This document shows, piece by piece, positions 1 through 39,098 of a stretch of DNA of 39,098 bases. A program made the translations under genes and the position numbers. The stretch is from positions 1 to 39,098 of the forward strand of contig JAICEE010000003.1 in NCBI GenBank assembly GCA_025924355.1. Direction: 5' to 3'. This stretch comes from Nitrososphaera sp. (GTDB taxonomy: Archaea; Thermoproteota; Nitrososphaeria; Nitrososphaerales; Nitrososphaeraceae). Below the pieces are notes generated by a model that was not told the origin of the DNA, did not search any database, and saw nothing but the letters and a program-made list of their open reading frames with translations. How positions within the stretch are numbered: the first letter of the stretch is position 1; the number at the start of each line of letters is the position of its first letter.

Positions 1-859
1 CATCTCGCACAAGCTCATTTATGTTCCAAGTGTTGACAGCATTACCTATCGCATCTATTGAAAGCGACTGCTTGCTTTCACACCAGTCCCAGATCCGCAA
101 AAATTCACGCAAAGAGGCAGCAGGCATGTCAAGAGCATTTTTAAGCATTCCAGATATCGCTGTCTTACCGCAGTAGTCAAGAGTAAACCTCAGTGTCTTA
201 CCTGGCTCAAGCACCTTGACTTGATGATTGATTGAAGAAGGGACACCAGCGCGGCTCCATCCAAGGCCTCCATACTCGTTGTTCAAGTCAAATACGACCA
301 CAAAGGCACCATGCTGCACCAATGTCTTGATAAGCATCTTGGATAGATGTGACTTGCCAGACTCTTTCTTACCTGTGATGACAGTCAGCTTGCCATCCAG
401 ATCTTCTGCGTAAATTTCAAACTCTTCTTCGTGACCAGCTCTGCCAACCGGGATCGGAAATACACCACATCTTCCAAGCAAAGAATTAAGCTCTTTCATT
501 GCAATCCGCCTTATCTTGGACTCAACTCTTGAAGGAAGCCACGTTACATCGCTTGAAAGTTTACCGTCATTGACTGATGCCCTTATTTTGGCGCGAAATA
601 CTCTGGCATCCCTTACAAGCCGGGACAGGCTCCCGATGTTAAGTGGGTCATGTAGGTTCTCCATGCTTGATGCGTTGACCACCTCTTCTTTGACAATGTC
701 TTCAATTAAAGCCTGAGATGAAAGGTACTCTTCATCATACACCTGTACAACCATGCTCCTGTTTCTGTCCTCTATGAGTAAGTAGTCTCCCTTGGCAGCC
801 GAATCTTCCTTCATGGCAAGTAAGAGCAGTTCGTTACCATTCTTTGATAGTATCTTCAT
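1..859 (-). CDS. herA: HerA-type DNA translocase/helicase, C-terminus cut by window edge
   Basis: This reading frame is absent from the ORF track because it runs off the left edge. The minus strand is open from the ATG at 859 to position 1. After about 160 residues of a beta-rich N-terminal (HAS-barrel-like) region comes a Walker A motif, GKKESGKSH, followed by a Walker B-like strand (FVVVFDLNNEYGG), as in DUF87/HerA ATPases. HerA is a hexameric DNA pump that works with the NurA nuclease in resecting DNA ends. The start ATG overlaps the nurA stop (ATGA), so the two genes are translationally coupled. Catalytic Glu and arginine-finger regions lie outside the window, so activity cannot be judged. 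Confidence 0.85.
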   Translation of the reverse strand, partial: MKILSKNGNELLLLAMKEDSAAKGDYLLIEDRNRSMVVQVYDEEYLSSQALIEDIVKEEVVNASSMENLHDPLNIGSLSRLVRDARVFRAKIRASVNDGKLSSDVTWLPSRVESKIRRIAMKELNSLLGRCGVFPIPVGRAGHEEEFEIYAEDLDGKLTVITGKKESGKSHLSKMLIKTLVQHGAFVVVFDLNNEYGGLGWSRAGVPSSINHQVKVLEPGKTLRFTLDYCGKTAISGMLKNALDMPAASLREFLRIWDWCESKQSLSIDAIGNAVNTWNINELVRD

Positions 860-1878
860 AGTGGTATCGACCCCAAAAGAGTTCTGCGTATATCATCTGC
901 AGCTAGCTCCATCACATCATACTTGTTCAGTATGTGGCTTCTGAGGCATGTCACCTCTGTACTTGTGAACGTAGAAATGTGATGTGCAAGCCTGAGGGTT
1001 TCGGGATAGCCACCTGCCAATACGTCATTTCCAAGCAGCATGCCAAGTGATTGGTTCACATCGCCTACAATGTCTGCTCGCAAAATAGGACTTCTACTGC
1101 CCTTTTCCAGCTTAACCATCAGGTTGCTGCCAATAATGTTCCTGATCAAGCTTCTGATGATATCCTCAACTTCAATGTAGGCCGGTCCTGGCACTTTTGT
1201 TAATGGAGCAGCCGCCCTATCTAACGCCTTGAGCCTAGTGCTCTTGCTAATCCCTACAAGCATGTTCTTTCGGAGAACGCTGCTCTCTGAAATATTGCTT
1301 ATACGACAGTCTCTCTCTTCAAAGATCGACGCTTTGAGTGAGCCGTCAACTAGAATTATTGAATTTGTAAAGTGGCTTGCAATCTCTTTCTGGACGGCTC
1401 TCTCTACGCGTACTCTTATCAGACGCTTCGCCAAGTCATCATCTAAGAGAACCAGCCTTGAGAGCCGCTCTTCCAGTTCTGATTCATGAACTGTCTTTTC
1501 GCTTAGATAGAACAACCCCGGACCTATCTTGAAATGCATGAGAGTGCGCCCAGCATAGGCTGTAGCAAGGCCACACTTAATGCCATAGAGGCTTCCATCT
1601 TCTGTCTCAGCTAGCTTGATGCTACTAGAGTCTATAGCCGCCACAAGTGCATTCTCTTTGATCGGGCAAATAGTAGTTATCGTTGTTGTACTGTAGGGAT
1701 TAGATCTCATGCCCCATCCATCAACTGGCATCATTTTCTTGTCGTCATAGCAAAACACAATTTTCTTCCCTTTTAGCACGTCAAGCTTTGGAGCAAGACA
1801 CTTGCTCACTGATTCCCCTATGTCGAGATCCTTTAGACTCAAGACATTGTCTGAAAGAAGTGTTTTTTGATTGTTCAT
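856..1878 (-). CDS. nurA: NurA 5'-3' nuclease
   Basis: NurA is the nuclease partner of HerA in archaeal homologous-recombination end resection. The protein has the family metal-binding opening, AAIDSSS, with the Asp near residue 83, followed by the beta-strand and helix pattern of the NurA fold. The ORF track begins at a TTG (1905), but the ATG at 1878 is preferred: it gives 340 residues, and an AT-rich TATA-like stretch (about 1907-1920) sits at the right distance for a leaderless mRNA. The stop overlaps the herA start by four bases. No mre11/rad50 pair is present in the window; the phosphoesterase at 18.8 kb is a different subfamily. Confidence 0.85.
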   Translation of the reverse strand: MNNQKTLLSDNVLSLKDLDIGESVSKCLAPKLDVLKGKKIVFCYDDKKMMPVDGWGMRSNPYSTTTITTICPIKENALVAAIDSSSIKLAETEDGSLYGIKCGLATAYAGRTLMHFKIGPGLFYLSEKTVHESELEERLSRLVLLDDDLAKRLIRVRVERAVQKEIASHFTNSIILVDGSLKASIFEERDCRISNISESSVLRKNMLVGISKSTRLKALDRAAAPLTKVPGPAYIEVEDIIRSLIRNIIGSNLMVKLEKGSRSPILRADIVGDVNQSLGMLLGNDVLAGGYPETLRLAHHISTFTSTEVTCLRSHILNKYDVMELAADDIRRTLLGSIPL

Positions 1879-1987
1879 GTTGCTCAACAATATCTGCGGG
1901 CACAACTATATTAATATTGCTCAACATGATCAATATGGCCAGCAACAGATTTATCAATAGCAGCCTGAAAGGTATATTTAAGCTAAT

Positions 1988-2488
1988 ATGAGCAGCCCTC
2001 CTGCTGAGGAAGTCAAGATAAGGCTTAAGCACGGTCAATGGGAAATAGAGGTAGTCTGCATTGAAAGTCGGGTTAAGCAGGTAGTTGAAAGCGTGCTCTC
2101 AAGCCTTGATACTACCAAGTTGATAGGGCCAGAAGTGCAGAGTCAGCTCGATGCGTTGAGGCGAGAAATAGACTCCTTAAAGACAAGAACGATCGCTGAA
2201 CTCATGCCGGAGGGGCAGCAGCAACAGCAAAAGGTGACAACCAAGAGTGGTATAACATGCAGGGGCCTATTGGAAAGTCTCTGGTTCGAAGGGCATTTTG
2301 TTAGTGAAAGGTCTCTTGGTGAAGTGCATGAAGAGCTATCAAGAAGAGGCTACAACTACGACAGGACTGCAGTCTCGCATTCGCTTACAGATATGGTGCG
2401 AGAAAACATCTTGACAAGAATCGGAACAATGCGCAATTACCGCTACATACAGAAAAGGCCACCAAATAGCACTACTGCGCAGGACTGA
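1988..2488 (+). CDS. Winged-helix domain protein, divergent from nurA-herA
   Basis: Function unknown. The 166-residue protein has three parts: an N-terminal beta hairpin with an amphipathic helix (residues about 8-40, VKIRLKHGQWEIEV), a short coiled-coil with a glutamine run (residues about 50-80), and a C-terminal winged-helix-like domain (about 88-155, with VSHSLTDMVRENILTR as candidate recognition helix). It is divergent from nurA, so a promoter region of about 110 bp is shared. Its 3' end overlaps the next gene, which lies on the opposite strand, by 17 bp. That gene has a similar architecture, suggesting distant paralogues. DNA binding is inferred from the fold only. Confidence 0.7.
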   Translation: MSSPPAEEVKIRLKHGQWEIEVVCIESRVKQVVESVLSSLDTTKLIGPEVQSQLDALRREIDSLKTRTIAELMPEGQQQQQKVTTKSGITCRGLLESLWFEGHFVSERSLGEVHEELSRRGYNYDRTAVSHSLTDMVRENILTRIGTMRNYRYIQKRPPNSTTAQD

Positions 2489-2987
2489 TCTTTTTCGCTA
2501 TCGTAGAATTGAGCCAGTGGATACCTGCTGTCGTTATCCTATATTTGCTCGGCTCTTTTTCGTCACGTGCGACGTGGCCGGCCTTAACCATCTCAGATAT
2601 TCTGGAGCTTATGGACTTTGGGTTGAGCGCCGTAGCAGTATGAATATCTGATACCTGCATAGAACTGTCCTGCAGTCTGCCAAGATCCTTTGCAATTCTG
2701 GCAGCTACGAGCTGCAGAGCTACTATATCCTTATCAGACAACTTGACAGCGGTATCTAGGATTACACGAGGACCCTCTGGTGTGATCTTGATGACTTGGG
2801 AATATGTTTCGATGAGCTCTTGTGCTGCATAGTTGAGTTGGATCTTTCTTGCAAGATCCATTGAAGGCACCTGCTTAAACAGAAAGTTCATCACAGAAGC
2901 TGTGACAGTCTCCGCAGAGCCGCTGAACTCAACCTTTACGTCGCCTATGGTTATGGTGGCGTTAACATCATTTTCAGCTTGGCTCAT
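2472..2987 (-). CDS. Winged-helix domain protein, possible paralogue of the convergent gene
   Basis: Function unknown. The ORF track start at 3086 runs through a poorly conserved-looking leader, so the ATG at 2987 (MSQAENDVNATIT) is chosen, giving 171 residues. The N-terminus is a beta hairpin plus helix (VKVEFSGSAETVTASVMNFL). The middle is helical, and the C-terminus (about 110-165) is a MarR/ArsR-like winged helix with the pattern SKYRITTAGIHWL in the wing and final helix. It converges on and overlaps the gene at 1988-2488. The shared layout suggests that both came from one ancestor and may act on the same targets, but no function can be assigned. Confidence 0.7.
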   Translation of the reverse strand: MSQAENDVNATITIGDVKVEFSGSAETVTASVMNFLFKQVPSMDLARKIQLNYAAQELIETYSQVIKITPEGPRVILDTAVKLSDKDIVALQLVAARIAKDLGRLQDSSMQVSDIHTATALNPKSISSRISEMVKAGHVARDEKEPSKYRITTAGIHWLNSTIAKKISPAQ

Positions 2988-3051
2988 TATTGTTTTCGCT
3001 TGTAACACAAATGGCGGCCTATATATTGAATTCGTTAGATTGCATTTGCTA

Positions 3052-3675
3052 TCACTCCCTGTTCTTCCTTCTCCTATAGAGTACATAGGTTACTCCAAGC
3101 AAGCCTCCTGACAGTGCGATGCTTATCACCGTAGCGCTGATATCTCTCTCAATTGCTGTGCACATAAATTCGCCGATAGAGCAGCCAGCAGCAAAGAAGA
3201 CACCATTCCAAGCAGAATGTGTAATCACTGAAAACCAACCCTTGCCGCTGATCCATGTCCTTAGGCTAAAGAAAAGGGATGGAAGCACAAAGAGCAGGTT
3301 GCCAAACGCAAGGCTGTTGACGGAAAGCGTATCCGTATTGAAAAGATGTATCCCGACCCACACAGCTCCAGTGACAAGGACAGAGTAGGCATTTCCAAAT
3401 ATGTAAAATGGGATGCCAAAGAATATCGTCTCTTCTATTGGTCCTGCGGCGAGTACTGACAATAGTGATCTTGGGATGCTTGGCTGCTCATAGTCCGGAA
3501 GAACCTGCTCAATCAGAGGCGAGACTGCAAGAAGCAGAAGAATGCCAATCCCGTGGTAAAACAACAACATCTTTGTGAGGTAGCCTACTGAAGTGCGCCT
3601 GTATTTGGACAGCCATGACCTAGGATGAAAGTCCGCCTTTTCTTCAGTAAATCTCCCTGCCAACGGGCATAGCAT
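3052..3675 (-). CDS. CPBP (CAAX/Abi) family membrane protease
   Basis: This is a polytopic membrane protein of about 207 residues and five to six hydrophobic segments. Three family motifs are visible: a di-glutamate motif, EETIFFGIP (residues about 80-88); a single His in a membrane helix (VWVGIHLFN); and a C-terminal HSAWN motif. These correspond to CPBP intramembrane metalloprotease motifs 1-3. The Arg usual in motif 1 (EExxxR) is replaced by Phe. CPBP enzymes cleave prenylated or other membrane-linked peptides, or process bacteriocin-like peptides; the substrate here is unknown. The ATG at 3675 is the first start. It is followed on the same strand by the winged-helix gene after a 64-bp gap. 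Confidence 0.75.
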   Translation of the reverse strand: MLCPLAGRFTEEKADFHPRSWLSKYRRTSVGYLTKMLLFYHGIGILLLLAVSPLIEQVLPDYEQPSIPRSLLSVLAAGPIEETIFFGIPFYIFGNAYSVLVTGAVWVGIHLFNTDTLSVNSLAFGNLLFVLPSLFFSLRTWISGKGWFSVITHSAWNGVFFAAGCSIGEFMCTAIERDISATVISIALSGGLLGVTYVLYRRRKNRE

Positions 3676-3747
3676 GACTGTTACATTAAAGAAGCTTCTG
3701 GCTGACTGGCTACATCCAATCTTCCCATGCTGATGTAGACAGTTGGA

Positions 3748-4032
3748 TCAGCCTGCTTGCAGGTGATGAAAGGCAAGCGATTTTTGCCCATGGGCAAGAC
3801 AATCAACGAACAGCTTGAGCGGGCTTGTCGCATATTCCCAAGTCATCATGTCCTTATCGCAGAGCCTGATAATCCTCTCAACATTTTCGCAATACATCTT
3901 TGAAACGAAATCTAGTATGTTTTTAATCTCCTCTGATACGACTGACTAGTCAGGGAGCTGCTTTTCTCTGCTTGCAGAATTGATAGAAAGGGATTCAATG
4001 TAAATTCCCTCGTAGACTTGGATTTGTACATT
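3748..4032 (-). pseudogene. Broken small ORF directly after gatE
   Basis: Just after the tandem stops of gatE the same frame stays open for about 94 codons apart from one TAG at 3946-3948. Its second half (EEIKNILDFVSKMYCENV and onward) reads like a normal helical protein. There is no ATG/GTG/TTG at the front of this frame. An ATG at 4031 lies in another frame that dies after about 40 codons. The TAG sits inside a perfect 12-bp palindrome, CTGACTAGTCAG. It is best read as a small protein gene disabled by point changes, or as a sequence error. No family is recognised. Confidence 0.35.
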
Positions 4033-4035
4033 TTA

Positions 4036-5997
4036 TTACTTGTTGACCATCTTGCTCATCTTATCCTTCAGCATTGCATTTACCTTTTGACCATTGGCCC
4101 TGCCCCTGTATTCTGCCATTGCCCTTCCCATGAGTGTGCTCAACGCATTCGCGCCTTTTTCTTTGATTATTGCCATGTTGTTGCTTATTATCCTATCAAG
4201 TCCTTTGCTCAGCTCTTCGTCACTTATTGAAAACGCCCCTACAGCCCCAATGGCTGCGTCAACGATCTTTGCCACCATATCTTCCTTTGCATTTATCTGT
4301 TCATTGACACTCTTCACTATGGTCGGCTCATTTTTCATCAGCTTTTCAAATATCAAGACAACTGATTCTTTTGTTATGGAGCCTCTGTCAAGCCTTGTAA
4401 AAATATCTTTTATCACATGATCTGTCAAGACGGAAGCATCTAATCCCTGCCTTTGCAAGCTTGTGAGATCTTCTGTCAACTTAGACGCGATAAATGTAGG
4501 TTGTACCTCTGTCTTGCTTGCAATCTCCTCAAACACGTTAAGGTATTCAGAGTCAAAGATCTGACTTGCCAGCTTCTTGTTGAGATTGTATTTATTTGCA
4601 AGTGAGTCCACAATCTCATCCCACTGTCTTGGGGCCTTATCTGCAAGCGACACAAGCATCGAGTCAGTGATCGCAATCGGCAGTATGTCTGTCTCGGGGT
4701 ACATCCTTGCTACACCAGGCCTCGGCCTTAAGAATACCGTGTTGCCCTCGGGGGTTGCTGCGCGGGTTTCAGCAGGAACACCATCGACTGCAGCCTTAAG
4801 CCGCCGAATTATTGAGTCAGAGGCGAACCTGACTTTCTCAGTTGGACCTCCTAAGATAACGAAAGCGTCGTTGTCATTCATTTGTAGTCTTTGCTTGACT
4901 GCTGCAACTTCTTCCTCCGTTATTCCATAACTTGGAAGCTCATCAGAATGGAATACCCCATCTATATCATAAAACTTGACTAGCTTGCCGAGCTCTCTTC
5001 CAAGTCTGATGTCATTGTAGGGCTCAAAGCCGATCATGCCTGCAAACCCTGGCACCTTTATCGCTATGATCACCCCTCCGCCTTCAAGAATCTTTTTGAC
5101 AATTCTTGAAGACGGCTTGTTGCCAAGAATGTCAGTGACATCTTCAATTCTGTCGCCTACTTTTTTGATGTCAACATTCTTTTCTTTCAATTTCTGCGCG
5201 ATTACTATTAAGCCGTATTGCCTTTGCATCTCATGCTCGATTACTTTTACTAACTGATCGAGCTGCTGCACACCCTTGACCTCAACCACGGCACCATTCT
5301 GTATCGAGATGTTGATGTCTTGTCTGATGCTGCCAAGCCCACGTGCAACCCGCTTGCTTGCTCGAAGGAGCCTGCCCAACGTGAGGGCAACCTGCATGAT
5401 TTCGCTAGGCCTGCCCGTCACCGGTTCAAGCGCAATTTCCACAAGTGGCACGCCCAGTCTATCAAGGCCGAACTTGCGAGCTCCCTCTTCATCGCCTATT
5501 AATTTAGCTGCGTCTTCTTCAAGACAGATGCTTTGAACTCCAATTCGCTTGCCTGCAATATCGAGATAGCCGCCAGATGCAACAAGCATCGTACGCTGAA
5601 AACCAGTAGTATTTGAGCCATCTATCACTATCTTACGCATGACATGAATCTCATGCATAATCTTAGAGTGGAGTGCAAGTGAAAATATCAACGCAGTTTC
5701 AAGTGCCTCTTTGGTGACATCATGTGGAGGTTCCTCATCCGCCTCTACAAGGCAGCTAGAACCAAAAGCCGCCTGATACTCAACAGTGTGCATCTTCGAA
5801 AACTCAAACATTGCGGCTGGGTCATATGCGCCAAGCTCGCTTTGAGTTGGCCGCAGCTTGCGTACAAATAAACTATCATATTCTTTTGCTTCTTCGCAGC
5901 TGCAGTTGCAGAACAGCTTGCTCTTTGTGGCTAGCTGCTGATGTATTTCAAAGCCTACCTTGAGGTTCAAAGATACTGGCTCTAGGGTAAATTCCAC
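4036..5997 (-). CDS. gatE: Glutamyl-tRNA(Gln) amidotransferase subunit E
   Basis: GatE pairs with GatD in the archaea-specific GatDE enzyme, which converts Glu-tRNA(Gln) to Gln-tRNA(Gln). GatE binds the tRNA and carries the kinase/transamidase site. The 653-residue protein has the GatB/E signature GFEIHQQL at residues 15-22 with nearby Cys residues (CNCSC), an AspRS-like insertion in the middle, and a helical YqeY-like tail. The start is GTG at 5997. It ends with tandem TAA TAA. It lies downstream of gatD on the same strand, separated by about 440 bp holding a broken small ORF. The length is normal to slightly long for archaeal GatE. Confidence 0.95.
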   Translation of the reverse strand: MEFTLEPVSLNLKVGFEIHQQLATKSKLFCNCSCEEAKEYDSLFVRKLRPTQSELGAYDPAAMFEFSKMHTVEYQAAFGSSCLVEADEEPPHDVTKEALETALIFSLALHSKIMHEIHVMRKIVIDGSNTTGFQRTMLVASGGYLDIAGKRIGVQSICLEEDAAKLIGDEEGARKFGLDRLGVPLVEIALEPVTGRPSEIMQVALTLGRLLRASKRVARGLGSIRQDINISIQNGAVVEVKGVQQLDQLVKVIEHEMQRQYGLIVIAQKLKEKNVDIKKVGDRIEDVTDILGNKPSSRIVKKILEGGGVIIAIKVPGFAGMIGFEPYNDIRLGRELGKLVKFYDIDGVFHSDELPSYGITEEEVAAVKQRLQMNDNDAFVILGGPTEKVRFASDSIIRRLKAAVDGVPAETRAATPEGNTVFLRPRPGVARMYPETDILPIAITDSMLVSLADKAPRQWDEIVDSLANKYNLNKKLASQIFDSEYLNVFEEIASKTEVQPTFIASKLTEDLTSLQRQGLDASVLTDHVIKDIFTRLDRGSITKESVVLIFEKLMKNEPTIVKSVNEQINAKEDMVAKIVDAAIGAVGAFSISDEELSKGLDRIISNNMAIIKEKGANALSTLMGRAMAEYRGRANGQKVNAMLKDKMSKMVNK

Positions 5998-6075
5998 TGG
6001 CTAGAAATTCTCCTAACTCACGTATTAAGCCTTGCCAGTTCTGTTAAGTGCTTCTTGTGAAAGCTTAACTTGCTA

Positions 6076-6399
6076 TCATCCTTTTAGGATTAGTGGTTTA
6101 GCGCTACCGCATTTCAGTACCGTCGCTTTACCTGCGACCTTTTGACTAGAATCTGAATCTGTCCTGACAAGGACAAATCCTACCACAGCCTGAGAATAGT
6201 TCCAATAGTTCCATGATATGATGCTGAGTATGTGTTTTTGTGTAACTTCAGAGGGAATTATTACGTACCATTCCATGAAAATATCCGTCCTCTGATCTGT
6301 ACGGATGAAGTTGCTTTTTGCATAGATCTGTTTTGCATCTCACGAAAGCCACCAGTCTCTTAGTTGTTGCACTTCTTTGCGGCTTTGTTCGGCATACAA
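6076..6399 (-). pseudogene. Small ORF between gatD and gatE interrupted by one in-frame TGA
   Basis: The ORF track shows only the last 66 codons (6076-6276). The same frame continues upstream through coding-like sequence (KEVQQLRDWWLS, then DAKQIYAKSNFIRT) to a TTG at 6399, broken by a single TGA at 6340-6342. A TATA-like stretch (about 6425-6437) lies at the right distance for a leaderless start at the TTG. A CGA to TGA change would explain the stop. Intact, the protein would have 107 residues, with a hydrophobic middle (AVVGFVLV). No family is recognised. It could be a pseudogene, a sequence error or, least likely, readthrough. Alternatively the short 66-residue ORF starting at ATG 6276 may be the real gene. 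Confidence 0.4.
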
Positions 6400-6438
6400 T
6401 GGAATAGTTGCTTTGCTGAATCCCTATATGTATATTTA

Positions 6439-7764
6439 TTATGATATCGGGATTATGGGTGAAATTTCATTTGCGAGGTTTTCTTGCATTATTTTTTTGG
6501 CTGCTTCGACATCCTCGCTGTTTGCCAGCGCCCACATTGCTTTGACTGTAGCTGTCTCCGATATCATATCGGATAGCGGTATCACCCCGATATCGAGTAA
6601 GTCTCTGCCAGTGTCATAGACTGTCATCCTTACGCGCCCCCAGATACACTGTGATGTCATGCATACCATGATGCCTGCATCAACGGCTTTTTTGAGAGCG
6701 AGAAAGCATGCCTTGCCTACGTGACCTAGCCCTGTTCCTTCAAGAACTATGGCCCTATAGCCTACATTAACCGCATGTTCGATGAGCGTAGGGTCAAAGC
6801 CAGGATAGTATTTTAGCAATATGACTCTATCCTCAAATTTTGTGTTTACTTCAAAAGAGTTGTCGCTGGATCTTTGCAGCAGCCGATTCGGGTGTTTCTG
6901 CTGCATTTCTATTTTGTTGTTTCTTACAAACGCTACAGGAGTTATGTCAATCGATTCAAAAGCATCACGTCTGCTTGTGTGATTCTTTCTCACTCTTGTC
7001 CCGACATGGAATGCAATAGTGTCGTCTGAAGTGCCAGCATGCATAGCAACAAAGACGCCGGCGTATTTTGACTCTGTTGCAAATATCGTCGCACCAAGCA
7101 AATTCAATGCAGCGTCAGAAGAAGGCCTATCAGATGACCGCTGCGCACCTACAAGCACTACTGGAACAGGCAACTTCTGCAGTGCAAAACTTAGGGCAGC
7201 TGCAGTATAATGCATAGTATCAGTTCCATGAGACACCACTATACCCATATACCTGTCTGTCTTGATTTTTTCTGCGACCTTTTCTGCTATCATTGTCCAG
7301 TGCTTTGGCCTTAGGTTCTCGCTGTACTCACTTAGCAATATCTCGGGGTCAATTAATGCATGGTTGGTAAGCTCAGGCACCGATGCATACAATTCATTAG
7401 CGGAAAGTGCTGCATGCACACCGCCGGTGCGGTAATCTATCTTACTTGCTATAGTCCCGCCAGTGCTTATCAAGGCAACTTTTGGCAAACTTTGATTACC
7501 AGTAACCGCCGGAGTTCTGACAGAGGCAACAGCTTGGTGCTTGTCTGACAACTTTGTTATCGATTTTATTTTTCCGACATGTATGCCCGTATTATATCCG
7601 CTTTTTAATTTAATGACAATGTATTCTTCACTAGCAGATTCATAGCGTGGCATCAATAGGCCAGTTATCTCGTCATCCTCGATAGTAATCTTGATGCTGT
7701 CCCCAACTGAAATGCCGTGCTTTGATAATAGCTTGAGGCCTGTTTCTCTATATCTGCCATTCAT
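6439..7764 (-). CDS. gatD: Glutamyl-tRNA(Gln) amidotransferase subunit D (asparaginase-like)
   Basis: GatD is the L-asparaginase-like subunit of archaeal GatDE; it releases ammonia from Gln or Asn for transamidation. In the longer form, residues 1-90 are the GatD-specific N-terminal beta domain. The first catalytic threonine motif follows (STGGTIAS, about 105-112), then the second (SHGTDTMHYTA). Two starts are possible: the TTG at 7779 used by the ORF track and the ATG at 7764, which is preferred here. A TATA-like TTAATATATTTA near 7799-7808 fits a transcript beginning about 7777. It belongs with gatE downstream. Confidence 0.95.
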   Translation of the reverse strand: MNGRYRETGLKLLSKHGISVGDSIKITIEDDEITGLLMPRYESASEEYIVIKLKSGYNTGIHVGKIKSITKLSDKHQAVASVRTPAVTGNQSLPKVALISTGGTIASKIDYRTGGVHAALSANELYASVPELTNHALIDPEILLSEYSENLRPKHWTMIAEKVAEKIKTDRYMGIVVSHGTDTMHYTAAALSFALQKLPVPVVLVGAQRSSDRPSSDAALNLLGATIFATESKYAGVFVAMHAGTSDDTIAFHVGTRVRKNHTSRRDAFESIDITPVAFVRNNKIEMQQKHPNRLLQRSSDNSFEVNTKFEDRVILLKYYPGFDPTLIEHAVNVGYRAIVLEGTGLGHVGKACFLALKKAVDAGIMVCMTSQCIWGRVRMTVYDTGRDLLDIGVIPLSDMISETATVKAMWALANSEDVEAAKKIMQENLANEISPIIPIS

Positions 7765-7820
7765 GTCATCCTTTGTCAATGCTTTTAAAGCTGATTACTA
7801 AATATATTAACAAATCTTTC

Positions 7821-8426
7821 TTAACTAAAGAGTGTCCGGGCTCCATCCACTATGAATTGGACAGCAATAGCGGCAATAAGCACTGCAAAAACTCTAGTAA
7901 CAATGATTGAGCCTCGCCTTCCAATCACTCTATAAATCCTATCGATGTATCTAAACACGACGTAGGTAATACCTATGACTATCAGGATTGATAAAGCAGT
8001 CACGATCAGACCTGCCGTCTGGAATGAGATTATCACAGCTGTTATGGCGCCAGGGCCTGCAAGCAGCGGAAATGCCAACGGGACAACACCTGATTCACCC
8101 TGCGTCCCTGCGCCAGCAAACCTCCACTCGCCGTGTGTAAGAAGCTCAATCGATACAATGAAAAGCAGGATGCCGCCAGCAACCATGAAGCTGGAGATGG
8201 TGATGCTAAAGATGGATAGTATTTGCGTGCCGGCCACTGCAAAAACAAAGAGCAATCCAGCTGCAGTTATGATCGCAGTCTTGGTGACAGACGCCCTCTC
8301 TGTCCTTTCCATCTTTTGTGTAAGTGCAATAAACACTGGCACACTTCCAACAGGATCAATGACTACAAAGAGTGCAATTGTCGATCTGATTAGATCTGTA
8401 AGAAAAGCGGAAGAAACGTGATCCAC
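7821..8426 (-). CDS. MarC family integral membrane protein
   Basis: A 201-residue membrane protein with about six hydrophobic segments. It shows the MarC/UPF0056 features: an early FVVIDPVGSVPVF motif (residues about 20-32), AFPLLAGPGAI in the middle, and a short loop between the two three-helix halves. MarC proteins are putative transporters of unresolved substrate; the old link to multidrug resistance was not supported. The start is GTG at 8426. It lies 30 bp after the unknown gene at 8457-8864 and 41 bp before gatD, so it may belong to a nadM-led transcript. Confidence 0.85.
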   Translation of the reverse strand: MDHVSSAFLTDLIRSTIALFVVIDPVGSVPVFIALTQKMERTERASVTKTAIITAAGLLFVFAVAGTQILSIFSITISSFMVAGGILLFIVSIELLTHGEWRFAGAGTQGESGVVPLAFPLLAGPGAITAVIISFQTAGLIVTALSILIVIGITYVVFRYIDRIYRVIGRRGSIIVTRVFAVLIAAIAVQFIVDGARTLFS

Positions 8427-8456
8427 GTTGTGTATTGGCCGCGATGCATATTATTA

Positions 8457-8864
8457 TTAGCTGTGCTCAGTTATCGCGATGTTCCTTGATTCTAGTATCT
8501 TCAGGATCGCCTTTTCGATGTCTTGCTCGGTGATGTGGCCAAAGTCCCAAGCATCGATGAAATTGAGAAAGTCGCTTTCCAGCATCTTTGCTGTATCCTG
8601 AAACTCTGCCATCCTATCTAGTGTATCTGGCGACCTATAGCCTTTGGCCACCATGATTGGACAGCGATGGTCTTTCTCAATTGGGATATACCAAGCATTC
8701 TTGGCAAACCGGTAGTGACCATCAGATATCATAGTATACATGCGCATAAGTTCCTCATTTGTTAGCTTCTGCAGGTCTATATACCACGGTTCGTTAACAA
8801 AGCTTGAAGCTGGCCATCCTTCTTCCTTGCTACTATTCTTACTGCCAAACAACATCGGTGACAT
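8457..8864 (-). CDS. Conserved hypothetical protein between nadM and marC
   Basis: A soluble 135-residue protein, not recognised. It is rich in Trp, Tyr and acidic residues, with a middle stretch (YIPIEKDHRCPIMVAKGYRS) and an amphipathic C-terminal helix (EQDIEKAILKILES). There are no membrane segments and no clear metal motif. The ATG at 8864 is the first start, and the ATG three codons later is an alternative. It follows nadM by 37 bp and precedes marC by 30 bp on the same strand, so the three genes look co-transcribed. Context gives no firm function. Confidence 0.7.
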   Translation of the reverse strand: MSPMLFGSKNSSKEEGWPASSFVNEPWYIDLQKLTNEELMRMYTMISDGHYRFAKNAWYIPIEKDHRCPIMVAKGYRSPDTLDRMAEFQDTAKMLESDFLNFIDAWDFGHITEQDIEKAILKILESRNIAITEHS

Positions 8865-8901
8865 TCTATGGTCGATCAGCTAGAAATATATTATTTTCTA
8901 C

Positions 8902-9444
8902 TTAGATGATATGGCCTGGCATATGTCCTCGGTAGATTGCTCTGACCCGTCCAACACCATTTATTTCCTTTATCACTTTTGAGACAGGTTTGGGGACGAG
9001 ATCTTCCCAATTTTCTTCCGCAGCCATCCTCTTCCTTATCTCAGTAGCCCTCATCTCTTCGCGCCTGTAAAGAGGCGCTTCAATTGCCTTAACGCCTTGC
9101 TCGTGAAATAGCATGAGCGTAAATAGGTCGTTTGCAAAGACGACATCATATTTTGGTACAAGCATGTCCACTTGATGGGTCCAAAGTGAATGCACGTCAA
9201 TATCGGGAACAGGGATTATCAGTATGCGCCTTACATCCGCTTCGCCATCAGCATCAAGCGACTCTTTTATCATCCTAATCCTCTCGCCTGCAGTGAATGG
9301 ATTTCTGGGTTCATGGCTCTTTTGCGCGCTTCCAACTACTATTACCAGTTGGTCGACCCTGCCTAATGCAAATTTAACAGTGGCGAGGTGCCCCTTATGG
9401 AAGGGCTGGAACCTGCCAATGAAAAGCCCATTAGTAGTCAACAC
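8902..9444 (-). CDS. nadM: Nicotinamide-nucleotide adenylyltransferase (archaeal NadM type)
   Basis: Catalyses NMN + ATP to NAD + PPi, the last step of NAD synthesis. The 180-residue protein begins with the nucleotidyltransferase signature GRFQPFHKGH (residues 10-19, catalytic HxxH). It then has VVGSAQKSHEPRNPFTAGER, the archaeal NadM second motif, and FANDLFT in the last third. The start is GTG at 9444, with an in-frame TTG directly after it; both keep the motif near the N-terminus as the family expects. A TATA-like run around 9470-9482 fits a nearly leaderless transcript. It is the first gene of a minus-strand group. Confidence 0.92.
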   Translation of the reverse strand: MLTTNGLFIGRFQPFHKGHLATVKFALGRVDQLVIVVGSAQKSHEPRNPFTAGERIRMIKESLDADGEADVRRILIIPVPDIDVHSLWTHQVDMLVPKYDVVFANDLFTLMLFHEQGVKAIEAPLYRREEMRATEIRKRMAAEENWEDLVPKPVSKVIKEINGVGRVRAIYRGHMPGHII

Positions 9445-9989
9445 CGATATGCTAGAGTGGGCACTATTTTAAACATATTTTAAGAAAGTCCCATGGCCAC
9501 TTCAAAAGATGTGTAGTGATTATAATTCCTTTGATACAATGATCTTTTACCGTATTTTGTATCCGTTGCTCAAACTTAGTAGAGGTCTGATCATAGGACT
9601 AATAATGGTAAGATTTCCTTTGCATGTCCGGCCGAGATTGCACTATATAGGGTTGGCGTCTTTGTACAGTTAAACGCGTTGTTGTCAGTCAGTGTATTTG
9701 CTGTTAGATGATAGAAATGTCATGATCACAATGGATATGATCAATATTCACCGAAAAAGAAGACACATTGATTTACGATTTAGTCCACTGTATCTCTCTG
9801 TTCATGTACAGTTTGATCTTCCTATCCATATGTAAAACTGAATTTCTAATTGCATAAGAAATAAGCTTATCAGGATAATAAACCTAATAACTTCGTTATA
9901 CCCGAAAATTCGGAATGCTTATTTTTATATTAAAAAACAAAGACAATCTAGACAAGTATTAAGACTAATAGCCTCCATTTGTATATACC
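9445..9989. other. 545-bp intergenic region between nadM and the DUF892 gene
   Basis: Divergent promoter region. The left end holds the nadM TATA-like run. The right end holds an AT-rich block (about 9919-9931) before the DUF892 gene and a small dyad, CCGAA-AA-TTCGG, at 9902-9913 that could be an operator. Short ORFs below 40 codons are present on both strands; none is convincing. I see no RNA gene. Confidence 0.5.
9902..9913. promoter_or_regulatory. Dyad CCGAA-AA-TTCGG upstream of the DUF892 gene
   Basis: A five-base inverted repeat with a two-base centre, about 77 bp before the GTG start of the ferritin-like gene and just upstream of its AT-rich promoter block. The size and location suit a dimeric repressor site, but a repeat this short could be chance. 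Confidence 0.25.
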
Positions 9990-10613
9990 GTGTCTGCAAG
10001 TAATATTTCGCCAGAAATTAAAGACAAACTTTTAGAGCATCTTAATGAAATGTTGTCTGCTGAAAATGCGGCAGTTGACAGACTTGATTCAAGGATACAG
10101 GAATGCCTTTTGCCGGAAGGCAAGGAACAACTGCAACGCCATCAAAATGAGACACGAGGACACCAAGAAAGACTGAGACAAATCATAACAGATCTAGGCG
10201 GCAGCCCAACTGATTCCAAAGCAGACCTCCCAACATTAAGATTGCCAACAGGAATGCTGGCAAAAAAGACCCTAACCGATATGGCCAAGTCAATTACAGG
10301 GGGAGGAGGGGGAGATACAAATCCTATGCCAGAAGAATTGGAACTTATGCATACAAAGGAAGACTATGGTATTGAGCACGTTGAAATCATTGCTTACAGA
10401 ACGCTTATTCAGCTATGTGAAAGGCTAGGCATTAGCAATGCAATTCCGCTGCTACAACAAAGCATGCAAGAAGAACAGTCGATGGCAAAATGGATTGAAA
10501 CGAATATTCCAATGACATTTGATAAGATTTGGCCGAGGATTGAAGCCGCATTAACTGGAAGAAGTAAAGAGCAAACTAACCCTACTGGTGAAAAAGCTAC
10601 TACGACTGTATGA
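9990..10613 (+). CDS. DUF892 (YciE/YciF-like) ferritin-like protein
   Basis: A 207-residue all-helical protein. It has the DUF892/YciF layout: a long first helix with Glu and His (NEMLSAENAAVDRL), a glycine-rich loop (GGGGGD, about 101-106), then helices with HTKEDYGIEHVEIIAYRTL and QQSMQEEQSMAKWI. The acidic and His residues suit a di-metal four-helix bundle. The family is stress-associated; its biochemistry is poorly known. The start is GTG at 9990 (VSASNISPE), the first in-frame start. Transcription may start very close, since there is an AT-rich block about 60 bp before it. The neighbouring C2H2 mini-gene follows 86 bp downstream. Confidence 0.8.
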   Translation: MSASNISPEIKDKLLEHLNEMLSAENAAVDRLDSRIQECLLPEGKEQLQRHQNETRGHQERLRQIITDLGGSPTDSKADLPTLRLPTGMLAKKTLTDMAKSITGGGGGDTNPMPEELELMHTKEDYGIEHVEIIAYRTLIQLCERLGISNAIPLLQQSMQEEQSMAKWIETNIPMTFDKIWPRIEAALTGRSKEQTNPTGEKATTTV

Positions 10614-10699
10614 TCCTTCTAAATATATTGAAATGAAACACTATATCGGATCGAAATGAACTTGATGTCGAAGGGAATAAACGAGAAAGTGTGCGCAGT

Positions 10700-10858
10700 A
10701 TGGTAAGTAATGTAGATGATAACAACAAAGATATACAAGACACAACAGAGATAGTAGAAGACGGTCTTTTCAAATGCAAAATATGTGGAGTAAAATTTGA
10801 TAATGCCAGTGCTTATGAAGGTCATATTGCAGCGGGTCACCTGGCACCTTCGCCTTAA
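10700..10858 (+). CDS. C2H2 zinc-finger mini-protein (52 aa, below ORF-track cutoff)
   Basis: Too short for the ORF track. The frame ATG 10700 to TAA 10858 encodes 52 residues with one classical C2H2 finger, CKICGVKFDNASAYEGHIAAGH (Cx2C, 12 residues, Hx4H), after an acidic tail. Single-finger proteins of this kind are common in thaumarchaea and are presumed nucleic-acid or protein binders. A related mini-protein is encoded at 31147. An in-frame GTG at 10691 is an alternative start. The minus-strand ORFs listed across this gene are read as shadows. Confidence 0.75.
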   Translation: MVSNVDDNNKDIQDTTEIVEDGLFKCKICGVKFDNASAYEGHIAAGHLAPSP

Positions 10859-11114
10859 TATCTATCAAATTACTAACAATACATTCAATTGATTTTTTCA
10901 GATTGTTTTTCTGGCCATTTACAGTGGAAGAGAGAGAAAAAATATAATCAAGCCAATATCCTAGGACTGCCGCCATACAACAAAAAACTGATAGTCACAA
11001 TTATTCTGAATGGAGTACGACACTACACAGTGGACTTGCGGCTACTAAAAAATTTAGATAGTTAAAATGATGGATTATGCTTCCACTAATTTTCATCCTT
11101 TGACTATCTTTTTT

Positions 11115-11297
11115 CTATGTTGTAGCTTCTGTGGTAAAGGCATCAGATCCTGTAGCACTAGTGGATGCTTCTCTTTTGCCGACCCGCCTTCTTCTGGTTG
11201 CCGCTGATGTGCGACCACCTTTTTTACCTCCTTTTCTTCCAGCTGCAGCTTTCTTAGATCTTGTTTTTGCTGGACTCTTTGATTTTCCTCTTGCCAT
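11115..11297 (-). CDS. Small Lys/Arg/Ala-rich basic protein with KGG-like motifs
   Basis: A very basic protein of 60 residues from the ATG at 11297 (MARGKSKSPAKTRSKK); the ORF-track GTG at 11324 would add nine residues. The middle, AGRKGGKKGGRTSAATRRRR, resembles KGG stress proteins and the basic tails of histone-like chromatin proteins. The C-terminus is Ser/Thr-rich and acidic. A TATA-like AATAAAG about 30 bp upstream supports a leaderless ATG start. Nucleic-acid binding is inferred from charge only. It stands alone, with long spacers on both sides. Confidence 0.6.
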   Translation of the reverse strand: MARGKSKSPAKTRSKKAAAGRKGGKKGGRTSAATRRRRVGKREASTSATGSDAFTTEATT

Positions 11298-11912
11298 ATC
11301 GTTGTTGTTTTTTAAAGCTTGCACTACTTTATTAGATCATATGATGGAATGTACTATATTATTTGTTTATATCATAGTAATATAGCATGTTTATACTATA
11401 TATTACTAGAAATAGCCGTCATGATTTGCAAGCATCATCTGGAATACTTATTGGTATGCAGGACCTATCTAGGTAGATGATATCTCCCTGTAGTGGTAGT
11501 TCTAGCGAAAATGCTAGCTTGAAAGTTCATTATTTCTTACTTACCACCAACATATACAATCTTCGTGGATACTGAAGAATCATTGAAAAAAACTATGATG
11601 CACATCTTTAGTTTCTTTCAGTATGGAGAGGACTCTCTCAAAGGCACGTATGGCAATCTGCACCTTCTGAAAACCCCCTTTGTCTATATATCAACACAAT
11701 TAACAACTATCACAATGGTCCAGATGTCTGTAGGGATAATTCAAAAATTTAACTCCTTAATCATTGGTATATGTGCCAACAATGGCCTGTGTCGTATCTT
11801 GCGCATTTGTAGTACACTTGTCCCTGCGATGTAGGAGCATATTATTTATTGTCCTCTTTTTCCTGACCGGTCAATTTTACATAGGGGGAATTTAATTGTC
11901 AATCAGCTATTT
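11298..11912. other. About 600-bp spacer between the basic protein and the sugar dehydrogenase
   Basis: Holds the promoter of the basic-protein gene at its left end. An 89-codon plus-strand ORF (11565-11834, GTG start) is present, but its composition is not persuasive and no family is recognised. No RNA gene or repeat is evident. Confidence 0.4.
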
Positions 11913-13382
11913 CTATTGATCTAGGTTGTTTCTTGCTATTCTTTCCGCAAGTATTTGAGCTAAGCTAGGAGCAGTCGCGTCGTCAGCAGTTTCTTCTACT
12001 GTTTCTGCCTCGTCAATGTCTTCGTCAGTGTCGTCTGTATCTAGGTCCTCGGGAACTATCCTAAATATCGAGCCACCACCGTCCTGGAAGGTTAACACAT
12101 AAAGGTATCCGTCAGGTCCAACTTTAACGTCTGTGATGCCCCCGAATCCTGTTCCAAATAGTATGTCACCGACTTCATCTCCCGGATCCAAAGCTCTATC
12201 AGCCAAGCCTCCCCCCAGGACAAGCTGTGTTCTATTCTCATTTAAGTCGAAATGATATAGATTACCATTGTTATAATCACCTACAAATAAATCGTTTTGA
12301 TATTCCGCGCCGAGCGCACTTGAATCGAGAAAGTCTAGCCCGGTTGGAGCAACAGTTTGTTGCCACGTGAATTCCGGATCACTATACCTGCCCCTGTCAT
12401 CAAAATCTACCAAGTCCTCTTCTATATCTAAATCACTTGCACGTTCAGCCAATCCTGAAACATCTCTCCATCCGCTGTTAAAGCCCGGTTCGACAAGGTT
12501 GAGCTCATCATATTCGGTATTCCCATTTTCTGTATCCCATAGGTTGCCAGTTACTGGGTCAAATTCCATGCCAAAGCTCTGTCTGATGCCATATGCATAG
12601 TATAGATTCAGAGGGGTTTCATCACTAATTACACCTTGAATATCTGCTACTTCGCCTTCTTGCGTTATTCTCATTACTCCGCTAGTGCCATCCAGCTCTG
12701 GGCCATCCTCAAAGTTTTGAGCCTGTGTTTCATGGTGGTCCAAGGTGCCTATGACTACGTAAACATTGTTGTCTGGACCAATGGCGACTGGTCCTCCATG
12801 ATAGCGAGGACCCGGTGTAGCGGGAAGGTCTAAAAGCAATGTTTCACTTGCTAATTCCACTTGAGCATCTTCTCCGGTTCCTGGTACTATGTTGTATCTG
12901 TAAAGACGGGTGCCGGCAGGTGGAATCCCTTCACTCCAATCATCCCCATCTTCACCTCCACCTGATTCTGTGAAGTAAAGGAAAACATATTCTGCGCCAT
13001 TAGTGTTGGAGATGTCAATTCCTAACAAACCTCTTTCATCATTGTTTGCAACTTGAACATCAATTACAGGCTCCTCCTGCAGTTCACCTTCAACAATCCT
13101 CTGCACTCTGCCCGAATCTTTTTCAGTGACCAAGATGTCGTTCTCGCCTAAAAACGCCATTGAGGTAGGAAGTTCTAGACCTTCATAGACCTCTTCTACT
13201 TGGAGGTTAGGATCGTTTATGTCTGGTGATGGAGAGGGTCGATTGTGCAAAACATGCTCCCGCAGTTCTTGCGCTGCGGCTTCAATAAAAGTAAGAGCCT
13301 GTGGTGATACTAATAATAGGCCCGAGAGCAATAGTGTAACAGAGATCGTAATACTCTTTGGTAAATACTTTTTTCTCACCAC
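11913..13382 (-). CDS. Secreted PQQ-dependent sugar (glucose/sorbosone) dehydrogenase family protein
   Basis: A 489-residue exported protein. The N-terminal hydrophobic segment (SITISVTLLLSGLLLVSP) after a KK pair is a signal peptide or anchor. The rest is a GSDH-type six-bladed beta-propeller: LPTSMAFLGENDILVTEKDSG (about 75-95), the active-site-like DERGLLGIDI, RYHGGPVAIGPDNNVYV, an IRQSFGMEFDP stretch, and GYLYVLT near the end. An Asp/Glu/Thr-rich tail follows. The family oxidises aldose sugars using PQQ with Ca2+. Some homologues bind no PQQ, and no PQQ-synthesis genes are in view. The start is GTG at 13382. The gene is solitary, so a role in extracellular sugar oxidation is inference. 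Confidence 0.85.
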   Translation of the reverse strand: MVRKKYLPKSITISVTLLLSGLLLVSPQALTFIEAAAQELREHVLHNRPSPSPDINDPNLQVEEVYEGLELPTSMAFLGENDILVTEKDSGRVQRIVEGELQEEPVIDVQVANNDERGLLGIDISNTNGAEYVFLYFTESGGGEDGDDWSEGIPPAGTRLYRYNIVPGTGEDAQVELASETLLLDLPATPGPRYHGGPVAIGPDNNVYVVIGTLDHHETQAQNFEDGPELDGTSGVMRITQEGEVADIQGVISDETPLNLYYAYGIRQSFGMEFDPVTGNLWDTENGNTEYDELNLVEPGFNSGWRDVSGLAERASDLDIEEDLVDFDDRGRYSDPEFTWQQTVAPTGLDFLDSSALGAEYQNDLFVGDYNNGNLYHFDLNENRTQLVLGGGLADRALDPGDEVGDILFGTGFGGITDVKVGPDGYLYVLTFQDGGGSIFRIVPEDLDTDDTDEDIDEAETVEETADDATAPSLAQILAERIARNNLDQ

Positions 13383-13522
13383 AAAAAGTCGTTGTATACT
13401 AGGTTATTAACTATTAGGATTTCCCTCTCTGGTAAAATTGACCTAACATGCACTATGAAGTGGAACTACTAATTTTTTAGGACAGCGTCTGATTTGAAGT
13501 TGTCATATCAATTAGGTAAAAT

Positions 13523-13754
13523 ATGCTGATTCCATTGTTAAAAGTTCTAGAAAAATATCCGTTAAAATGCCCATATAAGAGGAAGCAATATGACATTCTT
13601 TCTGTCACCACGCGAGAAACATGTCTATATTACATAGTAAAACGATGATCTCCCTAGTGTTATAGAACTGAATAGAGTCTATGGCATCATGATCTCTAAA
13701 GTAATGATACCGCAAGAAAAATTGCTCATGCAGCTAGCATTCGTGTCCTCCTAA
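13523..13754 (+). pseudogene. Possible small frameshifted gene in the spacer before LSm
   Basis: An ATG at 13523 opens a 41-residue basic ORF (KVLEKYPLKCPYKRKQYDIL) ending at TGA 13648. Removing one base near that stop would join it to a second open stretch (DDLPSVIELNRVYGIMISK) ending at TAA 13754, for about 76 residues in all. No family is recognised. The rest of the 490-bp spacer between the sugar dehydrogenase and LSm is featureless apart from promoter elements. It could be chance. Confidence 0.25.
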
Positions 13755-13852
13755 GTTGTTATTCCCTGATAGCTATCTAATACTGTTCATGACTTACACA
13801 AAGTTAACAGAAGATAAATCAAACAAATTTTAATATATGCCTATATCATGCT

Positions 13853-13865
13853 CTACCTTCGGTAG
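13853..13865 (+). promoter_or_regulatory. Small hairpin CTACC-TTC-GGTAG before the LSm gene
   Basis: A five-base-pair stem with a three-base loop, about 20 bp before the LSm ATG and just after a TATA-like TTTTAATATATG (about 13828-13839). It overlaps the expected transcription start, so it could be an operator or a short 5'-UTR hairpin. Confidence 0.25.
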
Positions 13866-13885
13866 AATACTAATTGTCCGTAGAT

Positions 13886-14104
13886 ATGGCAGTGAAAGTT
13901 CTCGATGAGAGTCTTGGAAAAGTTGTACTTATCAAGCTTAAAGGTGGCAAAGTCATCAGAGGAAACCTTCACGGTTTCGACCAGCATATGAACCTGTTGC
14001 TTGAAGATTCAGTAGAAATTCTGGAAGAAGGCAAGTCTAATGAGCTGGGCACTATAGTTGTCAGAGGAGACAATGTGGTCATTATCTCACCACCGCCAAA
14101 GTGA
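13886..14104 (+). CDS. LSm family RNA-binding protein (Sm-like archaeal protein)
   Basis: A 72-residue Sm-fold protein with Sm1 motif ([29 protein letters not shown]) and Sm2 motif ([13 protein letters not shown]). Archaeal Sm proteins form heptameric or hexameric rings that bind U-rich RNA. The ATG at 13886 ([12 protein letters not shown]) is preferred to the ORF-track TTG at 13874, because the family begins here and the promoter spacing suits it. It is followed after 23 bp by rpl37e, a pairing common in archaea, so the two are probably one transcript. Confidence 0.93.
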
Positions 14105-14127
14105 TGTATGGAGAAGCTGAGTGAGAA

Positions 14128-14298
14128 ATGACAAAAGGCACTACATCGATGGGCAAGTTCACTCGTAAAAAGACCCATATACGATGCAGAAGGTGTGGCC
14201 ACAATTCATATCATAAACGAAGTAAGCGGTGCGCAAAGTGTGGCTACCCAGACCCGAGAATTCGCAAGTACGAGTGGATTAAACGACAGGTCCTCTGA
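14128..14298 (+). CDS. rpl37e: Ribosomal protein L37e (56 aa, missing from ORF track)
   Basis: Too short for the ORF track. The frame ATG 14128 to TGA 14298 encodes 56 residues with the L37e zinc pattern [20 protein letters not shown] (CxxC, 14 residues, CxxC). It begins [20 protein letters not shown], the conserved N-terminus of archaeal/eukaryotic L37e, and is a large-subunit rRNA-binding protein. It is directly downstream of LSm, as in many archaea. The minus-strand ORF 13969-14202 and plus ORF 14195-14437 in the track are shadows. Confidence 0.95.
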
Positions 14299-14345
14299 TA
14301 CAACAGAAAGCTTTTCTTCTAGTAAGTCTTGGCAAACCCCATATA

Positions 14346-14954
14346 ATGTCCACAGAAATCGCCGTCATTGCTGGCTCATCCTTCGCAGGTGTAATATCAG
14401 CAGTATTTCTAGGCAAGCTTTTTCGCATCAGAGGTAACAATAAACAGCATGCACGGTCGTCGTCGTCATCCATCGCCTCCATAAGGACGGAACTTTTGTC
14501 ACTCCTGTTTGAGAAGAACCTTACAGCTGAAGCAATCACTCGGGTGTATGAAGCAGCTCAGGATGGCAAGATCGACAGGTTTGAGCGTGATAAACTATTG
14601 CTAAAATACAAGCAGCAACTCGATTCGCTAAACCAAAAGATCGCTTATCTGCAGCCCGTGGCAGACTTTTCGAATCTCAAGGAACTCCGCAACAATCTTG
14701 TATACTTCCTCGAGGACAGGATTTCTGCGCTTGACAAAAAGTTATTAGAGCTTTCTAAATCAAATCCTCCTTCCCAAGATGATATTGACGCAAAGGCGAA
14801 AAAGATACTCGCCGAAACGTCGAAGATGCAGCAGTCTGTTACTCTTATAGAGCAAAAGATGTTCAAGGCTGACGAACAAAGCATTGAGCAGTTACATAAG
14901 GACATAGTTCAAGCGCTACAACACCTTGAGCAGGTTGAGATAGACAAGGACTAA
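14346..14954 (+). CDS. Membrane-anchored coiled-coil protein, function unknown
   Basis: A 202-residue protein. An N-terminal hydrophobic segment (IAVIAGSSFAGVISAVFLGKLF, residues about 5-26) is followed by a basic, Ser-rich stretch. Long helices with coiled-coil character then run from about residue 45 to the end (DKLLLKYKQQLDSLNQKIAYL; LNVLEDRISALDKK-like heptads). It would be anchored with a cytoplasmic rod, possibly a scaffold. ATG 14346 follows a short AT box and lies 47 bp after rpl37e. A T-rich stretch after the stop (14999-15040) is a plausible terminator. The function is not recognised. Confidence 0.7.
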   Translation: MSTEIAVIAGSSFAGVISAVFLGKLFRIRGNNKQHARSSSSSIASIRTELLSLLFEKNLTAEAITRVYEAAQDGKIDRFERDKLLLKYKQQLDSLNQKIAYLQPVADFSNLKELRNNLVYFLEDRISALDKKLLELSKSNPPSQDDIDAKAKKILAETSKMQQSVTLIEQKMFKADEQSIEQLHKDIVQALQHLEQVEIDKD

Positions 14955-14998
14955 TAGGTTCAGCATATAAAGTCCTTTGGCGAGGCTTGAATATTGCT

Positions 14999-15045
14999 AT
15001 CGGCATATTATTTTTCTTTAATTCTTTTTACTATCTTATTTTATT
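14999..15045 (+). terminator. T-rich termination region after the LSm-L37e-coiled-coil cluster
   Basis: A series of T runs (TTATTTTTCTTTAATTC and onward) starts about 45 bp after the stop of the coiled-coil gene and before the folD promoter. Archaeal RNA polymerase terminates at such U-rich tracts without needing a hairpin. Confidence 0.4.
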
Positions 15046-15142
15046 CGGCTTCATAAGGAATTACAGCTAACTGCGTAGTATGATTCTACATGAGTACCAT
15101 ATATAGAAAAGCAAATAGTATAGAAAATTCTCACCTATTCAA

Positions 15143-16009
15143 TTGGTAGCACGCTTAATCGATGGCAAGGTCGTATCGGCAGATGTAAAATCAAGAGTAA
15201 TAGGGGCGGTTCGAGAATTGAAGGCAATCGGTGTCCGGCCTTGCCTTGCAACAGTGCTGGTCGGAGATGATCCTGCATCTGCAACCTATATTGAGAGCAA
15301 GCATAAGGATGCAAAAGAGGTAGGTATTCTCACGAGAGATCATAGGCTTGCCGCCACATTCAAGCAGAAGGAGTTGCACGAGCTCGTGCAACTCCTAAAC
15401 AACGATCCTGAAGTCCACGGCATTCTAGTACAACTACCTCTGCCCTCTCATATCGATGAATTTGATATACTCTCCTCCCTAAGTCCGATGAAGGATGTGG
15501 ATGGCTTGACGCCATACAATGTTGGCATGCTGCAGAGTGGTATCGCAGCACTTAAGCCCTGTACACCTTCTGGCATCATGGAGCTTTTGGACTATTACAA
15601 AATAGATGTAGGAGGGATGGACGTAGTCATTGTAAACCGCAGTAACTTGGTAGGAAAACCGCTTTTGATTTTGTTGTTGGAGCGAGACGCCACAGTGACA
15701 ATTTGCCATTCAAAGACAAAGGATCTTAAAGAAAAGCTACGCAGTGCAGATCTGATTGTTACTGCGGTGGGCAACCGTCGGCGCTTTACGCTTACTGCAA
15801 ACATGATAAAGGAAGACGTGGTCGTTATTGATGTTGGGATAGCTCGACTCAATGGCAAGCTGACCGGGGACCTTGACTTTGACTCTGTAAAGCAAAAAGC
15901 ATCTTGGATAACGCCGGTGCCAGGAGGAGTGGGCCTTATGACCCGGGCGATGCTTTTGAAAAATACCGTGACTGCTGCTGCTTTTATAACACGAGAGATG
16001 AGTAAATAA
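15143..16009 (+). CDS. folD: Methylene-THF dehydrogenase / methenyl-THF cyclohydrolase
   Basis: A bifunctional one-carbon enzyme that interconverts methylene-, methenyl- and formyl-tetrahydrofolate. The 288-residue protein shows the catalytic YIESK motif (Tyr49, Lys53), GILVQLPLP, PCTPSGIMELL, the NADP-loop sequence VNRSNLVGKPL, and TPVPGGVGLMTRAML at the C-terminus. The start is TTG at 15143, giving MVARLIDGKVV, the usual FolD opening; a TATA-like CATATATAG lies about 40 bp upstream. The 5-formyl-THF cyclo-ligase follows immediately in the same frame after one TAA. Confidence 0.95.
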   Translation: MVARLIDGKVVSADVKSRVIGAVRELKAIGVRPCLATVLVGDDPASATYIESKHKDAKEVGILTRDHRLAATFKQKELHELVQLLNNDPEVHGILVQLPLPSHIDEFDILSSLSPMKDVDGLTPYNVGMLQSGIAALKPCTPSGIMELLDYYKIDVGGMDVVIVNRSNLVGKPLLILLLERDATVTICHSKTKDLKEKLRSADLIVTAVGNRRRFTLTANMIKEDVVVIDVGIARLNGKLTGDLDFDSVKQKASWITPVPGGVGLMTRAMLLKNTVTAAAFITREMSK

Positions 16010-16042
16010 CTGCTGTTAAGCAAAAAAGAAATACGACAAGAG

Positions 16043-16558
16043 ATGCTTGAAAGGCGCAACATGTTGAATTCCAAGGAGATCGCAAAAAGGAGCAAAACCA
16101 TACAAGAATTTGTAATAAACAGCAAGGAATTCCAGTCAGCCAAGATTGTTGGAGCATACTTTGCATTGGGTTCTGAGGTAACTACAGAATTGATAATAGA
16201 GCATGCAAAAATACTGGGTAAAAAGATCGCGCTGCCAAGAGTCGAAGAAGACAAGATCACATTTTATGAACTGTCATCTGCAAAATCCTTAATCAAGGGC
16301 AGGTTTGGTATCATGGAACCTCCGCCATATGAGCAGATGAGTGAGATCGATATACTTGTCGTGCCTGGCATTGCTTTTGATAAAAAGGGTAACCGTCTTG
16401 GATATGGTAAGGGATTCTATGACAGGTTACTGTCGGGTAAGCGAACATTTTCTATTGGGCTTGCGTACTCGTTTCAGCTGCTTGAGAATCTACCACATGA
16501 CAAGTATGATAAAAGATTGGACGCAATCGCTAGTGAAGATGGCATCCATTACGCCTAG
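16043..16558 (+). CDS. 5-formyltetrahydrofolate cyclo-ligase (start uncertain)
   Basis: ATP-dependent conversion of 5-formyl-THF to methenyl-THF, the salvage step that feeds FolD. The motif GNRLGYGKGFYDRLL (about residues 113-127) is the family ATP/phosphate site, and PPPYEQMSEIDILVVPGIAFD precedes it. From the ATG at 16043 the protein lacks the conserved first helix, yet the codons just upstream, after the folD TAA, encode LLSKKEIRQE, which matches it. No ATG/GTG/TTG lies there, only CTG at 16010 and 16013. Either CTG is the start, or coupled reinitiation or folD readthrough occurs. The stop shares CTAG with the purD stop on the other strand. Confidence 0.88.
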   Translation: MLERRNMLNSKEIAKRSKTIQEFVINSKEFQSAKIVGAYFALGSEVTTELIIEHAKILGKKIALPRVEEDKITFYELSSAKSLIKGRFGIMEPPPYEQMSEIDILVVPGIAFDKKGNRLGYGKGFYDRLLSGKRTFSIGLAYSFQLLENLPHDKYDKRLDAIASEDGIHYA

Positions 16559-17841
16559 CGGCCTATCGCCCTTCTTGCAATATCTCTCCTGTAATAGTGG
16601 TCGTTTTCTCCCCACCGTATTTTCCTGACAGCGGAGTAGGCATTGTCTATCGCCCTTCTTGCATCCTCTCCAAGCGCAGTTACCGCTAAAACTCTTCCGC
16701 CATTAGTCACAATCCTGCCCTGCAAGTCCCTTGCTGTCCCAGCATGAAAAACCATGACATGTGGCCCAAATTCTGAGTTAAGACCCTCTATGACTTTGCC
16801 CTTTTCGTAACTGCTCGGATATCCCCTTGCGGCCATTATCACACACACGGCGGTCTCATTCTTCCATTCGATCTGCGACATTGACTCGAGTCGCCCGTCC
16901 ACTGCTGCATTGACGTACTCATAAAGGTCAGGCTTCATTCTCATCATTATGGGCTGGCACTCTGGATCGCCCATTCTTACGTTGAATTCAAGCACGTAGG
17001 GTTTTTTTGTAATTTCGTCAATCATCATGCCGGCATAGAGAAAGCCCTTGAATGGAGTGCCGCGCTTTCTTATTGCAATCATAGCTCGCTGCATCACGTC
17101 TTTTACTATCTTTTCATGAAGGTCGCTGTCAATCATTGGTGTAGGAGAATAGGCTCCCATGCCACCAGTGTTGGGACCTTTGTCGTCATCACATATCCGC
17201 TTGTGATCTTGGCTTGGAGCAAGAGGCATTATTGTTTTGCCATCGCACAGAGCAATGAAGGATACCTCTTCGCCAGAAAGCCGCTCTTCAATGACTACTC
17301 TAGTACCCGCAGCGTCAAACTCCTTCTTGATCATCATGCTGTCTATCACTGCAATAGCTTGCTCGGCGCTGTCACATACTACTACACCTTTGCCTGCTGC
17401 AAGGCCATCAGCCTTGATAACTTGCGGTCTGCTCTGCCTGACAACATAGTCCTTGGCCTTTTGTGCATCAGAGAATATTGCAAATTCAGGAGTCCGGATA
17501 CCTGCATCATGCATGAACTCTTTGGCAAAAGCCTTGCTGGTTTCAAGCCTAGCCGGCTCTTTCCTAGGTCCAAGAACGCGCAGACCCTCTTTTTCAAAGG
17601 CATCGATAATTCCAAGCGAGAGAGGCTCTTCAGGACCCACAACGGTCAGCAGGTTGTTCTGGCGCTTTGCGAATGACACCAATTTGTCGATGTCATTGTG
17701 CTTGATATCGATATTTTCAGATGTACCTCCATTGCCTGGAGCAAAATAGATCTTGCTTACGTGTTTGCTCTGTGCAATCTTCCAACCAAGAGCGTGCTCT
17801 CTGGCTCCGAAACCAACGATAAGAATGTTGTCAGACGCCAC
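16555..17841 (-). CDS. purD: Phosphoribosylamine--glycine ligase
   Basis: Makes glycinamide ribonucleotide from phosphoribosylamine, Gly and ATP (purine step 2). The N-terminal motif ILIVGFGAREHALGWK and the ATP-grasp segments VIKADGLAAGKGVVVCDS, GPNTGGMGAYSPTP and LEFNVRMGDPECQPIM are all present. The ORF track starts 26 codons too early at a TTG (17919). The GTG at 17841 is chosen because the family starts here and a TATA-like TTTATTAG (17864-17871) lies about 26 bp before it, fitting a leaderless mRNA. This gives 428 residues, the normal length. It converges on the cyclo-ligase gene with shared stop bases. Confidence 0.95.
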   Translation of the reverse strand: MASDNILIVGFGAREHALGWKIAQSKHVSKIYFAPGNGGTSENIDIKHNDIDKLVSFAKRQNNLLTVVGPEEPLSLGIIDAFEKEGLRVLGPRKEPARLETSKAFAKEFMHDAGIRTPEFAIFSDAQKAKDYVVRQSRPQVIKADGLAAGKGVVVCDSAEQAIAVIDSMMIKKEFDAAGTRVVIEERLSGEEVSFIALCDGKTIMPLAPSQDHKRICDDDKGPNTGGMGAYSPTPMIDSDLHEKIVKDVMQRAMIAIRKRGTPFKGFLYAGMMIDEITKKPYVLEFNVRMGDPECQPIMMRMKPDLYEYVNAAVDGRLESMSQIEWKNETAVCVIMAARGYPSSYEKGKVIEGLNSEFGPHVMVFHAGTARDLQGRIVTNGGRVLAVTALGEDARRAIDNAYSAVRKIRWGENDHYYRRDIARRAIGR

Positions 17842-17863
17842 AATGAAGCCAAAAAACAGTCGG

Positions 17864-17871
17864 CTAATAAA
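17864..17871 (-). promoter_or_regulatory. TATA box of purD
   Basis: TTTATTAG on the minus strand, centred about 26 bp upstream of the GTG start at 17841. The spacing predicts a leaderless transcript and decides the start codon. It lies within 50 bp of the divergent KGG promoter. Confidence 0.5.
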
Positions 17872-17907
17872 CTGTTTGATTATGATTCTCATACTTTTTT
17901 CGTTTCT

Positions 17908-17916
17908 CCTTTTAAG
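17908..17916 (+). promoter_or_regulatory. TATA box of the KGG gene
   Basis: CCTTTTAAG on the plus strand, centred about 26 bp before the ATG at 17938. It supports that ATG rather than the ORF-track start at 17698, which lies inside purD. Confidence 0.5.
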
Positions 17917-17937
17917 CAATATGCGTGTCTACTTTCC

Positions 17938-18456
17938 ATGGGCTCAGAGCAGGCTGCATCTGATAGAGAGCGCGCTCGACGAGGCCTTGCGTCTGCCAAC
18001 GAAGAGACGAGGCAACGAGTAGCACGGAAAGGTGGTATTGCCCCGCACCAGAAGAGGGGCCTGGCCGCGGCAAATTCGGACACGAGACTAAGGGTCGCAA
18101 AGGCAGGTGGAGAAGCACGGGCAAACGATAGAGAAGGTCTCAGCGAGGCAGGAAGGCGGGGCGGCGAAGTCGTTAAGGAGCGCTACGGTGCGGAATTTTA
18201 TCGAGAAATAGGAGAAAAAGGCGGTGGAGCTGTTAAGGAGCGCTACGGTGCGGAATTTTATAGTGAGATTGGCAAGCGGGGCGGTGAGACTGTCAAGCAG
18301 GAGCGCGGAGCAGAGTACTATAGCACTATTGGAAGAAAGGGTGGCGAAGCAAGGACAACAGTAGAAAAGCCTGAAGTTCACCAGAATCAGCAGCCGCCGC
18401 CAACTGATACTACGCAGCCAAGTTCTACCAATACTCAAGTATCAACTACGGCCTAA
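17938..18456 (+). CDS. KGG-repeat stress protein
   Basis: A 172-residue, highly charged protein. From about residue 15 it is built of tandem 20-residue units, each ending in a Gly-Gly motif (KGG, RGG or AGG). Two consecutive units share ERYGAEFY. A 30-bp stretch is repeated exactly 60 bp apart. This is the KGG (GsiB-like, stress-induced, often disordered and hydrophilic) family. A Pro/Gln/Thr-rich tail follows. The ORF-track start at 17698 is a shadow extension over purD. It converges on and overlaps the SWIM gene by 15 bp. A role in desiccation or osmotic stress is inferred from the family. Confidence 0.85.
   Translation: MGSEQAASDRERARRGLASANEETRQRVARKGGIAPHQKRGLAAANSDTRLRVAKAGGEARANDREGLSEAGRRGGEVVKERYGAEFYREIGEKGGGAVKERYGAEFYSEIGKRGGETVKQERGAEYYSTIGRKGGEARTTVEKPEVHQNQQPPPTDTTQPSSTNTQVSTTA
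18172..18261 (+). repeat. Exact 30-bp direct repeat, 60-bp period, inside the KGG gene
   Basis: The sequence beginning GTTAAGGAGCGCTACGGTGC (30 bp) occurs at 18172-18201 and again at 18232-18261 without change. Flanking 20-residue units are more diverged, so this copy pair is a recent duplication or has been homogenised. Confidence 0.85.
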
Positions 18457-18819
18457 GACACTTATGTTATCATCTGCTACTGCCTGCAATAGGTGAATGT
18501 AATCATTGTCATCAAACTCAATAGCTGTGAATTCTCTTTGTTGTATAGTTTTTCTGACGCTCTTTAGATGGTAGCAATCCTGTCCACCTGACAGAGTAGT
18601 AAAATAAAAGTCCTTGCAGGAGCAAAAGCCAAGTTCGGGATCTGTCCAGTATTCATTGTCTCTACCTATGACAACCCATAACTTTTTGCCACTTGGCAGA
18701 AACAACATCTGCTTGACACTACCTGACCTCACTGTATAGTCCACTCTCGACTGCACGACTAACTTATTTGTCTGATCGGCGGTATAAAAAGTGTGAAGAT
18801 ACGGCCTATTCATCCTCAT
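18442..18819 (-). CDS. SWIM-type zinc-binding protein
   Basis: A 125-residue protein with a SWIM-like zinc motif, CSCKDFYFTTLSGGQDCYHLKSV (CxC, then CxH), at about residues 66-88. N-terminal strands resemble stand-alone archaeal SWIM proteins (VVQSRVDYTVRSGSVKQ). SWIM proteins are predicted to bind DNA or protein; some archaeal forms accompany Rad55-type recombination factors. The ATG at 18819 places its 5' end inside the start of the divergent phosphoesterase gene (27-bp overlap). The 3' end overlaps the KGG gene by 15 bp. Function unknown beyond zinc binding. Confidence 0.75.
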   Translation of the reverse strand: MRMNRPYLHTFYTADQTNKLVVQSRVDYTVRSGSVKQMLFLPSGKKLWVVIGRDNEYWTDPELGFCSCKDFYFTTLSGGQDCYHLKSVRKTIQQREFTAIEFDDNDYIHLLQAVADDNISVLGRS

Positions 18820-19542
18820 CCTGCTATATTGCTAGAAGATGAAGGTAGAAAATACATTACAATATCCGATTTACACATCGGGCTTGAAGCAGATCTGTTA
18901 GCAAAGGGAATAACCGTCAGCCCAAGCCTTGTCTCTGACATGGTTGCTGAACTATTAGATCTTGTCCAGTCAGAGCATGCAGATAGCATCGTATTGCTAG
19001 GCGACATCAAGCACACGGTTGGCTCAATAAGCAGACAAGAGTGGGATACTGTGCCACTATTCTTGAATCAGCTGTCAGCCAAGACGGATGTCTACCTTGT
19101 GCCGGGCAATCACGATGGCAATATTGGACAACTGGTTCCAATGAATGTAAACATGATAACCAGCAAGGGCATGACGCTTGACGATACGCTTTTGGTGCAC
19201 GGCCACAGTATGCCTTCTGATGTTAGAGGACATGTCAAGCGAATAGTGATGGGGCATGTACATCCTGTATTTTTGAAAAAAGGGAGTGTGATAAATGGCG
19301 AGCGGGTATGGCTATATATTCAGGCAAGAAAGGAAGATATTTTTGCGGAGAAGGGAATACTTGACATCATAGTAGTACCAACCTTTAATCCATATCTTTA
19401 TGCTACTGGCGAAAAGCTATATCATAAGTCCCTTTCACCCATACTCGCAAGAGTAATGCAGCATGGCGTGAAGAAGTGCATCGTTGTTACGCTTGACGGC
19501 TCTATTGTAGGCGATGCAGCACTCCTTCCACGCATTTTATAA
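18793..19542 (+). CDS. SbcD/Mre11-related archaeal metallophosphoesterase
   Basis: A calcineurin-like phosphoesterase of 249 residues with every motif of the metal centre: ISDLHIG (Asp26, His28), LLGDIKH, PGNHDG, VHGHS and GHVHP. The short length and the lack of capping domains place it in the archaeal SbcD-related group rather than true Mre11. The substrate is unknown. The start is GTG at 18793, the only start that keeps the first motif. A CTTATTTG box (18763-18770) about 26 bp upstream supports a leaderless transcript. The 5' end overlaps the divergent SWIM gene. Confidence 0.9.
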   Translation: MKIRPIHPHPAILLEDEGRKYITISDLHIGLEADLLAKGITVSPSLVSDMVAELLDLVQSEHADSIVLLGDIKHTVGSISRQEWDTVPLFLNQLSAKTDVYLVPGNHDGNIGQLVPMNVNMITSKGMTLDDTLLVHGHSMPSDVRGHVKRIVMGHVHPVFLKKGSVINGERVWLYIQARKEDIFAEKGILDIIVVPTFNPYLYATGEKLYHKSLSPILARVMQHGVKKCIVVTLDGSIVGDAALLPRIL

Positions 19543-19632
19543 AATGAATCTCCCTCTTATGTCGCACAGTGGTATCCTCGATGAAAGAAACCGAACCCAT
19601 GGCATAAATGGTTCTGTTAACCAGAGTCAACC

Positions 19633-19668
19633 ATAGGTATATACCTATAAGGCCATAATCGAATTTTT
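19633..19668 (+). terminator. 16-bp palindrome plus T run between two converging genes
   Basis: ATAGGTATATACCTAT (19633-19648) is a perfect palindrome about 90 bp after the phosphoesterase stop and 35 bp beyond the carB stop. A T run (TTTTTT, about 19663-19668) follows on the plus strand. It suits termination of the phosphoesterase transcript; a protein-binding site is also possible. Confidence 0.45.
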
Positions 19669-19682
19669 TCTAGCACTTGTAG

Positions 19683-22600
19683 TTACTCGAGCTCGATGTA
19701 ACTTTTAAGCGGCATTATGGTAGGGGTGTTATCACGCAGCCACTGGAGGGTCTTGATGAATGAACTCGCTGCTTCAAATGTCGTTAAGACAGGTATGCCC
19801 ATTTCAACTGCTTTTCTTCTTATCTGGTACTCGTCATAGAGCATGCCCACATACTTTTCAATCGTAGACGTGGCTGGAATGTTTATGATAAAGTTGATCT
19901 TGCGTTCGTACAATAAGTCGGCGATATTGGGCTTGCGATCCGGCTCACTTATCTTGTAGACTAGTTGTATGTCATTAAAGTTATTGTTCTTTATGAATTC
20001 TGCTGTGTGCTCGGTAGCCATAATTCGGTAGTTCATGGACGTAATGAGCGATATTATAGGCAGCAATTTCTCTTTGTTCTTTTGTCCACCCACAGTTATT
20101 AGTGCCGATCCTGACAGTGGTAGAGAATAACCGGCCGCCATGTATGCTTTGGACAATGCATCATAGAAACTATTGCCAAAGCATGCAACTTCGCCAGTTG
20201 ACTGCATCTCTACTCCAAGCACCACATCTGAACCTTCAAGCTGCATAAACGAGAACTGAGGCACTTTAATCCCAAAGCCCGTAGTTTTGAGCCACAGGTC
20301 CTTAACAGTAGGCGGAAGCGACTTGCCAATCATTGCTTTTGCAGCAAGGTTGATAATATTATAGCCTACGAACTTGGACACAAAAGGCATAGAGCGCGAT
20401 GCCCTAACATTTGCCTCTATCACCAGTACTTCTTCGTCCTTGACCAGATATTGGATGTTAAAGGGGCCTTTGACATTGAGAGCCTTGCCTATCCTGACGC
20501 TGTAGTCTGTGATAGTATCGATTGTATTCCTATCGAGCCGCCAAGGAGGTATACTCATTATCGCGTCTCCAGAGTGGACACCCGCATTGTCTATGTGTTC
20601 AATAATGGCGCCGATGATAACTTCGTTGCTGTCTGATACTGCATCTACTTCGACCTCTGCAGCGTCTTGGAGGAACTTGCTAATGACAACCGGATGATCT
20701 GGGCTGATGTTTGTTGCGTCAGTCAGAAAGCCCTCTAGCTGCTGCTCGCCCCATACTACCTTCATTGCTGCACCGGAAAGTACATAGGATGGTCTGACAA
20801 GCACAGGGTAGCCGACAGTGTCTGCAAATTCCTTAGCTTCTTCGAGTGAGGTGAATTTTCTCCATGCTGGCTGCTTTATCTTAAGTAAATCGAGCAACTG
20901 TCCGAACTTGGCCCTGTCTTCCGCCCTGTCAACATTTTCGCTGCTAGTACCTACAATATTGATGCCGCATTTTGCCAACTTGGGTGTTAGGTTGTTCGCC
21001 GTCTGACCACCGACGCATGTGACCACTCCAGTTGGCCTTTCCTTCTCACAGATGTCCAGCACACGTTCTAGTGTCAACTCTTCAAAGTAGAGCCTGTCGC
21101 AGATATCATAGTCCGTTGAGACTGTTTCCGGGTTGCAATTGATGACTGAAATTTCCTTAATCCCATTTTCCTTGAGTCCCCACACTGCATTGACAGTTCC
21201 CCAGTCAAATTCGACACTGCTTCCGATTCTGTAGGGGCCAGCGCCAAGCACTGTAATCCTACTTTTACTGCTGTCCTTCACTTTGACGTCGTCAGTCTCG
21301 CCACCGTACGATAAATAGAGATAGTTGGTCTTGGCTGGCCATTCTGCTGCCAGCGTGTCTATTTGCTTTGCGACAGGCCTGATGTTAAATTTCTGTCGCA
21401 GGTTACGAACCTGCATCTCCTCAAGATGGAGGCAGCGCGCCAGCTGCTTGTCCGAAAATCCCATCTTTTTCGCCTTCCTTATGAGCTGCTCGTCAAAGCT
21501 GTTGGATTTACGCAGGATATTATCTTCCATATCGATTATATTCTTTATTTTGAGCAAAAACCATGGATCTATTCCTGACAATTGATTGATGCGTGAGATG
21601 GTCAATCCAGCCTTTATGGACTCAACCACTGCAAATATTATCTCGTCAGTTGGATGTATAAGCGCCTGCTCGATCCTTTCAATATCTTCTGCTGTAGACT
21701 GAGACGACAAATTTGCATTTGCGACAAGGCCATCTTTGCCGATGTCGCACATCCTAATCGCCTTTTGCACCACTTCTTCAAAGGTTCTGCCAATGGCCAT
21801 GACTTCACCAACCGACTTCATTGTGCTGCCAAGCTTGCGCTTAACAAGCTCAAACTTTGAGAAGTCCCATCTCGGCATTTTGAGCACAACATAATCAAGT
21901 GATGGCTCAAAGCATGCAGTCGTGGCTTTTGTGATCTTATTAATGAGTTCAGGCAATGAATATCCTAGGGCAATCTTGGCTGCCATGTATGCAAGAGGGT
22001 AGCCGGTTGCCTTGCTTGCAAGAGCCGACGAGCGAGAGAGCCTTGCATTTATTTCGATAGCGGCAAACTGTTCTGATGTTGGATTAAGGCAAAACTGGAT
22101 GTTGCACTCGCCAACAATATTGCAGTAGCTAGTCGCCCTAATAGCAGCTGAGCGCAGCATATGATATTCATAGTTGTTGAGCGTCTGGGATGGCGCGATG
22201 ACTATGTTATCCCCAGTATGGACACGCATTGCAAGAACATTTTCCATATTGCATACAATCACACTGTTCCCATTGTAATCGCGCATAACCTCGTACTCAA
22301 TCTGCTTCCAGTGCCCTACATAGCGCTCTATCAAAACTTGATGAACCATGCTGAGATTAAGACCTCTCTGTACAATTTCCTGCAATTCGTACTCATTGTG
22401 TGCTACGCCGCCACCCCTGCCGCCCAACGTGTACGCTACTCTAATGATGACCGGGTAGCCAATGTCTTTGGCTGCCCTAAAGGCTTCCTGCAATGAATTA
22501 ACTGCAAAACTCTGTAACACTGGCACTTCACTCTTTATCATGGCTTCCTTGAACCGCTGTCTGTCTTCAGTGGTGTTGATTCCTCTGATAGGAGTGCCAA

Positions 22601-22962
22601 GAACCGTTATGCCATATTTTTGGAGGATGCCCTGCTCGTGCAGTGAGACACCACAGTTGAGAGCTGTCTGACCGCCAAAGCCCAACATTATTGAATCAGG
22701 CCGCTCTACCTCGATAACTCTCTCCACGTAGTTCGTATTTATTGGAAGAGGGTACACTTTGTCTGCAAAGCGCGTGTCAGTCTGGATAGTCGCAATGTTA
22801 GGATTTATTAGGATGCTCTTTATTTCCTCCTCGGCAAGTGCCTTGAGGCATTGAGAACCGGAGTAGTCAAATTTGCGGCCAGTTATTATTGCTGGCTTTC
22901 GCCTGCCTCTCCAATCTTGATTGCCCCGCTTCCGAGGACAAGAACTTTCTTTATTGTTTCAT
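19683..22962 (-). CDS. carB: Carbamoyl-phosphate synthase large subunit, 5' end disrupted
   Basis: Makes carbamoyl phosphate for pyrimidines and arginine. From FDYSGSQCLKALAEEE (22871) to the end the frame is intact (1,062 codons plus stop) with two ATP-grasp halves, FGGQTALNCG, a second-half start ITVLGAGPYRIGSSVEFDWG, and a C-terminal MGS-like domain. The first 25 residues (IKKVLVLGSGAIKIGEAGE) are in a different frame, ending in two TAA. That frame has no normal start codon: the ATG at 22962, overlapping the carA stop, is one base out of phase. Compared with the family, GEAGE-FDYS should be contiguous; 26 extra bp lie between. These are two frame lesions in an essential gene. The ORF track reports only 19683-22757. 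Confidence 0.85.
22872..22897 (-). other. 26-bp extra segment within the first carB motif
   Basis: On the minus strand this segment separates the GAA (Glu) and TTT (Phe) codons that are adjacent in CarB proteins. It contains GCCAG-CAATAATAA-CTGGC, a five-base-pair stem with a nine-base loop holding tandem TAA. It shifts the frame and stops the upstream peptide. Its exact edges are ambiguous by a few bases. Confidence 0.55.
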
Positions 22963-24242
22963 TTCTCGGCGATCTTTCTCCCTCCTATTTTTTTTTTATT
23001 TATTACAAATTTTTTCAAAGGCTTTGGAGTTTTTTTCACAGACTGCAGCTCTGCAGCTTCTGCTGGATCTGCTTTGTCCCTCATACCGTTGGCAATAATT
23101 TCTCTAAATCTGTCAAACACAAACATACAATCGTAGGGGCCCGGCGATGCTTCGGGATGAAACTGGACAGCAATTATTGGTTTGCTCTTGTGCTCAAACC
23201 CTTCAACTGTATTGTCGTCAGCATTTGAGAACCAAACCTTAAAGCCCGTCTTGCCAAGGCTCTTTGGGTCAATCCCGTAGCCATGGTTCTGGCTAGTCAC
23301 ATACACCTGGTTGTCGCGCAAATTCAAGCATGGCTTATTCTGACCTCTGTGGCCGAATCTTAACTTGTAAGTGTTGGCGCCGCCTGCAAGCGCAAGGATT
23401 TGGTTGCCAAGACAGATGCCGAGAGTCGGAGTAGACATATTGATCAACTTTGAAGCAGTCTTTATCGTACTAGTGCAGACCTTGGGGTCGCCCGGTCCAT
23501 TGCTTATCACCACCCCCTTTGGGTTATATGACATCGTCTGCTCATACGTTGCATGCCAGGGTAGCCGGACAACCCTATAGCCCGTGCGCATGATATTGCG
23601 TATAATGCTATATTTCACACCGGTGTCAAGTACTACTACGCAGTCCTTGCCCTTGTCACCATATTCTTGAGCCCCCTTTGTCGAAACCTCTGGCATAAAG
23701 TTCAATCCCTCATACTTGGCACTTGCAAGCATCTTCTTCAAGAGGGATTCATTAATGGCATTTTCAGACACAACAATTGCACCCATCATGACTCCATGCT
23801 CCCTTAACTTTTTCGTCAGCTCTCTTGTGTCGATATTATAGATCCCTGGTACCTTTTCCTCGTAAAGCCATTGATCGAGTGTCTTTATGCAGCTCCAGTG
23901 GCTTGCAACGTCAGATAGATCATGAATAAGCAATCCTTTAATCTGAATCCTATCTGACTCAAAGAACTTGGGCAGACCATACTCGTCCTTTATGTCATAG
24001 CTTGGGACCCCATAGTTACCCACAAGCGGATAGGTAAGGCACAATATCTGACCCCTGTAAGAAGGGTCCGTCAGAGTTTCTGTATAGCCGACCATGCCAG
24101 TGTTGAACACTACTTCGCCAGCAATTCCTGATGGATAACCAAAGCCAATGCCATCAAAAACAGTACCGTCTTCTAGCATCAGCTTGGCAGCATATCCTGT
24201 GTATGTCTGTTTAAGTGTAGGAATTTTTTGAACCCTTACCAA
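22959..24242 (-). CDS. carA: Carbamoyl-phosphate synthase small (glutaminase) subunit
   Basis: Hydrolyses Gln to supply ammonia to CarB. The 427-residue protein begins with the CarA-specific N-terminal domain (LEDGTVFDGIGFG; GMVGYTETLTDPSYRGQ). The class I amidotransferase domain has nucleophile Cys277 (LGICLGNQ) and His362/Glu364 (QFHPEASPG). The start is TTG at 24242 with a CTTAAATTT box about 25 bp upstream; ATG codon 22 is too late. The extra C-terminal tail (KKFVINKKKIGGRK) includes a ten-base A run and then overlaps the carB start by ATGA. Confidence 0.95.
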   Translation of the reverse strand: MVRVQKIPTLKQTYTGYAAKLMLEDGTVFDGIGFGYPSGIAGEVVFNTGMVGYTETLTDPSYRGQILCLTYPLVGNYGVPSYDIKDEYGLPKFFESDRIQIKGLLIHDLSDVASHWSCIKTLDQWLYEEKVPGIYNIDTRELTKKLREHGVMMGAIVVSENAINESLLKKMLASAKYEGLNFMPEVSTKGAQEYGDKGKDCVVVLDTGVKYSIIRNIMRTGYRVVRLPWHATYEQTMSYNPKGVVISNGPGDPKVCTSTIKTASKLINMSTPTLGICLGNQILALAGGANTYKLRFGHRGQNKPCLNLRDNQVYVTSQNHGYGIDPKSLGKTGFKVWFSNADDNTVEGFEHKSKPIIAVQFHPEASPGPYDCMFVFDRFREIIANGMRDKADPAEAAELQSVKKTPKPLKKFVINKKKIGGRKIAEK

Positions 24243-24327
24243 CTGTCAAGATTAGCAAATTTAAGTTTTGCTTTACACAGGATAGAGTAATATTGTCGAG
24301 AATCTCATGGTAATATATCGTTGCACA

Positions 24328-24714
24328 ATGGCCGACCAACAACAACAACAGCGCTGTGCCATTTGTGGCTCGCGGTTTGCTGAGAGAAAATGCTACTTTT
24401 GCGAAAGCAAAGTATGTACATCCTGCATTGTCCCAGCAGATGTGTCCGGCTATACTACTAAATGCATCAGCTGCGACAGAAAAAAGATAGATAGGCTTGG
24501 GTTCACGACTCTCTTGAAGAGAAATTATTACCTCATAGGAATCATTGTGGCTTTCTGGCTCTTCACTGTATTCCCTTTACCGTTTATGCAGCTCGCCGGC
24601 ATAGATGTCGATCCTAGTGCATTCCAGCCTGTCCTGATAGCGACGGCGGTCATGACCATTCCTTTTATATTCATGTTTCTCGCGTGGCAAAAAAGGGCAC
24701 CTAGAGGCTCTTAA
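24328..24714 (+). CDS. Zinc-ribbon protein with two membrane helices
   Basis: A 128-residue protein from the ATG at 24328 (MADQQQQQRCAICG); the ORF-track ATG at 24307 is less likely. The first 55 residues hold Cys pairs in a B-box/FYVE-like order (CAIC, CYFC, CTSC, CISC) that could bind two zinc ions. Two hydrophobic helices follow (LIGIIVAFWLFTVFPLPF and ATAVMTIPFIFMFLAW) with a short basic tail. It would place a zinc domain on a membrane. Divergent from carA, it shares that promoter region. Function unknown. Confidence 0.65.
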   Translation: MADQQQQQRCAICGSRFAERKCYFCESKVCTSCIVPADVSGYTTKCISCDRKKIDRLGFTTLLKRNYYLIGIIVAFWLFTVFPLPFMQLAGIDVDPSAFQPVLIATAVMTIPFIFMFLAWQKRAPRGS

Positions 24715-25028
24715 TAGCGCTGTATTAAAAACATGAAAGATAAAAACCTCTATTGAGAATATTTCTTCTACACGTCAGGAAAGCCGACTCGCTTGAAGGT
24801 CGTCTTAGATTAAAGAAGAAGAAGATGGAGTCACCAGGAGGTGTATATATAATTGCCAGTTCTGAGCACTGAAATTTTATCTGTAATACCTAGCGGTCAG
24901 GCGCCCCGTACTGGAGTCATTGTTAGATAAAAGTTTTGACTCGATATTCACACTATTGTTGCTTCAACTACGGAGTTGTCTGCTGCAGGCATCCGGGTCT
25001 TGACAATCAGATTAAAGCAAGAGGTTAG
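24715..25028. other. 314-bp spacer between the zinc-ribbon gene and leuB
   Basis: Tail-to-tail spacer with purine-rich and AT-rich stretches. A 26-codon open stretch continues the leuB frame after its TAG stop (VKTRMPAADNSVVEA) but is too short to support. I see no RNA gene, and no clear terminator hairpin. Confidence 0.4.
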
Positions 25029-26054
25029 CTAATACATCACCTTTGCGACAAGTGCTGCAAATTCGGTAGTGGAGAGCTTGCCGCCGATATCTTTTGTCTT
25101 TTTATCCTGCTTGAGCATACTGACAATGGAATCTTCTATACGTCTAGCTTCTGCCATCAAATTCTTATCGCCATATTTATCGGCGAGCCATTCGAGCATC
25201 ATCTTTGCAGACAGAAGTATAGAGGAAGGGTTGGCAGCGTTCTTTCCTGCGATGTCAAATGCAGCGCCATGCACTGGCTCAAAAAGAGCGAACTGATCTC
25301 CAATGTTGGCAGCTGGTCCCATGCCAAGCCCCCCGACCACCTGAGCAGCTTCGTCAGACAGTATGTCGCCAAACAAGTTAGTGGTGACAATAACATCAAA
25401 TTCCTCTGGATTGCGGATCAGGTTCATTGACGCTGCGTCAACATATAATTCACTGTACTGTATCTACGGGTAGTTCTTGGCAACTGACCTGCACACTGCA
25501 GAAAACAACCCATCTCCCTTGCGTAGGACATTGGCCTTGTGCACTGCGACTACTCTAAGCTTGTTGTTACGCATCATCGCTGTCTTGAAGGCATATTCTG
25601 CGATCCTCCTGCTGGCCTGCTTTGATGTAACTCTGAGTGCCACTACTGTGTTTTCGTCTGTATTGAACTCCCATCCAAGGTAGACGTCCTCCGTATTTTC
25701 TCTTACCGTAACAAGGTCGACATTGCTTGATATGCTAGGAATATTAGGATACGACTTGGCCGGCCTGACATTTGCATAAAGGTCAAATATCCTGCGAAGA
25801 ACAATTATCACATCGGCCGCGGTCTCGCCAACTGGCCCCTTCAGGCACGCTTGCGATTTCTTGATGATGTCCAGCGCCGATTCCGGCAATGCTTTGCCAA
25901 ACTTGGCAAGCGCATTGTCTCCGGATTCGACTTCATGTATATCAAATTTTGTTTGGGAATTGTCATTTATCGTTTCAAGGATCTTTTTTGCTGCCGCTGT
26001 CTGCTCTGGCCCAATGCCATCTCCCTTGATGAGGGAAATATCATATCTTGCCAA
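25029..26054 (-). CDS. leuB: Isopropylmalate/isocitrate dehydrogenase family, interrupted by one in-frame TAG
   Basis: NAD-linked beta-decarboxylating dehydrogenase; beside leuA and ilvBH the likely role is 3-isopropylmalate dehydrogenase. The ORF track splits it (25464-26054 and 25029-25427), but both parts are in one frame separated only by TAG at 25464-25466 and 12 sense codons (IQYSELYVDAAS). Motifs: GDGIGPE, LYANVRPAKSYPN, VTVRENTEDVYLG, VHKANVLRKGDGLF, then after the stop TTNLFGDILSDEA and EPVHGAAFDIAGKNAANP. Both halves are well preserved. One base change from CAG, GAG or AAG explains the stop. The first half alone would lack the catalytic Asp region and be inactive. It starts 29 bp after leuA. 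Confidence 0.88.
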
Positions 26055-26083
26055 TTGGATATCCTCTGTTAGAGCTGCAGTAT

Positions 26084-27616
26084 TTAGCTTTTGGAGTAGA
26101 GGACCTTTCTTAGCAGTACTTTGTTGATTGCGTCCATCATTGCTTGTACGGATGCAACGACGATGTCTTCTCCCGACTTGCGCGCAGATACGACGTTCCC
26201 GTCCTTGTCCTCGACCTTGACTGTAACTTCTGCAAGCGCGTCAGAGCCTCCCGTTATTGAATCAAGCCTATATTCTCTTATCTTGACATTTGCCATCTCT
26301 CCTGATATCTTTTGTATCGCTTTTAGCGCTGCATCGACTGGACCAACACCAATGTCTGATGCAATGAAATCCTTGCCGTTGGCGTTGAGCCTTACCACGG
26401 CAGTAGGTATGATGTTCATTCCGGTGACGATGTGAAAGTCATAGAGCTTGAACTTTTCTTCAAATTTGTTGTTATCCATTACTCCGCCGGCTATTGACAA
26501 TAGTTCCGATGTAGTAATGGGCTTACCATTGTCGGCTATGTTCTTTTGCTTCTCCACTATGATATGAAGCTGCTCCTCTGTCGGCTTGATACCAAACTCT
26601 TCAAGCATAGCCTTGATGCCATGTGCGCCAGCATGCTTGCCAGCTTGGAGCCACCTTTTCCTGCCCACAAGCTCGGGGCTTATGGGCTCATAGGTAAGTG
26701 GATTGCTGATGATGCCATGAGTATGAATTCCGGATTCGTGGCCAAAGGCGTTTTCACCAATTATCGCCTTGTTTGGCTGTACAATTATGCCCATCGTGTT
26801 TGAAACGAACTTGGAAGTTTCATAGAGCAACTGTGTCTTGATGTTGTGCTTTTTGCCATACAAGCATTGGAGCGCCATTACAAATTCTTCAAGCGATGCG
26901 TTGCCAGCACGCTCACCAAGACCGTTTATGGTGACATGCGCGCATGCAGCGCCAGCGCTTACACCTGCTATCGAATTAGCAACTGCAAAGCCAAAATCGT
27001 CGTGGCAGTGGACGCTTATTGGGAGCCTTGTAGCTTGCTTGACCTCTTTTACAAGGTCGGCAATGTATTGCGGAGATGCATAGCCCACAGTATCGGGTAT
27101 GTCCAGCCTGTCCGCACCCGCCTCTGCTACCTCCTTGAACACCTTAAGCAGGAACTGCCTGTCAGATCTCGTTGCATCCTCTGCTGAAAACTCTACGTGC
27201 AAGCCATGTTTTTTAGCATATTCTACTGCGCTAATTGCCTTCTCAGAGACCTGCTGACGCGTCATTTTCAGCTTATACTGCATATGAATGTCAGAAGTTG
27301 CTATGAAAGTATGAATGTACTTCAAGTCACATTTAATAGCACTATCAATGTCCATCTGACTTGCGCGAGCAAGGCCAAAAATTTCAGCCTTCAATCCTTG
27401 CTTTACTATTGCCTTGATCGCCTGCATCTCTCCATGCGATACTATTGGAAACCCTGCCTCTATTGCATCGACCCCAAGTTCATCTAGCCGGATCGCGATC
27501 CGGATCTTCTGGTCTGGTGTTATCGTCACACCAGGCGTCTGCTCGCCGTCTCTGAGAGTAGTATCAAAGATCTTAACAATTTCGGCGTTATTCAATGATT
27601 TTTTAGACGCGTTCAA
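26084..27616 (-). CDS. leuA: 2-isopropylmalate / citramalate synthase family
   Basis: A condensing enzyme of the DRE-TIM metallolyase family. DTTLRDGEQTPGV (residues about 18-30) carries the metal and acetyl-CoA site, HCHDDFG the metal ligands, and GERAGNASLEE the second signature. A C-terminal regulatory LeuA dimer domain (from about 385) is typical of leucine- or isoleucine-feedback control. At 510 residues it fits 2-isopropylmalate or citramalate synthase. Substrate choice cannot be settled by eye. The start is TTG at 27616, overlapping the ilvH stop by TTGA. It is third in the ilvB-ilvH-leuA-leuB operon. Confidence 0.92.
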   Translation of the reverse strand: MNASKKSLNNAEIVKIFDTTLRDGEQTPGVTITPDQKIRIAIRLDELGVDAIEAGFPIVSHGEMQAIKAIVKQGLKAEIFGLARASQMDIDSAIKCDLKYIHTFIATSDIHMQYKLKMTRQQVSEKAISAVEYAKKHGLHVEFSAEDATRSDRQFLLKVFKEVAEAGADRLDIPDTVGYASPQYIADLVKEVKQATRLPISVHCHDDFGFAVANSIAGVSAGAACAHVTINGLGERAGNASLEEFVMALQCLYGKKHNIKTQLLYETSKFVSNTMGIIVQPNKAIIGENAFGHESGIHTHGIISNPLTYEPISPELVGRKRWLQAGKHAGAHGIKAMLEEFGIKPTEEQLHIIVEKQKNIADNGKPITTSELLSIAGGVMDNNKFEEKFKLYDFHIVTGMNIIPTAVVRLNANGKDFIASDIGVGPVDAALKAIQKISGEMANVKIREYRLDSITGGSDALAEVTVKVEDKDGNVVSARKSGEDIVVASVQAMMDAINKVLLRKVLYSKS

Positions 27617-28131
27617 CTCTCCACTCCACCTCTAGGAAGGGCTGAAACTCCAGTTCTTGACAACTGCGCAATTCCATAATGCTCGACTAGATTCTTAAAT
27701 GCATCTATCTTATCGGGTGTGCCAGTTATCTCGACTGTTATTGTCTCCTTGCCAATGTCTAAGATGTTGCCTCGAAATATAGTAGCATAATTGACTATCT
27801 CACTTCTTGTTGTTGGGTCAACGGCCTTGATCTTGATGAGTGCAAGCTCACGATATACTGTCTTGTCCGTGTCAAGCACCTTTACTTCTATAACGTCTAT
27901 AAGCTTACGCAATTGCTTTACCAACTGATCAAGTGTCTTTTCATCGCTGTTAGTGGTTATCGTCATTCTAGAGAGGTCCTGTTGCTCAGTTGATCCCACT
28001 GTAATGCTTTCGATGTTAAAACTGCGCGCCCTGAAGAGGTTGGTGACTCTGAAGAGCACGCCGGGTTTGTTTTCGACAAGGGCAGACACAATGTGCCATG
28101 ATTCTTTCTGAACGGTAGTAGTTGCAAACAA
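27613..28131 (-). CDS. ilvH: Acetolactate synthase regulatory subunit
   Basis: The small subunit of acetohydroxyacid synthase, which confers valine feedback on IlvB. The 172-residue protein has the N-terminal ACT domain (SALVENKPGVLFRVTNLFRARSFNIESITVG) and the C-terminal IlvN domain (ALIKIKA; HYGIAQLSRTGVSAL). The TTG at 28131 is the only possible start: a TGA lies two codons upstream in frame, and the ATG overlapping the ilvB stop is out of frame. It lies 6 bp after the ilvB stop and overlaps leuA by four bases. Confidence 0.95.
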   Translation of the reverse strand: MFATTTVQKESWHIVSALVENKPGVLFRVTNLFRARSFNIESITVGSTEQQDLSRMTITTNSDEKTLDQLVKQLRKLIDVIEVKVLDTDKTVYRELALIKIKAVDPTTRSEIVNYATIFRGNILDIGKETITVEITGTPDKIDAFKNLVEHYGIAQLSRTGVSALPRGGVES

Positions 28132-28137
28132 TTTTCA

Positions 28138-29826
28138 TTACGCTCCTACAATCATGTCCTTGAGGCCAGTGCCGGGTGCTACAAATGGGTAGACGTCTTC
28201 CTCAGGATCAATTGGGATGTCTATTACTGTTGCTACGTCAGATTTGAGCGCCGCTTTGATAGCTTTCTCAAGCTCGTGCATCGATTCCGCTCTTATGCCC
28301 TGAGCGCCATATGCGTCGGCTATCTTGACATAGTCGGGGCAGTTGTACTGATGTACTCCACTGTAGCGTCTGTTGTAAAATGTGCGCTGCCACTGGGCCA
28401 CCATTCCAAGCATGTAGTTGTTCATGAGGAATACTATTACGGGCAGCTTATCAAGTACCGACACCGCAAGTGAGTTTTCAGTCATGTTAAAGGATCCGTC
28501 ACCAGCGATATCGACTACAGGAACATTTGGTCTGGCAGCCTTGGCGCCTATTGAGGCTGGAAATCCAAAGCCCATCGTGCCAAGGCCGGTCGAGCTGAAG
28601 AACGTGCCAGGTGTTATCACGTCAAAGTGCAAGGATGCCCACATTTGGCACTGGCCTACTTCTGTCGTGACTATGGCATTAGCCGGTAACAACTCGCGCA
28701 ATTTCTTGAGCGACTTTCTAGCCGTTATCTCCCTTGGGTAGTCCTTGAGGGTTTCAGCATAGTATTGTATAAGCTCTTTTCTACGCTTTAGCCACGGGTT
28801 ATCTGAGTCTTTTTTAATCATCTTCTTTGAGAACATCTTAACAAGTGTGCGGAGTGAGGACTTCACGTCGCCTACCAGCGCAACGTCTACTGATTTGTTC
28901 TTCCCGATCTCTGCCGGGTCAATATCCAAGTGGATTATGCTCATACCCTTACCAAACTCGTCAAATTTGCCGACAGATCTATCCGAAAATCTTGCACCTA
29001 CAGCCACGATGCAGTCTGCCTCTACGATTATTTTGTTGGCTTCTGCGTGGCCGTGCATCCCTATAGGTCCCATGGCAAGCGGGTGGTTCTCAGGAAATGC
29101 GCCCTTGCCCTTGAACGTAGTCACAACTGGTATCTTGATGAGCTCTGCAAGAGCCTGGAGTTCCGAAAAAGCTCCTGAAAGGATCACTCCACCGCCTGCC
29201 ATTATTATCGGTCGCTCGGCGTTGAGCAAGAGCTCGACTGCCCTGGCCATCTCTGAGAGGTCTGCCTCTACGTTTGGATTATAGCCTCTAACCTTGATAA
29301 GCTCTGGAAACTTCATCTCGGCTGTTGACTGCTGTACGTCCTTAGGAATATCAACAAGTACTGGGCCAGGCCTGCCGCTCTCTGCAATGTATACCGCCTT
29401 TTTGATCATTTCTGGAATCTCGGCTGCAGCCCTTGGTTGGAATGAGTATTTTGTGCAGGGATTTGCCACGCCAATAATATCTGTCTCTTGGAAGGCATCC
29501 TTGCCTATCATGGCAAGCGGCACCTGACCGGTTACGGCTACAATTGGAGAAGAATCAGCATATGCAGTGGCAATGCCTGTTATGAGATTTGTGGCACCTG
29601 GACCTGAGGTTGCAAAGCATACACCGGCCTTTCTCTTCATTCTAGCGTAGCCGTCCGCCATATGAGCAGCCGATTGTTCATGCCTTACTAGGATATGCCT
29701 GAAGTTTGCATCTACCAACGCATCGTATATCGGCAGGTTCGCTCCTCCTGGAAGTCCAAAGACTACGTCTACGCCCTCTTTCTCTAGGGCTTGAATCAAC
29801 GCTTTTGCACCTGTCATTTCAACCAA
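28138..29826 (-). CDS. ilvB: Acetolactate synthase catalytic subunit
   Basis: A ThDP enzyme joining two pyruvates (or pyruvate and 2-oxobutyrate) in Val/Leu/Ile synthesis. In the 562-residue protein are the catalytic Glu50 (VRHEQSAAHMADGYAR), GPGATNLITGIA, the FAD-domain region, and the ThDP motif GDGSFNMTE to MNN. The TTG at 29826 is preceded by GGTGAG at eight-base spacing, matching the archaeal anti-SD. The ATG at 29817 is the alternative. An SD start is expected here because the promoter lies about 140 bp upstream, beyond a candidate leader ORF. It is the first enzyme gene of the operon. Confidence 0.96.
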   Translation of the reverse strand: MVEMTGAKALIQALEKEGVDVVFGLPGGANLPIYDALVDANFRHILVRHEQSAAHMADGYARMKRKAGVCFATSGPGATNLITGIATAYADSSPIVAVTGQVPLAMIGKDAFQETDIIGVANPCTKYSFQPRAAAEIPEMIKKAVYIAESGRPGPVLVDIPKDVQQSTAEMKFPELIKVRGYNPNVEADLSEMARAVELLLNAERPIIMAGGGVILSGAFSELQALAELIKIPVVTTFKGKGAFPENHPLAMGPIGMHGHAEANKIIVEADCIVAVGARFSDRSVGKFDEFGKGMSIIHLDIDPAEIGKNKSVDVALVGDVKSSLRTLVKMFSKKMIKKDSDNPWLKRRKELIQYYAETLKDYPREITARKSLKKLRELLPANAIVTTEVGQCQMWASLHFDVITPGTFFSSTGLGTMGFGFPASIGAKAARPNVPVVDIAGDGSFNMTENSLAVSVLDKLPVIVFLMNNYMLGMVAQWQRTFYNRRYSGVHQYNCPDYVKIADAYGAQGIRAESMHELEKAIKAALKSDVATVIDIPIDPEEDVYPFVAPGTGLKDMIVGA

Positions 29827-29859
29827 TTTTATCTCTCACCAAATTGATTTGCATAAGCC

Positions 29860-29897
29860 GTGCTTGCTAAAGCACAGAGTTTGCCCTAGGCAACCAT
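29860..29897 (-). promoter_or_regulatory. Stem-loops in the ilvB leader
   Basis: Read on the minus strand, TTGCC-TAG-GGCAA encloses the stop codon of the leader ORF. It is followed by GTGCTT-TAGC-AAGCAC, a six-base-pair stem with a four-base loop. The AAGC arm could instead pair with a downstream GGCTT, so two structures compete. No strong U run follows the second stem. They lie between the leader ORF and the ilvB ribosome-binding site. Confidence 0.4.
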
Positions 29898-29957
29898 CAG
29901 CAGAACCAGGACATGAATGTTGTGTCCGTAACAATATCCGGTGTCAGCTCGAGGCAT
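29886..29957 (-). CDS. Candidate 23-residue branched-chain-rich leader peptide of the ilv operon
   Basis: Too short for the ORF track. ATG 29957 to TAG 29886 encodes 23 residues, ending NIHVLVLLMVA: seven of the last ten are Ile, Val or Leu. The ATG sits about two bases from the start predicted by a TATA box at 29981-29989, so the mini-ORF would be the leaderless head of the ilv transcript. Its stop lies in a small hairpin and ilvB begins 60 bases later with its own SD. The layout copies bacterial ilv/leu leader peptides. No archaeal precedent is known to me, so this is inference from layout and composition. Confidence 0.45.
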   Translation of the reverse strand: MPRADTGYCYGHNIHVLVLLMVA

Positions 29958-29980
29958 TTTTGTTTATGTGGAGGGAAATT

Positions 29981-29989
29981 ATTTATAAA
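29981..29989 (-). promoter_or_regulatory. TATA box of the ilv operon leader
   Basis: TTTATAAAT on the minus strand, the best TATA match upstream of ilvB. Its centre is about 26 bp before 29959, predicting a 5' leader of about 140 nt in front of ilvB. Most other genes here appear leaderless, so a long leader is unusual. Confidence 0.5.
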
Positions 29990-30261
29990 GTTTATGGGAA
30001 ATATACAACAAAATCTAATGAAACGATATTGTAGCTCAACCAAGGAAAAAGCAATTTTTATCTCATCTCCCATGAGTTTATTTTTGGTGATTATTGCAAA
30101 GTGAAGTCAGTGATTCGCCATTGACTACTTAGTCGCGTCTCTGTGTGATATTCTTTATTATTGGAGCAGAGCTTGGAGGAGGTAATCTGTACTTATAAGT
30201 TAGTGGTTCTTAAGGGCTGCAGTTTGTAAAACCGTCTGTTATCAAATATTAAGAACATTCG

Positions 30262-30541
30262 ATGAAAATCATCCTTATATTATTAACCATTATGATGATT
30301 TGAATAGTCCGCCTGCTCTTGCTAGTGAAGGTACTGTAAACATTGCACTCAGATGACTATGTGATTGTTGGCTCCGACATATGAATATCATGAAGCAAAT
30401 CACATTATTGCCAATGGTGGAAATATAATTAGCCCTACCATTGAACCGCCTGCGAAACTTGTCAGCGCCGCCATTGCATATTCTCAAGTCAAACAAGATC
30501 TAGCTCATCCTTGTACTTCTAGTTCTAGAGTCAAGATGTAA
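30262..30541 (+). pseudogene. Decayed small secreted-protein gene
   Basis: ATG 30262 opens a signal-peptide-like start (MKIILILLTIMMI) that stops at once. Shifting frames three times recovers coding-like pieces in order: NSPPALASEGTVNIA with an ALA cleavage-like site, SDDYVIVGSDI, and YEYHEANHIIANGGNIISPT onward, ending at TAA 30539-30541. Together they resemble one exported protein of about 95 residues broken by small indels. The 3' end overlaps the minus-strand gene at 30500. The 440 bp to the left contains only the ilv leader and promoter. Chance cannot be fully excluded. Confidence 0.35.
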
Positions 30542-30862
30542 AAAATTCCTTTTGGTATTGGCGTACGTTTTCTTCGTATTATCTCTAACCTCACCAGCAT
30601 AGATATAAAATAGATCAGACACGCTTTTCGCGACGTTCCAAACCTTCCACTGCTTTTCGTCATTTTGCGCCACTTGTATTATCAGCTTGCTGCGATAGCT
30701 CAAGAAGTCTCTTTGTTTATTCCTGTCCTGTCGCAGGCAATAGTTTTGGATCAAGCAAACCAACTTGAACAAGAAGAGATGATCTTGAAACTCATGCTTG
30801 ATGTGCTGGTCAAAGACAGCACATAGGTTAGACTCCTGACTATGGCTATCATCATTAGCCAA
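30500..30862 (-). CDS. Small hypothetical protein with strong Shine-Dalgarno site
   Basis: A 120-residue protein, not recognised. It is helical and charged, rich in Gln, Asn and Lys, with several aromatic residues (QDHLFLFKLVCLIQNYCL; KQWKVWNVAKSVSDLFYIY). The TTG at 30862 is preceded by AAAGGAG at about seven-base spacing, which decides this start. A TATA-like TTATATA lies some 30 bp further up. The basic C-terminus ends RTRSTRMS. No neighbours share the strand, so context gives no role. Confidence 0.5.
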   Translation of the reverse strand: MANDDSHSQESNLCAVFDQHIKHEFQDHLFLFKLVCLIQNYCLRQDRNKQRDFLSYRSKLIIQVAQNDEKQWKVWNVAKSVSDLFYIYAGEVRDNTKKTYANTKRNFLHLDSRTRSTRMS

Positions 30863-31146
30863 AATATTTCTCCTTTAGCTCATAGTTTGGAACTGTATAT
30901 AATTTTTAATTTCTGAGCTTACTTCAATTTATGATTGAAGCATTTTCTCCTGTGATCCTTGTCAAAAGGCGATTTTTAACAAACAGTTGGGCTCCAGCAA
31001 CTGCTAAATCAAGCCGATGGTCAAAGTTTGGATCTTCATAAATGTCGGTAGGCTTTTGTTTTTCCCCTCTTAACATGATGCTAACATTCTATCTCAACCA
31101 TATACTACCTTATATTGTACAATCTTATTGATCATTACTAGCATAT

Positions 31147-31374
31147 ATGGTGGAAACAAAAAATACTGATCAAGAGAAAGAAAACAACAACTATACCGAA
31201 ATAAAGGCTGCAAGACCTGATGAGCAATACTTGGACCTTACAAGTGGAAAAGAACCAGAGGATTTGACACCAAGGCAACAGACGTGCGATGTTTGTGGGT
31301 TGACAGCCCGCAACAAAGAGGAATTACAAGATCATATCAGTAACGCACATAGGGATATAGCTGATGTAAAATAG
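31147..31374 (+). CDS. C2H2 zinc-finger mini-protein
   Basis: A 75-residue protein with an acidic, Asn/Glu-rich N-terminus and one classical finger at the C-terminus, CDVCGLTARNKEELQDHISNAH (Cx2C, 12 residues, Hx4H). Same design as the 52-residue protein at 10700, but with a longer leader region. ATG 31147 is the first start, preceded by AT-rich sequence. A DNA, RNA or protein-binding role is inferred from the finger alone. Confidence 0.75.
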   Translation: MVETKNTDQEKENNNYTEIKAARPDEQYLDLTSGKEPEDLTPRQQTCDVCGLTARNKEELQDHISNAHRDIADVK

Positions 31375-32013
31375 ACTCTATGTTAGTTGCTCTGTAAGCA
31401 TATGCTCAAGAACTAGAGCCAGAAAGGGAAGAGTTCACTGTGCAAGAGCGCGCTTATACAATGGAAATACTTTACCTGGAATAAGCCCAGCATTTCAATA
31501 TGTCTCCATATGTGAATATTGGTTGGTTCTGCACCTTAGGATCTGATTCTAAGCCTATCATTATCTGTACTTTATTGTGCTAGTATGTCTTTTCAGAACC
31601 GACATTGTTATCTAAAGCCATGTGCAAGCATTAACCCGCCTTCACATATGGCGTTTGCTTTGACGCCGGATTTCTATATTCTCTTGAATACATGATAATT
31701 ACCCTAGTAATTTGGGTGATGTAGAAAAGTATAACAGGACCCGAGTTAGAAAGTGCAAGTCTACGCCTTTGCTATTGTTCTGGAAAAAGTAGCGGTTGTA
31801 GTAGCTCATTGTACCACCATTGCATTATGTATTCTAGATAATCACCAACCTATCTCGAGCAACGTAGCTAATTAAAAACCTTGATAAGAGTATTTTATTA
31901 AGAAAGTTTCTGAAATATTTAATTATATAAATAATTACAAACAGGCTTCAATATATTACAGAAATCGTAAAGCTATAAAAATTCTATTCTCTATCATTTA
32001 ATGAACATAATAA
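31375..32013. other. 640-bp spacer with traces of decayed coding sequence
   Basis: An ATG at 31380 begins MLVAL, stops at TAA, and then continues in frame as AYAQELEPEREEFTVQERAY. A later stretch in another frame reads YNGNTLPGISPAFQYVS. These look like remnants of an exported protein but are too short to be sure. The right end is AT-rich (about 31911-31981) and carries the promoter of the next gene. No RNA gene is evident. Confidence 0.35.
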
Positions 32014-32424
32014 TTGCCATCTATCGAATCTGTTAAGGTTAGGGACTTTATTTACAAATACTTTCAGCTTGCCCAGAGCAAGGAGATAGAAAAGATAGAG
32101 GAATTTCTTGATCCGCGCTTTACAAAATTTGGCGACTCGCCACCCTATGATAGACGTGATTTTGGAAGGGCACTCATGCTTGAACAGTTACATTTTGCCA
32201 GCCTCTCCGACTATGATTTCAAGATTGAAAACTTGAATACTGAGGTAATGGGTGATGTTGCACTTGCTACTTTTTTGCTTGAAGTTACCGGCATGATAAT
32301 CGACGATTACAGCTTCCGTGGTGCGTCGGTCAATAACAAGTCTCGAGTAACCATTGTCTTGCAAAAAGACAAAAAGGATGAGTGGAAGATGGTTCACCAG
32401 CATTTATCTAAACTTGCCGGCTAG
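32014..32424 (+). CDS. SnoaL/NTF2-like (DUF4440-type) protein
   Basis: A 136-residue cone-shaped alpha+beta protein. A helix pair at the N-terminus (VRDFIYKYFQLAQSKEIEKIEEFLDP) is followed by strands DVALATFLLEVTG, SRVTIVLQKDKKDEWKMVHQHLS, the usual SnoaL/NTF2 ending. Such proteins are small ligand-binding or isomerase-like folds; the function here is unknown. The start is TTG at 32014. An ATG at 32001 is out of frame, so a one-base error is possible. The stop shares CTAG with the aldolase stop on the other strand. Confidence 0.75.
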   Translation: MPSIESVKVRDFIYKYFQLAQSKEIEKIEEFLDPRFTKFGDSPPYDRRDFGRALMLEQLHFASLSDYDFKIENLNTEVMGDVALATFLLEVTGMIIDDYSFRGASVNNKSRVTIVLQKDKKDEWKMVHQHLSKLAG

Positions 32425-33275
32425 TCAAAAGGCACTGAGTGGTTGACTGTTGTCCTAACAACCTTGTGTCTTTCCTCATGGCTTGAGTTGTCATTCTCTT
32501 TTTCCTCTAAAAGGATGCCATATGCTTCTTTGGCATCGGCGTTCTTATGCACTATTGCCTGCACTGCCTTTATCATTGCTACGGGCCAATCTGACTGCCA
32601 GATGTTTCTTCCCATGTCCACGCCGGCAGCACCGTGCGTTATTGCATCGTGCGCAAGCTTCAGTGCCTCCGGCTCGGGGAGTTTCTTGCCACCTGCAATT
32701 ATAAGTGGAACAGGGCATCCTTCGACCACTTGCTCAAAGTTGTCGCAATAGTACGTCTTCACTACGTGTGCGCCAAGTTCTGCAGCAACTCTGCATGCTA
32801 GTCCAAGATAACGCGCATCACGCCCCATCTCCTTGCCAACTGCAGTCACTGCAAGGACAGGTATTGCATACTTTTCGCCCTCATCTACCAGCTTAGCTAA
32901 ATTGGCAAGTGTCTGGTGCTCATACTTACTGCCCACAAATATTGATAAGGCAAGGCATGATGCATTAAGCCTGATCGCTTCTTCAATTGAAGTCGTAATC
33001 GTTTCTTTTGAAAGGTCCTCGCCAATAATGCTAGTTGCGCCAGAAACACGCAGCACTATTGGAACGCCGCACTTGGGGTCAACTGATGTCCTCAGGATGC
33101 CCCTTGTGAGCATAAGCGAGTCAGCGTAGGGCAAAAGCGGGTTTATAGCTCTTCTTGGAACCTCAAGACGCTCCATCGGCCCAAGAAAGTAGCCGTGGTC
33201 AACTGCAAGCATGAGGCAACGGCCGTCTTCAGGATGAATTATCTTAGCTAGCCTGTTTTGCATTCCCCAATCCAT
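32421..33275 (-). CDS. LsrF-like class I aldolase (DeoC/FbaB family)
   Basis: A 284-residue TIM-barrel aldolase. The Schiff-base lysine is Lys173 in AHVVKTYYC. The VPLIIAGGKKLPEPEALKLA and GAAGVDMGRNIWQSDWPVAM segments match LsrF (autoinducer-2-phosphate thiolase) more closely than archaeal fructose-bisphosphate aldolase or ADTH synthase. AI-2 signalling is not expected here, so the substrate is probably another phosphorylated keto sugar. The ATG at 33275 follows the zinc dehydrogenase by 44 bp, suggesting one transcript. A polar tail (EKENDNSSHEERHK) ends the protein. Confidence 0.85.
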   Translation of the reverse strand: MDWGMQNRLAKIIHPEDGRCLMLAVDHGYFLGPMERLEVPRRAINPLLPYADSLMLTRGILRTSVDPKCGVPIVLRVSGATSIIGEDLSKETITTSIEEAIRLNASCLALSIFVGSKYEHQTLANLAKLVDEGEKYAIPVLAVTAVGKEMGRDARYLGLACRVAAELGAHVVKTYYCDNFEQVVEGCPVPLIIAGGKKLPEPEALKLAHDAITHGAAGVDMGRNIWQSDWPVAMIKAVQAIVHKNADAKEAYGILLEEKENDNSSHEERHKVVRTTVNHSVPFD

Positions 33276-33319
33276 GGTCGATCAGCTCAGACATGTGATT
33301 TTTATTATATATAGTTTCA

Positions 33320-34354
33320 TTAATCTGTGGTTATAATTACCTTCATAGCATCATTGGCCTCATAAGCGCATTTTACCGCCTCTGCAGCCTTGCTAATGTG
33401 AAACCTATGAGTAATAAGGGATCCTATGTCTAGGCGAGCTTCTGCTATCAGCTTCAGCGCTTGGTTTGTTTCAATTTCAGATGCCGCGTAGCTTGGGATC
33501 AGCGAGTGTTCGCTCGAGTAGAGCTTACTTATGTCGTAGGACATCTGCGACCCTTTGGGCGGGACTCCAAAGAGCATTATCTTACCGCCTCTCCGAGTCA
33601 GGTCAAATGACTGAAGCAGTGCTTTCATATTCCCTGTCGCAATGATGCAAATATCGGCACCCCTTCCACCTGTTTCTAACTTGATATTATTTGCAAAGTC
33701 GTGATCAGAAATAGGGTTGAACACGTGCACGCCATATTTCTTGGCAAAGTCCAAACGAAAGTCATTGATGTCAATGACAAATATCTTGCCTGCTCCAAAT
33801 GCCAGAGCCAAGAGCACGTGCATCAATCCGGTTGGACCAGCGCCAAGTATCACGACATCGTCTCCCTTTTGGAAGCTGCACTTCTTCCATGCCTTAATGC
33901 AGCATGCAAGCGGCTCAACAAGTGATGCTTCATCAAACGATACATTGTCTGGCAGTTTTATCAGGCCACCTCTTAACACGTTCCACTCTGGCACTAAGAA
34001 ATGCTCTGCCAGACCGCACGGGCTGATGTTGCTAGTCTGATATGCAGGGCACATAGTATAGTCACCATGAAGGCAGTAATGACAAGAATAGCATGCGACA
34101 TGGTGATGGATAAAGACACGGTCGCCACATGCAAAGCCCTTGACAGATTTGCCACTTGATACAACCTCACCAGCAGGCTCATGACCAAGCCTGCCTGAGG
34201 CCATGCTATATTCGCCATAAATCTTTTCTAGATCCGACCCGCACAGCCCGCAGGCGCGCATTTTGACAAGAACATCACCTGCGCTAGCCAGGTCTGGTAC
34301 CTTGACCTCATCGACAGAAACCGCATTGTGTCCTTTTATAAAGACTGCCTTCAT
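33320..34354 (-). CDS. Zinc-dependent medium-chain alcohol/polyol dehydrogenase
   Basis: A 344-residue MDR enzyme. Catalytic zinc ligands are Cys35 (ACGLCGSD) and His58-Glu59 (GHEPAGE). Structural zinc Cys residues are at about 88, 91, 94 and 102 (CYSCHYCLHGDYTMC), and the NAD(P) loop is GAGPTGLMH. It is close to sorbitol/threonine dehydrogenases, so a sugar alcohol or keto sugar is a likely substrate. ATG 34354 has a TATA-like CTTTATATTT (34378-34387) at leaderless spacing. It pairs with the downstream aldolase, and the divergent XRE regulator may control both. Confidence 0.9.
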   Translation of the reverse strand: MKAVFIKGHNAVSVDEVKVPDLASAGDVLVKMRACGLCGSDLEKIYGEYSMASGRLGHEPAGEVVSSGKSVKGFACGDRVFIHHHVACYSCHYCLHGDYTMCPAYQTSNISPCGLAEHFLVPEWNVLRGGLIKLPDNVSFDEASLVEPLACCIKAWKKCSFQKGDDVVILGAGPTGLMHVLLALAFGAGKIFVIDINDFRLDFAKKYGVHVFNPISDHDFANNIKLETGGRGADICIIATGNMKALLQSFDLTRRGGKIMLFGVPPKGSQMSYDISKLYSSEHSLIPSYAASEIETNQALKLIAEARLDIGSLITHRFHISKAAEAVKCAYEANDAMKVIITTD

Positions 34355-34377
34355 ATTTCTTATCCTCTATTCTTGCC

Positions 34378-34418
34378 AAATATAAAGAATAGAATCCATC
34401 AAGAACCTTTAAATAATA
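34378..34418. promoter_or_regulatory. Back-to-back promoters of the dehydrogenase and XRE regulator
   Basis: The 91-bp divergent spacer holds CTTTATATTT (minus strand, 34378-34387), about 26 bp upstream of the expected dehydrogenase start, and CTTTAAATAATA (plus strand, 34407-34418) for the regulator. The two boxes are about 20 bp apart, so a bound regulator could affect both. Confidence 0.5.
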
Positions 34419-34445
34419 AAAAACAAATTTCATTTACATCTCCAA

Positions 34446-34850
34446 ATGCTGCTCCCTTCAGAGATAGAAGCAAAATCACTCATTCCAGCCGTCAGGGCTA
34501 TTCTTGCAAAGAAGCTTATTGGAGAATATTCCCTCAAGGAAGAAGATGTTGCCAAGGATCTTGGCATTACACAGGCCGCCGTCAGCAACTATGTGAGAGG
34601 AACAAGAGGAGATACAGAACTTATTTCAAAGCTTGAATCAGTTAGAGAAGTCATGCGTATGATAGACGACATTGCCAAGGATCTCTCTACAAACAAAGCT
34701 TACACTCCAAGCACACTTGCCAAGTTCGTGGGTCTATGCAACTATATGCGATATACACTCATTATATGCGACGTTCACCACAGCATTGAGTCAAACATTG
34801 ATGAACAGATCTGCGAACAGTGCAGAGGTAATTTGGTTCGTGAACACTAG
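34446..34850 (+). CDS. XRE-like HTH transcriptional regulator with Cys-rich tail
   Basis: A 134-residue archaeal regulator. The HTH runs from about residue 30 to 60 (EEDVAKDLGITQAAVSNYVRGTRG), with AAVSNYVRG as recognition helix. The C-terminal part has CDVHHSIES and ICEQC, a possible metal- or redox-sensing site. It belongs to the COG2522-type family of archaeal XRE regulators. ATG 34446 has a TATA box about 34 bp upstream. Divergent from the dehydrogenase-aldolase pair, it is their likely regulator; that is inference from position. Confidence 0.8.
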   Translation: MLLPSEIEAKSLIPAVRAILAKKLIGEYSLKEEDVAKDLGITQAAVSNYVRGTRGDTELISKLESVREVMRMIDDIAKDLSTNKAYTPSTLAKFVGLCNYMRYTLIICDVHHSIESNIDEQICEQCRGNLVREH

Positions 34851-34922
34851 CCTTAGCAATTTTTCTACCTACTGATGTGATTGAAGAATTTAATAATGCT
34901 GCCGGAGTGCTATATTAGATAT

Positions 34923-35153
34923 ATGACTGGAGGTGGAGGAAAACAATGGATCAATGGCGAAACCATCACAGGGATCGCGCTAGTGTTTTTGGCACTCCTG
35001 TTCATCTGGGCGGCGACCATGAACGCTGTATGGGCTAGGATACTATTGGCTGACTACCTTATCTTGGCAATTGGCGTGGGCTTCATTGTACTGGGTATAA
35101 TAACCACGCGCAGGACAAACCGTACGCATTCAGAAGAAGGGCCATACGCATAA
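34923..35153 (+). CDS. Small two-helix membrane protein
   Basis: A 76-residue protein from the ATG at 34923 (MTGGGGKQWINGE); the ORF-track TTG at 34881 lies over the promoter-like TTTAATAAT. Two hydrophobic helices (ITGIALVFLALLFIWAATM and ILLADYLILAIGVGFIVLGII) are followed by a charged tail (TTRRTNRTHSEEG). No family is recognised. It sits between two regulators on the same strand. Confidence 0.6.
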   Translation: MTGGGGKQWINGETITGIALVFLALLFIWAATMNAVWARILLADYLILAIGVGFIVLGIITTRRTNRTHSEEGPYA

Positions 35154-35206
35154 CTACTAACATACACATGTAATGTTTAAAACACTGATCAGTTTCATGC
35201 AATACC

Positions 35207-36034
35207 ATGCCTGATGCCTCCGATGATGTCCTGGCAACATTTGCCAATACCGAGAAGACTTTCTTTGAGCTTGCAAGTGAACAGAGACTAGCAATAGTAT
35301 TCCGGCTCAATAATAAAAGCGCCAAGATATCGCAACTCGCGAAGGATCTCGACATCACTATGCAGGAGGTCCATCGCAATGTCAGTCGCCTGCAGGACGC
35401 TGGCCTAATTGAGAAAGACCCTGAGGGCATATTTTCGCTTACCACTTTTGGCAATACTATAATCAAGCAGATCCCAACGTTCAACTATCTCTCAAAATAT
35501 AAGGAGTATTTTTCCGAGCATGTGTTGGGCGAGCTCCCGATCAAATTTATCATGAGACTGGGGGCGCTTGACAAATGCGAGTTCATCAAGGGCATTGTAG
35601 CAATACTTGAGCGTTGGAAGGACATTTACCGGGAGGCTGACCAATACATCTATGAAATTGTGCCGCAAGTGCCAATAGACCTGATCGAGCCAGCGGTGAC
35701 TAGGGTAAAGGAAAGGGCCGTAAAATATAGCTACGTCTTTCCAAAGAATGTTATCATCCCAAAAGGCAGAAAGGAACTTCTAAAAAAGCTTGGTCACAAT
35801 GAACTCTTGAGCAAAGGGACAATAGAAAGAAGAATGGTGGAAAGCGTGCAGGTCGCAGTGATACTGAACGAAAAACACGCGTCAGTTCTTTTCCCAACGC
35901 AAAAGGGGGAGACTGATATGAACATGATGTTCTTCAGCTCTGACCTCACCTTTCACGAGTGGTGCCTTGACTACTTTCGCTACCGCTGGTATGGCTCTGA
36001 TATCTTTGACGAAAGCAGGCTAAAAGAAATCTAA
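35207..36034 (+). CDS. ArsR-like regulator with FilR1/DUF1724 domain
   Basis: A 275-residue archaeal transcription regulator. The N-terminal winged helix (residues about 18-85: QRLAIVFRLNNKSAKISQLAKDL, then EVHRNVSRLQDAGLIEKD) is followed by a DUF1724 effector domain (about 120-270) with a strand pattern ending WCLDYFRYRWYGSDIFD. This architecture matches COG4742-type regulators. The ligand and targets are unknown. ATG 35207 is the first start. It is transcribed in the same direction as the small membrane protein, 53 bp downstream. Confidence 0.82.
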   Translation: MPDASDDVLATFANTEKTFFELASEQRLAIVFRLNNKSAKISQLAKDLDITMQEVHRNVSRLQDAGLIEKDPEGIFSLTTFGNTIIKQIPTFNYLSKYKEYFSEHVLGELPIKFIMRLGALDKCEFIKGIVAILERWKDIYREADQYIYEIVPQVPIDLIEPAVTRVKERAVKYSYVFPKNVIIPKGRKELLKKLGHNELLSKGTIERRMVESVQVAVILNEKHASVLFPTQKGETDMNMMFFSSDLTFHEWCLDYFRYRWYGSDIFDESRLKEI

Positions 36035-36045
36035 TTTTGATCTGG

Positions 36046-36510
36046 CTACTTTAACCACTCTATAGAAATATCTTGGTATGTACCGCTTGGCAGTATGCGT
36101 CTTATTGAAATTGGGAGCGCTTTCTGCTCTATTTCCTCAACTGCAACTGCAATCGAGCTAGTGGCATGTTCAGGCACTTTGACAAGTGGAGGTGCGCCAA
36201 GTGACAGCTGAAGTGACCTTGCTCCTGTTATCCTTGCTCTCTCAAACCTTGTGAGCCAAGCAGGACCAATCAGTACCTTGTTGTCCTGAGCATTAATCTC
36301 TTTCAGCTCATATTCAAATTCCGCATAAATAACTACCTCGTCTACCCTGCGAGACGATTTCTTGGTGGTGGTGCTGCCTCGCTCTTCTTCCTGCTTTTCA
36401 TTTATACTAACTTTTCTGTTTGAAGTACTTGTCTTCTTGGTCGTTTTGGCAGTAGCAGATTTTTTAGGTGCAGCATGTCTTTTGGAAGAATGTTTGACTA
36501 CCAAGAACAA
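36046..36510 (-). CDS. rpoK: DNA-directed RNA polymerase subunit K (Rpo6) with long basic N-terminal tail
   Basis: Rpo6/RpoK (omega/RPB6 homologue) helps assemble RNA polymerase. The core lies at about residues 80-154: LTRFERARITGARSLQLSLGAPPLV and LPISIRRILPSGTYQDI. It is preceded by about 75 residues rich in Lys, Ser and Thr, much longer than the compact archaeal RpoK of about 60-90 residues. The TTG at 36510 is the start, supported by a TTTAATTAG box (36530-36538) at leaderless spacing. It converges on the regulator gene with an 11-bp gap. Confidence 0.92.
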   Translation of the reverse strand: MFLVVKHSSKRHAAPKKSATAKTTKKTSTSNRKVSINEKQEEERGSTTTKKSSRRVDEVVIYAEFEYELKEINAQDNKVLIGPAWLTRFERARITGARSLQLSLGAPPLVKVPEHATSSIAVAVEEIEQKALPISIRRILPSGTYQDISIEWLK

Positions 36511-36824
36511 TCCAAAGGATAATGGATATCTAATTAAATGTTTTGCCGTAATTCTTCAAAAGTTGCACTGTAGCTGTATTATCTAACTGACATGATAGGC
36601 ATCTTATATTTAAATTTTCGCTACGGGTTCTTGTGCTGTCAGGATTCTTTCACTATGTCTGTCATCTGGATTAGTATTTTACCCCCTTCTCATTGCCTCG
36701 GCCATCTTTCCTAAGCTATCTATTTGGCTTTTTTGTCCTGACCATGCAATTGATAGCATTTATTATCTTTTTTGATAATATGCGAAACATTTTCATTACA
36801 TTCTGCGCCCATTTTTGCAGAGCA
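36511..36824. other. Divergent spacer between rpoK and the cyclophilin-like gene
   Basis: Holds the rpoK TATA box at its left end and T-rich sequence (about 36755-36785) at the right that may carry the cyclophilin-like promoter. The ORF-track N-terminal extension of the latter gene (36693 onward) reads this T-rich DNA as a hydrophobic peptide and is probably not translated. Confidence 0.45.
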
Positions 36825-37220
36825 ATGATGCAGCCAGGAAGCGCTGGTTCAGTATCTAGATTAAAAATTGCAATCGAAATACAAGACAAAGGCTCTGCAT
36901 CGGCTGAGCTTGTACGTCATCTTGCCCCTCTAACTATTGGAACCATAGTAAAAAACCTTCCCCTGCAAGACAGAGTACACAGGTATGTAGACAAATTCGT
37001 ATATGTTGAAACTGGGCTTATGATCGGACCAGAAAAATATAGAACACAATTTCACCGGGGTGATATCGCTTACCTTACTTCAAATAGCTCCATCTGCGTC
37101 TTCGTGCAGGATGCTAAAGTTCAGTCGATGAATTCGCTGGGTATAGTCACGTCTAACCTTGAGGTTATTGAGTCAAGCCGCCCCGGAGACGTGATGATAG
37201 TTAAAGAAGCTAGCGTTTGA
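36825..37220 (+). CDS. Cyclophilin-like fold protein (DUF369/TM1367 type)
   Basis: A protein of 131 residues from the ATG at 36825 (MMQPGSAGSVSRLKIAIEI), the length of the archaeal cyclophilin-like family. Motifs include KGSASAELVRHLAPLTIGTIVKNLP, FVYVETGLMIG, and FHRGDIAYLTSNSSICVFVQ. The fold is cyclophilin-like, but the family is not shown to be a prolyl isomerase. The ORF-track start 44 codons earlier (TTG 36693) would add a hydrophobic segment and is considered unlikely, though a membrane anchor cannot be excluded. The 3' end overlaps rps25e by 11 bp. Confidence 0.78.
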   Translation: MMQPGSAGSVSRLKIAIEIQDKGSASAELVRHLAPLTIGTIVKNLPLQDRVHRYVDKFVYVETGLMIGPEKYRTQFHRGDIAYLTSNSSICVFVQDAKVQSMNSLGIVTSNLEVIESSRPGDVMIVKEASV

Positions 37221-37536
37221 TCAGATGGTAGACCCTATGGCCGCTGTAGCCGCCTTCAGCCTTAACTATACCCTTTGCTTCCAATGACTTGATGAAAGCG
37301 TTGGCGACTGAAATCTTGACACCTATGTTCCTTGCCACGCCTTGAGTTGTTATTGCCTTCATGCCTTGGATTGCCTTCATGCCTTGGGGTTCTTCAATTG
37401 TCACAGCAAGCTTTTGCTTCTGCTGAGGCTTGGAGCCTGGTTTCTTCTCTCCAGCCGGCTTGATTTCGGTTTGTCCTGGCCCTGTTTGGGCACTCTTATC
37501 TGAAGCACCAGCCGGCTTCTTCCTATTGCCTCCCAT
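37210..37536 (-). CDS. rps25e: Ribosomal protein S25e
   Basis: A small-subunit protein with a Lys/Gly/Pro/Gln-rich tail (residues 1-45) and a winged-helix core (VARNIGVKISVANAFIKSLEAKGIVKAE). The core ends YSGHRVYHLIKR, typical of S25e. ATG 37536 has an ATTATAAAG box (37559-37567) 26 bp upstream, so the mRNA is leaderless. An exact 18-bp tandem duplication repeats GMKAIQ at the border of tail and core. It converges on the cyclophilin-like gene. Confidence 0.92.
   Translation of the reverse strand: MGGNRKKPAGASDKSAQTGPGQTEIKPAGEKKPGSKPQQKQKLAVTIEEPQGMKAIQGMKAITTQGVARNIGVKISVANAFIKSLEAKGIVKAEGGYSGHRVYHLIKR
37352..37387 (-). repeat. Perfect 18-bp tandem duplication inside rps25e
   Basis: ATTGCCTTCATGCCTTGG (plus-strand sense) occurs twice in direct succession, 37352-37369 and 37370-37387. 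In the protein this gives QGMKAIQGMKAI just before the winged helix. The unit length keeps the frame. Confidence 0.9.
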
Positions 37537-37593
37537 TATATTTTACATGCTTGCCACCCTTTATAATGGTAGCTAACCCTGCGGTAAACTTCA

Positions 37594-37876
37594 TCATTTT
37601 GCCTGCTTGAGCTTACGCTACATTATCTCAATAAGTGGACGCTGCTTCATCAATTGCTGTACATCTGTTCTGATACCCTCTTACTTTGCAGAAGATCTAG
37701 TCTCTGTTGAACTATCTGGCTGCTGCTATTTGACAATCTTTAGTTCTTCTTTTTGCAGGCGTCATATGCAGTTGTTGCTGCTCTATCTTCGCTTGATCTT
37801 GTAGTGCAATCCCTAGCTTAAAAACACTGTGGAGTATGCTGAAGACAAGATAAACTATTTGAGCAAATGGAAGCTC
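37594..37876 (-). pseudogene. Decayed coiled-coil coding sequence upstream of rps25e
   Basis: The minus strand shows coding-like pieces in shifting frames: FSILHSVFKLGIALQDQAKI with IEQQQLHMTPAKRRTK, then SQIVQQRLDLLQSKRVSEQM, then VQQLMKQRPLIEIM, an in-frame TAG, and RKLKQAK. No start codon opens the first piece. It could be a short Gln-rich helical protein broken by small indels. The plus-strand ORF 37607-37804 in the track is the shadow of this. No family is recognised. Confidence 0.3.
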
Positions 37877-37930
37877 TCATTAAACGAACGTCCAAAATGT
37901 GGTAGAATAAACTGCTGTCTCTAGAATATG

Positions 37931-37955
37931 AGAGGCGGCGGGTCCCTCCGCCTCT
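37931..37955. repeat. GC-rich inverted repeat AGAGGCGG / CCGCCTCT
   Basis: An eight-base-pair stem with a nine-base loop in otherwise AT-rich non-coding DNA. The loop itself holds GGG-T-CCC. It could be a structured RNA, a terminator without U run, or a protein site. An acidic open stretch (STKDDEEIEEEKEKEGKPIS) follows on the plus strand without a start. Confidence 0.4.
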
Positions 37956-38225
37956 ACTAAGGATGATGAAGAGATAGAAGAAGAAAAAGAAAAAGAGGGT
38001 AAACCGATTAGCAATATGTTCCTATTTCAAAGGTCTTTAATACAATAGTTCTTTGCTCAGCATTATGTTTCCTTTCGTGCTTTTGTTCATTCTCCTTTAC
38101 TCTAGGATAATCCCTGAAAGAAAAAAGAGGAGGGAGACGACGGTCCTCTTCTCTCTAGATATTATTTTTTCTCTCTGTCTTTCACCCAATAAAGGGAGGA
38201 TTGCAAGAACTGCATCTGCAAGGCA

Positions 38226-38880
38226 TTATGTCGGTCTCACTACTATAAGATGACAAAGTACCTCTTCTTCTCCCGATGGTTCACACCCTAGAGGAGGGGC
38301 TTCAAACCTTTCGCACTCTGTAGGTCGCCTACCAAATTGTTCGCACTCGCTCCCAGTGTCAAAGCAATAAGTCGCGTCTGCAGCGAATACTTCTGCGCCG
38401 ATAGCTATACTAAGTAGTATATCGAAACACCAGACTTCTTCTTCTGGTGGAGGCGTCGGTGTTGGTGTTTCTTTCTAAATGATGTCCACATTAACTGATA
38501 TAGCAAGTGGTACAGCTACATTGGTGTTGTCAACGTCGGCATTATCATCTCCAAATTCACCGACGTTATATCTTCATCTACGTCCTGCTCTTGGTTTGGG
38601 TCTCTATGGTTGATGTGACTGTTGCGTCTTAGTTAAATTCGTCTTCAGCAGTGTCGCTGCCGTTTTCATCATCATCATTATCGCTACCACCTAAAACATT
38701 TGATACGATACTTGGCGGCGAGTCTTCTTCACCTAATGAGGTCTCCTCTTGTGCAATTGCTGGTGGTAGCGCCGCTCCTGCTGCTGCGGTATAATAGCAC
38801 ACACAAGAGAGAGCATCATTAGGATCATATGTGGACTTTTTGAGCCCATTTAGGAGCGTTATTATTACCAATTTATCCAA
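38226..38880 (-). pseudogene. Decayed Asp/Gln-rich secreted protein
   Basis: The ORF track lists only the first piece (38629-38880, TTG start), with an AIAQ-like cleavage site and GGSDNDDDENGSD. The text continues through TAA and two frame changes: DATVTSTIET, NQEQDVDEDI, GEFGDDNADVDNTNVAVPLA. Then comes ISVNVDII, a TAG, and KETPTPTPPPEEEVWCFDIL with several Cys up to about 38226. The composition matches thaumarchaeal exported proteins with Pro-Thr linkers. Both stops can be explained by CAA or CAG changing to TAA or TAG. It is best read as one inactivated exported-protein gene. The rest of the right end (38881-39098) has no gene. Confidence 0.5.
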
Positions 38881-39069
38881 TATATGGGATTCTAATCAAA
38901 TTTCACCAATATTTGGCATAAACAGACAATTATTACTTATTAACATGACGTTATTCAAGAGACAGATACAAATGTCATTTATTAAGAGGCTCTGAGGGCA
39001 AAAAAGAGAAAGAAGGTGAACTATTGTCCCTTTCGATTACATCATTTTGCTACATTCAATTCTATTTTT

Positions 39070-39097
39070 GAGTATAACAACGACTTGGGTTATACTC
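39070..39097. repeat. 9-bp inverted repeat at the right window edge
   Basis: GAGTATAAC (39070-39078) and GTTATACTC (39089-39097) are perfect complements around a ten-base loop. It is at the very edge, so its context is lost. A terminator, an operator or the end of a mobile element are all possible. Confidence 0.4.
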
Positions 39098-39098
39098 C

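Follow-up and report, generated by a model that had tools for sequence, protein, structure and literature searches.

Divergently encoded autoregulatory repressors are a general regulatory arrangement in bacteria and archaea. The archaeal genes for the NurA nuclease and the HerA ATPase are adjacent in the herA-mre11-rad50-nurA operon of Sulfolobales and Thermococcales (PMC7690668). Treatment of Saccharolobus with the DNA-damaging agent NQO induces this operon, which also falls under the regulation of the Orc1-2-centered DNA damage response (PMC10470591). Our literature searches returned no nurA-herA regulator for thaumarchaea. The way in which these archaea and their relatives turn on end resection is of interest, and the Saccharolobus damage response relies on other proteins.

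A thaumarchaeal nurA-herA locus encodes two small winged-helix proteins next to nurA. The analyzed stretch of DNA (the window, 39,098 nucleotides) opens contig C3 in a Nitrososphaera-like genome that is 66% complete. An initial annotation had described nurA-herA beside two converging winged-helix genes, here termed A and B, with 3' ends overlapping by 17 bp. Open reading frames and coordinates as well as the Pfam matches of NurA and HerA agree with this description (Table 1). The herA gene is full-length in relatives and adjoins nurA in every relative with enough contig. A and B are arranged tail to tail and have positions 2472-2488 in common; in relatives their ends overlap or lie up to ca. 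100 bp apart, and the 17-bp overlap is incidental and not conserved. A motif check for mre11 and rad50 in selected loci placed mre11 near herA only in L266; the window itself starts inside herA. Only in Nitrososphaera-type loci are B and gatE separated by the Rce1-like CAAX-type protease gene. Further into the window, an open reading frame at 17698-18456 (+) encodes many repeats of the type GGExVKERYGAEFYxxIGxKGG, which we take to resemble stress-induced repeat proteins. The window's own genome also contains a second, weak NurA-like match (G000:C14:11349-11819, E 7.5e-8).

Table 1. Genes and operator-like elements at the nurA-herA end of the window.
Feature	Position	Strand	Description
herA	2-859	-	3' part missing at contig start; PF01935 E 4.3e-8, above cut-off on the fragment
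nurA	856-1878	-	nuclease gene in divergent orientation to A; PF09376 match above cut-off (E 2e-9); profile A3
Operator-like site 1, TTGTTCATGTTGCTCAA	1871-1887	.	two WTGnnCAW units (1871, 1880) with 9-bp spacing, covering the nurA start codon; conserved in relatives
TATA-like element, TATATTAATA	1907-1916	.	between the two sites; possibly common to nurA and A
Operator-like site 2, TTGCTCAACATGATCAATATGGCCAG	1917-1942	.	units at 1917 and 1926, degenerate unit at 1935; 9-bp period; follows TATATTAATA
A	1988-2488	+	166 aa; beta-hairpin-helix at the N-terminus and highly conserved winged helix at the C-terminus, joined by a variable linker; proposed autoregulator
B	2472-2987	-	171 aa; paralog and proposed partner; beta-hairpin-helix at the N-terminus, helices and a second hairpin in the middle, winged helix at the C-terminus
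CAAX-type membrane protease gene	3052-3675	-	between B and gatE
gatE	4036-5997	-	

Profile comparisons support a common origin of A and B. Pairwise BLASTP of A against B gave no signal. We therefore give here the hhalign results for the wider families, which include C and D, two further small genes adjoining B in other lineages. These comparisons scored 84.6% for A-B (E 7e-6), 99.5% for A-C, 93.7% for B-C, 99.3% for B-D and 93.0% for C-D, while A-D taken alone was not significant; decoys (reversed profiles and NurA) reached at most 2.3%. With the N-terminal part alone, A and B match at 95.8% (E 6.6e-9), and with the winged-helix part alone the match is weak for A-B (33%) and strong for A-C (98.8%). 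In addition, the profiles of A and B both match one C protein over its full length. These matches and the clean decoys support A, B, C and D as distant members of one archaeal family of small, predicted DNA-binding proteins. The initial annotation had suggested that A and B are paralogs and had named unrelated N-terminal folds as the outcome that would speak against it. The profile-profile comparison instead shows homology of the N-terminal domains, C and D bridge the two proteins and AlphaFold models agree. The undetectable pairwise similarity and the commonness of the winged-helix fold could still suggest unrelated winged-helix proteins that are neighbors by chance and whose function is not tied to nurA-herA, but this reading is largely refuted by the N-terminal match, the bridging families and a gene linkage kept across classes, and we consider it very improbable.

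The predicted structures of A and B correspond at both ends and differ in the middle. AlphaFold models calculated from alignments of 36 (A) and 33 (B) orthologs are of moderate confidence, with pLDDT values of 76 and 81. The A model consists of two strands and a helix (E8-15, E18-25, H26-44), a further helix (H48-70) and a winged helix (91-155), the latter representing a DNA-binding domain predicted with pLDDT > 90 and yielding winged-helix matches in Foldseek. The B model contains E7-14, E17-24 and H25-39, helices at 41-62, a second hairpin (66-75), H85-101 and a winged helix (112-167). The N-terminal hairpin-helix (A 8-44, B 7-39), probably a dimerization element, and the C-terminal winged helix are thus collinear and common to both. 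The middle of A is a single low-confidence coiled-coil-like helix missing in deeper relatives, unlike the helices and second hairpin of B. The shared architecture proposed initially therefore holds for the two ends, but the "helical middle" included in it is not equivalent in the two proteins.

A and B lack a curated family. Both score below every curated cut-off in Pfam and NCBIfam, including the MarR, BlaI and Fur families; some B orthologs reach MarR_2 and HTH_24 at low E-values. Searches with PADLOC and PHROGs returned generic winged-helix similarity and no defense or viral assignment. A PDB sequence search yielded no significant relative for A and only generic winged helices for B. Foldseek likewise returned only winged helices, none with E < 1e-3, and no fold match for the N-terminal element. 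The C-terminal domain of A has the fold of the BlaI/MecI, Fur/Zur and RTP winged helices and that of B the fold of MarR and of AspA from pNOB8 (Foldseek E 0.007-0.1), a likeness that stops at the winged helix. The hairpin-helix plus winged-helix family, conserved across classes, fills an annotation gap.

A and B are linked to nurA-herA in a range of archaea. A adjoins nurA in all 35 loci retrieved from other species; herA follows nurA in 34 of them, with the contig ending in the remaining one, and B faces A tail to tail in 34, including Bathyarchaeota (L034) and Caldarchaeum (L035). Linkage to nurA-herA is thus kept across Nitrososphaeria, Bathyarchaeota and Caldarchaeum-type archaea, the opposite of the missing linkage that had been named as the second outcome contradicting the initial annotation. 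To define co-occurrence, we surveyed 121 genomes of the order and counted NurA matches with E < 1e-30 as this NurA type. It is present in 81 genomes, 81 of which encode A and 77 B (raw counts, shared ancestry ignored). In families f7, f12 and f13, A stays at nurA and B is located elsewhere in the genome. Four genomes of genus g5 (G069, G092, G098 and G110; 91-97% complete) contain no detectable NurA, A or B. Only four of the 121 genomes, all of them small and of genus g32 (L232-L235), encode A without this NurA type; they have lost nurA-herA and kept A, C and B, organized as an A-C-B operon in L232-L234, where the contig shows the arrangement. At the scale of the phylum, strong A matches occur in 80 genomes, 72 of which contain NurA; the remaining eight belong to f24, f29 and f37, plus one genome of f18. 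A, B and C persist in some genomes without this NurA-HerA, which extends their role beyond it. Family f9, probably Nitrosopumilaceae, possesses a distant, different NurA-HerA pair (L219-L226, L240) without A, B or the array described below. Another, weakly A-like gene with the start MAKIRVKFGxNEIEI is found in f9 loci L183-L186 and L188 away from nurA-herA, with no array upstream where checked.

The nurA/A intergenic region contains a conserved palindromic array, which is an addition to the initial annotation. WTGnnCAW palindromes are arranged in two clusters with 9-bp steps within each cluster and ca. 37 bp between them (from the unit at 1880 to site 2). The second cluster has the consensus TATTAATgTTGcgCAacaTGnnCAAtATGnnCAgcAac, and the TATA-like element between the clusters aligns as TATTAATA/TATAAATG in 45 relatives. 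Units taken singly are no rarity in the window (8 matches at one mismatch vs 5.1 expected), and the case for the array is consequently built on clustering, spacing and register, and conservation. The 130 nt upstream of A contain on average 3.69 units compared with 0.53 in dinucleotide shuffles (7-fold) and 0.15 in other windows. Each of the 58 distinct regions upstream of A equals or exceeds the highest window elsewhere in its locus, and the 9-bp and ca. 37-bp spacings are kept. The strict two-unit pattern occurs only at nurA/A in the same-genus genomes G083, G086 and G089. In more distant classes, a related array is located directly behind TATAAATG, just upstream of A. The array is weak at some A genes without this NurA, with one unit in L174 and none in L175. 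The two-base centers of the palindromes leave no loop and cannot form RNA hairpins, making a DNA site likelier than an RNA element. A genome-wide regulon was also considered and rejected: additional array-like matches are about as frequent as those of a reversed-pattern control in most genomes, and two such matches examined elsewhere are located inside an amoA-like reading frame.

The array tracks A rather than nurA or B. It is kept upstream of A in the four g32 genomes that have lost nurA-herA, B promoters lack it (mean 0.20 units, maximum 1, n = 61) and loci around non-cognate nurA genes contain scattered units only and no comparable array. The same observations bear on the identity of the protein that reads the array. 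Sequence alone cannot assign the binder, and another protein such as B, C or a general factor could read the array with A not being a regulator. A further candidate is an XRE-type regulator whose gene adjoins herA in several lineages and A where nurA-herA is lost (L029:4811-5533, L193, L195, L232, L234). However, the array stays at A both when B is encoded elsewhere in the genome and when nurA-herA is absent, B promoters are devoid of it, and array and A winged helix are both strongly conserved. We therefore consider a reader other than A unlikely.

Beyond the homology, gene linkage, co-occurrence and conserved, A-tracking array established by computation, we propose a somewhat better than even case for A as a local autoregulator of nurA-herA with B as its paralogous DNA-binding partner. 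Judging from its position, A most likely binds the 9-bp-period array between nurA and A, which flanks the presumed common TATA-like element and would overlie the start sites expected for nurA and A. In its bound state, A would repress nurA-herA as well as its own gene until a signal, possibly DNA damage, releases it. The NQO induction of the Saccharolobus operon makes a link to damage plausible. B most likely pairs with A or C via the N-terminal element and acts on DNA together with NurA-HerA. As expected for a divergently encoded repressor, dyad sites over the putative common promoter are conserved in relatives. The initial annotation had raised the possibility of either an accessory factor or a damage-responsive regulator. 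The conserved operator-like array between nurA and A is new evidence that strongly favors a regulatory role as such, irrespective of a possible response to damage.

Lineages without A encode paralogs co-directionally with nurA-herA. In f22, f31, f33, f34, f55 and f62, paralogs are located directly upstream of nurA-herA, for example in the abutting order D, B, B2, nurA, herA (L264) or in the order gatE, D, B, B2, C, nurA, herA (L266). Abutting co-directional paralogs and nurA-herA are found in L264-L268, L270, L271 and L273, an organization that suggests co-transcription. The promoters of the first genes of these operons carry repeated TACGT/AACGTT motifs, with at least 3 matches in seven of the eight loci and only 2 in L267, against background means of 0.07-0.42. 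This could indicate that the operator changed along with the regulator.

These operons also lend support to the accessory factor of the initial annotation, as their co-directional organization fits accessory subunits as well as regulators. The paralogs might be DNA-binding subunits of NurA-HerA involved in loading or substrate selection, with the array only autoregulating their dosage. The strong co-inheritance with this NurA type, the co-loss in g5 and the heteromer suggested by three to four paralogs with a common N-terminal element are consistent with such a role. In contrast, the A-C-B operon of g32 exists without nurA-herA, A occurs without this NurA in f24, f29 and f37, and the Nitrosopumilaceae-like NurA-HerA is found in genomes with neither A nor B. 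Mainly because of the operon arrangement in lineages without A, we regard accessory subunits as a possible, though not the probable, explanation. A reading that combines both roles can be put forward tentatively: the three to four winged-helix paralogs may assemble into a DNA-binding heteromer that regulates NurA-HerA and also acts together with it in most non-Sulfolobales Thermoproteota and that reads its own operator arrays, of the TTGnnCAA type in the presence of A and of the TACGT type in its absence. If true, this heteromer would add to archaeal DNA end resection a level of regulation that has not been described before. With a compact, genome-unique candidate operator next to a winged-helix gene of deep conservation, the question of resection control becomes testable.

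The locus can be compared with three described systems. As in the herA-mre11-rad50-nurA operon, nurA and herA are adjacent and belong to the same end-resection machinery, but here the neighboring winged-helix gene points away from nurA-herA and is accompanied by a palindromic array. The Orc1-2 response includes regulation of the herA-mre11-rad50-nurA operon; it involves another protein class and is spread over many genes, whereas the array described here is essentially unique per genome. Divergent autoregulatory repressors resemble the locus in that the gene of a small winged-helix protein is oriented away from its presumed target and dyads lie over a common promoter. The locus differs from them in its 9-bp-spaced dyad array and in an N-terminal beta-hairpin-helix without a Pfam or PDB match. 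Overall, the family of A, B, C and D is new, and the regulatory arrangement in which it is found is a familiar one.
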